From IMG/VR virus record IMGVR_UViG_3300028197_001183, positions 1 to 64,000 of that record: 64,000 bases of DNA; one strand, written 5' to 3'. Source of the stretch: a virus. Within the stretch, counting starts at the first letter, position 1. Each line of letters starts with the position of its first letter. The position numbers and the translations under genes were made by a program. Below the pieces are notes generated by a model. The model was not told where the DNA came from. It ran no database searches and saw nothing but the letters and a program-made list of their open reading frames with translations. Positions 1 through 64,000 of the stretch are shown here, piece by piece.

Positions 1-420
1 CATTTTGTATGAGTCGTCGGTAGTAATTTTGATTGGTCCCTGCTCAAGACGAATAGTCTGTGCAGGTGCAGTCTGTGCTGCTTTCTCAATCAATCTTTCC
101 ATCTGGTCTTTGGTAATTCCACCACCACTACCACCACCTTCTCCAGCTTTCTTTGCTGCCTGAACACCAAAAGTAGCCAGCACCCCAGTAAAGACGCTGG
201 CTATGAAAGTAGGATCTAGTTTTTGCTCTGGGATTCCAAGAGCAGGGGGGAGTTTGATATATGCCAGGGTGAGTATTCCACCACTCCAAACAAGGATACC
301 AAGCCTAACAAAAGTAGACAGAATAGCAAGTTGCTCTTCTTTGTCATCAGCTGCTTCTTTGATTTTACCTAGGAGACCTTTCTTTTTAGGTTCCACCTTG
401 GGTGTGGTTTCTTGTGACAT
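1..420 (-). CDS. Membrane protein, partial (3' end outside window)
   Basis: An open frame starts at ATG 420 and is still open after 140 codons at the window edge. The N-terminus is charged (residues 1-30). Two hydrophobic segments follow, about residues 38-55 (LGILVWSGGILTLAYIKL) and 69-86 (FIASVFTGVLATFGVQAA). A glycine-rich linker and a polar tail come next. The start overlaps the regA stop by one base (TAATG), so translation is probably coupled. I do not recognise the family. Two membrane segments and small size would fit a holin-like or other inner-membrane protein, but nothing in the sequence proves that. Confidence 0.7.
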   Translation of the reverse strand, partial: MSQETTPKVEPKKKGLLGKIKEAADDKEEQLAILSTFVRLGILVWSGGILTLAYIKLPPALGIPEQKLDPTFIASVFTGVLATFGVQAAKKAGEGGGSGGGITKDQMERLIEKAAQTAPAQTIRLEQGPIKITTDDSYKM

Positions 421-842
421 TAGGATTCAACTGGTTGTTTTTTCTTCCCAATATTATATTTAGACTCTAGAGTCCATTCACCTTTATCCTTAAAGGACAA
501 AACTTTGATTTGGTTAAGGGGAGCAAGCTCTCCTACCTCGTCATCACGAGCAATGTCAATCAGACCCCAGTCTGATAACAGTTTCGCAATGCGACTTCTA
601 CGTTCGATATCATTCGTAGTGATGTTTGTTGGCTTACCATCCAACGCAAACAACTCCTTGAAGTGTACGACGTAATACTTACCACGTTTGTGGAGAATGT
701 GACAAGACTGATATAGTTTGCGCTCTTTCCTAGACGCAACACCAATACGGGTGAGGGTTTCTCTTACCTTGAGAAAATCGTCGGGTTCTTTAAGCGTCAC
801 TTCTAACATCATGTCTTGAGACCATTGGATCTCATCGCTCAT
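420..842 (-). CDS. regA: RegA translational repressor
   Basis: T4 RegA binds initiation regions of early mRNAs and blocks their translation. The family signature is clear: LKEPDDFLKVRETLTRIG, LYQSCHILHKRGKYYVVHFKE and LLSDWGLI all align with T4 RegA from memory. The length is 140 residues against about 122 in T4. The extra residues are mainly an 11-residue N-terminal extension. ATG 842 is chosen because GGAGG lies 8 nt upstream, whereas the internal ATGs at 809-812 (the T4-equivalent start) have no ribosome binding site. It overlaps gp62 by ATGA, preserving the T4 order 44-62-regA. Confidence 0.93.
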   Translation of the reverse strand: MSDEIQWSQDMMLEVTLKEPDDFLKVRETLTRIGVASRKERKLYQSCHILHKRGKYYVVHFKELFALDGKPTNITTNDIERRSRIAKLLSDWGLIDIARDDEVGELAPLNQIKVLSFKDKGEWTLESKYNIGKKKQPVES

Positions 843-1231
843 TTCTTACCTCCAGTATTCAATTTAGATGCAATAATTTTTAGCTGGTCCTGGGTTAGAA
901 TCTTTAGTGCCGCTTGTGCTTTCTCAGTGTTGTAACCATAGTATTTTTTAACTAGGTCAAGATCACTGTCTTTTATCTTCTTGTCCCACGGGGAGAATCT
1001 CTTGGATTTCCTAACACTATATAGGAAATATTGATATTGTAAGTCACTGTCTAAATTCTGACATGCATTCATCTCATTAGCGTGCATCAACGTGTCGATG
1101 TGATGCATCATACACTTATTAATAACGTATGCTGGATACTTCTTCATGGCAATAGGATCCTCTGAGAGATCGCCTTGCTTCAGATTGATACTGTTAAGGT
1201 AGTCCTTAAGAGGGATGTCATACTGTGCCAT
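839..1231 (-). CDS. 62: Clamp loader small subunit gp62
   Basis: This 130-residue protein contains MKKYPAYVINKCMMHHIDT and SKRFSPWDKKIK, features of T4-like gp62. In T4 it forms a complex with four gp44 subunits and loads the gp45 clamp. It sits just before regA as in T4. It is separated from gp44 by five inserted genes and overlaps the 3' end of the dam gene by 14 nt. It is shorter than T4 gp62 (187 residues), as I recall for cyanophages. No ribosome binding site is visible, so translation is probably coupled to dam. Confidence 0.88.
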   Translation of the reverse strand: MAQYDIPLKDYLNSINLKQGDLSEDPIAMKKYPAYVINKCMMHHIDTLMHANEMNACQNLDSDLQYQYFLYSVRKSKRFSPWDKKIKDSDLDLVKKYYGYNTEKAQAALKILTQDQLKIIASKLNTGGKK

Positions 1232-2060
1232 AGAGAGATGCTAAAGGGGTGGATTCAACAAAGTTAGTAACTAACAATTCAGTCTTGAGTTTATTGTCTG
1301 GACGATGCTTCATACCATAGGTAATACGAAACTCTTCTTGATGATAGTTAGTATATGCTTCTTTCAACTCATCGTCAACATTGTATGTCACCAACCAGTT
1401 ATGAGGACATACCTTACAGTCTTCTACAAACTTTGTGTGATCAAAATTCTTATGCATCTCAGCATTAGTGCCATACAAATACGTCTTGATTTTGTATGGA
1501 GGATCTAGGAAGATGAATACATCTTTGTCACCCCCACTCATTATGACTTCTTCATAATCTAGGTTAGTGATACGCCAGTGCTGAATGATCTGAGAGATAT
1601 TCTTCAGATGATTAGCACCACGGGTAGTAAAGTTTTGGTTAGATGCAGTCTTAGAGAAGGAAGAGTTCTCAGTCAACCCGCTATAACTGCACTTATTAAG
1701 AATCCAAAAAAGCTGAGCTTGACGAAAAATGTCTGCCTTGGAAATCTCTGCCTTAGCAGAGATAAACAACTCCTTTGCTTTCTCTTCGGTACTATGCTCA
1801 GTTTTAATCTGGTAGAGTGTTTCAGATAACTCATCCCCACGATCCTGTAACATCTTCCAGAAACTGTAGAGATATTCATACTTATCATTAATCCATACGG
1901 GAGTGTCAGGATACTTTTGAGTGAAGAGAAGTGCAAGACTTGCTCCACCCACAAAGGGCTCACGAAATTCTGAGATGTTAGTTGGAAACTTCTCGATTAA
2001 ACTCTTTGCTACCCGTGATTTTCCACCAGGATAGCGTAGTGGAGTTTTCAAATACTTCAT
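1218..2060 (-). CDS. dam: DNA adenine methyltransferase (Dam, D12 class)
   Basis: This 280-residue protein has the class D12 N6-adenine methyltransferase motifs in order: LRYPGGKSR at residues 7-15, REPFVGGASLALLF at about 33-46 (AdoMet-binding FxGG) and the catalytic DPPY (IFLDPPYKI) near 187. It likely methylates adenine in a short site such as GATC, protecting phage DNA or marking strands. It is full length for the family (T4 Dam is 259). It lies between the two clamp-loader genes, which are adjacent in T4, so it looks like an insertion. AAAGG lies about 11 nt before the ATG. Confidence 0.93.
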   Translation of the reverse strand: MKYLKTPLRYPGGKSRVAKSLIEKFPTNISEFREPFVGGASLALLFTQKYPDTPVWINDKYEYLYSFWKMLQDRGDELSETLYQIKTEHSTEEKAKELFISAKAEISKADIFRQAQLFWILNKCSYSGLTENSSFSKTASNQNFTTRGANHLKNISQIIQHWRITNLDYEEVIMSGGDKDVFIFLDPPYKIKTYLYGTNAEMHKNFDHTKFVEDCKVCPHNWLVTYNVDDELKEAYTNYHQEEFRITYGMKHRPDNKLKTELLVTNFVESTPLASLYGTV

Positions 2061-2701
2061 TCTATAGAAACCTTTAATTGTGGCATTTCATATGGACCCA
2101 CATTAATGTTACCACAGGGGAATACATTAAATGAAATAGTCCAACGGTCATAATTATCTAGTTGACGACCTGAGTAGTGTCGCAACCAGGAGGGGAAGAG
2201 AATAAGTTTATTCTCCTGTGCATCAAATTTTTCATTGATGCCCCATGCACGATCCATCATATCACCTTGGAAAACATCTAGTGTGTCATATGTGCGAGGT
2301 GTAACAGGATCGTCAAAGAAGGTAGGAGCACCTGGAGTGAGGTAATAGACAGCACTCAGATAAGACATCGGATGCCTATGTAAGGGGTGCCCTACGCCAC
2401 TCCCAGCAGGTGCATGGTTAAACCACATGGAAGAGATCTCTAGAGCATCACAGTAGAGTTTGTAGGCGTACCTATACTCTGCCAGACAGTCCCAGAAAAA
2501 TTGTCTCAACTGTGTGATAGGACCCTCTTCAATCTTATGGAGATCAGGACGTGATGTAATGACACCTTCAGGAAAGTTTGACTGATGAGCAGGAAACCCG
2601 TCCATGGATTCAATCACACGTTGGTTGAGAGTCTCATCAGGTTGTTGATATGTCCTGCATACCACAGGAAACATATGTAATTCAGTCCCTTGCATAGTCA
2701 T
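2057..2701 (-). CDS. Putative 2OG-Fe(II) oxygenase (copy B)
   Basis: The 214 residues resemble the phage 2OG-Fe(II) oxygenase family (PF13759-like, from memory). The core reads HRHPMSYLSAVYYLTPGAP, then FFDDP, then FPSWLRHYSG and a basic residue in DRWTISFNV. The histidine after HR, the later RHYSG histidine and the following arginine are candidate iron and 2-oxoglutarate ligands. It is paralogous to the gene immediately upstream, which shares HRHPMSY and YLTPGAPT, so it arose by tandem duplication. The start is uncertain: ATG at 2701 or 2695, overlapping the upstream copy by about 20 nt. The substrate is unknown. Confidence 0.75.
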   Translation of the reverse strand: MTMQGTELHMFPVVCRTYQQPDETLNQRVIESMDGFPAHQSNFPEGVITSRPDLHKIEEGPITQLRQFFWDCLAEYRYAYKLYCDALEISSMWFNHAPAGSGVGHPLHRHPMSYLSAVYYLTPGAPTFFDDPVTPRTYDTLDVFQGDMMDRAWGINEKFDAQENKLILFPSWLRHYSGRQLDNYDRWTISFNVFPCGNINVGPYEMPQLKVSIE

Positions 2702-3347
2702 TAAGATTCAATGGTCCAAGATTATCATTCCAGGATTCTACTTTAACCTTACTCATAGGTTTACCAAACCCACCAGTATTAATACCACCATTAGGATAGG
2801 TGTTAAAGGCAATAGAATACCTATCAACATCATCATGATTTGGTAGACTAGCATGGATCATATAACTAGGAAATATAATCAACCCACCAGCACCACCATG
2901 ATATGCCAACTCCATCCCAATCTTTCCATCTAGGTGGAAAGATCCCCACTCTCTCTGGAAGAGAGGGTCCACAAAGATTGTAGGAGCACCTGGAGTGAGG
3001 TAGAAGATGCCACTGTAGTAGGACATAGGATGCCTGTGTGCATCATGATGATGACCAGACTTTGCTAGGGACCTATTTGACCATGCTTTGTTGACTGCCA
3101 GACGATCACAATCAAGACCCGTATCAACATGCACAGTGTCTATACATGTTTGAAACCAAGACATGAGTGGTTTGAATACTTCCATACGATGAATATCGTC
3201 ACTGGTTTTAACACCAGTAGGTTCGTTGTATGCTTGATACACCAGATCTTTTGCAAGACCTAGAGTATCATCAATCATAAGTTGATCACAACGAAACTCA
3301 AAACATTGAATAGGAAATAAGTTAAGTGGTTCGTAGTTTTGTCTCAC
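2682..3347 (-). CDS. Putative 2OG-Fe(II) oxygenase (copy A)
   Basis: This 221-residue paralogue of the next gene contains AHRHPMSYYSGIFYLTPGAP, IFVDP, FPSYMIHASLPNHDDVDR and YSIAFNTYPNG. This is the double-stranded beta-helix pattern of phage 2OG-Fe(II) oxygenases. The start is GTG 3347, preceded by AGGG 7 nt upstream and overlapping the previous stop as GTGA. An ATG two bases earlier is in the wrong frame. It is part of the block inserted between gp44 and gp62. The reaction is probably a hydroxylation, with unknown target. Confidence 0.75.
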   Translation of the reverse strand: MRQNYEPLNLFPIQCFEFRCDQLMIDDTLGLAKDLVYQAYNEPTGVKTSDDIHRMEVFKPLMSWFQTCIDTVHVDTGLDCDRLAVNKAWSNRSLAKSGHHHDAHRHPMSYYSGIFYLTPGAPTIFVDPLFQREWGSFHLDGKIGMELAYHGGAGGLIIFPSYMIHASLPNHDDVDRYSIAFNTYPNGGINTGGFGKPMSKVKVESWNDNLGPLNLNDYARD

Positions 3348-3544
3348 ATGTAGCCCTCATATGGATTTGGTTTGACTTCAAGCATCACACCGTTAACCTT
3401 ATTAATTAGGTCTTCCAAAGAGTAATGCAACTTACGGTATCCACTACCAACATAGATCTGACCTAGCAGCACAGAGACAGTAGCAACTCCCCAGAAGATA
3501 TAATAAAATTTAGATTTAACCTGTGCTCTTCTCTTTTCAATCAT
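3344..3544 (-). CDS. Small single-pass membrane protein
   Basis: This 66-residue protein has a basic N-terminus (MIEKRRAQVKSK), one hydrophobic segment at about residues 13-32 (FYYIFWGVATVSVLLGQIYV) and a polar tail. The positive-inside rule suggests the N-terminus stays in the cytoplasm. Its start overlaps the upstream stop by one base (TAATG) and its stop overlaps the next start (GTGA), so it belongs to the same operon. I recognise no family. Confidence 0.7.
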   Translation of the reverse strand: MIEKRRAQVKSKFYYIFWGVATVSVLLGQIYVGSGYRKLHYSLEDLINKVNGVMLEVKPNPYEGYM

Positions 3545-3834
3545 TACATCACAAGTCTTTTACTAGGTGTTTCAATGATACTAAACATTTGCTCAAACTG
3601 TTTGACCACTGGCTCTTGAGTGTCAAGAGGACCGAATACAATGTAGTCTTTGGGGACAGTCACAGGTGCGTCACGTCCATTCAGAAGTGGTGCCCAAGGA
3701 GCAAACCCCAGTCTACCTTCTCCACTAGGAATAGCGACAATAGGGTTACAGAAGGTGAGACTATCTTCAGTCTCTTCGATCAGGTCTGCAACGACATCTT
3801 CGCCAGACCGCATACGGAATACTTTTACATTCAT
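3544..3834 (-). CDS. Hypothetical protein, LSm-like (paralogue of the gene at 13361)
   Basis: This 96-residue beta-rich protein begins VFRMRSGEDVVADLIEETED and ends in a PKDYIVFGPLD segment followed by a helix. It resembles the 142-residue protein at 13361-13789: both have V-x-(S/T)-G-E-(D/E)-V, then ED..T, then a G-E-..-G-(F/L)-A turn, then a (Y/D)-I-V strand. The pattern recalls Sm/LSm-like small barrels, which often bind RNA, but that is inference. It is coupled by ATGA to gp44 upstream, inside the replication operon. Confidence 0.75.
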   Translation of the reverse strand: MNVKVFRMRSGEDVVADLIEETEDSLTFCNPIVAIPSGEGRLGFAPWAPLLNGRDAPVTVPKDYIVFGPLDTQEPVVKQFEQMFSIIETPSKRLVM

Positions 3835-4778
3835 TTGAATTCACATCTCATCATTAATTCGGTCAGGAATGCCACCATGTTGATCTCTTGGTCAACAACG
3901 AAAGCAGACTTATACTGATACTCAGAGATGACCAGCACTGCTTCAGGAATTGACTTTGGTTGGACATGGATGTAGAGGTTATCATAGATTTTTCTCATTA
4001 TAGAATGGGGCTCGTTGTCCATATTCTGAGTTACCCACTTCTTCATGTTGGTAAACTCTTTTGTGCGAATATATCCCACGAGGTTGGTAATGTTGATGTC
4101 ATTAGAGACACCAAGGATACCTGTATCAATTTTCCCAGAAGAGGAATACCGTTGCAACTCATTGAGTGTGCGACGGAAGTCTGGAAAATATTTCTGGACC
4201 ACCTCAGCGACAACCTTTGGCTCATAGTTGACGCCTTCACTATCTAGGATAGTTTTCACACGGTTGAAAAATGCACCTGCTAATGCCTGCTTATCTTTAC
4301 CCTTGAGGGCGAAGTCAACAACAGAGCATCGTGAGTGTAGGGGAGAGATGATCTTATTCTTGTAGTTACAAGTAAAGATAAATCTACAATTCCCCTGAAA
4401 CTCTTCGATGCAAGCACGGAGAAGCATCTGCACATCAGGTGTGGTGTTATCTGCCTCATCAATAATGATGACCTTATGCTTAGCAGTAGAGGTCAAAGAG
4501 ACTGTAGAAGCATACACTTTTGCCTGGTTACGTACGGTATCGAGGAAACGACCTTCGTCAGATCCGTTGATAACCAGACAGTCAGCACCTAACTCCCTAC
4601 ACAGTGCCTTAGCGATAGTAGTTTTACCAACACCAGCAGACCCTGAGAGTAAGAGATTAGGGATCTCACCCTGATCCAGGAAACCTTGAAAGATTTCTTT
4701 AGTGCTTCCTGGTAGAATGCAGTCTCCAATAGTCTGAGGACGATATTTCTCTACCCAAAGAAACAGTTTGTTACTCAT
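3831..4778 (-). CDS. 44: Clamp loader ATPase gp44
   Basis: This AAA+ ATPase opens and loads the gp45 sliding clamp. It has Walker A GSAGVGKTT (residues 46-54), Walker B VIIIDEAD (103-110) and the clamp-loader SRC motif (149-151). Its 315 residues match T4 gp44 (319). It overlaps gp45 by ATGA, keeping the T4 order 45-44. Downstream, the partner gp62 is separated by an LSm-like protein, a membrane protein, two oxygenases and dam. Confidence 0.96.
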   Translation of the reverse strand: MSNKLFLWVEKYRPQTIGDCILPGSTKEIFQGFLDQGEIPNLLLSGSAGVGKTTIAKALCRELGADCLVINGSDEGRFLDTVRNQAKVYASTVSLTSTAKHKVIIIDEADNTTPDVQMLLRACIEEFQGNCRFIFTCNYKNKIISPLHSRCSVVDFALKGKDKQALAGAFFNRVKTILDSEGVNYEPKVVAEVVQKYFPDFRRTLNELQRYSSSGKIDTGILGVSNDINITNLVGYIRTKEFTNMKKWVTQNMDNEPHSIMRKIYDNLYIHVQPKSIPEAVLVISEYQYKSAFVVDQEINMVAFLTELMMRCEFK

Positions 4779-5497
4779 TTGTTAGGCTCTAGTGCGATGA
4801 AGTAGTTGAGGGATGAGCTGGAGAGACTGGTGAAGTTGGCAATGTTACGTCGTGAGAGCGTTACATGATAACTACCAGGGAGCAGTTTCAGATTCTCAAC
4901 CTTGAAACAATAGCAAAACGTAAGACGCTCAACTGTCATATTACCTGGGTCGCTGAAGGTTGGTTTCTTCAGTGGCAGGGAGAAGACATTAGAAGTGTCA
5001 TTCTTTTTGTCCTTTACACAGATACTATACTCACCTTCAAATCCATAGATGCAGAGATCTTCCACACCATAGACTTTGGATGCCTGCATCAGTTGCTCTA
5101 GATCCATCTGTGGCAGGTCAAAGAATAACTCAGTCTCAGGGAGGTTAGGATTAAACTCAGGGACTTTGCCGATGATGTCGGGATCACTGTAGTAGAAGGT
5201 AGTCTTACCCTTAGTGTCCTCGTCGTAGATCACAACCTTCTTGCTATCAGGGTAGAAGAGAGTGGGAGACTTGAAGAGGGACAAAGCACCGAGGAAGAGA
5301 GGCAGATCATAGATTGCCATCTGCTCAGGGATTCCCTCACGGATATCGCTTGCAGCGATGATATTCTTATTGACTGACATCGTTTCAACAAACTTACCAG
5401 GCTCAATAAGAATAGATTTGTTAATACCACTGAAGTTACGGAGTAAATCAATGGTTTGCTTACTCAGTTTAACAGTTTGTCTTGCTTCGGCTTGCAT
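4775..5497 (-). CDS. 45: Sliding clamp gp45
   Basis: The 240 residues match the T4-like processivity clamp (T4 228 residues). Recognisable segments are LSKQTIDLLRNFSGINKSIL, IYDLPLFLGALSLF and TFCYCFKVENLKLLPGSYHV. The trimeric clamp tethers DNA polymerase. In T4 it also activates late transcription together with gp55 and gp33, so this gene links replication to the late promoters seen here. It is separated by only two bases from the DUF3310-like gene upstream. Confidence 0.94.
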   Translation of the reverse strand: MQAEARQTVKLSKQTIDLLRNFSGINKSILIEPGKFVETMSVNKNIIAASDIREGIPEQMAIYDLPLFLGALSLFKSPTLFYPDSKKVVIYDEDTKGKTTFYYSDPDIIGKVPEFNPNLPETELFFDLPQMDLEQLMQASKVYGVEDLCIYGFEGEYSICVKDKKNDTSNVFSLPLKKPTFSDPGNMTVERLTFCYCFKVENLKLLPGSYHVTLSRRNIANFTSLSSSSLNYFIALEPNK

Positions 5498-5499
5498 AA

Positions 5500-5787
5500 T
5501 TACTGGGGGTAAGTTTCGGTTGTTGTAGACTGGTCGCTGAAGTGAATCAGCAACACAGCATAGTGTAGCACTTTCATAAGGTCACGTCTAGCAGTGCCTT
5601 TCTTGTCATAGCGAGAAGCGTACTTTAGGATGTTACTCCTACAGAATGCCTCAGCGTCACCACAAGCATTGATGAGATCAAGGGTCTGGATACCTTCGGC
5701 ACCACTGGAATAGTGTTGCCGATAGGTGCCAATGATATAGTCTTTCAACTCCTTGATGATCTCTTCTTCGTTATACTTGTTTGCCAT
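5500..5787 (-). CDS. DUF3310-like small protein
   Basis: This 95-residue protein has the segment FCRSNILKYASRYDKKGTAR followed by RDLMKVLHYAVLLI. It resembles the DUF3310 (SaV-like) family of phages, whose core is a GN.IKYI.RY..KG...DL.KA..Y pattern. Some members are annotated as nucleotide-kinase-like, but no kinase motif is visible. It lies between cobS and gp45 in the replication operon. Confidence 0.7.
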   Translation of the reverse strand: MANKYNEEEIIKELKDYIIGTYRQHYSSGAEGIQTLDLINACGDAEAFCRSNILKYASRYDKKGTARRDLMKVLHYAVLLIHFSDQSTTTETYPQ

Positions 5788-5815
5788 AATATACGGAGGT
5801 TATCTATAAAGGATA

Positions 5816-6898
5816 TCAGAGATTGAGAGGATTGTCAACAGAGATGTCAACGTCGGCATCAATCTTATCATACAACTCAATGAATGACTGCTTAGTCTCG
5901 TCATCAAAACGGTTGAGACATACCTTGATTGCCTTCACACGGTCAGAGAAGATACTGTATGCACGGATAATGTGGACAAGACGACGGGTAGAGATTACCT
6001 CATCAACACCACCATCCTTGAAAGTCTTACGGATGATGTCTGCCCAAGAAACAAGATTCTTGATGAAGTCATCATCGCAACAATCCAACTCGGTGCAGTA
6101 GTTGTGGAGCATCTTAATCTCAAGAGCAGGAGCAGGATAGTCTTGCTCAAAGGTCACAGGGAAACGCTCAAGGAATGCTTCATTGAGTACGTTAGTGCCG
6201 ATGAAACGACCGTCATCGCTACCTTTACCTTTAGTATTGGCAGTAGCAAAGATGTTGAAACCAGGAGCAGGTGTGACCTGACGACCAATCTTCTTAAGGA
6301 AGACACCCTTACCTTCTAGGACGGATTGCAGGCAGAGGATTTTGTTGGATGCGAGATCGATCTCGTCAAGTAGGAGCACTGCTCCACGCTCAAGTGCTTC
6401 AATAACTGGTCCATTGTGCCATACAGTGTTACCATCGACAAGACGGAAACCGCCAATAAGATCGTCTTCATCAGTTTCTACAGTAATGTTTACACGAATT
6501 AATTCACGCCCAAGAGCAGCACATGCTTGATCAACACCAAGGGTCTTACCGTTACCAGAGAGTCCCGTGATGAATGTGGGGTAGAAGATCTTAGACTTGA
6601 TGATCTTCTTAAGGTCAGTAGCGTTGCCGAAGGGCACATAGTTAGCATCCTTAGGGGGAATAAGTGATTCACTCTGCTTTACAACAGTCTCAAGTTGTTG
6701 CTTGATTTCTTGCACAGACAGATTCCACTTACCAATACCTGCTTTGTAGTCAATGAGACGCTTCTTGACAGTGGCAAAGGAGCAAGAGAAGTACTCAGCA
6801 GCACCCAACAATTCCGTAGTACCGACGCGCTCGCCATGCTTGCTTTGGAGATATTCAACGATTTGATCAGTGGTCACGGGGTGTTGGGCGAAAGTCAT
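5816..6898 (-). CDS. cobS: CobS-like / MoxR-type AAA+ ATPase
   Basis: This 360-residue AAA+ protein is widely carried by cyanomyoviruses as cobS. An N-terminal helical domain (about 1-60, ending in TVKKRLIDYKAGIGKWN) could be DNA- or partner-binding. The ATPase has Walker A GLSGNGKT (112-119), Walker B AVLLLDEID (173-181) and a sensor-1 Asn in FATANTKGKG. In cobalamin synthesis CobS works with CobT and CobN to insert cobalt. Here a CobT-like gene is nearby but no CobN is seen, so a MoxR-like remodelling role is equally possible. It has its own leader with a TATAAT and an inverted repeat. Confidence 0.88.
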   Translation of the reverse strand: MTFAQHPVTTDQIVEYLQSKHGERVGTTELLGAAEYFSCSFATVKKRLIDYKAGIGKWNLSVQEIKQQLETVVKQSESLIPPKDANYVPFGNATDLKKIIKSKIFYPTFITGLSGNGKTLGVDQACAALGRELIRVNITVETDEDDLIGGFRLVDGNTVWHNGPVIEALERGAVLLLDEIDLASNKILCLQSVLEGKGVFLKKIGRQVTPAPGFNIFATANTKGKGSDDGRFIGTNVLNEAFLERFPVTFEQDYPAPALEIKMLHNYCTELDCCDDDFIKNLVSWADIIRKTFKDGGVDEVISTRRLVHIIRAYSIFSDRVKAIKVCLNRFDDETKQSFIELYDKIDADVDISVDNPLNL

Positions 6899-6910
6899 GT
6901 GTTTCTTTGT

Positions 6911-6933
6911 TGTGTATACAGTTATTATACACA
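6911..6933 (-). promoter_or_regulatory. cobS promoter -10 and inverted-repeat operator
   Basis: A perfect 8-bp inverted repeat, TGTGTATA - 7 nt - TATACACA, lies 13 nt before the cobS ATG. On the minus strand the left arm runs into TATAAT (6924-6929), a good -10 hexamer. No -35 hexamer is visible at 16-18 nt. The same -10 plus an ATACACAA..AAAGAAA..CATGAC leader precedes cobT, suggesting shared control. Confidence 0.55.
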
Positions 6934-7461
6934 GGCAGGAGTGGAGTAGTAGTCCACCCAGGACGGTTTGTGAGCTGGCACACGCAGGTAGTTATTTGCT
7001 ACCCATGGTTTGCTTGCCACATACCGTTGGTATGCTTCGATAGTAGAGATACTGTCGTCAAACTTCCACTCGTCAGGCATAGCGCGAGCGAATGGAGTGT
7101 GGTCATCAGGACAACCATGTTGATACGTGAGTGCAGCAACAAAGATTGATGATTGACAGGCATGTCTTTTACCGTATCTATATGTATATTCTTCACATAG
7201 AGAAATGCCATGCTGCATCAACCACTGAATATTATGATCAGACTCTGCCACCCACTTAGTGCAAGGATGATTACGAAATGCACCCTTCTCTGTAGCGTAA
7301 GGAGTCCCATCTTTCTTCAGGACAGGACCCTCATTGAGATACCACTTACTGAATACAATAGCGAGCATCTGACAACACTCTAGTGGCATCTTGACGATGT
7401 GTTTGTCTGGCAGACAAGTTGCTGCCAGGGTTGGATCATCATCTACTGCAAAGATATTCAT
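6925..7461 (-). CDS. Conserved phage protein of unknown function
   Basis: This 178-residue protein opens with MNIFAVDDDPTLAATCLPDK and HIVKMPLECCQML. It continues with HPCTKWVAESDHNIQWL and CEEYTYRYGKRHACQ, ending in MPDEWKF and a YQRYVASKPW segment. I recognise it as a family seen in T4-like phages and some bacteria, but I know no demonstrated function. The conserved D, H, K, E, Y and R residues look like an enzyme active site. It is coupled to cobT by ATGA and sits between cobT and cobS, so it may act with them. Confidence 0.75.
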   Translation of the reverse strand: MNIFAVDDDPTLAATCLPDKHIVKMPLECCQMLAIVFSKWYLNEGPVLKKDGTPYATEKGAFRNHPCTKWVAESDHNIQWLMQHGISLCEEYTYRYGKRHACQSSIFVAALTYQHGCPDDHTPFARAMPDEWKFDDSISTIEAYQRYVASKPWVANNYLRVPAHKPSWVDYYSTPACV

Positions 7462-9572
7462 GCAATTTGGTTGATAAAGGACGAGAGGATCTTCTTGTTG
7501 TTGGACTTTGCCTTAAGGGTCTTCTTGAAGGCACGAGTAATCTGTGCCTTGGATGCATCCTCATCTACATCAAACTCTACCTCTTCATTTAACTTGTTAC
7601 TTTGAATTAGAAACAATTCTTGATAACCCATCATTGGGGCAGAGGTTGACTTAAACTTCTTGAATACATCAGTAGCATTCCTCCTCTGTAGTTGAGTAAG
7701 ATCGTTGAAGTTTTGGATGATGTAATTGATATCACGAGTGCTACCAAGACGGAAACCAGTGAAGTTACACTGTGGGAAACGACCCTTCATGTAACGTAAG
7801 AGAGTTTCAGTCATGTAGTTACCCCACTTTGGTGAGTTGTAGGTGCGACCTGTCTTGCGACAACGAATAGCAGATTGTGCAGGCATTGCAGAGCGATGGA
7901 TCTTATCATCATAGGCAGACCTGATCCAGCATCCAGACCAGTTGCTCTCACCATCAGACAAGATAGTGACGTGACACTTTTCAACACCATATTTGGCAGT
8001 AAATACAGGAATCAGAGTCTGGAGACACACGATTGCCTCATTTAGAGGGGTGCCACCAAGCATAAGGTGAGGGGGAATGCAATCAGGGACAGGGCGAGAT
8101 TGGAATGGATTGCGGTTACCATAGCGTTGCTCATACATCTGAGACACACGGTAAAGATCCCTGGCATAGCGATCAAAAACACTGTTACTAAGGTCTCCAT
8201 TGAGTAATTCTATAAGGTGGAAGTGCTTAGCAACATATAAAGTATTCTCCTTACCAAAAGACTCTTCATAGTCACGAAACTCAGCGTATGATGCATCAGT
8301 TACAAAGGCATATACACTGAATGGGATACCAGACTTGCGACAGAAGAAGCACAGTGACAACAGTTGCCTGAATGTATCATGAATAATTTCTGCCATAGAT
8401 CCAGACCAGTCAACAAGGAAGATCAAACCATGATTCTTACCATCAGGACGGACTGTGACCTTCTTAAAGAGGTCTTCGTTGTAAAGATACTGATGGAGTT
8501 TAGCAGTGTCAAGTACACCAGTCTTAGAGATAGACTCGCGAGCATGTGCTGCTGCAGACTTCTTCATCTCAAACTCTTTCTGAAGATATGACACCTCACG
8601 GGTGCAATCTCTCTTAAAAGTGTTGTAATTTTGGTCTGCAACACTCCAGTCAAGACCTGTCGATGGAGTGAGAGGATGCTTCCACTCAGACCAGTATGTC
8701 TGTGCCATGTCATTGATCATCTTAGGGTCAATAACGACGTGATTAATGTCAACATTAGGAATCTCAAAATACCTAGTCTCAGAGTTAGTATTTTCAGTTG
8801 CAATGTCTTGCAGTGCTTCCTCAAGAGACTCATCAGTCATTGCCTCTTCACCACCATTACGGTTGAATGAGGGTGTTTCAAGGTCTGCATCTTGCTCACC
8901 TTCACTATCACCTTCTTGCTCCTCATCACCATCTCCAGAAGAAGGTCTCTCATCTTGTGATTCCTGCTGGTCGCTACCACCACCAGAATTGTTGTCTACA
9001 TCAGTGATATCATCAATTTTTTGCTGATCTGCTTCTGCTTTTTCAAACTCTTTGATAGCGACAGCAGCATCGATAGCGTCTTGGAAAGACTCTGCCTCAC
9101 CAACTGCATCGCGAAGAGGAATCTCTTCAGCAGAGAAGGGCATAAAGGCATTTGCACCCAATTTATAGTAAAGATTGATACGGTCAATCAGTTTGAGTGA
9201 GTTGGTGTTGATCTCCTTGACGCTGAAGAAATCATCTTCATGAAGTTGCTTGTATCCACCATAGAAATCCTTGGAAATACCTGCAAATTTGCGTTTCATT
9301 AGTTTCTCAATGCGAGCATCCTCAGTCACATTGACATAAGACTTGGGGCAAGGAAGTTTGTCTAGAATGTCACCGTCTGGGGTGAAGAGAGCGTGACCCA
9401 CTTCATGCGCTACCAGCAGATTGAAGACAATTTCCTTAGCATTCCAGATAGGGAGGGTCAAGACTCGCCTATGCACATCAAAGGATGCTGTGCTGACTGC
9501 CCTGTGCTCTACAACTAGGTTTTCAGTGGCGAGTAGTTTGGCGAGAGTGCCTTTGACTTCTTGTACGGTCAT
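7458..9572 (-). CDS. cobT: CobT-like protein with HEXXH and VWA domains
   Basis: This protein of about 704 residues starts at ATG 9572 (MTVQEVKGTLAKLL). A longer GTG frame from 9608 would run through the TATAAT promoter and is rejected. An N-terminal domain carries a metalloprotease-like HEVGH (56-60) and NVTEDARIEKL. A very acidic linker follows at about 190-245. A C-terminal VWA domain has the MIDAS residues DWSGS (about 385), GGTPLNEA and LSDGES. This is the CobT architecture, partner of the CobS ATPase. HEXXH makes proteolysis or zinc binding possible. Confidence 0.85.
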   Translation of the reverse strand: MTVQEVKGTLAKLLATENLVVEHRAVSTASFDVHRRVLTLPIWNAKEIVFNLLVAHEVGHALFTPDGDILDKLPCPKSYVNVTEDARIEKLMKRKFAGISKDFYGGYKQLHEDDFFSVKEINTNSLKLIDRINLYYKLGANAFMPFSAEEIPLRDAVGEAESFQDAIDAAVAIKEFEKAEADQQKIDDITDVDNNSGGGSDQQESQDERPSSGDGDEEQEGDSEGEQDADLETPSFNRNGGEEAMTDESLEEALQDIATENTNSETRYFEIPNVDINHVVIDPKMINDMAQTYWSEWKHPLTPSTGLDWSVADQNYNTFKRDCTREVSYLQKEFEMKKSAAAHARESISKTGVLDTAKLHQYLYNEDLFKKVTVRPDGKNHGLIFLVDWSGSMAEIIHDTFRQLLSLCFFCRKSGIPFSVYAFVTDASYAEFRDYEESFGKENTLYVAKHFHLIELLNGDLSNSVFDRYARDLYRVSQMYEQRYGNRNPFQSRPVPDCIPPHLMLGGTPLNEAIVCLQTLIPVFTAKYGVEKCHVTILSDGESNWSGCWIRSAYDDKIHRSAMPAQSAIRCRKTGRTYNSPKWGNYMTETLLRYMKGRFPQCNFTGFRLGSTRDINYIIQNFNDLTQLQRRNATDVFKKFKSTSAPMMGYQELFLIQSNKLNEEVEFDVDEDASKAQITRAFKKTLKAKSNNKKILSSFINQIA

Positions 9573-9593
9573 GCTTTCTTTGTGTATGAATCT

Positions 9594-9599
9594 ATTATA
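9594..9599 (-). promoter_or_regulatory. cobT promoter -10 (TATAAT)
   Basis: A perfect TATAAT lies 22 nt before the cobT ATG at 9572. It is followed by a leader (ATACACAAAGAAAG then CATGAC) nearly identical to the cobS leader. No convincing -35 is present, as at cobS, so an activator or modified polymerase may be needed. Confidence 0.5.
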
Positions 9600-9637
9600 C
9601 CCACCCACATGACCCGTGGAAGGGTTAGGGTGCCACT

Positions 9638-11353
9638 TTATAGACTGTCCTGCTTCATGGTGCTGAAGTCACCGATCTTGTCAAAAGTGACCACAGTATC
9701 AAACTTGTCCAGAAGGATATCACCCTTGTGACTGATCACAAATAGGTTGGTCCTATCGTCCATACCCCTCAGAATCTTCATCAGTTCCTCTGTAGCAGCA
9801 GTATCAAGAGAAGAATCGAATACCTCGTCAAGAATGAGGAGATTGGTCGATGCAGAGTTTTTCATCTTGGCAATGTCACGCCAGCAAAACAGTAAAGATA
9901 GGTCAATTTTCTGCTTTTCACCCTCTGAAAACGATGCATAAGAGAACTCATCACGGTAGCGTGACTTGATAACTTCATTGAATTCTTCATCCAATGTGAA
10001 GTTAACAAAGAAGTCCATGAGTTGCAGATATTTATTGATTTGATTGTTAAAAATAGGCACAAACTTACTGATAACCTTACTTTTAATACCACTGTCCCTG
10101 AGTAAGGAGGATACAATTTTCAGGTTATCAAACTCCTTACTGACACCAGCACAACGCTCTATATTTTCACTATATTCTGCCTCGTATTCGTCTAATCTTA
10201 CCCTCTCACCATCAATATCTGGGGTCTCTTTGTTTACCTCGGCCATGATGCTTTCATTCTCTTTAAGCAGTCGTGATACCTGCTTACCAATGTTAATATT
10301 ATCACTCTGTAACTCAATAATTGACTGCCCATAACCCTTCATGTCACGCAGTTTGTCATAGATGAGACCGACTTGCTCATCGATCTTTGTATAACCTTCA
10401 TTATACTTAACACGACGTGACTCAGCATCCACAAGTTGACGATGCTTATGCTCTTCTTCTAGGTCTTGACTACATGTTGGACACTTATCATGCTTGGTAT
10501 AGAACTTATGATCTTTCTCTGCCTTGTTTTTATTCTGCTCAATCTTAGATCGCATGTCACGGAGACTATCATACTTCTCTTGCCATGAAGATTGGTCTGT
10601 AATACTTTCAGCAAGCACACCCATCGAGTGATTGTTTTCTTCATGACGCTTATTCAAACTTACTATATTATCTTCGTTGTTATTAAACTTTGAGTGCAAA
10701 CTTTTAATAACGCCATCCTGTAACTCAGTGAGTTTGTGGATAGATGTACGTTGATGATTCAGTTTTGTCTCACAGATCTCCAACACATGCTTACATGATG
10801 TGAAATTCTCTTTATTATCCTTGACTCTATCCTTCAGGATAGTATTCATCTTAGAAAAGATTTTGATGTCGAGCAGGTCTTCTACCACCTCTCTCCTATG
10901 TGTGGCAGGAAGTTGCATGAAAGGCACAAATGTACTGCTACCTAGGATAACAACCTGTGTAAATGACTTGTAGTTAAACTTGAGGATGCTCTGCTCTAGA
11001 TATTTCTGGTAGTCTTTTTGGGCAGCGTCTTGATCAAGCAGTTGTCCGTTTCTAAGGACCTTAAAGATGCCTGGTTTGATGCCTCTAATGACATGATAAT
11101 TTACTTTACCAATAGAAAACTCAACCTCCACACAGCACTCTTTCTCATTGACGCTGTTGACCAGTTGAGACTTATTAATTTTACGAAAAGGTTTATTGAA
11201 TAGCACAAAACACAGGGCATCCAACATAGTGGATTTACCTGCGCCATTAGATCCGATAACAAGTTGCGACTTAGACTCATTGAGAATCATTTCCGTAAAG
11301 GTATTACCTGTACTTAAGAAATTCTTCCAACGAATCTTTTCAAATACAATCAT
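9638..11353 (-). CDS. 46: Recombination nuclease subunit gp46 (SbcC/Rad50-like)
   Basis: This 571-residue SMC-like ATPase of the gp46/gp47 complex resects DNA ends for phage recombination and host DNA breakdown. It shows Walker A IGSNGAGKST (33-42), a long coiled coil with a zinc hook CPTC (291-294), the ABC signature FSEGEK (475-480) and Walker B LLILDEVFD (505-513). Its length equals T4 gp46 (560). The start overlaps the DUF3110-like gene by ATGA. The stop is followed by the cobT promoter. Confidence 0.96.
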   Translation of the reverse strand: MIVFEKIRWKNFLSTGNTFTEMILNESKSQLVIGSNGAGKSTMLDALCFVLFNKPFRKINKSQLVNSVNEKECCVEVEFSIGKVNYHVIRGIKPGIFKVLRNGQLLDQDAAQKDYQKYLEQSILKFNYKSFTQVVILGSSTFVPFMQLPATHRREVVEDLLDIKIFSKMNTILKDRVKDNKENFTSCKHVLEICETKLNHQRTSIHKLTELQDGVIKSLHSKFNNNEDNIVSLNKRHEENNHSMGVLAESITDQSSWQEKYDSLRDMRSKIEQNKNKAEKDHKFYTKHDKCPTCSQDLEEEHKHRQLVDAESRRVKYNEGYTKIDEQVGLIYDKLRDMKGYGQSIIELQSDNINIGKQVSRLLKENESIMAEVNKETPDIDGERVRLDEYEAEYSENIERCAGVSKEFDNLKIVSSLLRDSGIKSKVISKFVPIFNNQINKYLQLMDFFVNFTLDEEFNEVIKSRYRDEFSYASFSEGEKQKIDLSLLFCWRDIAKMKNSASTNLLILDEVFDSSLDTAATEELMKILRGMDDRTNLFVISHKGDILLDKFDTVVTFDKIGDFSTMKQDSL

Positions 11354-11613
11354 TTATCTTGTAGTGGCGGAATAACAAATTCATCAGCATCAATAATGGT
11401 AAAACGATACCCATATTGACGACAGTTTTCTTTGACAGTATCTTCATCTACCTCCGTGACGGTGAGATCACGGGGGTATTCATCTGCCTTCAGTAGCACA
11501 TAATAGCGTTCTGCATCGTCCTTGTCAACAAACAACTGGACTACCCTCTCCACTGATTCGTCGTCTCTGACAGCGTATACACCACCTGATTTATTGTCAG
11601 TTAGGACAAACAT
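11350..11613 (-). CDS. DUF3110-like protein of cyanobacterial type
   Basis: This 87-residue protein has VVQLFVDKDDAERYYVLLKA, then P.DLTVTEVDEDTVKENCRQ, then a FVIPP ending. From memory this matches DUF3110, a small family common in cyanobacteria (DDA.R...LLEA..P.P.VE pattern). The function is unknown. It is inserted between gp46 and gp47, with an ATGA overlap to gp46 and a one-base overlap with gp47, so it is made in step with the nuclease complex. It is probably host-derived. Confidence 0.72.
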   Translation of the reverse strand: MFVLTDNKSGGVYAVRDDESVERVVQLFVDKDDAERYYVLLKADEYPRDLTVTEVDEDTVKENCRQYGYRFTIIDADEFVIPPLQDK

Positions 11614-12638
11614 TAGACCTCCAACGCTTCCACATATAGGGATTTTAAGATACCAAAAATCTCATCGTGATTTTTATACTCAGAGACACATGATTCTAGG
11701 ATAGAAAGAGTGTCTTCAACCTCAATCTCTTCATCAATTTCACCCAACTCTTGAGACATGTCTTCGACAATCTTCAAGTCTGCTAGGTCAACCTGCTGAA
11801 GTTTCCTTATACACCGATCAAACTTAACTTGATCCTTTTCTTCTCCCACAACCAGTTTAACGTATGTCCCTTCTAACTGTGAGAAGCTAGAGACATCAAT
11901 ATCATCAGTGTAGTAGACCTTACTAAAAGTATTATAGGGATTTGCAATGAATTCCATTGACAAATCATCTGTATTTAGGACGTGGAATCCACGTTTGTAC
12001 CCGTAATCATTCCAATACAGTTGATAAGGATTACCCAGATACTGGATAGGACCTTGCTTACTCTTCATATGATAGTGACCAGAGCATGTCATGTCAAACT
12101 TCTCAAAGGGAGATGGATCAAGACCATGGTCCATCTTAAGACCAGGGATAACTTCAAACCCATTCAACTCAAGGTGTCCTAAACACACAGATGCTTTAGA
12201 TGCCTTGACCTTTTTCATGATATGCTCCTGGTTTTCAGGACAAATCCATGGTAGAAGAAGGAAACTCCTACTGCCAAACTTCTTAGCAGTGGGCTCGGTA
12301 ATGATCTCGATGTTGTTGTAGTCACCTAGCAACAGATCAGGTGCATTTACCTTGAGAGTATTCTTGTAATAGATGTCATGATTACCTATAAGCATAGACA
12401 TACGGATGCCTCTCTCAGCAAGTGGATCAAACCACATCTCTCGTGCTGCTTCTAATGAATTAAAATTCACATACTTTCGACGATCAAAGGTATCACCTAA
12501 GCATAAGACCTGAGTGATACCTTCTCTGTCGATGTAAGGGAGGACTACATCTTGATAAAATTTTCTATAAAGTTTTTGAAAGAATTGATTGTCATTCCTG
12601 ACACCAAAGTGCTGATCAGTTATCAGTAGGATTTTCAT
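11613..12638 (-). CDS. 47: Recombination nuclease subunit gp47 (SbcD/Mre11-like)
   Basis: This 341-residue calcineurin-like phosphoesterase is the nuclease half of gp46/gp47. The metal-binding motifs appear in order: TDQHFG (7-12), LGDTFDRRK (47-55), GNHD (85-88), GHLE (154-157) and GHYH (187-190). T4 gp47 is 339 residues. It follows a small unknown gene and gp55, consistent with the T4-like 55-47-46 order. Confidence 0.96.
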   Translation of the reverse strand: MKILLITDQHFGVRNDNQFFQKLYRKFYQDVVLPYIDREGITQVLCLGDTFDRRKYVNFNSLEAAREMWFDPLAERGIRMSMLIGNHDIYYKNTLKVNAPDLLLGDYNNIEIITEPTAKKFGSRSFLLLPWICPENQEHIMKKVKASKASVCLGHLELNGFEVIPGLKMDHGLDPSPFEKFDMTCSGHYHMKSKQGPIQYLGNPYQLYWNDYGYKRGFHVLNTDDLSMEFIANPYNTFSKVYYTDDIDVSSFSQLEGTYVKLVVGEEKDQVKFDRCIRKLQQVDLADLKIVEDMSQELGEIDEEIEVEDTLSILESCVSEYKNHDEIFGILKSLYVEALEV

Positions 12639-12771
12639 TCTTTTTACCAGTTTCTAGATCACGAAGACGTTTCCGCCAATAACCACGGTCATTACTATCT
12701 TTACAAGGATTGTCTCTATCTTGAGTATCGTGAAGATCATCAAGTCCTTCTTTAGATTCCATTTTTGGCAT
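12616..12771 (-). CDS. Small polar hypothetical protein
   Basis: This 51-codon frame runs from ATG 12771 to TGA 12616, exactly filling the space between gp55 (stop at 12776) and gp47 (start 12638, 23 nt overlap). The peptide is rich in D, K, R and N and includes GLDDLHDTQDRDNPCKDSND followed by GYWRKRLRDLETGKK. A second ATG at 12762 is possible. There is no clear ribosome binding site, so it would rely on coupling to gp55. It resembles small unannotated proteins I associate with cyanophages; no function known. Confidence 0.55.
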   Translation of the reverse strand: MPKMESKEGLDDLHDTQDRDNPCKDSNDRGYWRKRLRDLETGKKNENPTDN

Positions 12772-12775
12772 AGAG

Positions 12776-13252
12776 TTAATTACGCATGTTGGTTTCGATG
12801 CGACTCTTGATGGAATTCATATCAGCATGATTGTCATTCTCATCTGAGTGGAAGACCTGATCGTAACCATTCTTCTCGATAAGTTTATCACGGATATCCA
12901 TCTGACGCTTTTCCTTAGCAATTCGTCGCAAGAATGCATAGTAAACGATTTGCGTGAAATATGCAAATGGATTCTTGCTCTTAGCGGGATCGAAGTTATC
13001 GATGTATTGGACACAATTCTCTACACCATCGGAGATCATGTCCTCCTTATACATGTAGTTAATAAAATTAGGTCTATACGACAAGTGTACGGCAATCTTC
13101 AAGAAACAGTCTCCTAGGTAATGAGTGATCCTAGGTTTCACTTTATCTTGTATCTTAGCAATCGCAACAAGGTCTCGATACTTTACGATCTCCACAAGAA
13201 ACTTTTTGTTGTCAACGTAGTGTTGCTTTTTCTTAGGAGGCATTAAAGTCAT
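12776..13252 (-). CDS. 55: Late-transcription sigma factor gp55
   Basis: This 158-residue sigma70-family late factor directs host RNA polymerase to TATAAATA-type late promoters, helped by gp45. Characteristic segments are MISDGVENCVQYIDNFDP and FAYFTQIVYYAFLRRIAKEK, equivalent to sigma region 2. The length is near T4 gp55 (185). ATG 13252 is preferred; ATG 13243 is an alternative. A strong sigma70-type promoter lies just upstream. Matching late promoters are present throughout the structural genes of this window. Confidence 0.93.
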   Translation of the reverse strand: MTLMPPKKKQHYVDNKKFLVEIVKYRDLVAIAKIQDKVKPRITHYLGDCFLKIAVHLSYRPNFINYMYKEDMISDGVENCVQYIDNFDPAKSKNPFAYFTQIVYYAFLRRIAKEKRQMDIRDKLIEKNGYDQVFHSDENDNHADMNSIKSRIETNMRN

Positions 13253-13274
13253 ATTTAATTTTGCTCACAAATAC

Positions 13275-13303
13275 ATTATAAAGGTTTATGTATCATAAGT
13301 CAA
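13275..13303 (-). promoter_or_regulatory. Sigma70-type promoter for gene 55
   Basis: On the minus strand TTGACT (13303-13298), a 17-nt spacer and TATAAT (13280-13275) form a near-consensus host-type promoter, 22 nt before the gene 55 ATG. The -35 sits inside a perfect 12-bp palindrome, GTCAAGCTTGAC (13299-13310), a possible operator. It would let the host polymerase make gp55 and the downstream 47-46 block before late genes start. Confidence 0.75.
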
Positions 13304-13360
13304 GCTTGACAACTCTAAGAATAATCATTATACTCAACCATGTAAGGGTTGAAAACAATA

Positions 13361-13789
13361 CTACTTAGAGTTCTTCCATTGATCCTCTAGTTTCTTTCTC
13401 ATCTCTGAGACTTTACCGATTAGACCCATATTTTCATTCATGGGTACACCAGGATCTACATCATCCATTAGTTTACCGTCCTTTCTCCACCACATCTTAT
13501 ACAGCATGATTGCTTCGGTGGACATCGGGGCAATGGTTACAATATCTGGCTCTTGGATAATGTAGAATTCTTCATCTGACCATAGCATCCACTTAACGAA
13601 TCCTGCAGCTAGTCCCATTTCACCATCAGGTTTCTCTATAGGGGTGAGTGTAGGAGACAAAGGATCAGACACATACACTATTGTGCAGTTGTCTTCATTC
13701 GTGGCAATCATTGTACCTATTACTTCCTCGCCAGTTACTAACTTGACGACTCCGAAAAATTCATTGTCGTGACGGATGTAGTTAATCAT
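13361..13789 (-). CDS. Hypothetical protein, LSm-like (paralogue of the gene at 3544)
   Basis: This 142-residue protein has a beta-rich core beginning FFGVVKLVTGEEVIGTMIAT, then EDNCTIVYVSDPL, a GEMGLAAGFVKW turn and YIIQEPDIVTIAPMS. It ends in a polar tail with coiled-coil character. The order of conserved positions matches the shorter protein at 3544-3834. An Sm/LSm-like small barrel is my best structural guess. It is coupled to uvsW by ATGA and is the last gene of the uvsY-uvsW unit. Confidence 0.78.
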   Translation of the reverse strand: MINYIRHDNEFFGVVKLVTGEEVIGTMIATNEDNCTIVYVSDPLSPTLTPIEKPDGEMGLAAGFVKWMLWSDEEFYIIQEPDIVTIAPMSTEAIMLYKMWWRKDGKLMDDVDPGVPMNENMGLIGKVSEMRKKLEDQWKNSK

Positions 13790-15246
13790 TGTCGTAGGTT
13801 TACCTTAGTGATTTCATAATCAAATTTCTCTTCCTCATAGATTTTCAATCTTTCAATGAGGTGACGGAGAGTATAATTGTGTCTATTACCTCGGGAGCAG
13901 TCATCAGCAATGTCATACAACACCGCTTGTGCTTTGTTATCTCCCTTACGCAAGACACGTCCAATAGACTGGAGGTTTCTTACTCGTGATTTGGATGGAC
14001 TCGCAAAGATTACATTATGTAGGTTGCGAATGTTAATGCCTGTGGAGAATGTGCCGTAGGATGCAAGGATGATTGCATCTTTTTCCAACTCACATATTTT
14101 GCGAGCCTCTTCTCTTTCAACAGCATCTACACCACCATGAATAAAGAAGATCTTTCGATCTTTACTCACCTTAGTATTTAGCATCTCCCATAGAGGGTCA
14201 CCGTGCTTCTCGATGTAGTTGAATAGGATGAGTGTATTGCCACCTATGTCTTCTGCTAGGTTACAAATTAGGTTATTTCTCTTGGGGTGTGATACTATAT
14301 AATCCATCTCTTGCTGATAGGTATCAAATGGGACATGACCATGCTGCAGCAGAAGGCATTTTACTTTCAGTGGTGTCAGCTGTCCCTTTTTCATTAGATC
14401 GACAGTTGTGGTCACCCTATCACAGCGTCCGAATAGACCCTCCAGCACCAACTGATGACTATACATACCGTCTAATGTACCAGTCAACCCGATACGATAG
14501 CGAGCATCGTGACATTTATTCAGAATACCTGATAGACTCTTCGCCTTATACAGGTGTGCTTCATCGCCAATGATTACATCAAACCTTTCAAAGAATTTCT
14601 TAGGCTCTTTGTATATACTTTGCCATGTAGAGATGACTACAGGTGCTTCTACATACCTCTCCTTTCCACCCATGATCTGATGGACATAATGATCTGCTTT
14701 CCACCCGTAGTCTTTGAAGTCTTGCGTTAACTGTGAGACTAGAGAGACTGTAGGTACAATGATTAGGATCTCACGCTCCGCCTTAATGTGCCAGCGGACC
14801 AGACCATAAATGATCAGCGACTTTCCAGATCCTGTAGGCGAGAGTAGTAACTTGCGACGCTGCTTAATTGCCGTGAAAAGTGCTTTGAGTTGGTAGTCGC
14901 GAATCTTAAATGGCAGTCCCAAAGATCTAACAAAAGACGCCACTGATTCTGGTGATACATACTCCTCTTCCTCGTTTGGTATACCAAAGAATTTACTATC
15001 TTTGATAGCGTATTCATACCCCCTCTGGTCGAGATACTCTAAAAGGTAATCGTATAGACCGACATAGATCTCTCCTGTCCCTGGAGAGTACAATCGGATC
15101 TTACCGTCCCATACTTTTTTCTTATACTGTGGCATGAATTTAGCACCAGGCACTTCAAACTGGAAGTGCTCGCTTAATTCTTTATGGATGTGTTGCTCGC
15201 CTTCGACTTTTAGAAAAACTTCGTTTTTCTTCTCGATAGTAATCAT
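13786..15246 (-). CDS. uvsW: DNA/RNA helicase UvsW
   Basis: This 486-residue superfamily 2 helicase unwinds branched DNA and R-loops and helps switch from origin- to recombination-dependent replication. Motifs seen: Walker A SPTGSGKS (136-143), DEAH (228-231), GLTGTLDG (motif III) and SIGRVLRKGDN (motif VI). T4 UvsW is 503 residues. It is coupled by ATGA to uvsY upstream and to the LSm-like gene downstream. Adjacent uvsY and uvsW is a T4-like arrangement. Confidence 0.95.
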   Translation of the reverse strand: MITIEKKNEVFLKVEGEQHIHKELSEHFQFEVPGAKFMPQYKKKVWDGKIRLYSPGTGEIYVGLYDYLLEYLDQRGYEYAIKDSKFFGIPNEEEEYVSPESVASFVRSLGLPFKIRDYQLKALFTAIKQRRKLLLSPTGSGKSLIIYGLVRWHIKAEREILIIVPTVSLVSQLTQDFKDYGWKADHYVHQIMGGKERYVEAPVVISTWQSIYKEPKKFFERFDVIIGDEAHLYKAKSLSGILNKCHDARYRIGLTGTLDGMYSHQLVLEGLFGRCDRVTTTVDLMKKGQLTPLKVKCLLLQHGHVPFDTYQQEMDYIVSHPKRNNLICNLAEDIGGNTLILFNYIEKHGDPLWEMLNTKVSKDRKIFFIHGGVDAVEREEARKICELEKDAIILASYGTFSTGINIRNLHNVIFASPSKSRVRNLQSIGRVLRKGDNKAQAVLYDIADDCSRGNRHNYTLRHLIERLKIYEEEKFDYEITKVNLRQ

Positions 15247-15686
15247 CTGATTCCATAATACTTCACAATTTCGATAGTATTCTTGATTGCAAATCCACGG
15301 CTGTCGATTTGTTTAAGTATCCTATCAATACAATTTATACAAGTTTCAAGATAGTCTATTTTCTGTTGTGCTCTAGTGAGGTCTGGGTCACTATCAATGT
15401 ACACATGAAGGTCACCCTTGAGGATCTTGAGTGCAAAAGGTTTTTCTTTATAGACTGTGGCAGATGCTTTACCAGAATAATATTCAAACTTCTCACGCAG
15501 TAATACCTTGCGCTTTACCTCTGCTTCTGATAGCATGAGTTTGAATTGATTAACAAATTGCAAATACTTTGCATGGAGTCTGGGTGTTTCCATACTGTCG
15601 TTTGCCAACAGCTCAGGTAACTCCCTGTGATCAAAGAATCTTTCAGAATCCTTTGCCCACATCTCCTCAATTTTTTCTAGATTCAT
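15243..15686 (-). CDS. uvsY: Recombination mediator UvsY
   Basis: This 147-residue protein aligns with T4 UvsY (137): VKRKVLLREKFEYYSGKASA corresponds to KKVALKARLDYYSGRG, and RILKQIDSRGFAIKN to DAIKSRGFAIKH. It loads the UvsX recombinase on gp32-coated single-stranded DNA. The start overlaps the preceding structural gene by one base and the stop overlaps uvsW by ATGA. Confidence 0.92.
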   Translation of the reverse strand: MNLEKIEEMWAKDSERFFDHRELPELLANDSMETPRLHAKYLQFVNQFKLMLSEAEVKRKVLLREKFEYYSGKASATVYKEKPFALKILKGDLHVYIDSDPDLTRAQQKIDYLETCINCIDRILKQIDSRGFAIKNTIEIVKYYGIR

Positions 15687-16240
15687 TAAGTAAGTCGCTT
15701 ATCACGGGTGAAGGTGGTGGTCTCTTGTATCTCCATACGCATGTAGTTGAAAGTAACTTGCGCCATGGCATACTCTGTGCCATCTATTGTAGCATTAAAT
15801 TCTAGTGCATTCAACCCAGTAGGAATCAGACCCTCAAACTGGACGTTGAAATTCATTTTGAAATTACTGTTGAGCACAGTCAGTGTTGCATCAGCATATA
15901 GATCATCATTGCCAAAGAGTGCCATCATCTTATTCCTAAAGTCAAGTCTCTCTATAGTATCGTTTGGTGTGCCGAGAGCACGGATCCAGTTATGCATGAT
16001 CATATAGTTACTTAGATCCTCATCTACTAGGAATGATAAAGTAAAAGGATCGTACGTGATAAAACCTTCCAGAGGTAGTGCTCTGAAAGGTGTAGGTTGC
16101 TGCTGAATACCCAACGTCATCGATGGGATGTTTGCAGACTGTGCGAAATATGCAACCTTAGGATACTTGGCAAGAGTAAACCTAAATCCAATAGGCGACA
16201 GGAAATTTCTGTTTTCAATTTGCTTATTCCAAGTTGCCAT
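15686..16240 (-). CDS. Tail-tube-fold protein (gp19/gp54 family)
   Basis: This 184-residue virion protein contains YDPFTLSFLVDEDLSNYMIM followed by HNWIRALGTP. This aligns with the YDPLVISFRMD..SNYRAMQDWVNAV part of T4 gp54, the tail tube initiator, and with the related tube proteins gp19 and gp48. It may form the tube-baseplate junction. It has its own late promoter (TATAAATA at 16265-16272) and ends coupled to uvsY by TAATG, linking a late gene to recombination genes. I do not assign 54 versus 48. Confidence 0.75.
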   Translation of the reverse strand: MATWNKQIENRNFLSPIGFRFTLAKYPKVAYFAQSANIPSMTLGIQQQPTPFRALPLEGFITYDPFTLSFLVDEDLSNYMIMHNWIRALGTPNDTIERLDFRNKMMALFGNDDLYADATLTVLNSNFKMNFNVQFEGLIPTGLNALEFNATIDGTEYAMAQVTFNYMRMEIQETTTFTRDKRLT

Positions 16241-16264
16241 GTGTCATAGGATATCTTGTCCTAG

Positions 16265-16272
16265 TATTTATA
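16265..16272 (-). promoter_or_regulatory. T4-type late promoter TATAAATA
   Basis: A perfect TATAAATA on the minus strand lies 24 nt before the ATG of the tail-tube-family gene at 16240. Spacing and sequence match the gp55-dependent late promoters of T4-like phages. Confidence 0.75.
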
Positions 16273-16471
16273 GCAAAGTATGTATATCTAACCAGGGAAA
16301 TACTGGCTCTATTACTCCGATAAGTCGAAGTAAACCCTCAGCAAAAAGTGCAAGAACAATCCAGCCAACAATGACTGAAATAATTGAAGCATTACGATTA
16401 TGTTTTCGTATTGCATCATCGATCATCTCCTTGCATTTTTCTTCTGTAATATAATTTGGTTTATTCTCCAC
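16268..16471 (-). CDS. Small membrane protein
   Basis: The C-terminal part is clear: a charged segment (ITEEKCKEMIDDAIRKHNR) followed by one hydrophobic helix (IISVIVGWIVLALFAEGLL). The start is uncertain. The open frame extends to a TTG at 16570 but would then overlap the 42-residue gene almost fully. GTG 16471 overlaps that gene's stop by only 11 nt; ATG 16516 is the other option. As drawn it is 67 residues. No family is recognised. Confidence 0.6.
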   Translation of the reverse strand: MENKPNYITEEKCKEMIDDAIRKHNRNASIISVIVGWIVLALFAEGLLRLIGVIEPVFPWLDIHTLL

Positions 16472-16589
16472 TGTCTTCGTTGGATCTGGTCCAGAAATCT
16501 TCCCAGTCTTTAGCATCACCTTCGGTGATATTTTCAGACTTTTTCTTTTCATCATCAAGGAGGTCGTCAATAAAGTCTAAGTCTTTCAT
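16461..16589 (-). CDS. Small acidic protein, 42 residues
   Basis: ATG 16589 is preceded by GGAG 8 nt upstream and overlaps the previous stop by ATGA. The peptide starts MKDLDFIDDLLDDEKKKSEN and contains DWEDFWTRSNED. It is strongly acidic and likely helical. It is too short for usual gene callers, but the ribosome binding site and coupling on both sides support it. Function unknown. Confidence 0.65.
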   Translation of the reverse strand: MKDLDFIDDLLDDEKKKSENITEGDAKDWEDFWTRSNEDSGE

Positions 16590-16753
16590 TCTGAATACTC
16601 CTGTAAGTGGTCAAGTACTTGATTTAATGCATGATGGGCACCATCGTACCATTCATCATCAGCACTTCCTTCCTTGTGCTCATTATATAGTGAGGTCTTC
16701 AACTTGTATAACTTGGCAAGGAGATCAACCTTTCGCATATTAGCCCTAGGCAT
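16586..16753 (-). CDS. Small helical protein, 55 residues
   Basis: A frame from ATG 16753 to TGA 16586 encodes MPRANMRKVDLLAKLYKLKT, then an acidic centre (EGSADDEWYDGAHHA) and an amphipathic end (LNQVLDHLQEYSE). It overlaps the 42-residue gene by ATGA, showing an operon of three small genes before the tail-tube-family gene. The heptad-like leucines suggest a helical hairpin. No function is known to me. GGGAAAG about 7 nt upstream is a possible ribosome binding site. Confidence 0.65.
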   Translation of the reverse strand: MPRANMRKVDLLAKLYKLKTSLYNEHKEGSADDEWYDGAHHALNQVLDHLQEYSE

Positions 16754-16780
16754 TTTACTTTCCCATTATACATGTATTTA

Positions 16781-16807
16781 ACAAGAAAGCACCCACTAGG
16801 GGTGCTT
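16781..16807 (-). terminator. Rho-independent terminator
   Basis: On the minus strand AAGCACCC - CTAGT - GGGTGCTT forms a perfect 8-bp stem with a 5-nt loop, followed by TCTTGTT. It lies just after the 52-residue gene ending at 16834 and would end that short transcript. Confidence 0.7.
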
Positions 16808-16833
16808 GTAAAGGGTTTACTGTTAGGGCACTC

Positions 16834-16992
16834 TCACATAAGTAACTCCTTACAGATTTTCTTGCATGATGTTTGACTATTGATATCGCACTCAATTAGA
16901 CATTCATAATAATCATTCAAGTTTTCCTCCTCTACAGTTTCCTGAAAGTGTCTCCACTCGTTGAGTTGATTTCTTGATGTTAGACTGTGCAT
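16834..16992 (-). CDS. Small cysteine-containing protein, 52 residues
   Basis: ATG 16992 has AGAGG 8 nt upstream. The peptide opens MHSLTSRNQLNEWRHFQETV and ends ECLIECDINSQTSCKKICKE-LLM, with four cysteines in a C-x3-C...C-x3-C pattern. Two helices joined by disulfides, or a small metal site, are possible. It sits alone between two terminators (one after gp23, one after itself), so it is probably transcribed separately or by readthrough from gp23. I have a faint memory of similar small proteins next to gene 23 in cyanophages; function unknown. Confidence 0.68.
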   Translation of the reverse strand: MHSLTSRNQLNEWRHFQETVEEENLNDYYECLIECDINSQTSCKKICKELLM

Positions 16993-17133
16993 TTACCATA
17001 CCTCTAAACGTTTTGCGTTACATAATTAAGAAAGGTTTGGGCGCATTTGATCCTCCGATCTGCTACTACTACTTATGTTTGTTTTGATATCGTAATATAC
17101 TTTTCTTACAACTTAACGTAAGTATACACAGAC

Positions 17134-17161
17134 AAAAAAAGACCCCCCTTGCGGGAGGTCT
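17134..17161 (-). terminator. Rho-independent terminator after gp23
   Basis: Minus strand: AGACCTCCC, loop GCAA, then GGGGGGTCT and seven T residues. The stem is 9 bp with one T-G pair. It lies 40 nt after the gp23 stop and would end the gp22-gp23 late transcript, as expected for the most abundant virion mRNA. Confidence 0.88.
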
Positions 17162-17201
17162 GAAAGGACATGTTGGGCAACCAGCGCCACAACATCCAGA
17201 A

Positions 17202-18563
17202 TCACATAAGGTTAGTAACCTTAACACGCCTGTAGTAACGGTTGGCGTTAGCGGTGAGAGCACCTTGACCTTGGGAAAGACCTTCAGCGAATGGGTTAGC
17301 AACCATTCCGTAACGAGTCTTAAATCCAATTTTTGGTTGGAAGGTATCAGGTCCCACAGCGCGGACCATCTGGAGGGGCACATAAGGGCAGTAGAAGAGA
17401 CCTGCGTCATAAGCACTGCTGCCTTTGTAACCAGCCACATAGAAGTGAGCGTCGGAAACGTTAGCAGAGTAAGGATCGACGTAGACCTTAATACGACCGT
17501 TAAGCGTACCAGCAAGGGTGCTGCTGTTGTCATCGGGCAGTAACTGAGCGTTACCAGACAGAGCAGGGGTGTAGTCAAGCACACCAGCCATGGACAGAGC
17601 GGAAGCCACATCAGCAGAGCAGATGAGGATGTTGCCCTTCCCACGACGAGTCTCGTGACCAATCGCATTCATGTCTCTCTCAATTTGGAAGAGAAGACCT
17701 TTGAATTTCTCAACTGACCAGCGACCGTTGGAGTCAACGTCGAGGTCAAACACACCTGCAGTTGCAGTGTTGTTTTGAGCACCAGGACGAGCAATCTTGT
17801 AAACAGTACGGACAACCTCACGGTTGATCTCTGCCAGCACTTCAGTGCTGAGGATGTTTGCAAGCTCGCTTTCGGCATCCAAACCATGGACTGCCTTAAG
17901 GTCCTGAGCAAGCTCAAGACTGTATTCTGCTTTCAGAGCTCTTGACTTCGCAGTAACGGTGACCTTCTCAATCGAGAAGCCCATTTCGTTGAAGTGGTTA
18001 GAAGATCCATCACCCAGTGTTTCAGACTGAGCAGTGGTCATGCCCTGACCGCCGACCGTGTACTGACCAGCACCATCAGCAAGCAGACCAGGATTAGATC
18101 CAGTCTGAGTGTTAGATGCAAGACCGTTTGCACTATTCTCGGAAGAATGCTCGGAGTTAACTTCGTTGAAGAAAGTCTCAACGCCGCTGTTGTTGATGTC
18201 TCTGTTGGTGCCCGTTGTGGAGCGCATTGCAAAGATCAGTCCAGTAGGACCAGTCATTGGTTGCACGCCGCAGATGTCATAAGCAATAAGCTTAGGCATG
18301 GAGCGTCTGATCAGAGAGATCAGCACAGGGTCGAAACCTGCAACAGGACCAGTGGCAGTACTGCCACCTGAGAATCCAGTGCCGCCCATTGAGTTAGTAG
18401 GAGCTGCTTCTTGTACAAGACCGCGCTCTTCTAGGAGGAATTTTTCTTGGTTCTCCAGGAGGACTGAGGTAACCGCCTTTCTGTATGTATCCTTAATAGG
18501 ATCGAGCTCACTGTGCTCAAGAATGGGGTTCCACTTTTCCTGGAGGTGTTCTGCGTTAAACAT
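17202..18563 (-). CDS. 23: Major capsid protein gp23
   Basis: The 453 residues match cyanophage gp23 (T4 521). Recognisable parts are LIRRSMPKLIAYDICGVQPM, the capsid-typical GPTGLIFAMRS and the C-terminal KIGFKTRYGMVANPF. A likely gp21 cleavage site, LVQE/AAPT at E52, would remove the N-terminal propeptide (inferred from the T4 (L/I)xE rule). AAGAG 6 nt upstream serves as ribosome binding site. It follows gp22 by 30 nt and is closed by a strong terminator. Confidence 0.97.
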   Translation of the reverse strand: MFNAEHLQEKWNPILEHSELDPIKDTYRKAVTSVLLENQEKFLLEERGLVQEAAPTNSMGGTGFSGGSTATGPVAGFDPVLISLIRRSMPKLIAYDICGVQPMTGPTGLIFAMRSTTGTNRDINNSGVETFFNEVNSEHSSENSANGLASNTQTGSNPGLLADGAGQYTVGGQGMTTAQSETLGDGSSNHFNEMGFSIEKVTVTAKSRALKAEYSLELAQDLKAVHGLDAESELANILSTEVLAEINREVVRTVYKIARPGAQNNTATAGVFDLDVDSNGRWSVEKFKGLLFQIERDMNAIGHETRRGKGNILICSADVASALSMAGVLDYTPALSGNAQLLPDDNSSTLAGTLNGRIKVYVDPYSANVSDAHFYVAGYKGSSAYDAGLFYCPYVPLQMVRAVGPDTFQPKIGFKTRYGMVANPFAEGLSQGQGALTANANRYYRRVKVTNLM

Positions 18564-18593
18564 TTTGTCTCTTAGGTTAAATGAAAGGGTAAA

Positions 18594-19628
18594 TTACTTA
18601 TTCCAGCGGGAAATTGCTTGGGCATATGCTGCCATAGCATCTCCAACAGGACCGTTCTCAACTTGGACATCTTCAGTGACAGTAGTCACTTCAGGCTTAG
18701 TGGAGAAATACGATTCACGGAGGGTAGAGACCTTCACACGGAAAGACTCTTCATTTTCAAACTCAACAGCTTCCGCTAGGGATACAATCTTCTCGCGTTG
18801 AGCGAGTGATAGTCCCTCAGCGATCTCTGTCACAATCCCATTCTTGATATAGGTGCCGACGCTCTTATTAAGCTCGACATTTTCTTCAATAGACTCGTTG
18901 AGTTTTGTTTCCATTACATCGAGTTGTGTCTGAATTTCTTCTACAACATCAACTTTTTCTTCGGGGAGATCAATATAGTTCTCCACGAAAACTTGCTTGA
19001 GACCTGCAAGCATGGACTCAGCCATTTCGGTTTTGATACCCTGCTCAATGGCGAGCTCATTCTTTGTCATCCACTGACCAACAGCATAAGTCAAATACTC
19101 ATCGACTTTTTCTGCGAGGTCGGACTTAACAGACTCAATTTCTTCTTCAAGGACTTTTGCATAGTCCTCGTGCATACGCTCCAACTCTTCGTTGATGCGT
19201 GATACGACTGCTGCTTCAAAGATCGTTTTTGCTTTCTCTTTGAATTCTTCAGTCAGCTCTTCACCTTCGGTAAGAGCAGCAACATCAGCAGAAAGATCTA
19301 CTTCAATTACAGTCTCCTGAGGCTCTTCAGCAATCACATCGCCCTCGGGCTCGTGACCTGCCTTCACATCACCCTTAGCAGCAAATTCTGCTTTTCCGCC
19401 AGAGGCGTCAGAGGGTTTTGTAGTTGGGGCAGCTGCATTTCCACCAGCAACAGTCTTATACTTATTGCTGTCATCTGTGGGTTTGCTATTCTGTGGTGTT
19501 GGACCACCGAGATCTTGTACTCCAGCGAGACTACTACCGTCAGCGCCCAATTTGGGCATAGGGTCGGCAGGTTTTGCGCCAGCGGTTACACTCGATTCAT
19601 CCAGAGTTGTTTCAATCTCTTGTGACAT
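18594..19628 (-). CDS. 22: Prohead core scaffold gp22
   Basis: This 344-residue acidic, helical protein has long coiled-coil stretches (ERMHEDYAKVLEEEIESVKS, TQLDVMETKLNESIEENVEL). It occupies the gp22 position between protease gp21 and capsid gp23. gp22 forms the scaffold inside the prohead and is degraded by gp21. The first ~110 residues are low-complexity and longer than in T4 (269 total). AGGAG lies 6 nt before the ATG and a TATAAATA late promoter about 40 nt before it. Confidence 0.88.
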   Translation of the reverse strand: MSQEIETTLDESSVTAGAKPADPMPKLGADGSSLAGVQDLGGPTPQNSKPTDDSNKYKTVAGGNAAAPTTKPSDASGGKAEFAAKGDVKAGHEPEGDVIAEEPQETVIEVDLSADVAALTEGEELTEEFKEKAKTIFEAAVVSRINEELERMHEDYAKVLEEEIESVKSDLAEKVDEYLTYAVGQWMTKNELAIEQGIKTEMAESMLAGLKQVFVENYIDLPEEKVDVVEEIQTQLDVMETKLNESIEENVELNKSVGTYIKNGIVTEIAEGLSLAQREKIVSLAEAVEFENEESFRVKVSTLRESYFSTKPEVTTVTEDVQVENGPVGDAMAAYAQAISRWNK

Positions 19629-19668
19629 TTTGTCTCCTGGTTTACAAACGTGCGATATTTGCTATAGT

Positions 19669-19676
19669 TATTTATA
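19669..19676 (-). promoter_or_regulatory. T4-type late promoter TATAAATA (gp22-gp23)
   Basis: A perfect TATAAATA lies 40 nt before the gp22 ATG, in the gap after gp21. It would drive the gp22-gp23 transcript ending at the terminator at 17134-17161. Confidence 0.75.
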
Positions 19677-19678
19677 GA

Positions 19679-20326
19679 TTAAAGATTTTTGATGAAGGAG
19701 TGAAACGCGGAAAGTTTCAACTCATCCAACTGAGAACGGTGGGCGTTATCAATTCTCTGTTTAATCTGCTCGATTCTTTGCTCTTGGATTGCGCCTCCAG
19801 CATAGACCCACTCTTTTCCTTCCATGATGCCATTGACAAAAGCGTCGGGGGCAGAAGGATCTGCTACGATATCCGCAGCAGTGGCAAGCATAAAATCATC
19901 AGCGACGATTTTAATACCACCTTCTTCTTTAATAGATCCGAGACCTCTAGAAGATACACCTAGTTTTACACCTTCGTCAAGAAGATTCTTCGCGATGTTG
20001 CCCATAGGGGTATCGAGAAGTCTTGCCTTACCTACGAAGTTATTGCCTTCTCTATGCAGAGAAGTAATTAAATGAGACACGCGGTCAAGATTAATAGTAG
20101 GACCATCAGGATGACCCAACTCACCTAGTGCGCGACCTTTGGTGATGTATTGCTCGTTGTATTTAGCAACTTCACGCTGCAAAGTTTCGGCGCGATACAT
20201 GCGACCATTTCTATTTTTGATTTCACCCTGCAAGAAGACACCTTCGATAAAATGGCGCTTTTGTCCATTCTTACCTTCGGTAATCGTTACCTTTGCGGAT
20301 TCAATCTCCTCCCTGATTAGTCTCAT
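19679..20326 (-). CDS. 21: Prohead protease gp21
   Basis: This 215-residue serine protease (herpesvirus-assemblin-like fold) matures the prohead. The catalytic residues are visible: histidine 72 in LGELGHPDG and serine 125/126 in KLGVSSRGLGS. The conserved GVFLQGEIKNRNGRMY lies near 29-44. T4 gp21 is 212 residues. GAGG lies about 10 nt before the ATG. It cleaves after (L/I)xE motifs in T4, relevant to candidate internal proteins at 31.7-34.2 kb. Confidence 0.95.
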   Translation of the reverse strand: MRLIREEIESAKVTITEGKNGQKRHFIEGVFLQGEIKNRNGRMYRAETLQREVAKYNEQYITKGRALGELGHPDGPTINLDRVSHLITSLHREGNNFVGKARLLDTPMGNIAKNLLDEGVKLGVSSRGLGSIKEEGGIKIVADDFMLATAADIVADPSAPDAFVNGIMEGKEWVYAGGAIQEQRIEQIKQRIDNAHRSQLDELKLSAFHSFIKNL

Positions 20327-20549
20327 CTGTAGTTTCCTCTGGTGGTGTATCAGTTACTTCGGTCTCTGCAGATGCTTCGACTTCAGATTCGGTATTGGGG
20401 TCCTTAAACATTGAGGACCCAACCTCTTGCTTCTTAGCGTCAATTTGATCAACCGCTACTACTTTCATAGCAGAATCCACATAGTCTGATAGGTCTTTTT
20501 GACCTGCAAACAATGCGTTGACGATCTCAAGCGCGGATTGCGTTGGCAT
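20301..20549 (-). CDS. Small acidic protein at the gp67/gp68 position
   Basis: The 82 residues divide into a helical N-terminal half (SALEIVNALFAGQKDLSDYV) and a low-complexity acidic tail rich in E, T and D. Located between portal gp20 and protease gp21, it occupies the place of T4 gp67 and gp68, small prohead core proteins. Sequence identity is too low to assign either. It overlaps gp21 by 26 nt. No ribosome binding site is evident. Confidence 0.72.
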   Translation of the reverse strand: MPTQSALEIVNALFAGQKDLSDYVDSAMKVVAVDQIDAKKQEVGSSMFKDPNTESEVEASAETEVTDTPPEETTDETNQGGD

Positions 20550-20575
20550 AATTATTTAGAATTCAGTAATACTAT

Positions 20576-22210
20576 TTAGAAGTCTCCTTTTTTACGATCC
20601 GCCTGATCGATTCCACCCTGCGCGTATTGATCCATAGCTTGTTGCTGAGGATCAACTTCTTCAGGTTGGAGTGACATTGCCATTTGCTCGACTTCCATTT
20701 GAGGCAATGTCATTGGATCGATAACCTTACCGTCTTTAATCTCTTGCGCCATATCCTTATCGATGTCCTTGAATAGGGCATCAGGTTGCTTAAGAATCTG
20801 ACGACGCATGTATTCTAGTGAGAAGTATTTACCCACATATGGATCCATCTGCTCAAGAAGTGCCATACGAGCATTCATGATCTCTTGCTCTTTCAACTCA
20901 GCGAAGTAGTTGTCGGCAACAAAATCATATTGAATATGCTCTTTTGCATCTTCCCACTCTTCAGGTGTGAAAACACCTTTCAGAATAAGTTGAGTCTTGA
21001 GCAGATCGTTAAACAGATCACCAAACTTCTTGCGGAGTCTAACGACGAATTTTTGGAATTTAACTTCGTCACGGGTGATCTCTGCAGACCTACCTACGTT
21101 AAAAGAAGAATCAGATTCCAAACGTGACTCAGGTACGTTGAGTGACCTGTAGAGTTTCTTCTGGAAATACTTAACATCCTCCAACTCACCTAGGTTTTGT
21201 CCACCTGGGAGTGTGGTGATCTCAGTGCCGCGTCCACCTTCACGTCTTGGCAACCAGAAATCTTCCAGCATAGACATGAATTTCTTGTCATCACGAATCT
21301 CACCAGTGTCGGCGTTATATACCAACTTGTTTCTATAGCGAGACATCACCTCTCTGAGGTATTGCTCTGCTTTTTGCTTAGGTAGGTTACCCACATCGAT
21401 GTAGAAGATTCTACGCTCAGGTGCGCGAGAGAGACGATAGATAACCAGAGAATCCTCAATCATTCTCAGTTGATTGAGTGCTTTAATTGCTTTATGGAGG
21501 TGTGACAACACACAGTTGCGTTGCATATCAAGTTGACCTGAGTGTGCAAAAGCAATTGCATCAGGTGCAATCTTGATCCCATTATTTTCGTAACCGCGTA
21601 AACCCTTAGGGGCGTAAATATAATACTCAACTGCCTTAGGAATCAGCACGTTAACCTGTGGATCTGATGGAGATATCCGATCCTTGGGTTTATCATACTC
21701 GATAACTTTTTTGATTTTGCGAGGATCAATATACCTCAACTCTGTAATCCCTAGCGCAGGATTATCAGGGTTAATCATCTTATGGTAGAAGAGGCGACCA
21801 TCGATATACCATCTACGGAAGATATCATATGCCTTTCTATCAAAATCGAGGAGTGACAATACGTTGTCAAACTCCTCTCGGATGCGAGTCTTAATAGCGT
21901 CAGACACTTTAAGATTAGAAAGCTCAATATCAACAGGGTGATCGTCAAGATCTCCAGCGATTGCCTCATTCACGATGTCATTAATTGCTGCATCCGCTTC
22001 AGGATGCAAAGACATACCTCTATACCGACCAATAAGATCGGATTCACCAGCTTTATTTGCTGAGTCTCCCAGATCTACATACTGACCGAAGTGTCCGCCA
22101 GCAGCAATCGGTTGCGCGGCATCGTCATTGTCCTTATGCACGAAAGAAGGACCCTTCTCAGAGCCCTTACTTTTCTTTCGATCTAGGGAATAACCAAATA
22201 GTTGTGACAT
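20576..22210 (-). CDS. 20: Portal vertex protein gp20
   Basis: This 544-residue portal protein (T4 524) forms the dodecameric DNA entry channel. Familiar segments are HPEADAAINDIVNEAIAGD, YIDPRKIKKV, the LSRAPERRIFYIDVGNLPK core, GRGTEITTLPGGQNLGEL and RSLNVPESRL. This is the gene used for the well-known cyanophage g20 surveys. It has its own TATAAATA late promoter 25 nt upstream. Confidence 0.97.
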   Translation of the reverse strand: MSQLFGYSLDRKKSKGSEKGPSFVHKDNDDAAQPIAAGGHFGQYVDLGDSANKAGESDLIGRYRGMSLHPEADAAINDIVNEAIAGDLDDHPVDIELSNLKVSDAIKTRIREEFDNVLSLLDFDRKAYDIFRRWYIDGRLFYHKMINPDNPALGITELRYIDPRKIKKVIEYDKPKDRISPSDPQVNVLIPKAVEYYIYAPKGLRGYENNGIKIAPDAIAFAHSGQLDMQRNCVLSHLHKAIKALNQLRMIEDSLVIYRLSRAPERRIFYIDVGNLPKQKAEQYLREVMSRYRNKLVYNADTGEIRDDKKFMSMLEDFWLPRREGGRGTEITTLPGGQNLGELEDVKYFQKKLYRSLNVPESRLESDSSFNVGRSAEITRDEVKFQKFVVRLRKKFGDLFNDLLKTQLILKGVFTPEEWEDAKEHIQYDFVADNYFAELKEQEIMNARMALLEQMDPYVGKYFSLEYMRRQILKQPDALFKDIDKDMAQEIKDGKVIDPMTLPQMEVEQMAMSLQPEEVDPQQQAMDQYAQGGIDQADRKKGDF

Positions 22211-22235
22211 TCAACTGTCCCTATACATTATCAAT

Positions 22236-22243
22236 TATTTATA
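22236..22243 (-). promoter_or_regulatory. T4-type late promoter TATAAATA (gp20)
   Basis: A perfect TATAAATA on the minus strand lies 25 nt before the gp20 ATG, between gp19 and gp20. Confidence 0.75.
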
Positions 22244-22253
22244 CGCTAAGAAT

Positions 22254-22931
22254 TTACTTATCTACAGCGTTGCCAGCGTTGTTATCGTTGGCGTATGTCC
22301 AGTACTGGACTTGGAATTCAACAGTATACTCTTCAGGAGTATCGTTGCTATCCCATGCAAGATCAATTGCACTAACGTTTGATGGCCAGATGCCAACAAA
22401 CTGATACGATCTTACAACACCACCCTGTCTATCATACTGACGCACAAGTGCGCTAGACTGATACTCAGAGATATTCTTAGGTGTCTGTAGGTTTTGTTGC
22501 AGGTTTTGGATCTTAGTGGACCACTCTTCAAACTTAGAGCGCAGTGCAAATCCTTTGTCGTTAAGGACAGTAATTGTCCAAGGCTCAAAGGTTCTGTCGC
22601 CAGCGATCTTGAGTGTCCTACCTCTGTAAGGAACCTCGATCACACCCACTGTAGAAGCGGGAATGTTTGCTGCCTTCACAAGGAAGGTTGCAAGAGATCC
22701 AGATGATGCAGAAGATCCTGCTTGGGAAGCACCAGCAGTTTCCTGCTGACGCTTTTCTTGAGATGCAGGTGTGGCACCCGATGCGGGGGTGCCGTCATCT
22801 ACGATGCCTGGGAAACCGATTTCAACTTGAAATAGGTTGGGGCGGGCTAGGTCCCCTATTCTGTTTCTGAAGTCAAGGATTGGTGCGTTGACCATCTTGC
22901 CTTCTGTCTGCCCTGGGTATTTGTCAGCCAT
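22254..22931 (-). CDS. 19: Tail tube protein gp19
   Basis: The 225 residues (T4 163) show the tube-protein pattern ANIPASTVGVIEVPYRGRTL, FEPWTITVLND and a C-terminal EYTVEFQVQYW. It polymerises into the inner tail tube. A low-complexity insertion rich in A, S, Q and E (about residues 46-78) accounts for some of the extra length. It lies between sheath gp18 and portal gp20 as in T4. Confidence 0.92.
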   Translation of the reverse strand: MADKYPGQTEGKMVNAPILDFRNRIGDLARPNLFQVEIGFPGIVDDGTPASGATPASQEKRQQETAGASQAGSSASSGSLATFLVKAANIPASTVGVIEVPYRGRTLKIAGDRTFEPWTITVLNDKGFALRSKFEEWSTKIQNLQQNLQTPKNISEYQSSALVRQYDRQGGVVRSYQFVGIWPSNVSAIDLAWDSNDTPEEYTVEFQVQYWTYANDNNAGNAVDK

Positions 22932-22982
22932 TTTGGTGAAGTACTCCGATGTTTATGTAATGGGGGTTAGATGGTTAGATGA

Positions 22983-25754
22983 TCAGGAGACGAGCTCGGT
23001 GAAGCTTGCGCCAGTCCGTGTTGCCGTGAATGTTAAGGTGATGAAGTTGATGGATCTCGTGGGTTTCACGAAGATCTCAGCATAGAATTCACCACGGTCG
23101 ATTGATTCCGCAGGGTTGTTGGTGCCATCACAGACAACCAGGAAGTCAACAATACCACGACGTGATTGGACAGATCTCAGGTAAGGCTCAACGATATTCT
23201 TGAATTGTTGGCGAGTAAACTCATCATTCAATTCAAAGAGTTGAGTCTTGGCAGCGTTGCTGACTGCTTCTTCGATAACGAGGAAGAGACGGCGGACGTT
23301 GATTCTGTCGAATGCGGATTGATAACCCAGTGCAGTCTTGTCTCCGAAGAGGACCATGCCCTGACCAGGGAATGCGACGATGGGGTTAACTCTTGCTGCA
23401 TAAAGCAGATCTCTATGATCCTTCAGAGGAGAATAAGCAAGTTTGATGCTGTTTCTCAGGTTACCACGGTTGAAACCAGCGGGTGAGAACCAAGGCTCTT
23501 GATTAAGAGTCGTGCTCAATACCAGACCAGCCATGTCACCGTTACAAGGAATGTAGCGATAGACATCATTATACTTGTCGTAGATATACTTGTAGTTGTT
23601 ATCGAAGACAGTGTAAGAAGAGGATCCGAGTTGATCGAAGTACTCAATCGTGCGGGTCACGATTTGAGGTGTAGAAGTTTGTCCTACAATGTCACCTCTA
23701 TAAGGTGAGATGAAAGCGATGCAATCCTTACGGGCATCTGCAATACCGATGATGTGTTGTGCTTTAGCGATAGTATCATTCAAACTATTCATGCCAGGAC
23801 CCATCAGGATGTAGTCCAGTTGCACAGTCTCAGCGTCATTGAAGAGTGTGTATGCACCCAAGATGTTAGGACGTGAGATGGTATAACCATCAACGCCACC
23901 TTGGAGAGCGAAGCGCAACGTTGCGCGACCCTTCGTGCCAACCAGAGGCACTGCAAGAGGATTGAGACCAGTTGGGTCATCAAGGTTGTTGAGGGAGTTG
24001 TCAGACTTAATCAAGTCAAACTCTCTGTTAACACCACTCAGACCGAAACCACCAGAAGAATTAGTGTCGCGATCATAGATGTTATTAACCTCGTGTGATC
24101 CCCAATACAGGAATTGCGAGAATTGCTTAATCACCTCCTTATAGTAGATGTTGTCACCCTGAGGAGACTTAGCATCGGTTGCCTTAGACACGTTAAGGTG
24201 CTTCTCAAGGAGAGCGCCAGGGGTGCCAGTAAGTTTACCGTCGCCGTCAAGGACCAGGATGTGTAGTAGGTCGTTATAACCACCTCTGTCTTCCACCCAT
24301 GCGGATGAAGTAGGACGAGGAGCAATGTTTGACCATCTCTGATTTACCCCATAAAGACGGGTGTCGTAGTCATTTTCTACTGCTGCGATCAACACAGAAG
24401 CAGCGTTTGCATCAGCAACATTCTGGTTTGCTTGGAAGTTGGGTGATCCAGGGTTAAGAGAAACTCTCAACTCTCTGCGGATTGACTCAACCTTAGCGGC
24501 ATCGCCAGTTGCACTACCAGGACTGTTGCTGTTGTTTGCCAACTCAGAAATGGTATCGCCAATCTCCAGCACGTCAGCGGAGGAGGTGTCGATAGCAACT
24601 TCTAGTTTGCGAGTCTCAGGATCATAAGCAACAACGCGACCAGTAACACCACCACTAACAGCAGTGATGTAGTTGTCCTTCTCAAAGGATCCAATCAACG
24701 TAGCGTCGTCAACTACAGTGACGATAGTATCGTAGGTATAAACCTTACCGTAGATGTTTGCTGCAGAGTATGCAACTTCTGCACCGTTAGTGAATTGCCA
24801 CTCAGTGCTAGTAGGTTGTGCCAAAGACAAGACCTGATCAGCACCAGCGTCGGTCATTACCACGCGGATGGAGTTGCCATGAAGACCAGCAGACTTAGCT
24901 GCCCATTTCCAGTTGTTGGCAGCAGACTCAACGTTATTCTCATACTCGTCATCATTTTTGATGAGGGGAGCAGAGATACCCGTTGCAGTGGTCTCGTTAA
25001 TCTCAGTCTTCGATGCTGTAACCAATTGCAGTGCAACGGCAGATCCATCGGTGTGTGCAGCAGCAGTAGTGCCGAGCAGACCGCGAGTCACGTTAAGGTT
25101 GTTGCCAGAGACACCAGTGATCTGCATGATCTCGTCATCAACTCTAATGTAAGAGTTGGTGCCGCCACCAAGTGTAGATGCAGAGGTCACAGTCAGAGTG
25201 CCGTCTGCGTCAGTGAAGGTAGATCCTTCGTTAATAGTAGATGATGTGCCAGCAGGCTCAATCAAAGTGATTGGGGAAGCAGCAGCGTGAGATGCAGCAG
25301 ATGTTGCAAGTTGACCGCGAAGCACAGTAACGTCGTTACCTGAAACTGCTTGGATAGTCAGCAATTCTGCGTCCACAAGGAGCAGATCGTTAACGTCCAG
25401 ATCAGTTGCAGCTGCAACTGTCAGCGTGGTGTCGGTGCTAGTGAAGGTTGAAACTACAAATTGTGCAGTATCAATTGCGTTCTTAAGCGAGTCATTCATT
25501 GCGCGGACCACCTTCACGGTGCCGCCATACAGCAAGAATTGTGCTGCAGTAAACCAATATTCGTAATTGTACTCGTTGGGTTTGCCAAAGATCGAGAGGA
25601 GCTCACGCTCGCTCGTTACCTGAGTCATTGCCTCAACGGGACCCTTTTCAAAGGAGCCCACAATAGCAGCAACATTATCAACTGTTGCGTTGGCTACTGA
25701 GGTAAGGTCTCTTTCAAGTACAACAACCCCTGGTGAAAGTTGTGTTGATGCCAT
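22983..25754 (-). CDS. 18: Tail sheath protein gp18, expanded
   Basis: This is the contractile sheath. The N-terminus (LSPGVVVLERDLTSV) and the C-terminal core (DKTALGYQSAFDRINVRRLF, then LFELNDEFTR and a GEFYAEIFVKPTRSINFITL end) are typical. At 923 residues it is far longer than T4 gp18 (659). The excess includes two related ~60-residue modules at about 104-165 and 181-243, and a TSG-type beta module near 345-430; these should decorate the outside of the sheath. AGGAG lies about 10 nt before the ATG. A weak late-promoter-like TCTAAATA lies upstream. Confidence 0.95.
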   Translation of the reverse strand: MASTQLSPGVVVLERDLTSVANATVDNVAAIVGSFEKGPVEAMTQVTSERELLSIFGKPNEYNYEYWFTAAQFLLYGGTVKVVRAMNDSLKNAIDTAQFVVSTFTSTDTTLTVAAATDLDVNDLLLVDAELLTIQAVSGNDVTVLRGQLATSAASHAAASPITLIEPAGTSSTINEGSTFTDADGTLTVTSASTLGGGTNSYIRVDDEIMQITGVSGNNLNVTRGLLGTTAAAHTDGSAVALQLVTASKTEINETTATGISAPLIKNDDEYENNVESAANNWKWAAKSAGLHGNSIRVVMTDAGADQVLSLAQPTSTEWQFTNGAEVAYSAANIYGKVYTYDTIVTVVDDATLIGSFEKDNYITAVSGGVTGRVVAYDPETRKLEVAIDTSSADVLEIGDTISELANNSNSPGSATGDAAKVESIRRELRVSLNPGSPNFQANQNVADANAASVLIAAVENDYDTRLYGVNQRWSNIAPRPTSSAWVEDRGGYNDLLHILVLDGDGKLTGTPGALLEKHLNVSKATDAKSPQGDNIYYKEVIKQFSQFLYWGSHEVNNIYDRDTNSSGGFGLSGVNREFDLIKSDNSLNNLDDPTGLNPLAVPLVGTKGRATLRFALQGGVDGYTISRPNILGAYTLFNDAETVQLDYILMGPGMNSLNDTIAKAQHIIGIADARKDCIAFISPYRGDIVGQTSTPQIVTRTIEYFDQLGSSSYTVFDNNYKYIYDKYNDVYRYIPCNGDMAGLVLSTTLNQEPWFSPAGFNRGNLRNSIKLAYSPLKDHRDLLYAARVNPIVAFPGQGMVLFGDKTALGYQSAFDRINVRRLFLVIEEAVSNAAKTQLFELNDEFTRQQFKNIVEPYLRSVQSRRGIVDFLVVCDGTNNPAESIDRGEFYAEIFVKPTRSINFITLTFTATRTGASFTELVS

Positions 25755-25796
25755 TAGTAGATTCTCCTGATTAGATTCCTAGTCGGATGCTGAAAC

Positions 25797-25804
25797 TATT
25801 TAGA
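25797..25804 (-). promoter_or_regulatory. Weak late-promoter-like TCTAAATA (gp18)
   Basis: TCTAAATA differs from TATAAATA at one position and lies 42 nt before the gp18 ATG, in the same range as the gp22 and 44.6-kb fibre promoters. It is in non-coding DNA. Confidence 0.4.
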
Positions 25805-25839
25805 ATAACAGCGTTTTTCAGAGGGTAAACACGACGAAA

Positions 25840-26067
25840 TCACCAGTCAGGATACTCTGTATCCCACTTCTTTTTCTTCTTTCTGTTAGCAGCGTTACGC
25901 TTTACTTGACACTGTTTACAGGTATAAGAATATGCTGAAACATTCTTGCCTCTATCAGGTCTAGTCTTGTAGAAATGATCTACTAATGACAGGGTGCGAA
26001 GACATTTACGACACTGCCGATCTACAAATAGAAACTCTTCTAGATCTAGGCTGTCTTCAAAGTCCAT
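25840..26067 (-). CDS. Small zinc-finger-like protein
   Basis: This 75-residue protein has two CxxC pairs: CRKC near residue 19 and CKQC near residue 50, separated by FYKTRPDRGKN. A lysine/arginine-rich tail (VKRNAANRKKKKK) follows. The spacing matches small treble-clef or HNH-like phage proteins, but no catalytic histidine pair is obvious, so nucleic-acid binding is more likely than cleavage. It overlaps the next upstream gene by 22 nt. Confidence 0.7.
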   Translation of the reverse strand: MDFEDSLDLEEFLFVDRQCRKCLRTLSLVDHFYKTRPDRGKNVSAYSYTCKQCQVKRNAANRKKKKKWDTEYPDW

Positions 26068-26231
26068 TCCTGTACTAATCTCGCAACTTGTTTTCTATCA
26101 CACCCTTCAGGTGCATTCTTTATACAACGAAGAATTAATTCTTCATCGCTGATAGTTGGTTTAATAGTAAACCCCCACTTATCAACTTCACCTTCGGTAG
26201 GTGCTTCAACGTAATCAAATTCGCTACTCAT
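26046..26231 (-). CDS. Small hypothetical protein, 61 residues
   Basis: ATG 26231 overlaps the gp17 stop by ATGA and is preferred over an upstream GTG at 26243. The peptide has an acidic start (MSSEFDYVEAPTEGEVDKWG) and a helical end (EELILRCIKNAPEGCDRKQVA followed by RLVQEWTLKTA). It is coupled to gp17 and to the zinc-finger-like gene. No family is recognised. Confidence 0.65.
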   Translation of the reverse strand: MSSEFDYVEAPTEGEVDKWGFTIKPTISDEELILRCIKNAPEGCDRKQVARLVQEWTLKTA

Positions 26232-27895
26232 TGGTAATCCCACATATACGACATGTCGCCATACTCAGCAATAGATTCTCTTTCTGCGTTATGCCAGGTC
26301 TGTCCTTGTGGATCTACAGTAACCTCTTCTTGGAGACCATCATCCATAAATCCAAACGGTGCCATATCTGCTTCGATTGCTTCCTTCTGCTCCAGATACA
26401 TTCGCGTCCTGACATCGCTGTCATGCAGTTCTCTGAAGTAGTCTGAGGTCGCTAACCAAGAAAATATGACCAGACACATAGAGAGGTCATCATTACATCC
26501 TTCTTCGGCTTCCCATGCCTGTCCCTTCTGGATGAATGTAGTTAACTCAGCAATGATATCATAGTCAGTAAAGACAAGTTTGTCATCCTCAATCAACTGT
26601 TTCATGTTTGCACACCCAGTTTTCTTGACTGTGGTAGACATCTTGACACCTAGTTGCACCTTAGATCCAGAAAATCCCTGACCAACAACCTGCCCAGCAC
26701 GTCCACGCATGGATGACATCAGGAGGTTATCATACTCCAGATCAAACTGCATAATATCTGCTACCTGCCCACCAATATCATTAACTTCAATCAGGGTATA
26801 TGCATGATTGTAACTCGTGACTACCTGATGAATGATGTTGGGGAAGAGTAATGGTTTAATTTTATTGTTTCTATACTTTGCTACTAACTTATACGGGATC
26901 GTGGTAGTATCAAATACACAGAACGCTGAGTAATCTTTAGTTATACCACGAGCAACGTCCACAGTACATACATAAGTATGTTCGGGTTTAGGCTCTTCAA
27001 ACACATCTAGTCCTTGATTGGACTTCACAGGATCATCGTATACCAAAGTTTTTAGTTTAGATGATGTGATGAGAGTATTAACCGAACCTAGAAATTCACA
27101 TTCAAATTCCTGATTAAACTGCTCTTCGGACGTGTTACGAATAGTCTGCTCTTTCCATGCAGCATCTCTACCAGGCACCTCTGACCAGTGGACTTCTGTG
27201 GTAGTGTATTCATTCTTGCCCTTCTCTGCGTCATGCCAGAGTTTGTAAAACATATTCATCCCCTTGGGCGTGGAGATGATGATTACTTTGGTAGATTTAC
27301 CAGAACTAATAGTAGGATACACAGAGCTGAAAAACTCGTCAGCAATATGCGTTGGTATAAAGGCGAATTCATCCAGAAATATGATGTTAAAAGACATACC
27401 ACGGACGGCAGAAGCTGAAGTAGAAGCAGCCATAATCTTGCTTCCGTTTTCCAATTCGAGACTGCCCCTGTTCCAGTTGACAACTCCTTGTTGGAGCCAG
27501 TTTGGGAGGTTTTCATAGGATAGTTGCAAGCGTTGTAACATTTCTCGTGCCGTTGCTGCCTTGTTAGCAAGGATTGCAACGTTAACATTATCATTAAAAA
27601 TAATATACCACAGCAAATATGCAGTAACAACAGTTGACTTACCTGACTGTCGTGGCAGTTTTGCTATATTAAATCTATTTGCATGGAATCTTTCTACCAT
27701 CGACTCTTGAAAGTCGTATAACTCAAATGGAATCAGACCACGATCCAGCGAGATGATTTGGATATAGTTTTTAATAAAGTAGACAGGATCTTTAGAGCAC
27801 TTGATAAACTCTTTCACCTGATCATCGGTGAAACTTTGTGCTACGTTAGCTCTTTTTAGGTTGGGATTACCTAGATAGATTTCATTTTGACTCAT
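26228..27895 (-). CDS. 17: Terminase large subunit gp17
   Basis: This 555-residue packaging motor and nuclease (T4 610) shows Walker A KLPRQSGKST (79-88), Walker B IIFLDEFAF (171-179), a coupling motif ISTPKGMNMFY (207-217) and the first nuclease aspartate in VCTVDVARG (D313). It pumps DNA through gp20. Its partner gp16 is not adjacent as in T4 but lies about 6.9 kb away, across the accessory island. The start overlaps the 2OG oxygenase gene by 14 nt. Confidence 0.97.
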   Translation of the reverse strand: MSQNEIYLGNPNLKRANVAQSFTDDQVKEFIKCSKDPVYFIKNYIQIISLDRGLIPFELYDFQESMVERFHANRFNIAKLPRQSGKSTVVTAYLLWYIIFNDNVNVAILANKAATAREMLQRLQLSYENLPNWLQQGVVNWNRGSLELENGSKIMAASTSASAVRGMSFNIIFLDEFAFIPTHIADEFFSSVYPTISSGKSTKVIIISTPKGMNMFYKLWHDAEKGKNEYTTTEVHWSEVPGRDAAWKEQTIRNTSEEQFNQEFECEFLGSVNTLITSSKLKTLVYDDPVKSNQGLDVFEEPKPEHTYVCTVDVARGITKDYSAFCVFDTTTIPYKLVAKYRNNKIKPLLFPNIIHQVVTSYNHAYTLIEVNDIGGQVADIMQFDLEYDNLLMSSMRGRAGQVVGQGFSGSKVQLGVKMSTTVKKTGCANMKQLIEDDKLVFTDYDIIAELTTFIQKGQAWEAEEGCNDDLSMCLVIFSWLATSDYFRELHDSDVRTRMYLEQKEAIEADMAPFGFMDDGLQEEVTVDPQGQTWHNAERESIAEYGDMSYMWDYQ

Positions 27896-28490
27896 GTGGA
27901 AATGGTCTCCTGTTTTTTTCTTGTCCTTTTGCGTGTGCTTCTACAACCTCTTCCTGTCCAGGACAGAATTGAAAGACTGCGCTATACCTAGCAGCATATG
28001 GACAATGCTTTGTTGGTGCTCTGCCCCCATGGGGGACTAATCCTGGGAATATTACAATCCTTCCTGGTTTAGGAATGACTGTATCTGTGATTCGGTCGCC
28101 CATCATGAAGATAGTTTCACCGCCCCATTCAGGTATCCATGCCCTGTTAGTGTAGACAAGGAAACTTAATGCGTCTATTTCTTCCCCATCACAGTGGATA
28201 GCAGGACTATCACCAAAACGGAAAGCATTATAAACGACTCTGTGAAATGCAGGAATGGGTATCCCAGCGCGAAGAAATGCATGGTTTATACAAAAGAAAT
28301 CAAACTCCCCATAGTTGGGGTAGTCGATTGCTCTACCTAGTGAATAAGTGGAAAGGTTATCGTCTGGACTATCATCAAAGATGAGTTGCCATCCGTCAAA
28401 GTTGGTGAAGTATGTATCCATATAAAGGATCTCTTCATCTGTGAAGAGATCATCAATGACCATCACCTGATCATATTTAACAATATCCAT
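27882..28490 (-). CDS. 2OG-Fe(II) oxygenase, prolyl-4-hydroxylase type
   Basis: This 202-residue protein carries the iron ligands as IHCDGEE (HxD) and the distal histidine in FPGLVPHGGRAP. The 2OG-binding arginine is probably in YAARYSAVFQF. The middle WGGETIFMMG also fits the P4H family common in cyanophages. It likely hydroxylates a protein or nucleotide; the substrate is unknown. It is unrelated in detail to the two oxygenases at 2-3.3 kb. It overlaps gp17 by 14 nt and the nuclease gene by one base. Confidence 0.85.
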   Translation of the reverse strand: MDIVKYDQVMVIDDLFTDEEILYMDTYFTNFDGWQLIFDDSPDDNLSTYSLGRAIDYPNYGEFDFFCINHAFLRAGIPIPAFHRVVYNAFRFGDSPAIHCDGEEIDALSFLVYTNRAWIPEWGGETIFMMGDRITDTVIPKPGRIVIFPGLVPHGGRAPTKHCPYAARYSAVFQFCPGQEEVVEAHAKGQEKNRRPFPHESK

Positions 28491-28951
28491 TATTCAACTA
28501 ACGTACCGTGCGCCCTCCGTATCTCTTTTAGTGCTTCGAGATTCATATCCTTAGTGCCACCATCATATGCGTGAGCATATCCTTCAGTAATCATTTGCTC
28601 GTTAAGGGACACATTGTCGTCCCCAATGTAAAGCCAACCCAGAAGACGCCCGTATTTCCCAGTGCCACCAACAAGTTCAGTCCTAACAGACAACTCATCA
28701 TCACCAGCCAACGTGCCTTCGAGTTTTTCTTTGAGCCAGTTGGTTGCGTCGATTCCAAGTGCTTTCTCCTCTAGGTTCCTCGTCCTTTTCTCTGGCGTAT
28801 CAACTCCAGCAACTCTAACTCTTTCTTTCTTGTATAGATCAAACCCGAGGTCAATAGTGACATCGATAGTATCGCCATCAAGAACACGATTGATCTCCGT
28901 CACTCGGAAGTTGTAACAACTTTTCCTGCTTGGGGGCGTCAGTCCTGCCAT
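28490..28951 (-). CDS. Thermonuclease-like (SNase) nuclease
   Basis: This 153-residue staphylococcal-nuclease-like protein has VLDGDTIDVTID (metal-binding Asp), RVRVAGVDTPE (first catalytic Arg), NLEEKALG (candidate Glu) and GKYGRLLGWLY (second Arg). All catalytic positions appear present. The N-terminus is not a signal peptide, so it acts in the cytoplasm, perhaps in host DNA or RNA breakdown. ATG 28951 is chosen; an earlier TTG exists at 28966. The first 74 nt overlap the membrane protein gene in another frame. Confidence 0.88.
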   Translation of the reverse strand: MAGLTPPSRKSCYNFRVTEINRVLDGDTIDVTIDLGFDLYKKERVRVAGVDTPEKRTRNLEEKALGIDATNWLKEKLEGTLAGDDELSVRTELVGGTGKYGRLLGWLYIGDDNVSLNEQMITEGYAHAYDGGTKDMNLEALKEIRRAHGTLVE

Positions 28952-29087
28952 TTTCCAACTCTGCAAATGCTATTCTTAATATGTATATAACATAACCCAA
29001 TGCTAATCCAACAGCAATAATTACTAGAATAATTACTGACCATACAGGATAACCTGGGATATCAAGAGGACGCAATAATAAATTCAT
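28878..29087 (-). CDS. Small membrane protein
   Basis: This 69-residue protein has one strong hydrophobic segment at about residues 13-36 (YPVWSVIILVIIAVGLALGY) followed by a polar tail. Its last 74 nt are also the first 25 codons of the nuclease gene in another frame, so both products use this DNA. The start overlaps a possible 22-codon gene by ATGA. Function unknown. Confidence 0.62.
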   Translation of the reverse strand: MNLLLRPLDIPGYPVWSVIILVIIAVGLALGYVIYILRIAFAELENGRTDAPKQEKLLQLPSDGDQSCS

Positions 29088-29152
29088 TTCTTAAGATTGT
29101 GAAGCGAATAATACTCGCTAATGGCTTCATCGATAGTCTGTGCGATCTCCAT
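29084..29152 (-). CDS. Possible 22-residue peptide gene
   Basis: A frame MEIAQTIDEAISEYYSLHNL-KK runs from ATG 29152 to TGA 29084, overlapping the next membrane gene by ATGA. A purine-rich AGGGAAGAAG lies upstream. It overlaps the end of the 48-residue gene by 26 nt. Coupling is the main support; length alone would not justify it. Confidence 0.3.
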   Translation of the reverse strand: MEIAQTIDEAISEYYSLHNLKK

Positions 29153-29273
29153 ATTCTTCTTCCCTTTCATCAACATCTGCATATGCATTAGTCTTAGCAT
29201 CTACAGAGGACATCTTCAGTATAATGAATATGATTGCCACAGGGGCTAAACATAATAGAAATTTTACATTCAT
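29127..29273 (-). CDS. Small membrane-anchored protein, 48 residues
   Basis: ATG 29273 overlaps the upstream stop by ATGA. The peptide has a hydrophobic start (MNVKFLLCLAPVAIIFIILK) and a highly acidic tail (ADVDEREEEYGDRTDYR). It looks like a signal-anchor protein with an acidic exposed tail, or a lipoprotein-like peptide given the Cys at residue 8. No family is recognised. Confidence 0.55.
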   Translation of the reverse strand: MNVKFLLCLAPVAIIFIILKMSSVDAKTNAYADVDEREEEYGDRTDYR

Positions 29274-29488
29274 TCATCAACATCCATATAGCGAAATTTG
29301 TAGTCCAATACTCCTTTATACAACTCATCTCTAAGTATGCGTAAGTGCTCCTGCTCCTCATAGGGACGAGCAGGAGCACCTGGCCACAACCTTATCGTTT
29401 CACACACACAGTGATAAAGTAAATATATGTCTTCAATATTCCATTCATAACCAAATTTACCTTCGTCATCCTTCGGATCGAATTCCAT
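29270..29488 (-). CDS. Hypothetical protein, 72 residues
   Basis: An acidic N-terminus (MEFDPKDDEGKFGYEWNIED) is followed by a helical region IYLLYHCVCETIRLWPGA and a charged C-terminus (EEQEHLRILRDELYKGV). It is soluble and helical. Linked by overlaps on both sides (23 nt upstream, ATGA downstream). It resembles short conserved cyanophage proteins I have seen, without known function. Confidence 0.65.
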   Translation of the reverse strand: MEFDPKDDEGKFGYEWNIEDIYLLYHCVCETIRLWPGAPARPYEEQEHLRILRDELYKGVLDYKFRYMDVDE

Positions 29489-29648
29489 GTTTTTTAGTGA
29501 ATGGTTCCCAATGACTCCATTGGTATTCGTGGACTGCCCACATTCCTATAATAGGGACAAAGACTAGCGTCCATGATAGGATGGCAATAGTCCACCAAGT
29601 ATTTAGTAACCATGCAGAGAATTGCCCTGCAGTGTGGAAAAAAGTCAT
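29466..29648 (-). CDS. Small membrane protein, 60 residues
   Basis: A tryptophan-rich hydrophobic stretch, about residues 11-39 (SAWLLNTWWTIAILSWTLVF then VPIIGMWAV), indicates one membrane segment. A polar, aromatic tail follows (HEYQWSHWEPFTKKHG). ATG 29648 overlaps the upstream stop by ATGA. Function unknown. Confidence 0.65.
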   Translation of the reverse strand: MTFFHTAGQFSAWLLNTWWTIAILSWTLVFVPIIGMWAVHEYQWSHWEPFTKKHGIRSEG

Positions 29649-29845
29649 AGAAAATACTTTGATAGAACGTCTATACGCTCTTGCTCGTGAGCAATAACGT
29701 CTAATTGATCTTGAATAGCAGCGAGCACATCAGGGTGCTCACCAATACCTACTGGATTCTTAAGGTAGATCTCACAATTGAGTCGTGCCTTTTCGATGTT
29801 ACCTTCAGCATCAACGCGAAGTGCTTTAAGAATTTCGTTTCTCAT
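29645..29845 (-). CDS. Hypothetical helical protein, 66 residues
   Basis: The sequence begins MRNEILKALRVDAEGNIEKA, then RLNCEIYLKNPVGIGEHPDV and an amphipathic helix IQDQLDVIAHEQERIDVL. The GIGEHPDV...I..QLD.IA..QE.ID pattern recurs in small T4-like phage proteins as I recall. No function is known. It is the only clearly soluble protein among several membrane peptides here. Confidence 0.72.
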   Translation of the reverse strand: MRNEILKALRVDAEGNIEKARLNCEIYLKNPVGIGEHPDVLAAIQDQLDVIAHEQERIDVLSKYFL

Positions 29846-29854
29846 AATTAATTT

Positions 29855-29938
29855 TTAATGATAGGCATTTTCTAGTCCCCATGTAACAGAATACACTACT
29901 ACCGAGATAATTGCAATTGCTTGTACCGCTAACCCCAT
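29855..29938 (-). CDS. Possible 27-residue membrane peptide
   Basis: ATG 29938 to TAA 29855 encodes MGLAVQAIAIISVVVYSVTW then GLENAYH, almost entirely one membrane helix. GGA lies 5 nt before the ATG. The start overlaps the previous stop by 10 nt and the frame fills an otherwise empty 83-nt gap. Very short, so moderate support only. Confidence 0.42.
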   Translation of the reverse strand: MGLAVQAIAIISVVVYSVTWGLENAYH

Positions 29939-30078
29939 TTTTTCCATGGATCCTCGTTATGTAGGCAAGAATTTGGATGTACCCACCCTTTATTTAATTC
30001 TTTTAGATCTTCACGGAGCCTTTTATTTTCGAGTTTCAACATATAAATCTGTTGCTTTAACTTTTCAATTGGGGTCAT
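29929..30078 (-). CDS. Small coiled-coil protein, 49 residues
   Basis: Starting at ATG 30078 (an upstream TTG at 30114 is less likely) the peptide is MTPIEKLKQQIYMLKLENKR, then LREDLKELNKGW and a C-terminal HNEDPWKKWG. The spacing of L, I and M residues gives a short leucine-zipper-like coiled coil. It overlaps the next gene upstream by 14 nt. A role in dimerisation is plausible; nothing more can be said. Confidence 0.55.
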   Translation of the reverse strand: MTPIEKLKQQIYMLKLENKRLREDLKELNKGWVHPNSCLHNEDPWKKWG

Positions 30079-30280
30079 ACCTTTTTTTCCAAATCTCCAA
30101 GAAATACCTATCAACTTGATACAAGTCAGATTGGTGTGGTGGTAATCTATCTAGGTCTTTAGACCATAACTCACATATAGATTTCATTTCTGGATTGATG
30201 CCATTTGGTCGAAACATTCTACCAAAGGATGACATAGCAAACGCATACCTCATCCTAATGCGTTGATCGGTTAGGGGCAT
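30065..30280 (-). CDS. Hypothetical protein, 71 residues
   Basis: The basic sequence MPLTDQRIRMRYAFAMSSFG continues to FRPNGINPEMKSICELWS and ends YFLEIWKKRYDPN. It is soluble and mostly helical. It overlaps the end of the gnd-like gene by 10 nt (ATGCCCCTAA). No family is recognised. Confidence 0.6.
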   Translation of the reverse strand: MPLTDQRIRMRYAFAMSSFGRMFRPNGINPEMKSICELWSKDLDRLPPHQSDLYQVDRYFLEIWKKRYDPN

Positions 30281-30747
30281 GGTGCTAATGATCGAAAGAT
30301 TTTAGAGCACGTATCAACAGCAACTCTTGATCCATACACATTAGAGAAGATATATGCTATGCCTAACTTGGAGCAATACAATTCTAACTCTTTACATGAT
30401 GTGACATCAGCACTACTGAAATCAATGAGCACATCTCCCTCATCTAGTAGTGGCAACAACTCATCAAGTGTATGCTCTACTGATTCAGGTGGGACAACCA
30501 GCATAAAGATACCAGATTCAGTGAAAGGGACGGTCTCTCCTGACTTAATTCCATAGATTAGTTTTGTCTTAATCTGGGAAACTAGAAGTGGAATACTGGT
30601 GGTGCATCCACTAATGTATCCAGAATCATACTGCTCGCTTGACATGTCATAATTTCTTTGGTAAGAAAACACATCAATATTATCTGACATCATACGGCGA
30701 GCAATGCTCTCGCCCATACGACCCAGAGTAATCATCCCAACTTTCAT
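30271..30747 (-). CDS. Degenerate 6-phosphogluconate-dehydrogenase-like protein
   Basis: From ATG 30747 (MKVGMITLGRMGESIARRMM) the 158 residues follow the NADP domain of 6-phosphogluconate dehydrogenase: the Rossmann start, MLVVPPESVEHTLDELLPLL, GDVLIDFSSADVTSCKELEL and a final IFRSLAP. Three changes point to loss of activity. The GLGRMG motif reads TLGRMG. The substrate-binding GGNS reads FSSA. The whole C-terminal catalytic domain (about 300 residues) is missing. A longer frame from 30807 would overlap talC. It follows talC by 4 nt. It is either a decaying gnd or a repurposed NAD-binding protein. Confidence 0.8.
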   Translation of the reverse strand: MKVGMITLGRMGESIARRMMSDNIDVFSYQRNYDMSSEQYDSGYISGCTTSIPLLVSQIKTKLIYGIKSGETVPFTESGIFMLVVPPESVEHTLDELLPLLDEGDVLIDFSSADVTSCKELELYCSKLGIAYIFSNVYGSRVAVDTCSKIFRSLAPCP

Positions 30748-30751
30748 AATG

Positions 30752-31408
30752 TTAAACTGTGGAGTTTGCAGATTCCCAATCCTTCTGGAATTGATCAAGT
30801 CCCTCACGAGTCAAGACGTGATCATACATCTTCCAGAAGATCTTAGGTGGCATAGTAACGGTACTAGCCCCATAAGTATAGCACCTTGAGACGTGATGCA
30901 CATCCCTCAGGGACGCTGCAAGGATCTCAGTGGGCATCTGTTGCACACTAAATGCATTAGCAATTGCACGGACCAACTCAATGCCACTGAATGAGTTATC
31001 ATTACAACGACCAATGAAAGGAGACACGTATGCTGCTCCTGCCTTCGCTGATATCAACGCCTGCGCCACTGAGAAGATCAAAGTGACATTAACCTTAACA
31101 CCTTGCTCTGAGAGGATCTTACATGCCTTCAGTCCCTCAACAGTGCATGGGACTTTAATTGTAATTGCTTTGCCTAATAGAGCGTAGTGGACCGCTTGCT
31201 TAATCATTTCGTCAGCTGTCTCGGCAACCACCTCCGTGGAGACGCTAATTAGGTTTGGACATTCTTTCAGTAGTCTTGATGCTACATTATAAAGAGTATC
31301 ACCCGATCTCAAAATTAGTGTCGGGTTTGTTGTAACGCCATCGATTAAACCTGTGCTATATGCCTTCTGAATTTCAGAGACATCCGCAGTATCTAGAAAT
31401 ATTTTCAT
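30752..31408 (-). CDS. talC: Transaldolase TalC
   Basis: This 218-residue TalC/FSA-type transaldolase is the classic cyanophage metabolic gene. GVTTNPT lies at 24-30, the Schiff-base lysine in AITIKVPCT is K85, and the phosphate-site pattern CYTYGAST is near the end. In infection it pushes carbon through the pentose phosphate pathway to make NADPH and ribose for nucleotides. It appears complete. The normal phage partner gnd is degenerate next door, and zwf is not in this window. Confidence 0.95.
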   Translation of the reverse strand: MKIFLDTADVSEIQKAYSTGLIDGVTTNPTLILRSGDTLYNVASRLLKECPNLISVSTEVVAETADEMIKQAVHYALLGKAITIKVPCTVEGLKACKILSEQGVKVNVTLIFSVAQALISAKAGAAYVSPFIGRCNDNSFSGIELVRAIANAFSVQQMPTEILAASLRDVHHVSRCYTYGASTVTMPPKIFWKMYDHVLTREGLDQFQKDWESANSTV

Positions 31409-31458
31409 AATTTAATTAGACTGTAGCTATGTAGGGGGTTTATGCTACTCCAACATAT

Positions 31459-31746
31459 TCAAATATCAAGTTTTCCTAACTCCTCTAATGCATCCTTTCT
31501 TGCCTTAAAAGCACCGTCAATAAAACCAGCACGATATTCCCAAGTCTGTCCACCATCTTTCCCTTTCATAGGATTGATGCAGGTGGCGTCTCCATTCTTA
31601 TTGCAGACAAGACCAGCAAGATCTAATTCACTTTTAGCATATGATGATGCTGTGCCTCGGAACACATGCGTACCATTAATCCAAGTAGCACCACATTTAG
31701 GACATTCCTTTCTCTCTAGTTTGAGATCAGACAGTTCTTTAGTCAT
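31459..31746 (-). CDS. Zinc-binding hypothetical protein
   Basis: This 95-residue protein has CPKCGATWINGTHVFRGTAS, then LDLAGLVCN and CINPMKGKDGGQTWEYRAG. The four cysteines (CxxC...C...C) suggest one structural zinc. I recognise the LDLAGLVCN/GGQTWE.RAG pattern as a cyanophage-conserved protein without known function. It lies 3 nt after the DUF6321-like gene and would be made with it. Confidence 0.72.
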   Translation of the reverse strand: MTKELSDLKLERKECPKCGATWINGTHVFRGTASSYAKSELDLAGLVCNKNGDATCINPMKGKDGGQTWEYRAGFIDGAFKARKDALEELGKLDI

Positions 31747-31749
31747 GAT

Positions 31750-32019
31750 TTAGCAATTCCAAGCTCTTAAAGATTTATTTATTCTACTATCTGGATCAGA
31801 TGCTGTCTTCTTAGATGTGAGTTTCCTCTTCATCCCCGACATCCTCGCGCAAAAACTCGCTCTACGAGGGTTCCCAGTTTTCTTTGAAGGTCTTTTAAGA
31901 TCGCTTCCTGGGTTTTCACGCTCATACGACTTTCTACCTTTTTCATTCAGTCCACCTTCACTATTTTTACCTGACTTTTTCTGCCAGTCTTCAGTAATAA
32001 ATTCATCGAAGGATTTCAT
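31750..32019 (-). CDS. DUF6321-like protein with capsid-targeting-like N-terminus
   Basis: This 89-residue basic protein contains GGLNEKGRKSYERENPGSDL, FCARMSGMKRKLTS and DPDSRINKSLRAWNC, matching from memory a widespread viral family (DUF6321). The first ten residues, MKSFDEFITE, closely resemble the T4 internal-protein capsid-targeting sequence (MKTYQEFIAE), which gp21 removes after the Glu. It could therefore be packaged in the head and injected. The start overlaps the zinc-finger gene by ATGA. Function unknown. Confidence 0.78.
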   Translation of the reverse strand: MKSFDEFITEDWQKKSGKNSEGGLNEKGRKSYERENPGSDLKRPSKKTGNPRRASFCARMSGMKRKLTSKKTASDPDSRINKSLRAWNC

Positions 32020-32141
32020 TCTTCTTTATTGTTAGGGTTGTTAGCACAATTCTTCTCATGCTTATCCATCCACGTCTTGGGACGTTGGTGTCCAATGGGC
32101 ACTGTGATGCCACAGTATTGACACTTCTTAGTTTCAGCCAT
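32016..32141 (-). CDS. Mini zinc-finger protein, 41 residues
   Basis: ATG 32141 has GGAG 10 nt upstream. Longer frames lack a ribosome binding site and run deep into the 691-residue gene. The peptide MAETKKCQYCGITVPIGHQR then PKTWMDKHEKNCANN has a C-x2-C...H-x3-C arrangement (CQYC, HEKNC), a zinc-knuckle-like fold. It is basic and may bind nucleic acid. It overlaps its neighbours on both sides (8 nt and ATGA). Confidence 0.65.
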   Translation of the reverse strand: MAETKKCQYCGITVPIGHQRPKTWMDKHEKNCANNPNNKEE

Positions 32142-34209
32142 AATGATACGCTCCTTTAGTAGTTTTCTTAGGTAGTTTACCACTTCTAGCTTTGGTGCCA
32201 GAAGTTTCACCATACCCTTCAGGATGTTTGCCTGCTTTGGTCTTACCAATAGAATCAGACTTTGCTTTGCTACCCTTCTCAGTATAGTGAAGTTTAGCAG
32301 ACTTGTCCTTGTCCTTGGTGATCACGGATTCTTGCCCGTGCTTGCGTCCCATGCGACGCATAACTTTACCGAATCTGCGCTTACTCATCTTATCAGGTTT
32401 TGATGTCTGATAGGAAACCTCTCGACCAGTTTCTCCACTGTCATACTTGTATTCGCCCACGCCTTTCTTGTGACCGATACCATGCTTCTTCATATCCTTT
32501 TCGAGACCTTTACGTCCATCACGGTTCTTTTTTTCGTCAGACCCCCTGTCAGCACTGATGTGTCCAGTAACCTGAGTCTTTGACTTTTGCATCATACGAC
32601 CAGTACGATTACCTTCTGCAAGGAATGCACCGAATGAAAGTGTAGACACTTCCTCACGCTTGATACCACCGATCTTATCGAGTGCTTTACCGATTGCTTT
32701 ACCGATCTTGTCGCGCTTACGCTCTTTGGGTTTGATATTAGCACCCAACTTATTCAATCTGCTAGTAGCAGTGCCAGACTTTGCTGCCTTCTGACGTTTG
32801 GAATAGTCCATGTAGGACTCACCAGATTTCAGTTTCTTAGGATCTGCTTTAGGTTTTGCTGCATCAGCACGATCTTCACGAGCACGAGCATTAGCACCAG
32901 GACCACCCAGTTTCTTATCCTTCTCAGGATCTGGATGCCACATGTCAGCACGCTCAGTGATAGACTCTTCACCCAGTTTGCGTGCTACGTTACGAGCACC
33001 ACGGGAAAGGGATCTTGCACCAGCACCAACTGCTTTCTTGATACCACGCTTCAGTTTGCTACCAATTCTGCTGAGTAGACCAGGCTTCTTAGGACCTGAA
33101 TCACTACTGCTAGAAGAGGAGTCACTGCTACTGCTAGAAGAGGAGTCACTACTTGAATCGCTAGAAGAAGAGGACGATTGGGTGGAGTTATAACCACTCT
33201 TAGCGGCACTACCCATGTCTTTCGCGAGATTTTTCGCGTGTCCTGCTGCCTTACCAGCAACTGCAGCACCCTTAACAGCACCCTTACGTGCCAGTTTAGC
33301 GCCAGTCTTAAGACCAGACTTCAGTGCAGACCCAATTTTCTTAGCGGCACTCTTAACTTTAGAAAGTTTATCGGATCTTGATGAAGAACCACTTCCGATA
33401 CGACTCCTCGCTTCAGCACCAGCATCCTTGCCAGCACTCTGACCTTCACCAGAAGCAGCAGATGCCTTATCCTTCAAGCGAAGAGCATTGACCTTAGCGG
33501 GACTGGTAACCTCAGTAAGTAAACTCAGTGAATAGTCAACAGACTCACAGAGCATATTTGAGACGCTATCAATATCTCTACCTTCTGCCATCTCCTCAAC
33601 AAAGACTTCTGCCACGATCTCTTCAATAAGAGTATCGCTAAGGAGTGAGACCTCCCAATCATTCAATTCAGCAAAGATGTCAACTTGATTCCAGAGACTT
33701 TCTTTCTGTAGTTTAGCGGCTCTCTTTGCCTTAGTCTTAGCAAGGATACGTGCCTTTGCATCAGATGCATCTTGCTTAGAAATCATACTCACTGCGCCAA
33801 CCTTCTTGTCAACGTCACCAGGAGCATAACCTTCTACTTCAAGAGTCTTAGGGTAATCCTTAGATCCTTTCTTAGCAGGTTTCTCACCACGCTTACGCTT
33901 GGCATGAATATTTGCCCAGAGACCTGGCTTATTTCCTTCATTTGCAATACCGTCCTTTGGCTCAATGAAAGGACCTTCCTCTTCCTTAATTGCTTTGTCA
34001 CCATGCTTAGCACGGATGCTTGCCTTTACTTTCTCAAGTGCAGACATACCATCATACTTTTGCCCAGGCTTCTTACCGAATGTATTAGGTGCTCCAATAG
34101 GTGCTTTATTCCTACTACGAGCACCCATACCGCCACGCTCTAGTTGACGGTCTTTCATTTTATCGGATTCTTCCTCACTGAGGGAAGCGATGTCGGAAAA
34201 GGATTTCAT
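32134..34209 (-). CDS. Large basic, serine-rich protein; candidate head-internal polyprotein
   Basis: The 691 residues start MKSFSDIASLSEEESDKMKD. A helical acidic part lies near 170-240 (DVSLLSD-type helices, EEIVAEVFVEEMAEG). Histone-H1-like lysine/alanine-rich segments follow (SALKSGLKTGAKLARKGAVK, about 290-330), then a Ser/Asp run, then a second basic segment. The C-terminal ~155 residues form a separate module (ISADRGSDEKKNRDGRKGLE ... GRKHGQESVI) resembling DUF3293. An LAE/G site at E532 in SFGAFLAEGNRTG could be cut by gp21. Packaging in the head and DNA binding are inferences. Confidence 0.75.
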   Translation of the reverse strand: MKSFSDIASLSEEESDKMKDRQLERGGMGARSRNKAPIGAPNTFGKKPGQKYDGMSALEKVKASIRAKHGDKAIKEEEGPFIEPKDGIANEGNKPGLWANIHAKRKRGEKPAKKGSKDYPKTLEVEGYAPGDVDKKVGAVSMISKQDASDAKARILAKTKAKRAAKLQKESLWNQVDIFAELNDWEVSLLSDTLIEEIVAEVFVEEMAEGRDIDSVSNMLCESVDYSLSLLTEVTSPAKVNALRLKDKASAASGEGQSAGKDAGAEARSRIGSGSSSRSDKLSKVKSAAKKIGSALKSGLKTGAKLARKGAVKGAAVAGKAAGHAKNLAKDMGSAAKSGYNSTQSSSSSSDSSSDSSSSSSSDSSSSSSDSGPKKPGLLSRIGSKLKRGIKKAVGAGARSLSRGARNVARKLGEESITERADMWHPDPEKDKKLGGPGANARAREDRADAAKPKADPKKLKSGESYMDYSKRQKAAKSGTATSRLNKLGANIKPKERKRDKIGKAIGKALDKIGGIKREEVSTLSFGAFLAEGNRTGRMMQKSKTQVTGHISADRGSDEKKNRDGRKGLEKDMKKHGIGHKKGVGEYKYDSGETGREVSYQTSKPDKMSKRRFGKVMRRMGRKHGQESVITKDKDKSAKLHYTEKGSKAKSDSIGKTKAGKHPEGYGETSGTKARSGKLPKKTTKGAYHYG
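33105..33150 (-). repeat. 24-bp tandem repeat encoding the Ser/Asp run
   Basis: A 22-bp sequence ending in agaggagtcact occurs at 33105-33126 and again at 33129-33150, a 24-nt period, with a diverged third copy to about 33175. It encodes the serine and aspartate tract of the 691-residue protein and could change length by slippage. Confidence 0.75.
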
Positions 34210-34236
34210 GTTCTTCTCTTTATTTAATTAGTGTGA

Positions 34237-34770
34237 TCAACCACCAACCACTTGGACTTGCTCGACTACAACGTCGGCTCCTCCAGCAGTGAGTTTAACT
34301 GCACGCTTAAGTGCGGGGACAGTGCCTGCTGCAACCTTTGCAGTAGCCAGAGCATAGTCAGCACTTGCTGCACTACTGTCATAGTCAGTAGTGATTGTGG
34401 TATTAGAAACTGCAGTTACTTTCTTACCACCAGATCCAGCAGCTACAAAATCACTTGTAAACGCTGCATCACTATTTGCTTCAGTTGCAATATAATCGCC
34501 AACGGCAAACTTATGTGCGGGGGTGCCACCACCAAGGACTGTGATAACAGCAGCTGCTGCATCAGTCATCGCGTTGATTTGTGCATTCTTTGCCTTACCG
34601 CAAGACAGGAGCAGTGCTTCACCTGCTGCAAGAGTTACGGCAGGACCAGCATCAATCTTGATTGTGGACGCTGACGCTGCATAGCAGCGGAGGACACCTG
34701 ACTTCACCACAACGTAGCCAACGCCACTTGCAGAAATGGTTTGGGTGTCAATGACATTTAATACTGACAT
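34237..34770 (-). CDS. Putative small virion protein
   Basis: This 177-residue protein has a repetitive beta-rich composition, high in A, T, V, S and G, with no cysteine-rich or catalytic motifs: MSVLNVIDTQTISASGVGYV, then IKIDAGPAVTLAAGEALLLS, and near the end LKRAVKLTAGGADVVVEQV. The composition resembles head decoration or tail proteins. It has its own GATAAATA late promoter, which supports a virion role. No family is confidently recognised. Confidence 0.75.
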   Translation of the reverse strand: MSVLNVIDTQTISASGVGYVVVKSGVLRCYAASASTIKIDAGPAVTLAAGEALLLSCGKAKNAQINAMTDAAAAVITVLGGGTPAHKFAVGDYIATEANSDAAFTSDFVAAGSGGKKVTAVSNTTITTDYDSSAASADYALATAKVAAGTVPALKRAVKLTAGGADVVVEQVQVVGG

Positions 34771-34793
34771 TGTTAATACGTACTCCTACGATT

Positions 34794-35252
34794 CTATTTA
34801 TCGCGTTGTTGTTTTAGAAACTTGGCGAGATCTGCTGTGCTACCTACAAACATGGTATTGTTTGTAGTGTTAACTTCTTTAGTAGATCCTTTTGGATTTT
34901 CGATATCGTTGACTTTCTTTTGAAGGTCTACGAGTTTATCCGCCACGTCGCCAACGTGCTTGATCAATTGACCAGCAACCTCAAACGCACGAGGTTGATC
35001 GGATTGTTGTGCTAACTCAAGAATTCCATCTACTGCTTCCTGACCTTTTTCGATCAGAGAGTATAAATTACCACGAGTATACTCATAGTCTTTCTTCAGT
35101 TGATCCCGCGTAGAGGTAGGATCCTCTACAGGCACAATAGGTTCGGGTTTTGTTTCAGGGACGATTTCGCTAGAGACATCGAGTGCTTCCTCAATGCCGT
35201 CATACTTACTCGTCTTGTCCTGTGACTGGGTTGTAATCTTTTGCATCGACAT
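34794..35252 (-). CDS. 16: Terminase small subunit gp16
   Basis: The 152 residues include KYDGIEEALDV, KKDYEYTRGNLYSLIEKGQE, a helical LELAQQSDQPRAFEVAGQLI and a C-terminal MFVGSTADLAKFLKQ, as in cyanophage gp16. gp16 rings stimulate gp17 cutting. The start is uncertain: ATG 35252 or 35246 inside the gp15 gene. A GTG frame from 35399 would overlap gp15 by 194 nt. It follows gp15 as in T4 but is separated from gp17 by the island. Confidence 0.85.
   Translation of the reverse strand: MSMQKITTQSQDKTSKYDGIEEALDVSSEIVPETKPEPIVPVEDPTSTRDQLKKDYEYTRGNLYSLIEKGQEAVDGILELAQQSDQPRAFEVAGQLIKHVGDVADKLVDLQKKVNDIENPKGSTKEVNTTNNTMFVGSTADLAKFLKQQRDK
34795..34802 (-). promoter_or_regulatory. T4-type late promoter GATAAATA
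   Basis: GATAAATA (NATAAATA) lies 24 nt before the ATG at 34770, overlapping the last codons of gp16. It would start a late transcript for the 177-residue protein and the island genes after it. Confidence 0.6.
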
Positions 35253-36003
35253 AATGAGATGAGAACTCGGAGAATCCAAAATCGTCCGTAGGATCTGCAT
35301 TGAGCGGATCTGGTTGGACGGTATAACGCAATTCCCGTGGAGCCTGACGGTCCATAGTAGTTGCATAGTCCACCTGGACCTTCTTGATGACTTCGCCACT
35401 TGCGTCGCCTACAGGACCGTACAGGTATGTCTTAGCGACAAACTGTAGGGTATATACAAGTGTGCGGCGAGTATCATAGTCACCCTCATATTCATCACTA
35501 TAATCTACTGATGTGAGGGTCACAGGATAGTCTCTTTTCTCACCCAGGTCTGGGACCAGATTCATGGTGAGACTAAAACTTGGTTGGAAGTATGGGAGAA
35601 TCTGCTCCAAGATTTGCAGGGAGTCGTCCTGATTCTTTGCAAGAATTGACAATTCAAAATTGATATTATATGGCACAGGCATGAAAGCCTTTGTTTCAGT
35701 GCCGTCAGATTTAGTATTTCTGATTGCAGAAATAGGTGACAACTTTCTGGTAGGATCATAGGAGATACCACCAATCTCAAAAGAGACTCTAGGAAGTGTG
35801 ATCTGTGCCTGATCTTGTGCAGACAAGTCACCGACTTGACGAAGACGTGCCAAGAATTTATTCTTAGGACCATATGCCAGGGGCACCTTCATAACTTCGG
35901 TCTTCGATCCTTTAGTGCGACGAAGCTCGATGTTGTTAAACAGTGTGCCAAATCCGACAACTGTCTTTCTTATAATCTCGTGATATGTATAAGTGCCTAG
36001 CAT
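35206..36003 (-). CDS. 15: Tail sheath terminator gp15
   Basis: This 265-residue protein (T4 272) caps the sheath and tube and joins tail to neck. The N-terminus FNNIELRRTKGSK, the VPLAYGPKNKFLARLRQVGD motif and the DGTETKAFMPVPYNINFELS segment are characteristic. It overlaps gp14 by one base and contains the start of gp16. Order 13-14-15-16 is as in T4. Confidence 0.94.
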   Translation of the reverse strand: MLGTYTYHEIIRKTVVGFGTLFNNIELRRTKGSKTEVMKVPLAYGPKNKFLARLRQVGDLSAQDQAQITLPRVSFEIGGISYDPTRKLSPISAIRNTKSDGTETKAFMPVPYNINFELSILAKNQDDSLQILEQILPYFQPSFSLTMNLVPDLGEKRDYPVTLTSVDYSDEYEGDYDTRRTLVYTLQFVAKTYLYGPVGDASGEVIKKVQVDYATTMDRQAPRELRYTVQPDPLNADPTDDFGFSEFSSHYVDAKDYNPVTGQDE

Positions 36004-36884
36004 TAAATTGTACCGCCTGAATTACCAAACTCACCAAAGGGATTACCCTCTGTGAAATCGACAATACCATCTGCCTGCGTTTCGATGGTCCAGTTGGAAT
36101 CGATAGTGTCAGAAGTATTCACATTATTTAGGGTGTTGTAATTAGCACTTGTCCAGGATGCACTAGATGTATCTCCAGTGATAGTCTCAGGAATAGTGAA
36201 TCTACCGTCACGATTGATGACAATTAACTTACCAGTAGCAGAGTCCCACGATTTAACATCAGCCGTGGTGTTGGAGGTACCGCCCGTAACAGTCTCACCA
36301 ACGGTAAAGTCTCCTGACCCACCTGAAGCCATGGTGACGGTGATAGCGTTGGCGAAGTTGAGCTCGATAGCATCAATTTCTGCGACTCCTGTATTGATAT
36401 CTTCATCAGAGTACTCAAAGAGCTCACAACGTAAACCCCAGACATGGATTTTCCCGAGTTGGTAGAAGGGAATTTCATGCTCGACGAATTGAATTTCAAA
36501 AGTTTTGTTAGCAAGGGGGAAATGTATGAGGTCTCCTTCATTTGGTCTTCCTTCTACTATAAGTGTTGCGTTGTCGTCTACTGCTTCAGTAAACCTAGTG
36601 CGTGAAATGATGAATGTAACTTGGTCGGAGATTCTGACTCCGAATTTGCTAAACATGTCGCCATCACCACGAAACCCATTGGCGTCTTCGATGTATGCTT
36701 CGAGAAGATATGCACCATTGAATGATGATAAATTGTCCTCTCCAAAAACAGTATCTTCATTAACCAACGTCCTCGGAATATAATAAACATCTTTACCGAA
36801 CATCTTGATCTGCTCGACCACTAGATCTCCTACGAGATCTTGCTCCCCTGTTGTGCCTTGACTGAAGTAACTGTTAGTAGTCAT
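36003..36884 (-). CDS. 14: Neck protein gp14
   Basis: This 293-residue neck protein (T4 256) opens with GTTGEQDLVGDLVVEQIKMF and GKDVYYIPRTLV, the family signature. The C-terminal third holds a beta module, GDFTVGETVTGGTSNTTADV then KLIVINRDGRF, similar to modules in other virion proteins of this window. With gp13 it closes the packaged head before the tail joins. Confidence 0.92.
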   Translation of the reverse strand: MTTNSYFSQGTTGEQDLVGDLVVEQIKMFGKDVYYIPRTLVNEDTVFGEDNLSSFNGAYLLEAYIEDANGFRGDGDMFSKFGVRISDQVTFIISRTRFTEAVDDNATLIVEGRPNEGDLIHFPLANKTFEIQFVEHEIPFYQLGKIHVWGLRCELFEYSDEDINTGVAEIDAIELNFANAITVTMASGGSGDFTVGETVTGGTSNTTADVKSWDSATGKLIVINRDGRFTIPETITGDTSSASWTSANYNTLNNVNTSDTIDSNWTIETQADGIVDFTEGNPFGEFGNSGGTI

Positions 36885-36885
36885 C

Positions 36886-37686
36886 TTATCCGATCATATC
36901 TAGAGGTGGTAATTCCCATTCTGTACGTAGTTGCTCTTCAAGAGACTTGAGCTCATCTACAGCATCGTTATAAATCATCTCACCATTTAGAGACACACCA
37001 CCTGGCATTTGCACTCCAGTAAATTTAGTCATATTGCTTCCCCATTGCTTTTTAATCTTAGCGGAAGCATAATCCTTGACCCACATCTGATTATAAATCT
37101 CTGTCCATGTGTCTGGATTCAGAGCACGATATGCGTGGATAACGATATACTGACCAACCAAAGCATCCATTGACCAATCAAAGTCAATATACAGTCTGTC
37201 TTGCACAGCACTATATCTGACTGGTTTCATACCTTCCAATAGGAAGTCAATAGTTTCCAGGTGCTGCTGGACCATGTAATAATTATAAAACTGAGTAGAC
37301 GTAAAGTCATACAAATCATTCAGTCTCATCTGATAACGAATATCAAACATATTTCTGGTGCCCTTATCGGTAAAACCGAAGAGACCTTCTACTGAAAGAA
37401 TATGCTCAGGCATTTCAATATACCCATTTGCTTCAGACCAGATATCATTACCAGCATCAGACGTTGAGTTTGTGTTGGTCTTTGCTCGGTCAACAACATC
37501 CTGTGTCAACAGATGTTTCAGATAAACTTTCTCACATCCATCATAATGAAACTGTTGGAATTTTTGCAGAGTGTAATCGATAGCATCATCGACCTGATCG
37601 TCAGAGACATTAATCTCCAAGACTGGTTTACCCAGTCTACGGAGGCAATACTCCTTTAATTCTGCTTTGGAAGTAGGTTTTGCCAT
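36886..37686 (-). CDS. 13: Neck protein gp13
   Basis: The 266 residues (T4 309) begin SKAELKEYCLRRLGKPVLEI and DQVDDAIDYTLQKFQQFHYD, matching T4 gp13 (LRRLGAP...DQI.D.I..AL). It forms the ring under the portal. It is one codon upstream of gp14 and directly follows the large fibre-like gene, as T4 gp13 follows wac. Confidence 0.93.
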   Translation of the reverse strand: MAKPTSKAELKEYCLRRLGKPVLEINVSDDQVDDAIDYTLQKFQQFHYDGCEKVYLKHLLTQDVVDRAKTNTNSTSDAGNDIWSEANGYIEMPEHILSVEGLFGFTDKGTRNMFDIRYQMRLNDLYDFTSTQFYNYYMVQQHLETIDFLLEGMKPVRYSAVQDRLYIDFDWSMDALVGQYIVIHAYRALNPDTWTEIYNQMWVKDYASAKIKKQWGSNMTKFTGVQMPGGVSLNGEMIYNDAVDELKSLEEQLRTEWELPPLDMIG

Positions 37687-37692
37687 TTGTTA

Positions 37693-40600
37693 TCAGAGAG
37701 CAGCGATTGCAGCCTGGAATGCTGCGAAATCAGCAGCAGCCGCGGCGACGGACTTGAGAGTTGTGAGGGTAATAGTCTCTGCTTGTAGTGCAGAGTCAGC
37801 AGTTGTGCCTTGTGCAGCAGTAGCATAAGCGGTTGCAGCAGTTGCAGCAGCAGTGCCTAGTGTTGGTTTGCCTGTTAGATCATTATATGCACCAGAGAAT
37901 AATGTAGGTTTGCCAGTTAGGTCATTGTATGCTCCAGAGAAGAGCGAAGGCAGGTTAGCAAGATCGTTGTAAGATCCACTGGTTGCTACGGTTGCCAGAT
38001 CTCCTGGTTGTGTAGCAGAAGCAGCAAGTGTGCCCTGTGCAGCAGTTGCATATGCAGTTGCCGCAGTGGTAGCAGCAGTGCCAAGACCTAAAGCGGTGAT
38101 GGCTGCTGATGCACGAGCATCGGCACGAGCGTCTGTGTAATAAAGATTTGTGCCTTCAGACAGATCACTCGTAGACTGGTTGCTAATATCAAGGTTTGCA
38201 CCAACTTGGAGTGCAATGCGAGCATCGGCACGAGAGTTGGTGTAGTAGAGGTTAGTGCCCTCTGCCAAATCTGCTGTATCCTGATTACTCAGATCAAGGT
38301 TTGTGCCAACATTCAGTGCAATACGGGTGTCGGCAAGTCCGTTTACCTGAGAGTTAGTGCGTTGAGTGAAGGAGAAGACACCAGTAGAAGCGTTATAAGC
38401 GAGATCGCCACCAGCACTAAATGCACCCCTAGCGCGAGACTGAGTAAAGAAGATGTTTGTGGATCCTTCTGTGACATTATCAGTATTAATATCAGATTGG
38501 GTAACAGAAAGAGCACCAGATCCATCATGCTCGATGCCAGTGCCATACGAGAAGTGTGACCTTGTGCGTGCAGCAGTGGTGAATAGAGCAGAAGATCCTT
38601 CTGTAATGTTGTCAGTATTGATGTCACCCTGAGTTGCACTCAGAGTCAGGATATTACCTGCATCATCATATGTAGCAGTGATGCCAGTGCCACCTGTGAT
38701 CAGAGCGTTAACTCTGTCATCAACTCTCTCATCAGTGAAGTAGAGGTTAGTGCCCTCTACAAGATCACCAGTATCGTGGTTGGCGATACTACCAACCTGT
38801 GACTGGAAGAAGGTCAATGCACCAGTAACATTCAAGTTACCTTGAATCTCAAAGTCAGTAACTGATTTGAAGTTATCAACCGTAAGTGTATTAGTGCTTG
38901 GGTTGTATGTAAGGTTAGTGGAGTCTGTGCGGACCTCAGTGAATCCGTTGTTACTCGAAACGAATGCAGGGAAGTAAGTAAGGTTAGAAGTTGTAGTGTC
39001 AGTAACGTCAACCAGATTTGTCTTGTCTGCAGTACCTGTAAGGTCACCAGTAACGTTACCAGTAATCTGACCAGTAACACCCAACGTGCCACCCATGGTG
39101 GAGTTATTAGTAACATCAAGACTTCCAAGGGTGCCAAGACCAGTGATCTCAGCGTTACCTGAAGTAGAGTTAAGTGTAATCTTGTCAGTGCCACTACCAT
39201 TCTGCAACTTGAGAGTCTTAGTAGCACCACGAAGGACCATGCTGTCCTTAAACAGTGAGGTGCTATCAACAGTCAGGGTGCCGTCTAGTTGCTGATTGCC
39301 ATCAACATTAAGATCAGAATCAAAGTCTACATTCTGAGTAACATTCAGAGTGTCATCAATAATGACTCTGCCTGCAACGTCTAGGGTGCCATCAATAGTA
39401 ACGTTACCTGTTGATCCTTGGACAATAAACTTATTAGTGTTAACAACGATCGATCCACCAACGTTGACGTTAGAAGTCGTGTTAACGGTAGCAATGTTTG
39501 CTGTAGTTGCTGCTACTACTGCAGAGGTGATTGTGCCGTCTGCAGTAATGTTACCTGTAGCACCAAAGAAGGTGATGGTTTCATTCTGGTCAGGTCCGAC
39601 AAAGATATCTTGACCGAAGTAAGAATCTTCATAGACTGCAATACCACCGTTGGTGACCATCAATGCTGCGTTAGCAGTCAGACGATTCGCAGTAGCATTG
39701 ACGTTAAGTGTGACCTTCTCAGCAAAAGCAGCAGTGTCAGTGACTGCCAGTGTGCCTTCAACTAGACCGTTACCAACAGTAGAGAAGTTACCAGTTGCTG
39801 AGGCAATACTAAACTTATCAGTAGTGCCAGAGCGGACAGCGAAGTCAGCATCAACATCTACAATACCATTCAACTCTGTGCGTCCACCAACAGTCAGTGT
39901 GCCAGAAGTATCCTGGTTGCCGTTATGGTCAATGTTATCATTGACAGTTAGCAGACCTTCAATCTGAGTTGTGCCAGCAATAAAGGTATTACCGTTGTCA
40001 GTGTCAACGGTAAATCTGTCAACCAGAGAAGATCTGATGACAAAGTTTTCGTTAGTAGCATCAATGATTAGAGTGTCATTGATGGTTGTCTGATCAGATA
40101 CGACCAGAGTGCCACTGACTGTAGCATTGTCAGTGATATCTACTGATCCACCAGCAGAGTCAAGGACAAGGTTACCAGCAGTGGTATCAATCTCGTTAGA
40201 AGCAGCAACACCGATTCTTACAGCATCAGCAGTGATGTCTGTAGAGATGATTGCAGCATTGAATGTAGATGTAGCGTTAACTGTCAGAGTGTCGCCAGAA
40301 GCGTCACCAAGAGTTGTGTTGCCGTCTACCTGAAGGTTGCCATCAACTTCAGCGTTGTCTGTGATGTGGACCTTTCCAGCGGCGGAGTCGAGGATAAGGT
40401 TACCAGTTGTGGTACTAATCTCATTGTTAGCATCGACCCCGATCTGGACGGCATCTGCGGTGATATCTGTACTGGTGATTGCTTGGTTAAATGTAACCGT
40501 GCCAGTAACGATGTGGTTATCTCCTGCCTGGTTGCCAATAGTAGCATTGCCATCAACAGTAAGAGTGCCATCGATTTGAGTATTGCCGTCAACATTTAAG

Positions 40601-43600
40601 TTTCCATCTACATCAGCATTGTCTGTGATATTGACGGTGCCACCTGCAGAATCAAGAATCAGATTACCTGAGGAGGTGCCGATCTCGTTAGCGGCATCTG
40701 TGCCGACCTTAAGGTCGCGAATATTAAGTCTTTCAGCAGCAGTCAGTGCTTGGTTAAACTGGACTGTGCCGTTAACAGTATGGGAGTCACCTGACTGGTT
40801 ACCAATCTGTGAATTACCATTGACATTGAATGTGCCGTTGGCAAATGTATTACCAGTCTGTGCATCTACAGTAAATGTAGTGCCAACTGCAAAGTCATCG
40901 GTAACATCTAGGGTGCCTGTAATATCAACGTTACCGCCGAAACTACCATCGTCGGTAACAACCAGATCGTCGCCCACATAAAGATCGAGACCGATGCCAA
41001 CACCGCCACCAACGATGAGAGCACCAGAAGATGCGTTGGTTGCATTTGTTGTATCAAATAGTTTAATAGATCCAGCGTCAAGACCTGATCTTGATCCACT
41101 GAATGCTTCACTGCTATTAGTTGCGTTGTGATAGAGAGCATATCTTGCAGCACTCACATCCCAACCGAAGAAACCAACACGAGCAGTCGAGTCGTAGTAT
41201 CGGAATTCGACACCACGATCTTTAGCATCCGACTGGGTAGGAGCAGTGTCCCCACCTAAAGTAATGACAGGATCATCCAGCGTCACTACTGTGCTATTAA
41301 CTGTAGTCGTAACTCCGTTAACTGTCAAGTTTCCTTCGATAATGGCATTGCCATCGATATCAAAGTCACCATTAATAGTAACGTTATCGGTGAATGTAGA
41401 GACAGCGTTGACTGTCAAGACATCAGTATTTGCATCACCGATAGTGGTCAGAGGACCATTGATTGTAAACTGCTCGTTAAACGTAGCGTAACCATGGACC
41501 AGAATGGCACCATCAGTAGCGTTACCCTGTCCAACACGACCAATGGTTGTGTAACCAGACTCGCCAAGGATAGAGAATTCAACGTTATCATTAGTGTCAA
41601 CCTTACCAACGTAGAAGTCATCACCAACATGCAGATCTTGGACAATACCAACACCACCAGCAACTCTCAGTTGAGCATCAGCATCATTTGCAAAGGATGC
41701 GTTGTGTGCTGTGCCACCACCCATATAGGTGCGGTATAGGACATCAACATTATTAAGCAGGGAAGGACGTGTGCGAGCAGTGCCAGCATCTTTGACGACC
41801 AGACGATCTGCCAGATAGATGTCACCACCAACACGGAGATCCTTATCCATGTTGACGCCACCAGCGAAGGTAGCATTACCTCCAGTGCTTAGGGTGATAT
41901 CAGAATCAGTCTCGCCAATAGTAATATTGTTAGTGCGCTCAAAAGTGTTGACGCCGCCAACATTAAGACTACCTTCGATATCTGTATTGCCATTCGTGCT
42001 CAGAATACGGAACGTTTGATTACTGCCGTTGGTAATAGTAAGATACTTACCAGTGACATCCATCAAGAAGTCATTGTGGAAGACCACATCATCATCGACA
42101 TCCAATTCAGCATTGAATGTTACGTTGCTATCAACATTAAGAGTTGAATCAAAGTCAACACCTTGGACTACATGAAGTGTCCCTTGGACATCAGTATTAC
42201 CGTTATCAGAATCAACAGTAAACTTATTGACTGATCCAGCAGTGCGGATAATAAATTCTTTGTTATCAGCAGTGAGGATGAGATTATCTGTAATCTCAGT
42301 CTCAAGTTGAATGTCCAGGGTGCCTTCGATAACAGTGTTACCAGTTGCACTCGCGATAGTAAACTTATCAGTAGTATTATTTCTAACAGCAAAGTTGGCA
42401 TCAATGTCAACTGTGCCGTCAATCTCAACGTTACCATTCAGGTGGGTTGTGCCACCGACGTTAAGATTCTCAGAGATACCTGTGCCACCAGTCACCACCA
42501 AGGTGCCAGTTGTAGGTGTCTTCCAAGTAGAAGAAGTATCTGTAGTTAGTCTGAGGTTACCAGCAATGATAGGAGCGTCAGTGCCAGCGTAGACTTCAGA
42601 GGTGTTAGTCGCATTGTAGAGGAACCTATACCCGCCAGTGCCAGACCAAATGTTAGAGTCCGCATAGTCTTCATCCCAACCATAGAATCCAAATCGCTCT
42701 TGACTATCATAATACCTAAATTCAATACCACGATCCTTATTGTCATCAACTGTAAGAGTATCCTCACCACCCAAAGTCATGATGGGGTCTTGGATAGTCA
42801 CCACAGTTGAGTTAACGGTGGTTGTAACACCATCAACTGTCAGGTCACCACGGATACGGACGGTGCCAGTAATGTCATCGTCGTCATTAGGATCCAACAC
42901 CATAATGGCATTGGTTGTAGAGAAGACGTTATCTTGGAAGTGGAAGTCTTCAACATTAACTCTATGGTCAACGTCGGTAACCAAGATCGTAATATCCTGA
43001 TCTGAAGTAACGTTAAGAGTTGCATCTCCACTACCAGCATTGGTAACATTGATGTCCATGGAGCGATCTGTCGCTTCATTTACCTCTAGAGCAATCTCTA
43101 GATTTCCTGAGGTCCGCTTAATAAACTGGTTGGCCTTTGTAACATCAAGAGTAATGTTACCACTGATGGTAGCATCGAGGTTAACGTCAACAAGACCAGT
43201 GAGAGATGATCCACTGGTGGCACTACCGTTACCGTTAGCGTCGTCAGCAGTAATAGCAGGATAGGAATTGCCCTGACCCAGAATGCTAGGTTGGAAAGGA
43301 TACTCACCAGTATCGTAACCAACGATACGGAATACGCTACCGCCAGTTCTGTTGTTAACGTTAATATGATTAAGCTTGGTAATGCCATGATAAGCATTAT
43401 CAGTCGTTCTTTCGGGGTCCAGCTCAAAGGTTTCAGTTGCATTTTGGTCCGTAAACATCAAATGACCCAGTGATTGCAACTGGGAATTCTCTACTGCGTT
43501 AGCAGCAATTGTCACATGACCGTTGGCATCTACGTCAAAGTCTTCTTGGTCAAAACTCGCAAGACCCTTTTGCTCTGTGGTATCAGTACCCAGATCTCTC

Positions 43601-44631
43601 CATCCACCTTGATCGTCTGCATCACCACCTTGGATGCTGTGTGATGGCTCTCCAAGTCCTGAACCGATATCCCTAATCGCTGCTTGATAAATTCTACCGT
43701 TACTTGCAATAACCTTGGAAAATCTAGGATATGCAGTAGCGTTATCGTAAGTGGTGAAAGATGTGCCAGTCTTCGCGCCCTCCGTTGCTGTGGCGATTGG
43801 TGAAGTATTAGCATAAACTAGACGACCATATCTGTCAACTTGGAAGTTAACGGTGTTAACTGTTTCCTCACCAGTTGAAGCACTAATCAAAGGATTGATT
43901 AGAGCATCCATCGAGTTGAGTGGATTATACTTACCCACCACAACTGTGGTATCTGCTAGGTCAACGAATGGATTATTAGTTTGAGCATTACCATTTTGTA
44001 CAATGATACGCCCACTACCACCAGTAACAGTGCGGTTTACTAGAGTGCCTTCTGCCTGACGAGAGATGAAACCAAAACCCGACATGTTTGCCAGAGAGGT
44101 TAGATCACTATCTAAAGGTTGTGCGTCACCAATACCATACTCAGCAAGAGTGCCAGGTGTTTCAGCATCGATAATACGACCACGAGAGTCTACCGTGATA
44201 CGTGTGTAGGTGCCAGTTGCTGCTAGGTCATTCTCATCGTAGTGAGGCAGTGCCACCACATAATTCAATTCGGCAGTAATGGTCAGGTTTGAGGATCCAT
44301 CAAACGTGCCAGCACCAGACATATCACCACCCAGGGCGATCTGTCGTGCGTTTGCCAGTCGGGTTGCCGTAGCAGAGTTACCAACGAGAGAAGCAGTAAT
44401 TGCACCTGCCTCAAAGTTACCGTCAGCATCACGTTTAACAAGCGTGTTAGCGGTATTAGATTCCGTCTCAATCGGTCTCTCATATCTTAGAGAGTTCCAG
44501 GCGGTTACACCATCACCGATTTTGATACGCGAGGTATCAATTTCGATTCCCAACTCACCTTGGGCGAGAATAGGGTTGACGTTTGCCCACTGCTGAGCAC
44601 CGTCACGTCTTAATTGTATTCTATTTGCCAT
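37693..44631 (-). CDS. Giant fibre-like virion protein, 2312 residues
   Basis: The N-terminus RIQLRRDGAQQWANVNPILA, GELGIEIDTSRIKIGDGVTA and WNSLRY is the attachment module of many phage fibre proteins. The body is beta-helix-like repeats (NVDGNTQIDGTLTV type). A ~100-residue domain is present twice, near 610 and 1115 (VNGVTTTVNSTVV ... DRGVEFRYYDS ... VGFFGWD). The end carries EGTNLYYT repeats and SGAYNDLTGKPT repeats. No lysozyme, chaperone or lectin motif was seen. It occupies the T4 gp12/wac interval, so it is probably a host-contacting fibre or whisker. A late promoter lies upstream. Confidence 0.85.
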   Translation of the reverse strand: MANRIQLRRDGAQQWANVNPILAQGELGIEIDTSRIKIGDGVTAWNSLRYERPIETESNTANTLVKRDADGNFEAGAITASLVGNSATATRLANARQIALGGDMSGAGTFDGSSNLTITAELNYVVALPHYDENDLAATGTYTRITVDSRGRIIDAETPGTLAEYGIGDAQPLDSDLTSLANMSGFGFISRQAEGTLVNRTVTGGSGRIIVQNGNAQTNNPFVDLADTTVVVGKYNPLNSMDALINPLISASTGEETVNTVNFQVDRYGRLVYANTSPIATATEGAKTGTSFTTYDNATAYPRFSKVIASNGRIYQAAIRDIGSGLGEPSHSIQGGDADDQGGWRDLGTDTTEQKGLASFDQEDFDVDANGHVTIAANAVENSQLQSLGHLMFTDQNATETFELDPERTTDNAYHGITKLNHINVNNRTGGSVFRIVGYDTGEYPFQPSILGQGNSYPAITADDANGNGSATSGSSLTGLVDVNLDATISGNITLDVTKANQFIKRTSGNLEIALEVNEATDRSMDINVTNAGSGDATLNVTSDQDITILVTDVDHRVNVEDFHFQDNVFSTTNAIMVLDPNDDDDITGTVRIRGDLTVDGVTTTVNSTVVTIQDPIMTLGGEDTLTVDDNKDRGIEFRYYDSQERFGFYGWDEDYADSNIWSGTGGYRFLYNATNTSEVYAGTDAPIIAGNLRLTTDTSSTWKTPTTGTLVVTGGTGISENLNVGGTTHLNGNVEIDGTVDIDANFAVRNNTTDKFTIASATGNTVIEGTLDIQLETEITDNLILTADNKEFIIRTAGSVNKFTVDSDNGNTDVQGTLHVVQGVDFDSTLNVDSNVTFNAELDVDDDVVFHNDFLMDVTGKYLTITNGSNQTFRILSTNGNTDIEGSLNVGGVNTFERTNNITIGETDSDITLSTGGNATFAGGVNMDKDLRVGGDIYLADRLVVKDAGTARTRPSLLNNVDVLYRTYMGGGTAHNASFANDADAQLRVAGGVGIVQDLHVGDDFYVGKVDTNDNVEFSILGESGYTTIGRVGQGNATDGAILVHGYATFNEQFTINGPLTTIGDANTDVLTVNAVSTFTDNVTINGDFDIDGNAIIEGNLTVNGVTTTVNSTVVTLDDPVITLGGDTAPTQSDAKDRGVEFRYYDSTARVGFFGWDVSAARYALYHNATNSSEAFSGSRSGLDAGSIKLFDTTNATNASSGALIVGGGVGIGLDLYVGDDLVVTDDGSFGGNVDITGTLDVTDDFAVGTTFTVDAQTGNTFANGTFNVNGNSQIGNQSGDSHTVNGTVQFNQALTAAERLNIRDLKVGTDAANEIGTSSGNLILDSAGGTVNITDNADVDGNLNVDGNTQIDGTLTVDGNATIGNQAGDNHIVTGTVTFNQAITSTDITADAVQIGVDANNEISTTTGNLILDSAAGKVHITDNAEVDGNLQVDGNTTLGDASGDTLTVNATSTFNAAIISTDITADAVRIGVAASNEIDTTAGNLVLDSAGGSVDITDNATVSGTLVVSDQTTINDTLIIDATNENFVIRSSLVDRFTVDTDNGNTFIAGTTQIEGLLTVNDNIDHNGNQDTSGTLTVGGRTELNGIVDVDADFAVRSGTTDKFSIASATGNFSTVGNGLVEGTLAVTDTAAFAEKVTLNVNATANRLTANAALMVTNGGIAVYEDSYFGQDIFVGPDQNETITFFGATGNITADGTITSAVVAATTANIATVNTTSNVNVGGSIVVNTNKFIVQGSTGNVTIDGTLDVAGRVIIDDTLNVTQNVDFDSDLNVDGNQQLDGTLTVDSTSLFKDSMVLRGATKTLKLQNGSGTDKITLNSTSGNAEITGLGTLGSLDVTNNSTMGGTLGVTGQITGNVTGDLTGTADKTNLVDVTDTTTSNLTYFPAFVSSNNGFTEVRTDSTNLTYNPSTNTLTVDNFKSVTDFEIQGNLNVTGALTFFQSQVGSIANHDTGDLVEGTNLYFTDERVDDRVNALITGGTGITATYDDAGNILTLSATQGDINTDNITEGSSALFTTAARTRSHFSYGTGIEHDGSGALSVTQSDINTDNVTEGSTNIFFTQSRARGAFSAGGDLAYNASTGVFSFTQRTNSQVNGLADTRIALNVGTNLDLSNQDTADLAEGTNLYYTNSRADARIALQVGANLDISNQSTSDLSEGTNLYYTDARADARASAAITALGLGTAATTAATAYATAAQGTLAASATQPGDLATVATSGSYNDLANLPSLFSGAYNDLTGKPTLFSGAYNDLTGKPTLGTAAATAATAYATAAQGTTADSALQAETITLTTLKSVAAAAADFAAFQAAIAAL
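37865..37948 (-). repeat. 42-bp tandem repeat at the fibre C-terminus
   Basis: Two 42-nt units (from 37865 and 37907) plus a diverged third encode LFSGAYNDLTGKPT twice in a row. Such GAYNDLTGKPT units recur in phage tail proteins and may recombine. Confidence 0.7.
40118..40820 (-). repeat. Three tandem beta-repeat modules in the fibre gene
   Basis: Three units of about 230-270 nt encode (I/L)G(N/D)-x-(S/A)GD..., then FN(Q/A)A, then (V)IGV.A.NEI.T..GNL(I/V)LDSA.G.V.ITDNA. They start near 40818, 40551 and 40323. High similarity suggests recent internal duplication. Confidence 0.65.
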
Positions 44632-44672
44632 TGCTTAAAAGGATCCTAGCACAACAGTTAGTCTGTCTGACT

Positions 44673-44680
44673 TATTTATG
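44673..44680 (-). promoter_or_regulatory. T4-type late promoter CATAAATA (fibre gene)
   Basis: CATAAATA (NATAAATA) lies 41 nt before the ATG at 44631 and just after a terminator, so the fibre gene starts a new late transcript. Confidence 0.68.
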
Positions 44681-44685
44681 TCACG

Positions 44686-44706
44686 AAAAACCCCCTTTTC
44701 GGGGGG
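44686..44706 (-). terminator. Rho-independent terminator
   Basis: Minus strand CCCCC - GAAAA - GGGGG followed by TTTTT, just 7 nt after the stop of the 81-residue gene. It separates the baseplate transcript from the fibre transcript. Confidence 0.88.
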
Positions 44707-44712
44707 TAGGGG

Positions 44713-44958
44713 TCAAGTAGTTTCCAGGTCATCGGGATCGACAGTCCCGTCTGGAAGTGGCTCAGCTTCTTCTTCAGTAGCAGGTGGATTGAGATACTCA
44801 AGAGTCTCAATAGCACCTAGAAGTTTTAGAGCGGTAGCTTCATTGCTCTTAATCTTGTCTGCCATCTCACGGTTGTCTTTCAAAAGACCCTGGTAGCGAG
44901 TTTTGAATTGCTCAAGCAATTCCTCTTGTGAGGCAGTTTCAGTCACATCAGCTGGCAT
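44713..44958 (-). CDS. Small acidic coiled-coil protein
   Basis: ATG 44958 has a perfect AAGGAG 6 nt upstream; the longer frame from 45003 lacks one. The 81 residues include ELLEQFKTRYQGLLKDNREM, ADKIKSNEATALKLLGAIET and LEYLNPPATEEE, one long amphipathic helix with an acidic tail. Located between baseplate and fibre genes and closed by a terminator, it may be a structural linker or assembly helper. No family is recognised. Confidence 0.75.
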   Translation of the reverse strand: MPADVTETASQEELLEQFKTRYQGLLKDNREMADKIKSNEATALKLLGAIETLEYLNPPATEEEAEPLPDGTVDPDDLETT

Positions 44959-45238
44959 TGTTGTCTCCTTGTAGTAATGATTTAAGTAGGTTTTTGATTT
45001 CACCGATATCTGATTTTAACCCAGATACCTCATCTTGTAAAGTGTTTAACTTCTCCTCTTTCTTGGTGCGACGATTAAATGCCGCCATATAGTTGTCATA
45101 CTCTGACATATTACAATTCACAATAGCATTACTATTTGGGTCACGAAACCAACCATCCCTGCCTTCAACAGGGATTAGGTCTTCTTTGAATGGTTTAATG
45201 TAATCAGTTGAGTCAGTTGAGTCAGAAATGCTTGACAT
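44948..45238 (-). CDS. Small coiled-coil protein, 96 residues
   Basis: Starting at ATG 45238 (a TTG six bases earlier is an alternative), the protein has a polar N-terminus with EDLIPVEGRDGWFRDPNSNA and IVNCNMSEYDNYMAAFNRRT, then a coiled coil (LNTLQDEVSGLKSDIGEIKN). The GRDGW.RD..SNAIVN segment resembles a short conserved phage motif. It overlaps the next gene by 11 nt. Together the two helical proteins might form a trimeric or whisker-like part. Confidence 0.7.
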   Translation of the reverse strand: MSSISDSTDSTDYIKPFKEDLIPVEGRDGWFRDPNSNAIVNCNMSEYDNYMAAFNRRTKKEEKLNTLQDEVSGLKSDIGEIKNLLKSLLQGDNNAS

Positions 45239-45267
45239 ATCCAAGAATAATTATTATAATAACCGTG

Positions 45268-48200
45268 TTAGGTTGCAAGAGCAATGGATCTGAGATCAGC
45301 TATGAGTGGTACTCGTGCTTGATTTTTAGATCTCATTACAATCTTCACTTGGAAGGCGTTAAAGTTAAGTCCCCTTGCTTCATATGTATAATCCTTCCAA
45401 AGGTATTCTTCTGTAGGAGTTGTATCATATGCTTCACCTAAGTTTTGATTGGAAGTGGGGAGACCCATTTGTGTCCAACCAATAGTCTGAGGATCAGTTG
45501 CATCACCAACCTTGAATGCCTTGTAGTAAATACGAAGCTCGGTAGCAGGGTGACGGGTAACTTGGAAGTCAATCTTCAGTGAGCGTGCTTCTTTACCCAA
45601 ACGTGCGAGACGTGTGACATAGACAGCATCATTTTGATCACCAATTGCAAGAGTAGAAACATCCTGGTCTCTATCAATTTGTGATTGCTGACCGTAAGTT
45701 GATTGTCCACCTGGCCACATATTCACGCGGTTAGATGTTGTAATCAGTGACACACGGTCAAGGTCAATACAAGGTGAGAGGGATGATTTCTCAGTCTCAA
45801 GCATGATTGACATAGTAAGAGACTTGTTACCATCCAGTTTGTTTTGCTCATTAATCTTAGATGCTACCATCTGAGGAGCAGTAAACTGGTTTTGCTCATT
45901 CAATACAATGTCAACATAAGTGCCATTATTGATGAAAGAGTTTTGGTCAACTACATTAGATCCATCACCAACGGATGTAGCAGTAGTGGTATTCAATCTT
46001 GCTGATATTTGTGTGTCTGCCATAACCATCGTAGACACCGTAGGTGTAATGGTTTCAAACTGGACATTCTGCGAAGAATAAACGTTAGTGCCACCACCAC
46101 GAATACCGTTAGTCGCAACACTATCAATGTGCAACATGTAGGTATCTAACCATGGGCAAGAGATAGTAGTATGGACCTTATTGATTTGGGTTAGAGGAAT
46201 GCCATCAAGGTTGTAGCATTCAACAACTGCACCAGAGGCGTGCTCAACATCAGCAGTGCCATTGTTACCTCTACCAGAGGTTGCCACTGTGATAACTTGA
46301 CCGTTAGAAGAGATCGAAGAGTATTGAATAATCTCATCTTCAATCTTCAAATAACCTTGGTTAAGGTTGCCAATTGGAGATCCACCAATAATGATATGGA
46401 ATTGAGATCCGTCATTGACCTGAATTGAAGTTGATCCAGCAGTCAGAGTAGTTGTCAACGTAGTAGGAGGCACTTCGGAGATAATACCCTCAACCTCAAC
46501 GTTGTTGCTACGTTGGTGCATACCATGGTTTCTGTGATAAACCAATACTTCCTTGTCATCATTAGGATAAGAAGGAGCAGCAGTTGGGAATGCATTGTAG
46601 GAATCGCCGCTGTAGGTGACGCTAGTGATCGTTGCAGATGTGCCACCTGGCTCAGATAGAGTATCCGAAAGATCGTATGCTCTAGTGATGTAGTTAAGTG
46701 TCAATGTCTGGGTCCCAGTATCATATGCTGTGACAACACCAGTTGAAGCAGATGTGGATCCACTTACAACATCACCAACTTCAAACGTGCCGTTAAAGAT
46801 TGCAGACAGGACAATCGTGGCGACAGATTGGGAAGAGGCGATGCCTTGGAATGTATTGTTGTTAGCATCGAGGAAACCAGCAGACCAGATACCGTCAATA
46901 TCTGAGATAGTAATGGTTTCAGGATCAGTAGTTGCGTCAAATTCAGTAATCGTGCCTTCTGCATTAGAAGGTGTTTGGACGATTCTTGCACCAACTGTAA
47001 ATGTGTAGTTGGTACCCACAGGAAGCGTGAGAGTCTGCTTAGGTTTCAGAGTCTGAATTGGATTTTCAATCAGTCTGTGAATACCATTGTTACCCTTACC
47101 AAGCTCAGCGTTGTTAAAGATCGCAGTGCCCAGATTCTGAGTAAACTCAGCACGATACATTGTAAACTTAAGATCTTCATACTGGTCAGCAGTCCAGGTA
47201 GAAGCGTTTTGGGACTTGAAGAGCACACCAGCATATGGTTGCTCGGAAATTGTCCTTGTGCCTGTCACATCAACGTCACCCATTCTGGAGATCCAAACGT
47301 TATATTCGTTGGAGTCAGACAGAAGCACGAAGCAATATTCAATGTTTGATTTAATATAAACAGGAGATCTGAATGTAAATCTTGTAGGAATACTTGCGTT
47401 TTCCGACAACTCCACAGTGTCAGGATCGATAGTAGTATCAGAGAAAGGAATAATATCCTTGGTAGGATAACCATTCTCCATTGTCCTGATCTGAATTGAG
47501 ATAGGAATGTTAGCGTCCTTAGTCCTGAAGAAGATGTCAACACCTGTCAAGAATACGCCGCCTTCCGAATCGCAAATAAAGGATTGTGCAAGAGGGTCAT
47601 ACCAACCAATCTGACGTTGCTCAGTTCTGGTAGTAATAACAGTCCTTTCATCGTTAACTGTATCGCGGACGATCTCAGCATTACGCATAGCAAGGATGTT
47701 TTCTCTAACAGTCTGTAAGGTGCCAGTTGCAGAGTATGCTGCATCTGCAGAAGAGTCTACATTTCCAGGAGTCCTATCATTAGTATCCGAAGTTGTGACT
47801 CTAACCGTCCTTGTGCCAGTTGCCCAGCGTGGGTTAGAATCATTCTTAGGAGAAGGAATGAAGAAAGTACCTTGTAGGTTACCAACGTTATCAGCAAGAA
47901 GACGACGGTCTCTTACAACAGCACGAGCGCCAGAGGTCAGTCCAAGAAGGACTTCACCCACGTTGACGTTACCGTAGAAGTTGGGGTTGACTGTCTCTGC
48001 CATTGCAGTGATATCAATATTCAAGAAGTTGGTTTGTGATGCATAAGACTCAGCAAGTCCAGTTGCACCAACACCATAGGGGTCAGTCTTATATCCATCA
48101 TTAGCAGGAGCAACTAATATTCTTGCACCAGAAGTCTGACCCACCACAGTTTCACCAACCACGAAAGGAGTTTCGTTGGAGTTGGGATCTGAAGTAGAAG

Positions 48201-51200
48201 ACTTAGTAAGCTCAATAACCTTGGGTGTTACATAACCACTGACATTAACGCCATCGAAGAAGTAATACATTCTTGTGCGAGGTTTCAGACGGTCGATGTT
48301 GAAACCAATGTTTCTAGACCTAATCCAAGGGATTGCTGTTTGCGACAGCATAGTGTCACCTAAAGACTTACGATCAATCTTGGGAGTAACACGAGTCCTA
48401 ACACCTTGACGTGCTTGGTTGTTAACAACACGATAGGTGCGTCTCTCATGCACAAACAGAGGTTGACGACCTTGACCATGACCCAATCTACCAAGTCTAC
48501 GACCACCAGAGGCGAAACTACCAGATCTGTTGGAGAATCTAGAAGTAGATTGGACCGACTCACCAGTCCAGTTAGTTTGCCAACCACCCCATTGGATAGG
48601 AGCAAAACCATTCTGGTCAATCTGAAGGTCTCTAGCAACAGCAGAGAAGTCACCTTCAACGTTTTCAACACGAGCAGGAAGACGCTCGATATCAATCCAG
48701 TCGTCAGATGCAGGTGTCAGGTCAATACGACCAATGAATGTAAACACGTTGAATGGGTTAACATTCTCAGTCCTAGATGCATATGGTTGGGTAATGATTG
48801 CCAAATCTTCGTAAGGCAGCATCACCATGTTTCCAGTAGTCTTAACGACGTTGCTGGATGCACCCATGTTAATTTGCAGGGGCACATTAGTAGTATAGTG
48901 TGAAGGACGGAGGTGACCCTCCTTAAAGTCCATAGAGCACTTATAGTCAATACTGAGCACGTCACCAACAGTGTGGTCGGTAAAGTCATCTACAACATAA
49001 CCATTCTTCAGGCGGTCGAAACCGTTATCATCATATGTTTTAGTATTATCTGCTTGTACTTCCAACAGAGACAATGAAGTGTAATACTCAACATGAGAGA
49101 GTCTGGTCTCCAGATCTCCAATGTCCTTCATTGTATAGCGTTTAATGATCTCAGGATAGATCAAAACATCACGCTCAACGTCATACACATATGGACGCAT
49201 CTCAATCGTTGCGAGAAGCATCGCATTATCAATTTTATCAGGATGAGGAAGATTCTCAGATGACACACCCTTGACAATCTTCAGTTTGTTATCATGTGTC
49301 AAATACAACTTGTCTGCTCTAGGAAGATAGAAGCAGTAGTCACATCTAAATTCTGTGTTGACCTTTGGTATATCAAAGATGGTAGATCCACCAACACCAC
49401 CAGAGGTATCAAATTGCCTAGATCCAAAATCAAGTGACGCACAATTCACAAAGAACGGTGACGTGATGGTGCCAGATCCAGATGCTAATTCACCGATACC
49501 AGGACGGAAGTCAATCTGGTCACGGATATAGTTAATTGATCCATCCAGTTTATACTTAGGAATCTCCTTATACATGATGCCAGTGTAAGACTGGGCTGAG
49601 AAGTAGTCACCTGAAGACTCATGCAAGAAGTAATCAAAGACCACGAGTACCTTACGGATTGGAGGAGAGAATCCAGGAAGACGAGTCAGTTTGCAAACAT
49701 CATAGAAGTGTGCTTTCTGACCACTCTCCAACTCAAACTGAGTTGTGATAACCTTAGATCCTTTAGAAACAGATCCTTCAGAGTCATCAACAATTGCCTG
49801 TAAAGGATTGCTATCATCATCAACACCATCGATGGTTTCACCAGGGATGAATGGAATTTCGTTAAGAGCAACAAAGTACAGTCTCAGGGTGCTGTTGACA
49901 AACTGCACGACTCGACCACGAGCACCAGAGGTTTTACCAACAACAACTGTGCCGTTATCAAAGAAAGTAGATTCTGACAACACCATGTAAGGTGATTCAG
50001 CATCATTATCATTCTCAGATTCATACACAGCATGAATTTTATAGACATCATTCAATGCAAATGAAATCTCTTCATCTTCAATACGGGTGCCATACAGGTT
50101 ACCATATGCCAGACCATACTTGGTTTGGTCATTGTTAACTCGTGTGCGGGTCACCTTCATTGCACGCATCTTAGCGGCAGTCTTAATTTTTCTAGTGACA
50201 ATATTCTTAGAGATAAGAGCAGTCAACTTAACGGTGTTGACATTAGTCAAACCAGAGATGGTAATAGACTGTGCATCAGCACCAAAGGTAACAGTCAGAG
50301 ATCCAAGGTCATTGAGGTTATCAATGTCAAGGTTATCACCAACGTTATATGAAGATCCAGACTCAGCAACAATCGTCAATACATAGTTTTCATCATCAAG
50401 TGATGCAAACTGCTCAGATTCAGGCAGAGATACAGTAACACCACCAGACACAACGGTCTTATTAGCGAATGTCCTATAGACAAAGAATGATTCGTCAGAG
50501 ATTGACTTCATCGATGTGCGAGGTGTGTCAATAGACAACTCGCCATTCTGGTAGTCTTTTTGGAAGATGAAAGGACGCATCCTTACCATCTCAGAATACT
50601 CACCGTCAGCGTTACCACTACCCTTCTTAAGGGAGGCATCCATAACAGCAGTTTGGGCGAGGTAATCAAAGATTGCTGCTCCACCTGTAGCGATGTTACC
50701 AGTGTTGGTAGCAATCAGTGTAGGATCAACTCTCTTAATTCTTAAAGTATTGGCACCATTTAGACCAGATGCAGTTGTAGTAACAACATCACCAGGACGA
50801 AGATCTTGTGCAAACTTGGTCCTAAAACCTGTAGCAAGAGCACCAGTACCACTAACGGTAACAGTAGAAGACTCAATAGATGATGCATCATTTAGCAACC
50901 AGTTTGCTGCAAATGTTACAACGTTGCTACCATTTCTACCAAGAGAGCGGCGGACATCAGACAGGTTATAAGTATGTGCTGCTTCTAGCGTGCCGATCAC
51001 ACGACCATCTCTTTCAACAACTTCGTTGTTAAGGAAACGACCAGAGACCTGCTCTAGTTTGCAGTGGGTGCCACTACCATTGTCAGCAACAAAACCACGA
51101 GCACCAGAGGTGCGACCTCTTAATACATCACCAATAGCAACAGAGTTGTTACCAGAAGCAAAGTTGACGGCAGTAAACATCTGTGGGTCAAAGAACCACA

Positions 51201-52575
51201 TGTCATACTGGTTTGTCTGATCAACTTGAATCTGTACAATACGAGCACGACCGATTTGAGTGCCGACAACTGAGTTGGATACACCAACATTCCAGTCATC
51301 ATATAATTCAATAACTTGGTATGCATCAGATACACCTTCACCAGTTAGGTCAGCCCAACCATACTGATCATAGACCTTAACAAAGTTGCCAAGTCTAAAA
51401 TGGATAATTCCATTTTCTACACAAGAGAAATCTCTAGGTTTGGGAGAGTCAATATACTGAGGTGTAAGGAATTCAGTCCTGTATCCTTTAACGTACGCTC
51501 TACCAGGAGAGATCTCATAACTTAAGAGATCATCTGTAGGAGTATTGTTTTGCTGAGTCGTTTGAGCAGGAGTGTAGACCCCGTTGTTAAACCCATCATC
51601 AAGACATTCTCTTGCCTTGATACTGAAAGTGTCGATAACATAGTCACCAGACTCTTCATATGTCCGACGTGCAAGAGACTTCTCAAGCTCTGAGTATGCA
51701 GTATGATCAACAAACTGCTCAACTTTACTGTTGTTGATTCGTAGTAATTCAACGAAGTTTTTGTCAGTTGAATCATTGATTGCTTTCTTAACAAGCGTAG
51801 TCTTAATCTTAAATCTATGACCGCCAGGTGCTGAGTAGTTTGAAGTGCCTGCAGCATTGTCATTCAGTGACGGATCGTCTTCTGGGGTAACAATAGATTC
51901 ACTAACTTCTAAACCAACCCTATAAGAAGGGTTATTGCTATATTGCTCAAGGATCAGGTTTGCAGATTCAACATCAACAAAGTGACCTCTAATAAAGTAC
52001 ACACCATTGTTAATGTATGCAGCAGATGCAACCGCAGTAGAGTCAACGGGTAGCAACTGTCCAAATGGTGATCCAATTTCAATCAGTGTTGTGCCGAAAG
52101 TAATTTCGTTTTGGGCAAGCAACTGTTCGTTTGGTTGGAATCCTTTAATGGTGGTGTCAGAAACTGTATCACCAGACTCAATATACTTAACGTATAAAGT
52201 AACGTAACCACGCTCAGATTCTGAACCAGCAATTGAATACAAGACCTTTGCTTTCACGCCAGTCGTGATGCCCTCAATAATCTGACCGTGTAGCTGAGTC
52301 CTGTAGGTTTCGACATCTACACCTAGGAATGATTGTTGCAGAATGATTGCCTGAACATTCAGGTCATAACCGACCTGACCAGGAATAACCATCGCACCTT
52401 CTTTGAAGAAGTGTTGACCGATGGATTCAATCTGATTCTGGAGAATCGATTGTAGAGTCGTTAATTCACGAGCTTGGATAGGATACCCAGGTCGAAACAA
52501 CACTCGGTAGAAATTCTTATCCTTATCGAAGTCGTCGAAATAAGGAGCAATATTTAGATTGGTATTCTGGGGCAT
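45268..52575 (-). CDS. Giant virion protein, DUF4815-type, 2435 residues
   Basis: The N-terminus (IAPYFDDFDKDKNFYRVLFR, then ARELTTLQSILQNQIESIG) is the conserved start of a large cyanophage/phage structural family (DUF4815, from memory). The middle holds many beta modules, including TSGA..(V/I) repeats (VVGKTSGARGRVV, VVGQTSGARILV, LLGLTSGARAVV). A DEII-type module (YLKIEDEIIQYSSI) lies near 2100. Position after gp8 places it where T4 has gp9/gp10, so a baseplate-attached fibre connector is likely. No enzyme motif was seen. Confidence 0.85.
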   Translation of the reverse strand: MPQNTNLNIAPYFDDFDKDKNFYRVLFRPGYPIQARELTTLQSILQNQIESIGQHFFKEGAMVIPGQVGYDLNVQAIILQQSFLGVDVETYRTQLHGQIIEGITTGVKAKVLYSIAGSESERGYVTLYVKYIESGDTVSDTTIKGFQPNEQLLAQNEITFGTTLIEIGSPFGQLLPVDSTAVASAAYINNGVYFIRGHFVDVESANLILEQYSNNPSYRVGLEVSESIVTPEDDPSLNDNAAGTSNYSAPGGHRFKIKTTLVKKAINDSTDKNFVELLRINNSKVEQFVDHTAYSELEKSLARRTYEESGDYVIDTFSIKARECLDDGFNNGVYTPAQTTQQNNTPTDDLLSYEISPGRAYVKGYRTEFLTPQYIDSPKPRDFSCVENGIIHFRLGNFVKVYDQYGWADLTGEGVSDAYQVIELYDDWNVGVSNSVVGTQIGRARIVQIQVDQTNQYDMWFFDPQMFTAVNFASGNNSVAIGDVLRGRTSGARGFVADNGSGTHCKLEQVSGRFLNNEVVERDGRVIGTLEAAHTYNLSDVRRSLGRNGSNVVTFAANWLLNDASSIESSTVTVSGTGALATGFRTKFAQDLRPGDVVTTTASGLNGANTLRIKRVDPTLIATNTGNIATGGAAIFDYLAQTAVMDASLKKGSGNADGEYSEMVRMRPFIFQKDYQNGELSIDTPRTSMKSISDESFFVYRTFANKTVVSGGVTVSLPESEQFASLDDENYVLTIVAESGSSYNVGDNLDIDNLNDLGSLTVTFGADAQSITISGLTNVNTVKLTALISKNIVTRKIKTAAKMRAMKVTRTRVNNDQTKYGLAYGNLYGTRIEDEEISFALNDVYKIHAVYESENDNDAESPYMVLSESTFFDNGTVVVGKTSGARGRVVQFVNSTLRLYFVALNEIPFIPGETIDGVDDDSNPLQAIVDDSEGSVSKGSKVITTQFELESGQKAHFYDVCKLTRLPGFSPPIRKVLVVFDYFLHESSGDYFSAQSYTGIMYKEIPKYKLDGSINYIRDQIDFRPGIGELASGSGTITSPFFVNCASLDFGSRQFDTSGGVGGSTIFDIPKVNTEFRCDYCFYLPRADKLYLTHDNKLKIVKGVSSENLPHPDKIDNAMLLATIEMRPYVYDVERDVLIYPEIIKRYTMKDIGDLETRLSHVEYYTSLSLLEVQADNTKTYDDNGFDRLKNGYVVDDFTDHTVGDVLSIDYKCSMDFKEGHLRPSHYTTNVPLQINMGASSNVVKTTGNMVMLPYEDLAIITQPYASRTENVNPFNVFTFIGRIDLTPASDDWIDIERLPARVENVEGDFSAVARDLQIDQNGFAPIQWGGWQTNWTGESVQSTSRFSNRSGSFASGGRRLGRLGHGQGRQPLFVHERRTYRVVNNQARQGVRTRVTPKIDRKSLGDTMLSQTAIPWIRSRNIGFNIDRLKPRTRMYYFFDGVNVSGYVTPKVIELTKSSTSDPNSNETPFVVGETVVGQTSGARILVAPANDGYKTDPYGVGATGLAESYASQTNFLNIDITAMAETVNPNFYGNVNVGEVLLGLTSGARAVVRDRRLLADNVGNLQGTFFIPSPKNDSNPRWATGTRTVRVTTSDTNDRTPGNVDSSADAAYSATGTLQTVRENILAMRNAEIVRDTVNDERTVITTRTEQRQIGWYDPLAQSFICDSEGGVFLTGVDIFFRTKDANIPISIQIRTMENGYPTKDIIPFSDTTIDPDTVELSENASIPTRFTFRSPVYIKSNIEYCFVLLSDSNEYNVWISRMGDVDVTGTRTISEQPYAGVLFKSQNASTWTADQYEDLKFTMYRAEFTQNLGTAIFNNAELGKGNNGIHRLIENPIQTLKPKQTLTLPVGTNYTFTVGARIVQTPSNAEGTITEFDATTDPETITISDIDGIWSAGFLDANNNTFQGIASSQSVATIVLSAIFNGTFEVGDVVSGSTSASTGVVTAYDTGTQTLTLNYITRAYDLSDTLSEPGGTSATITSVTYSGDSYNAFPTAAPSYPNDDKEVLVYHRNHGMHQRSNNVEVEGIISEVPPTTLTTTLTAGSTSIQVNDGSQFHIIIGGSPIGNLNQGYLKIEDEIIQYSSISSNGQVITVATSGRGNNGTADVEHASGAVVECYNLDGIPLTQINKVHTTISCPWLDTYMLHIDSVATNGIRGGGTNVYSSQNVQFETITPTVSTMVMADTQISARLNTTTATSVGDGSNVVDQNSFINNGTYVDIVLNEQNQFTAPQMVASKINEQNKLDGNKSLTMSIMLETEKSSLSPCIDLDRVSLITTSNRVNMWPGGQSTYGQQSQIDRDQDVSTLAIGDQNDAVYVTRLARLGKEARSLKIDFQVTRHPATELRIYYKAFKVGDATDPQTIGWTQMGLPTSNQNLGEAYDTTPTEEYLWKDYTYEARGLNFNAFQVKIVMRSKNQARVPLIADLRSIALAT

Positions 52576-52578
52576 CGT

Positions 52579-54114
52579 TTAGAACTCTACTACGATCTTA
52601 ATGTCTTCGATTTGGTCACCAGCACGAGTGATAGCGCCTCTATTATCTATGTAAATAACCCGACCCGAATTTGGCTCAACCTCAGGTTTTGCATAACCGT
52701 TGGTAAAAGACATACCCAAGTCATACTCAGTGTTGTTAATAACACGAGTAGATGCACCTGATACAATTGGGAAGTTGATATCAGGGTCTGCAGATGCACC
52801 AGATGTTGCACCCACAACAGGGTTACCACCCTCAAACTCAATTAGACTACCAGTGAATTCAGGGAAGACACCATCAATTCTATTCTGGTAATACTTAAGC
52901 ACTTTGGTTGTGCTATTCCATGAGATCACACGCCCACGGGCAGTCACTTGCTGACCACCAATTGTGCGAGACTGTGTCATAATTTCGTCAGTAGCAAAGT
53001 TACCCGTAAAGGTAGGAGCAAAGATAACTGACTTTGTGGCGGACAGAGTAAGATCTGCTGCCAATTCTGTTGTGCCGAATTTGTTGGGGTTGATCACCAG
53101 ACCAATACGACGGTAGTCGTTATCAGTTGGGAAGTCACCACTACCCTCAGCGTAGGTAAATTTGGTGTTGATCATGACTCGGTATCCACCCATTTCTGTC
53201 CCTGGCTCAGCACCATGACCGACAGTTGGGGGAATGATCACTTCAACGGTGCCACCTGATCCTGCACCTGCACCGATACCGTTGACTTCATCGATGATGA
53301 CTTTACCGAAGGTGTATCCTGATCCACCCGATGTGACAGTAGCATTAACAATACGCCCCCCATCGACAACCAGAGAAACACGACCGCCAACACCATCTCC
53401 TTTGATAGGCACATTCTCGTAGGTACCATTGTTATATCCTGCACCAGAAGAAGAAATAATAACTGTATCAATCTCACCACCGATTGCATCAGACACCACA
53501 GCGGTGTCACTCAGCACAGGCATGTATTCGTTAGAGAAGAATTTCAGTACAAGACCCACAGGGATCGTATACATATACTTCCAACGATAACCGTCAGCAG
53601 TGGTAATAATAGAAGTTGAAGTACCCGTAGGCTCAACAGTAGAAGGCTTACCGTTAGGATCACTAGGGGATGTCCCGTTATAGATGCACTTATAGACTTG
53701 ATACGATGAGTTAACAACGTAAAAGTCTGCATCATAAAGTTTGGTAGCACCAGAAGATGCGGTTTTAGTTGCACTGTAGTCATGACGATACATATCGTAA
53801 ACATAACCCAAGCCACCAGTGGTCTGCTCAGGAGGAATCCAGTCAGTCCTACGAATAACTTGAATAGTATCATTCGCCAGCACCCGCTTCATTGATATCA
53901 TGTCAGCGAAGTCATCGCTAAACTCTTGGAAAGAGTCCACAGGATCGGGCGCTGCATTCTCGTTATCCCAAGGTTGGGGACGACCGATGAAAACATACAG
54001 ACGATCACGACTACTTCCAGCATCACTATCAGTCTGAGCAGGATCGGGACCTTGCAAAGACTTGATGAGCCGACTGGCAGTAAAAATTCTAAATTGGTCG
54101 GTTAATAGCGCCAT
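52579..54114 (-). CDS. 8: Baseplate wedge protein gp8
   Basis: The 511 residues align with T4 gp8 (334) at the start (FIGRPQPWDNENAAPDPVDS, then VIRRTDW), the middle (DGYRWKYMYTIP, FFSNEYMPV) and the end (QIEDIKIVVEF). gp8 forms part of each baseplate wedge with gp7 and gp10. The extra length includes Gly-rich beta segments (GSGYTFGKVIIDEVNG) typical of this phage's virion proteins. A CATAAATA late promoter lies 24 nt upstream. Confidence 0.88.
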   Translation of the reverse strand: MALLTDQFRIFTASRLIKSLQGPDPAQTDSDAGSSRDRLYVFIGRPQPWDNENAAPDPVDSFQEFSDDFADMISMKRVLANDTIQVIRRTDWIPPEQTTGGLGYVYDMYRHDYSATKTASSGATKLYDADFYVVNSSYQVYKCIYNGTSPSDPNGKPSTVEPTGTSTSIITTADGYRWKYMYTIPVGLVLKFFSNEYMPVLSDTAVVSDAIGGEIDTVIISSSGAGYNNGTYENVPIKGDGVGGRVSLVVDGGRIVNATVTSGGSGYTFGKVIIDEVNGIGAGAGSGGTVEVIIPPTVGHGAEPGTEMGGYRVMINTKFTYAEGSGDFPTDNDYRRIGLVINPNKFGTTELAADLTLSATKSVIFAPTFTGNFATDEIMTQSRTIGGQQVTARGRVISWNSTTKVLKYYQNRIDGVFPEFTGSLIEFEGGNPVVGATSGASADPDINFPIVSGASTRVINNTEYDLGMSFTNGYAKPEVEPNSGRVIYIDNRGAITRAGDQIEDIKIVVEF

Positions 54115-54138
54115 TGGTTACCAATTATCCTATAGATT

Positions 54139-54146
54139 TATTTATG
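54139..54146 (-). promoter_or_regulatory. T4-type late promoter CATAAATA (gp8)
   Basis: CATAAATA lies 24 nt before the gp8 ATG, in the short gap after the 627-residue gene, spaced as at gp20 and the tail-tube-family gene. Confidence 0.68.
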
Positions 54147-54149
54147 GGG

Positions 54150-56033
54150 TTAATACTCACCCTCATTTCTGAGGAATTTGTTATACTCGACTGCGATGAT
54201 TTTTGCTTGAGCACCAGAGGTGTTTCCTTGCAATGTCTCACCAGCAGCAAATTTGTAAGTTGGATCATTACTTTGGATTGATTTAACATCCAAATAATAT
54301 TGACCTGACCTAGGTGCAAGTCTTCTTGCTGTTGTAGTTGCTGTGATGCCAGATGTCTGTCCAGCTACGACCTCTTCACCACCTGCAGTGGGGACATTAA
54401 ACAGAGAAGCCGTAATGTATTCAATTGTAATAATTGCAGTAGAGATATGTGAATCACCATCTCCTAATGCACCTGCAGATTGGACAGTAGCAACCAGTTG
54501 GTTAGGACTACCATCATAAATTTGATCACCAATTTGGAAGAGTGTGGTATTTGTGCCACCCAATTCTTCCTCAATACCATATTTAGACGAGGCAACGCCT
54601 CCATCTAAATTAACTTGGGATTCATAATCCGTTCCTGTGTTAAGAAGATCGGGAATACCATCTCCAAACTGTTGGATACCATCAGCATCAACATACTCTT
54701 CGTCATTATCTTCAAATTTTCTATTTTGGATAATTGTAAAAGGTGTGGTAAATGCAACAATATCATTACCTTCCAATTCAACCAGAGTATGTGGTGCAAC
54801 ACCAGTTGAAGATGATCCAGAAGTGCCTGCAAAGAATGCGATAATTTTAGACTTCTCACCTGATCTGCCAGCATCAATAAATGCCAACTCATCAACTTGG
54901 AATGTTAGATATAATGCTCGCTCGGTCTCATCCCAGTCATAGACAATAGCGACTCTATTAGTTGCGTTTTCAACAACACGTCTAACTTTATCAGTAACTT
55001 GGAAATTATAAAGAGTGTCTCCCGTTGCGGCATCATTTTGGAGAGTATCAAGAATGATCTTTTGGTCAAATCTAAAGTTTGTGCCCCTGTCACATCCATC
55101 AAATGTTGTAGCAGTTTTACCTGTATATCTAACAATTTCTCTACCAAGAAGGAATTTACCAGATCCAGGATAAGGTGCAGTTGATTCAACATGAATGGTT
55201 TCGGTGCCAGTTGTCACGTCGGTCAGAATACCTGACAAATTATAAACAACAGAGTTTAGAGACTGTCTGTTTCTCGCAGTCTTGATTAGGTTTGTATCTC
55301 TAGTAAAGATGACCTGAGGGGAATTTACATAACCAGCACCACCTGCTATGAGGTCGATAGAAGTAATAGCACCAAGATCAATAAATGCCGCAGCACTAGC
55401 ACCAGATCCACCACCACCAATAATTTGAATTAGGGGAGGATCTTCAAAGAATTCACCAGAGTTAGTGAGGGTAATTGCCGTAACTTTACCAAATGGGTTT
55501 ACACCAGCAACACCAGTTGCACCTTGACCACCACCACCTGAGATGATAATGTTGACATCTTCTTCGGTATAGTTTCTACCAAACTCTTCAATAGCAAGAC
55601 CTGTGACTAGACCTGTGATAGGCACCAACTCAGATCCAGATCCACCACCACCTTTAACTTCTGCGTCAGTGGCATAGTATTCATCACCAAACTGAGTCAT
55701 CTGAATGAAGTCAATACCGCCGTCATCCTTCAGGAAGATCTTACCTTGAGCAGGGACAGATGCATCTTCATCTACAATTTCCAGACGCATGGGATCATAC
55801 CCTTCACCTGGATCCAACACTTCTACAGCAGTGATCTCACCACGAATACCATCGATGACTGGTCTAAGTACAGCATCTCTAATGGGTGTGCCGCAATTTT
55901 CAATACGAAGTCTAGGGGGGTCAGCGGGATCATACCCACTACCTCCTGCAGTAACATAAACTTCTCTTACCCCGAATATACTATTAAATACGGGGAAAAT
56001 TGAAGCACCAGATCCAGGGACTGTTCTTGTCAT
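54150..56033 (-). CDS. Virion protein with glycine-rich beta repeats, 627 residues
   Basis: The first 260 residues repeat a unit like (G)GxGY..PP...I.GGGGSGA.A.A....G.(I/V)..I..(T/I).GG.G: VTAGGSGYDPADPPRLRIEN, IQIIGGGGSGASAAAF, LIAGGAGYVNSPQVIF. A YTGKTATTFDGCDRGTNFRF module follows, related to the DEI(I/M) modules of gp18. Many virion proteins share these repeats. It overlaps the cupredoxin-type gene by one base and precedes gp8. It is probably a tail or baseplate appendage; no enzyme motif was seen. Confidence 0.78.
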   Translation of the reverse strand: MTRTVPGSGASIFPVFNSIFGVREVYVTAGGSGYDPADPPRLRIENCGTPIRDAVLRPVIDGIRGEITAVEVLDPGEGYDPMRLEIVDEDASVPAQGKIFLKDDGGIDFIQMTQFGDEYYATDAEVKGGGGSGSELVPITGLVTGLAIEEFGRNYTEEDVNIIISGGGGQGATGVAGVNPFGKVTAITLTNSGEFFEDPPLIQIIGGGGSGASAAAFIDLGAITSIDLIAGGAGYVNSPQVIFTRDTNLIKTARNRQSLNSVVYNLSGILTDVTTGTETIHVESTAPYPGSGKFLLGREIVRYTGKTATTFDGCDRGTNFRFDQKIILDTLQNDAATGDTLYNFQVTDKVRRVVENATNRVAIVYDWDETERALYLTFQVDELAFIDAGRSGEKSKIIAFFAGTSGSSSTGVAPHTLVELEGNDIVAFTTPFTIIQNRKFEDNDEEYVDADGIQQFGDGIPDLLNTGTDYESQVNLDGGVASSKYGIEEELGGTNTTLFQIGDQIYDGSPNQLVATVQSAGALGDGDSHISTAIITIEYITASLFNVPTAGGEEVVAGQTSGITATTTARRLAPRSGQYYLDVKSIQSNDPTYKFAAGETLQGNTSGAQAKIIAVEYNKFLRNEGEY

Positions 56034-57517
56034 TAGACAACCACGAGATTACCGACCATTCCAGAGTGAATGGTGCATTGATAGACATATGATGTGCCTG
56101 CTGCAAGCGTCATAGGCACTGTCCAGTATTGGACACCACTTTGTGATCCACTCACACCAGCACTTACAGCAGATCCACCACTCGTCTGTCTCAGAGCAAA
56201 TGGGTGACCACCACCAGTGGTGTTGTTAAATCTGTATGTGAATCCACGATAGACATAGATGGTTGGGTTTCCACTTCCACTCCATCCGCCGTTGCTGAAG
56301 TTATATCCAGCACTTGTGCTTCCAGAAATCTCGAAACCAACAGCAGCAGATGAAACAGCTTCAACTTCACCACTTGCATTAGTAATGAAACTCTGATTCT
56401 CTGACAGAGTAACGCCACTAGCAAGAAACAGATCAGCAGCAATACTAACAGTGTTAGCAGTAACAGTTGTTGTTACACCGTTACCACCACTTACTGCCAA
56501 TGATCCAGTAATGGAGCTGGAAGTAGTAGTGCCGCTATCACCAGTTACTGTTGCAAAAATGTTTTGATCAGCGTTAGGTGAATCATTGGTGATTGTCAGA
56601 TTATCGCCATTAATAGCAGTAGAGACCCCAGTGCCACCAACAAAATTAACAGTGGTAGTAGCAGAATTGGCAGTTTTAGATCCAGAGTCAGATCCAATCA
56701 CCGAGAAAAGGTTTTGATCAACATCACCTAACGTCCCAGTCATTGCAATTGTTAATGTATCTCCAGCAATAGACGTGGAGATATTTGTGCCACCAGCCAC
56801 AGTAAGCACGTCAGTAGGAGCACTCGCTGTAGTAGACCCCGTATCAGCATTGAAACCTTCAAATAGATTCTGTGTAGTGCTGCCACCACCAGATGCAGTA
56901 GCATCGTTGTCTGGATACCAATGACTATTGGCAGCAGACCACTTGAGCACCTGACCATCGGAGGGACCACCACCAACTGTCATATCAACGTCAGTGAGCT
57001 CACCAACACTAGATCCAGAGTCAATCAGTTGAATCCAAGCACCACCATGTGCAAAGTATCCATGATTTTCAGCATGGACATGAGCAAACATACCATGATG
57101 ATCTGCTGCTGCAGGGAGATCTGCCGTAGTGTCAAAATGGTTTGTATACTTTAACTTACCGTCCGTGCCATCGATATATGTCAGAGCACTTCCAGTGCCA
57201 CCCGCCCAAAACTTAATATCACCACTACCATGAGGTTTGATGACTACATCACCATTAGCGGTAGATCCGATCTCAAATCCACCAACGTCTAAGTTTGAAG
57301 TTAGTGTGTCAAAATTTCCCTCAGCAAATTGAGATCCATTCCATTTCAACAACTGCCCTGCGGAAGGGGTGCCAACATTCACCAACAGGTTGGTGTCATT
57401 ACCAAGAGCGGTATATAATTCGTCAATTACGCTATTCAGTTTGATAGCACCATCTCTGAGACTATCACCTGTTCCGTCATTTGCTGACGATCCAATACTA
57501 AGATTCTGTTTTGCCAT
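56033..57517 (-). CDS. Tail protein with C-terminal cupredoxin-like domain
   Basis: The N-terminus (LSIGSSANDGTGDSLRDGAI, KLNSVIDELYTALG) is a common phage tail attachment module. The centre has repeats of TTSS-type beta segments (VSGGNGVTTTVTANTVSIAA). The last ~90 residues look like a cupredoxin: TYRFNNTTGGGHPFALRQTS ... YVYQCTIHSGMVGNLVVV. All four type-1 copper ligands seem present: H438, C481, H484 and M487, the C-x2-H-x2-M spacing of amicyanin. Copper binding is inferred. It overlaps the next gene by one base. Confidence 0.8.
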   Translation of the reverse strand: MAKQNLSIGSSANDGTGDSLRDGAIKLNSVIDELYTALGNDTNLLVNVGTPSAGQLLKWNGSQFAEGNFDTLTSNLDVGGFEIGSTANGDVVIKPHGSGDIKFWAGGTGSALTYIDGTDGKLKYTNHFDTTADLPAAADHHGMFAHVHAENHGYFAHGGAWIQLIDSGSSVGELTDVDMTVGGGPSDGQVLKWSAANSHWYPDNDATASGGGSTTQNLFEGFNADTGSTTASAPTDVLTVAGGTNISTSIAGDTLTIAMTGTLGDVDQNLFSVIGSDSGSKTANSATTTVNFVGGTGVSTAINGDNLTITNDSPNADQNIFATVTGDSGTTTSSSITGSLAVSGGNGVTTTVTANTVSIAADLFLASGVTLSENQSFITNASGEVEAVSSAAVGFEISGSTSAGYNFSNGGWSGSGNPTIYVYRGFTYRFNNTTGGGHPFALRQTSGGSAVSAGVSGSQSGVQYWTVPMTLAAGTSYVYQCTIHSGMVGNLVVV

Positions 57518-57542
57518 GGTGGGTAGATTTCTACAGTGTTAT

Positions 57543-59132
57543 TTAGGTGCCATCGAAGGTTTGTGCCGTAGAGTCAAGAGTACTCGACGTGCTATCGAAT
57601 CTATTAGCGGTAGATCCGCTGCCACCGCCAGATCCAGTAACAGTCAATGTTGCTGCATTGGAGTCAAGTGGTGAGTTTTGTGCTTGAGTTGATACTCCAA
57701 GAGGACCGATGATACGACAACGGAATCTGTATCCCGTCATATATGTAAGGACGCTGAGAGTATAAGAGTTTGTAGTTGCTCCTGTAATAGCAGCAAATGC
57801 GAAACCGCCATCTGTGGAGCGATACCACTGATAAGCAATAGGTCCGTTTTCTGGACTGATCTCTGCCTGCACAGAGAATGTTGCTGTTTCTCCTGGGTTT
57901 GCCGAAGCATTCTGAGGTTGGTTTGTAAATACCAGAGTTGGGAGGACTGGTGGTCCACCGTCACCACCACCATCAGGGGGAGCTGCAGGTGCTTGTAATG
58001 TAAATCCAGTATTGATAGTCTCTCGTGTCGAGGTCCCAATCATATATGGAAACTCAGGAGCATCAATATCGTCTGGGTCTACAGATAGAAAATACGCATA
58101 GGTTCCAGTCTGGAATTCTGGAGTAATGCAAAATCTACCATTATGGATGTCTAGGTCACCCGTTGCCTCAATATACTCCCAGTCCTGCACCAGAGCGCCT
58201 GCAGGGGGGTTTTGAATGGTGTTACCATAGTCAGGTCTACCTGATGTCTCAACTGATTTAGTTGAGAAAGAAGACTGCATAATTCTGGGAGTGGACAGAT
58301 TATCCCATGAAGATGCATAAGCATACGGACCATAGATTGGGAATCCGTCAAATGCAATACCAACGATCTTGGAATGTCCGTCAGGATGTCTCAGGTTGTC
58401 ACCGTTATATTGTGTAGTGCCATAATAATCATTGTATCCTGCCATCGATGACCCTTCTCGCCAACAATCAAGGAAGTGTGTATCATGATAATGATACTGA
58501 CCACTTTGCTCAGGATGACCACCACAGTTATCATCACCAAAATCTACAGGAGACTGTGGGTAGTGTGCATTCCAACTAAATCCTACTGGAGGGTTTCCGC
58601 CAGCACCAGCAGAAGGATTAAACAGGGCAACGCCATTAGCAGCAATACCGATAGTGCCTAAAGGTGTAGCACTTCTACCGTTTCGATCATCATAATACTC
58701 ATATGTGCCGCTAGTTAGAGACTCTTGGTCTCTCATAATAAGGTCAAGTCTATCTGATGTTGCTAACCAACATTCGTTTTCAATAGATGTAAAGGTAGTG
58801 CCTTTATAAAGGAATACTCTTTTAATACCATCACTGAAGGTAAACATAAGTCTGTCACCCACTTGGATCTCGCTGTTAAACAACGAGTTATCATTACCAG
58901 ATATGACTATAGACCTAAGGAATCCGTCTTGATTCCAAACGTTAGTGTCGAATGTGCGACTAATACCAAAGGTCCCACCACGGTAAACGAAAGCATGATC
59001 GAAATCTTGCTCCGTTACTGTGTTTGGGTTATTGGCGTTAGGAAACGTGCCAAACCCCACAGGAGCGGGAAGACCATCCGCCGCTACTGTGAGAATTTCA
59101 GTGGCATTGTTATAACTTGCAGTTGCCCCCAT
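57543..59132 (-). CDS. Virion protein with YHYH and Ig-like domains
   Basis: This 529-residue protein has an N-terminal beta region. A YHYH domain is centred near residue 211 (SGQYHYHDTHFLDCW, then HSKIVGIAFDGFPIYGPYAY); this domain occurs in bacterial surface proteins and may bind metal. A C-terminal Ig-like domain is at about 395-510 (PQNASANPGETATFSVQAEI, YQWYRSTDGG). Ig-like domains on phage virions often aid weak surface binding. It lies between two other large virion genes and is probably exposed on the tail. Start ATG 59132. Confidence 0.8.
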   Translation of the reverse strand: MGATASYNNATEILTVAADGLPAPVGFGTFPNANNPNTVTEQDFDHAFVYRGGTFGISRTFDTNVWNQDGFLRSIVISGNDNSLFNSEIQVGDRLMFTFSDGIKRVFLYKGTTFTSIENECWLATSDRLDLIMRDQESLTSGTYEYYDDRNGRSATPLGTIGIAANGVALFNPSAGAGGNPPVGFSWNAHYPQSPVDFGDDNCGGHPEQSGQYHYHDTHFLDCWREGSSMAGYNDYYGTTQYNGDNLRHPDGHSKIVGIAFDGFPIYGPYAYASSWDNLSTPRIMQSSFSTKSVETSGRPDYGNTIQNPPAGALVQDWEYIEATGDLDIHNGRFCITPEFQTGTYAYFLSVDPDDIDAPEFPYMIGTSTRETINTGFTLQAPAAPPDGGGDGGPPVLPTLVFTNQPQNASANPGETATFSVQAEISPENGPIAYQWYRSTDGGFAFAAITGATTNSYTLSVLTYMTGYRFRCRIIGPLGVSTQAQNSPLDSNAATLTVTGSGGGSGSTANRFDSTSSTLDSTAQTFDGT

Positions 59133-59146
59133 GGTTTTACTTTTAT

Positions 59147-62100
59147 TTAGATGTCATCGAAGATTGATGCTGGGTTGAAGTTACTAATTACAGTAGCTCC
59201 AGTCTGCACCGTAAGTACTGCGCTCAGTGAGTAGACAGGCGTTGCACCTGCAGCAGTAATTGCAACTCTGTATTCGTCACCATCGTCTGCCTGAGCGGCA
59301 TCGTTGGTGTTGAATGTTGACTGGTTAGCACCGATGATGTTACTCCAGGTCTGAGTGCCATATTCCTTCTTCTGCCACTGGTAGTTGAGTTGCTGACTGT
59401 TTGTGACAGTAGCAGCAACCGTGAAGGATGCAGTCTGACCTTGGTTAACTGTTACGTTTACAGGATCCTGAATGATCGCAATCGTGCCAGCAGTAATCGT
59501 AGTGGTGTCGCCATCAATTGCCTCATCAGCGTTGTAGATATCTCTACCACCGTTGACAGGCGTGCCCGAAGGATTAATAAAGTCGTCTGGGACAATGTTA
59601 TCAATCTGGACTAATGGTTGCAGATAAGAAGTGCCAGGGGTCTTCACGTCAATGCGTGTGATGCCCATGAGTGCCTTGATACGACCATCAAAACCAGAGG
59701 ATGAAATCACGTCCACGTTAGGGCGTGAGGTGTAACCATCACCAGAGTTGGTGAGAAGTGCAGTATTCAACTGACCCGAGCGGATAGTTGCCAATGCAGC
59801 AGCGTTACGTCCCTTAACAGATCCCGTATATTCAAAGGTGATCAAGGAGTTTGAAGATTCGATCAGAGCAACGTCACGAGGGAATTCCTCACCGTCAATC
59901 TCAAGTTTGTCACCTGCTTCCACAGGAGGCACAACAGTTGCAGCAATCACGTCCGTGTCAGATCCAATATAGGAGAATCCGACGAAGGTTGATCCTGCGC
60001 GAGGCACTTCAGCAAAGATGACTCTAGATCCGACAAGATCGTATGCGACGCCAGGTTCCTGAATGATACCGTTGAGTGAAACAATGATGTTGTTTTCTGG
60101 GCGAATCACGTTAGAAGAGACACCCTCAGTCAGAGTCAGTGAGTAGAAGAGACCTTCACGTTTGAGGTTGAAGGACGACCGCAAGGAGTCAAACTCGAAG
60201 CTAATATCGTCCATCTGACGGAGTTTACCAACGTAGTAACCAACGAATTCAGATCCAATGTCGGGTGCCTCAGAGAAGTTAATCTTGTCAGAGAATGCGA
60301 CATAGGAGTTGTTACCGCCAGGAGGTTGCAGGATACCGTTGACGAAGATGAGCATGTGACCAGCGGGATCTGGGAAGTATGCTTCACCGTTGCTGATCGT
60401 AAGATCAAACTGTGTCTGAGCACCGTCGAAACCACGGAAGTAGCGATCAACACGACCCTCAAGCGTGCGTGCCTTAGCAATCACACCACCCCAACCATAG
60501 TCAGAAATGACGGTCATGTTGTCAAGGAAGTTGCCTTTAACATTTTCCAACCAGACGGTTGCGGTGATACCCTGCTGGTTGATAGCAGCCACGCGCCCGT
60601 AAGAGTTATATGCAGTGTCTGTGATCGTAGTAACATTAGCATAGATGCTTGGGAAGTTACTACCAATATCAAGTTTACCGATGTTATTACCACCCGTGGT
60701 AAGAGCATTGATATCTTCACCAGTGCCCACAGGAATCAAGTTACCGATAAACAAGCGATGGATTCCATAGTTTGGATCGGCAGGATCTATGTTGATGCCA
60801 TTGATATATTGAGTTACCGTTGCACGGAAACCAGGATCTTTCAATGTGGTGCCTTGTAGGAGGACAACCTCATCACCCACGCGGAATGTGTCAGCAACAC
60901 CCGTATCAACAATTGCAGTGCCAAGCTCCAACTGATAGATGTTGGTGCCATGGATATACTGGTTAAGTTGAATCTGCGTACCAGAGAGACCCTTAATTTC
61001 AAGGATGTAGTCAGTGACGCTACCGTAGATAATATCGCCAGTAGACCATGCATCTCCGATGGTTTCAACGTCAATCGTAATACGACCACCGTCATTACCT
61101 GTAAGAGATCCAGACTTATTGGCATATGTATTAGCGTATGCCTCAACAGCAGATGCTTTATCAAACAACCAGTCGCCTTGTGCGAATGATCCCTTCTCGA
61201 CGTTGATTAACATGCGAGAATCGAAGGAAGTAACTTCAGCAGTCGTGCCGCTATCAGCACCAACTAGGATATCACCTACGTTAATTACGCCCGCGACAGT
61301 AGTTAGATTGACAAAGTTTATACCATCTGAATTTGTCTTGTCTGTCTGTAAAACCTGTCCAGTAATACTAGGATTTGTTTGGACTGTAACAATCTCACCA
61401 TTCTGGAAGTTTTCATAAACACCCAGATTCTGACTGACATTATTCAGATTATAACGAGTATAGAGTCTGTTAATCTCTGCTTGGTTAAGTGAGATACTAC
61501 CAACTTCAGAGGAAGACTCAGAAGTGGTGCCGTAGATAACATCTGCGGGGTTAAATCCACCCTGGATAGGAGTCTGCGAAGGATCCGCTGGGAAGAGGGG
61601 AGTTGATCTATCGATACCAGTACGTCTGACGACAGAGAAGATCTGCTGACCAGAGTTAGTGGTGTCAACTTCAATTTTTCTAAATCTGCCATCGTGCATG
61701 TAATGGGCACCAACCTCAAACCACTGTGCAGTGGCAGTCATCACATACCAGTAAGATTGACCAGTAAGTTCTTTGACTGAAGTCTCAGATGCTGGGATAT
61801 ACTGGAGAATATCACCACGACGGAAGGAGTTTGTGCGATAGATTCTAACTCTATACTCGGCGCGGTCGAAACCAACGGGGACGATAGGAGTCAGAGTAAC
61901 CAGAGCGGGGTCAGTGTTGTAGTCATATCCCAACTCATACTTGGTGCTAATGTTAACAACGTCGCTGCTAGGCACCCAGGTAACACTACCTTGAGTTGGG
62001 AATTTAGATGTCTCCAGTGAATACTCAATACAGTTGATTGAAGAATCCATAATAAATTCAGATGCTTCACGGTTATAATCTAGGCGACCATTGAGTCCTA

Positions 62101-64000
62101 ACTGATAGGTGTTGTATGCTGCCCAACCTGCATCTGAAGTCAATTGATACAATACCGACTTGATATACTCGCGTATACGAGTAGTTGCATAAATTAGATG
62201 CGTGCGAGATACATCTTGGAATGCAATGAAGGTACCTTCACCATCAAACCAGTTTTGGACCAGTCCAAATGCACCTGCGTTACCACCAGTAATCATGTCA
62301 TATCTGATTGCCTTGACGACATCACTACAGAAGTCCACTGTCATGTTAGTGGTGCTGTAGTAGGTCACAGTTTGATCAAATGCTCTCTGTGCGATAGCAT
62401 CCTTATTAAACAACAACATGTTAGCAATACTCTTGTCAGTGTTTAATCCACCGCCAAGAGTATCTGTCATCAGATCAAACAGAGTATCAATGGCAGATTG
62501 TGGTCCTTCACATGTGCCTTGCTGATAATTGCTATTTGTGTAAGCGTCAAGTCTAGTTGTCCTAACGATATTAGACAACTGATTAATATTGCTATTTGCT
62601 GCGTTTTCAATTGTAGTGATGTAGATATCAATGAGTGTATCGATAGCAGAAGCAACTTCAGCACAAGTCTGATTCCACTCAGCAGCAGAAGAGTCATATG
62701 TAAGATCCGTGTCTCTAACTGCAATTTCAGGCGTGTATTTAATTGGCCAAATCTTAGGCAGCGTGGTAGCGCGGCTTGCAACGTTACCAGGATTACTAAT
62801 TGCATCTGTAACCAGTGCCATTAGATTATCAATTTCAGTTGCAACGGCATCAGCCTCACTACCTGTGTAGGCAGGATCAACCAGACGTGATCTGTAGTAT
62901 GAAAGATCACCTGTTGTATACGCCCATGCTGTTGTTGATTCGCCCGATGGCACAGCACCTGCCGTAGCGGCAAAACCGCCAGCATTGGTGCCTGCCAGTA
63001 ATCCACCTGCTTCATAAAGACCAACATTCAATCCAGGTGTCTCTGCAGAAGCGATTTCGTTGCCATCAATCCAAAGTTTGACACGACCAGATCCAGAAGC
63101 AACTGTGCCACCAATTCTAATCTCCCAAGTAATCTCATGCTGACCACCATCAAAGTAATCTGAGAGACTAGAGACTTGGACATCAAGAAGTGCGAGACCG
63201 TTGTCGGAGGCAGCAGATGCACCACCAGAATAGGAGTTAGCACCATTACCAGCACGGAGACGGAGGTATGTGCCACTATCTCTGATACCGATGTATGCAC
63301 CAGCACTACTGTCACCAAGCTCCCAGAGGACGCCATCGGTAGGTGTGCCACTAGGAAGCACTGTTACACAACTACAAGTCAAATCTTCATCGTTGGAAAT
63401 ACCAGTTGTGGAGTTGGATGCACTAGCAATGTCAGTTGTGCCATTGGTGAATGATCGAGTAATAACGTTGTTATAATCGCCCCCGAGAGTGATGCCGTCA
63501 GATGTAGAATTGCGAAGCACCGTAGTAGGTTTAGGTGTTGAATTTGAGAATGACTGCCCACCATCCGCTTCAAGAGATCCACCGTAATTTGCAACGTTAT
63601 TAATAATCTGACCACGAATTGCACGTTTTACTAATCTCTTAGTTTCATTCAGAATCCAATTTACCTCTGTTGCCAGGGATGTAACGTGTGCAAGAGATCC
63701 AGAATATGTCGTATAGAATTCAGATACCCAGTTAATCCAGTTGTCACCGTCATACTTGAGGTTGAATACCAGTGCTCTGAGGATATCAGTTACATCATGG
63801 ACACAATCAATACTTCCAGCGGAAGTAAGTGAATCTGGTGTAGATCTTACAAATGTGTGAGTATATTGTTGACCAACAGGAGAAGCGCCAACGTTAACTG
63901 TAACCTGACTATCTTGCTTAATAACTGCGCCAGCGGTAGCACTCACGAATGCATGTGTATACTGATTTGCATTTGCAGCAACACCCACATAGCAGGTGAA
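59147..64000 (-). CDS. Large virion protein, partial (5' end outside window)
   Basis: The frame is open from its stop at 59147 to the right edge, at least 1617 residues; a GTG at 63988 is not the true start. The part nearest the edge has QYTHAFVSATAGAV and QYTHTFVRSTPDSL repeats. Helical segments of unknown family follow (IREYIKSVLYQLTSDAGWAA). Beta modules come next (FQNGEIVTVQTNPSITGQVL), and a C-terminal Ig-like domain (VNVTVNQGQTASFTVAATVT, LNYQWQKKEYG). Position upstream of gp8 suggests a gp7-like baseplate role, but sequence alone does not prove this. Confidence 0.78.
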   Translation of the reverse strand, partial: FTCYVGVAANANQYTHAFVSATAGAVIKQDSQVTVNVGASPVGQQYTHTFVRSTPDSLTSAGSIDCVHDVTDILRALVFNLKYDGDNWINWVSEFYTTYSGSLAHVTSLATEVNWILNETKRLVKRAIRGQIINNVANYGGSLEADGGQSFSNSTPKPTTVLRNSTSDGITLGGDYNNVITRSFTNGTTDIASASNSTTGISNDEDLTCSCVTVLPSGTPTDGVLWELGDSSAGAYIGIRDSGTYLRLRAGNGANSYSGGASAASDNGLALLDVQVSSLSDYFDGGQHEITWEIRIGGTVASGSGRVKLWIDGNEIASAETPGLNVGLYEAGGLLAGTNAGGFAATAGAVPSGESTTAWAYTTGDLSYYRSRLVDPAYTGSEADAVATEIDNLMALVTDAISNPGNVASRATTLPKIWPIKYTPEIAVRDTDLTYDSSAAEWNQTCAEVASAIDTLIDIYITTIENAANSNINQLSNIVRTTRLDAYTNSNYQQGTCEGPQSAIDTLFDLMTDTLGGGLNTDKSIANMLLFNKDAIAQRAFDQTVTYYSTTNMTVDFCSDVVKAIRYDMITGGNAGAFGLVQNWFDGEGTFIAFQDVSRTHLIYATTRIREYIKSVLYQLTSDAGWAAYNTYQLGLNGRLDYNREASEFIMDSSINCIEYSLETSKFPTQGSVTWVPSSDVVNISTKYELGYDYNTDPALVTLTPIVPVGFDRAEYRVRIYRTNSFRRGDILQYIPASETSVKELTGQSYWYVMTATAQWFEVGAHYMHDGRFRKIEVDTTNSGQQIFSVVRRTGIDRSTPLFPADPSQTPIQGGFNPADVIYGTTSESSSEVGSISLNQAEINRLYTRYNLNNVSQNLGVYENFQNGEIVTVQTNPSITGQVLQTDKTNSDGINFVNLTTVAGVINVGDILVGADSGTTAEVTSFDSRMLINVEKGSFAQGDWLFDKASAVEAYANTYANKSGSLTGNDGGRITIDVETIGDAWSTGDIIYGSVTDYILEIKGLSGTQIQLNQYIHGTNIYQLELGTAIVDTGVADTFRVGDEVVLLQGTTLKDPGFRATVTQYINGINIDPADPNYGIHRLFIGNLIPVGTGEDINALTTGGNNIGKLDIGSNFPSIYANVTTITDTAYNSYGRVAAINQQGITATVWLENVKGNFLDNMTVISDYGWGGVIAKARTLEGRVDRYFRGFDGAQTQFDLTISNGEAYFPDPAGHMLIFVNGILQPPGGNNSYVAFSDKINFSEAPDIGSEFVGYYVGKLRQMDDISFEFDSLRSSFNLKREGLFYSLTLTEGVSSNVIRPENNIIVSLNGIIQEPGVAYDLVGSRVIFAEVPRAGSTFVGFSYIGSDTDVIAATVVPPVEAGDKLEIDGEEFPRDVALIESSNSLITFEYTGSVKGRNAAALATIRSGQLNTALLTNSGDGYTSRPNVDVISSSGFDGRIKALMGITRIDVKTPGTSYLQPLVQIDNIVPDDFINPSGTPVNGGRDIYNADEAIDGDTTTITAGTIAIIQDPVNVTVNQGQTASFTVAATVTNSQQLNYQWQKKEYGTQTWSNIIGANQSTFNTNDAAQADDGDEYRVAITAAGATPVYSLSAVLTVQTGATVISNFNPASIFDDI

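Follow-up and report, generated by a model that had tools for sequence, protein, structure and literature searches.

In a virus related to the T4-like marine cyanophages, two non-adjacent genes, cobS and cobT, begin behind what appears to be the same leader. This raises the question of what the repeated block does, and through which part of it a common regulator might act. Cyanomyoviruses have no homologues of alt, modA, modB, motA or asiA, and their early and middle transcription was called unclear in 2010 (PMC2984593). The DNA analysed here (the window) comprises 64,000 nucleotides of a 91,219-bp virus record, and its closest DNA relative across this stretch is P-TIM40. From the letters of the window, the initial annotation had proposed that cobS and cobT share a duplicated leader with operator-like repeats and are co-regulated by one factor.

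Results

Genes of the cobT-cobS region

On the minus strand, the genes run in the order gp46, cobT, orf178, cobS, the DUF3310 gene, gp45 and gp44 (Table 1). The 3′ end of orf178 carries the candidate cobS operator described below, and its stop codon falls within the cobS -10. The names cobS and cobT point to cobalamin synthesis; the proteins themselves look like a MoxR/CbbQ-type AAA+ ATPase and, for cobT, a large protein that has a HEVGH motif close to its N-terminus, as seen in the translation. A Pfam search of the cobT-like protein returned no family.

Table 1. Positions of genes and predicted promoter elements in the window
Feature	Position	Strand	Details
gp44	3831-4778	-	Named by position and P-TIM40 gene order
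gp45	4775-5497	-	Named by position and P-TIM40 gene order
DUF3310 gene	5500-5787	-	Downstream of cobS, in the run headed by cobS
cobS-like gene, MoxR/CbbQ-type AAA+ ATPase	5816-6898	-	AAA_5 3e-17, CbbQ_C 5e-5 (Pfam); phrog_249 1.5e-135
orf178, Pyr_excise family	6925-7461	-	PF03013 3e-15; phrog_624 1.7e-74
cobT-like "peptidase" gene	7458-9572	-	phrog_459 1.5e-227; phrog_5298 (cobalamin biosynthesis) 1.8e-7
cobS leader		-	TGTGTATAATAACTGTATACACAACAAAGAAACAC, then ATGAC (start codon onward); also written CCTGTGTATAATAACTGTATACACAACAAAGAAACAC, then ATG
cobT leader		-	GGGTATAATAGATTCATACACAAAGAAAGC, then ATGAC (start codon onward)
Predicted cobS start and 19-nt A/C-rich leader	6899-6917	-	+1 near 6917; ATACACAACAAAGAAACAC
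Predicted cobT start and 15-nt leader	9573-9587	-	+1 near 9587; ATACACAAAGAAAGC
cobS -10 hexamer TATAAT	6924-6929	-	29 bp past the right half of the operator; spacing fixed in relatives
cobT -10 hexamer TATAAT	9594-9599	-	29 bp past the right half of the operator
Candidate cobS operator core	6962-6979	-	GCCAGCT-CACA-AACCGTC; scored region 6957-6982; within the 3′ end of the orf178 coding sequence
Candidate cobT operator core	9632-9649	-	GACAGTC-TATA-AAGTGGC; scored region 9627-9652; straddles the gp46 stop codon
8-bp inverted repeat, TGTGTATA-N7-TATACACA	6911-6933	-	Arms 6911-6918 and 6926-6933; exact; operator of the initial annotation

The shared leader

The same blocks do stand in the same order at both genes, and the shared leader is real and exact, with some of its details corrected here. 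GTATAATA, exactly 5 nt (not the 3-4 nt given earlier) and ATACACAA follow one another upstream of both cobS and cobT, with no third copy in the 91-kb record, and TATAATA-N5-ATACACAA occurs exactly twice in all 91,219 bp. Matches with up to three mismatches are no more frequent in the window than chance predicts (five, with 2.9 expected), the exact ones being those of cobS and cobT only. The CATGAC block is present at both genes but includes the start codon, and AAAGAAA, previously listed as a separate block, overlaps ATACACAA at cobT and not at cobS. No TTGACA-type -35 at 16-18 bp pairs with either -10, as had been stated.

Column frequencies in relatives reveal a conserved CATA 11-14 nt past the first base of the -10, followed by a T-poor leader. 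The ATACACAA/AAAGAAA block and the repeat at the -10 appear to correspond to the -10, the region around the start site and a leader rich in A and C, and not to an operator. There is also a second leader type, in which GTAATC or GTAAGC after the -10 replaces CATACACAA; it was seen in leaders L007, L188 and L189 and at the Syn9 -10 sites at 130405 and 162105.

An upstream dyad at fixed spacing

The sequence ahead of both genes was aligned across up to 80 viral contigs with cobS relatives. Per-column conservation made visible a dyad that the initial annotation had missed, with the consensus GACA(G/C)TT-N4-AA(C/G)TGTC (GACASTT-N4-AASTGTC). Comparison also establishes the architecture and its fixed spacing: at both genes the right half of the dyad ends 28-30 bp before the -10 (mode 29; 29 ± 1), as found in 54/55 scored cobS and 44/46 scored cobT relatives. 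The centre of the dyad lies 41.5 bp before the first -10 base, or about -53.5 from a start placed at the conserved CATA. The operators of the window are degenerate, with three mismatches to the strict palindrome at cobS and two at cobT. This dyad is the likely conserved site for a factor, and it appears to stand in the place of a -35. Many of the leaders L005-L080 contain a G+C-rich hairpin and a T-run inside the 29-bp spacer between dyad and -10, so that an upstream terminator appears to be nested in the promoter.

Scans with the composite model

A composite model of dyad, spacing and -10 was trained on contigs other than those scanned, with a score cut-off of 20. Both window sites fit the composite definition, namely a -10 with a dyad right half 28-30 bp upstream (here 29). 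In the record of the window, two sites scored at least 20, those of cobS and cobT, where 0.00 were expected and shuffles gave none. P-TIM40 yielded 13 such sites (0.05 expected) and Syn9 four (0.10 expected), counts that are not independent, since the sequences behind the model and those scanned are related by descent. The cobS composite scored 41.2, or 38.9 with near relatives removed from the model (whose highest shuffle reached 16.2), and that of cobT 37.8, or 38.2 without near relatives.

Each leader could also be found from the other. With near relatives excluded, a model built from cobT leaders only placed the cobS site of the window second in the 91-kb record (29.4; shuffle maximum 15.1), behind only the cobT site, and one built from cobS leaders only ranked the cobT site second after cobS (33.4; shuffle maximum 16.1). 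Together with the common architecture, this supports the co-regulation by one factor that had been proposed, as far as it can be judged from sequence.

When viral contigs were searched with the palindrome only, 80 loci were retrieved, with 87 palindromes, or 174 oriented sites. A -10 followed at 28-30 in 38 of these sites, against 0-3 at each other spacing. The proteins behind these matches, named from sequence, include helicase-like proteins, a cobT relative and many small ORFs of no known function.

Distribution and candidate regulon

Among isolated cyanomyoviruses, the composite stands at both cobS and cobT in all eight examined (S-PM2, P-SSM3, P-RSM1, S-CAM4, S-RIM2, P-SSM7, P-TIM40 and Syn9), and in the first six of these it is kept at both genes even though the upstream genes differ. 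With the motif thus present in relatives, one of the objections anticipated in the initial annotation, its absence from them, falls away. No composite above threshold was seen in Pseudoalteromonas phage XG4, a carrier of a cobS-like gene, and the first 50 kb of the Pelagibacter phage HTVC008M gave one match, scoring 12.2 with a weak -10.

The leader is not, as had been suggested, a duplication private to cobS and cobT, for comparison places the same composite at other genes of P-TIM40 and Syn9. In P-TIM40, the sites lie mostly before small ORFs at 45-55 kb, and also at the helicase gene, cobT, cobS and gp182; in Syn9, they include the helicase gene, cobT, cobS, gp61 and gp183, among others. 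The helicase gene is a candidate regulon member common to both phages. So are two uncharacterized families, phrog_455 (P-TIM40 gp182 and Syn9 gp183) and phrog_11812 (P-TIM40 gp59 and Syn9 gp61), each preceded by the composite in both.

Two further features of these sites were observed. At seven -10 sites of P-TIM40 (L083-L086; 46531, 50348, 52519, 53340, 53814, 54382 and 55077), a block near CACTACCGT lies between dyad and -10. It is missing at cobS and cobT, and may possibly be the site of a second factor or a mark of the small-ORF cluster. Annotated starts precede the promoter -10 in Syn9 (L087; gene 44804-45466, -10 at 44827) and P-TIM40 (L085; gene 45074-46366, -10 at 45080), and the real starts are thus probably further downstream. 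The phrog_11812 match in Syn9 gp61 begins at residue 14.

Overlap of the candidate cobS operator with orf178

Whether the orf178 homologue lies next to cobS depends on the phage, and its C-terminal residues differ with placement. A comparison of the two placements brings out a coding pattern beneath the cobS operator: K-P-S-W is written AAA CCG TCN TGG in 17/19 homologues that end just upstream of cobS and in 0/21 of those placed elsewhere in which the site can be read, although these homologues are related and the counts are not independent events. None of the homologues placed elsewhere has CCG TC; they read K-P-[EDNY]-W, with KPSW occurring once, as CCT TCT. Across the orf178 homologue genes compared, CCG accounts for 31 of 507 proline codons. 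The two exceptions beside cobS, P-TIM40 and P-SSM7, have the operator in another register. In the clade of the window, conservation of the cobS operator is confounded with coding, although homologues in other positions lack the pattern. That the two placements differ in this way supports selection on the cobS operator of the window despite its three mismatches.

Discussion

The explanation that we favour, with a probability of roughly four in five as a whole, is that a composite promoter common to marine T4-like cyanophages is present here in two copies, one driving cobS and the other cobT. Its sigma70-type -10 (TATAAT) would be read by the host RNA polymerase without a -35, in whose stead a DNA-binding dimer bound to the dyad would recruit or stabilize the polymerase. 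In the phage of the window, the two promoters would fire cobT (with orf178) and cobS (with the DUF3310 gene, gp45 and gp44) together. On this reading, the protein bound at the dyad would be an activator brought by the phage, the promoters would belong to the early class, and the genes downstream would be co-transcribed.

Nearest to hand among the other readings is a repressor acting at the inverted repeat around the cobS -10, which the initial annotation rightly described as perfect over 8 bp and took, by implication, for the operator. The repeat is exact at cobS, and of 77 cobS leaders (counting that of the window) 11 have arms of at least 6 bp, above the 2.6% given by column-independent resampling. 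At cobT, however, the longest inverted repeat is only 4 bp, and a covariation signal at offset 15 there is of a kind that relatedness can produce. Among the 77 leaders, only those of the window and of its close relative L001 have all 8 bp; L002-L004, L036 and L075 have a 7-bp repeat. Positions flanking the cobS -10 show no covariation, and the TATA of the -10 and the conserved start-site CATA pair by default. On its absence from cobT, its clade-specific full length and the lack of covariation at cobS, the repeat was set aside as the operator, and a repressor binding it seems to us highly improbable; the most fitting reading is that in this clade the pairing between the -10 TATA and the start-site CATA has been extended. 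Very little credence can likewise be given to the dyad as an RNA hairpin, serving as a processing or 3′-end protection signal instead of a DNA operator. Several sites are perfect inverted repeats, and in the P-TIM40 small-ORF cluster two have TGTGCCA...TGGCACA in place of the TGTGACA...TGTCACA of others. Over 116 sites, however, complementarity between symmetric positions does not exceed what columns varying independently would give (77 seen against 79.1 expected in one instance), and an RNA role leaves the fixed distance to the downstream -10 unexplained. Because the half-sites vary independently in this comparison, a dimeric DNA-binding protein is likelier than a hairpin.

The hairpin and T-run between dyad and -10 in many relatives, and the overlap of the dyad with the 3′ end of the preceding gene in the window, would also suit plain host-like -10 promoters at cobS and cobT, with the dyad being part of another feature, for instance the 3′ end or terminator of the gene before it. 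We regard this as improbable, as the distance from dyad to -10 is constant with or without a hairpin and whatever the upstream gene, contigs retrieved by the dyad only show a -10 at the same spacing, and no terminator was called at either window site. A more serious contender, although still an unlikely one, is that the composite is real but that the protein at its dyad is a transcription factor of the host, exploited by cyanomyoviruses. If the composite serves early genes, the factor must act before new phage proteins exist, and cyanophage genomes have been proposed to contain sites for host NtcA (PMC3037559). Against this, 20 cyanobacterial genomes contain 14 dyads with at most one mismatch versus 17 for a reversed control, thus without enrichment, although degenerate host sites would escape such a count. 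At the same stringency, none was found in the T7-like cyanophages P-SSP7 and Syn5, and there were seven in P-TIM40 and four in Syn9, with 0 and 0 for the reversed control. These counts lean towards a factor brought by the T4-like cyanophages, either delivered with the virion or made first.

Within the composite-promoter explanation, we would tentatively suggest, at rather less than even odds, that T4-like cyanophages carry or encode a dimeric activator of their own, absent from T4, which switches a conserved gene set via the dyad, and that, where its sites overlap neighbouring genes, they have remodelled the ends of the encoded proteins. A "transcriptional regulator" of phrog_385 was dropped as a candidate for this factor, as it had no Pfam match.

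Work by Doron et al. in 2016 (ISME J 10:1437) reportedly studied Syn9 and P-TIM40 and described a new early-gene transcription element widespread in T4-like cyanophages. The dyad composite, which marks the small-ORF cluster of P-TIM40, one of the same phages, is probably that element. Early timing for the composite is suggested by this gene cluster and by that study; a literature search returned no statement of the Doron motif or of the expression class of cobS. The description of the dyad, the membership of cobS and cobT, and the coding overlap come from the present analysis.

PeSL cassettes of T4-type phages are reportedly treated in Arbiol 2010 and Comeau 2014. These Promoter-early stem-loop cassettes, named in PMC4503421, combine an early promoter with a hairpin and resemble the many relatives here with a hairpin next to the -10. 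They differ from the window leaders, at neither of which a stem-loop terminator was called, and the conserved part in our case is the dyad. A host sigma70 (SigA) promoter has the TATAAT -10 in common with the composite, which has a dyad near -53.5 instead of a -35. The T4 middle promoter (MotA box and -10) is like the composite in that it lacks a usable -35 and has an activator site a set distance upstream; the dyad differs from it in sequence and sits further upstream, and cyanomyoviruses have neither motA nor asiA (PMC2984593). Reading the sequences by eye, without a MotA matrix, we saw no MotA box (TGCTTTA) near -30 at either site.

For phages that start transcription without the Alt, ModA, AsiA and MotA of T4, a sharply defined site held at constant spacing from the -10 offers a direct handle on the protein that would bind it. 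If the composite acts as proposed, cobS and cobT would join the regulon of the small-ORF cluster, probably bringing in the sliding clamp and clamp loader by way of cobS. The cobS operator would in addition be an example of a regulatory site overlapping a coding end, with the residues following the site.

T4 late promoter boxes of the TATAAATA type were absent from the cobS and cobT leaders. Eight late-promoter-like NATAAATA boxes were found in the window, at 10036, 16272, 19676, 22243, 31783, 34802, 44680 and 54146, all on the minus strand.
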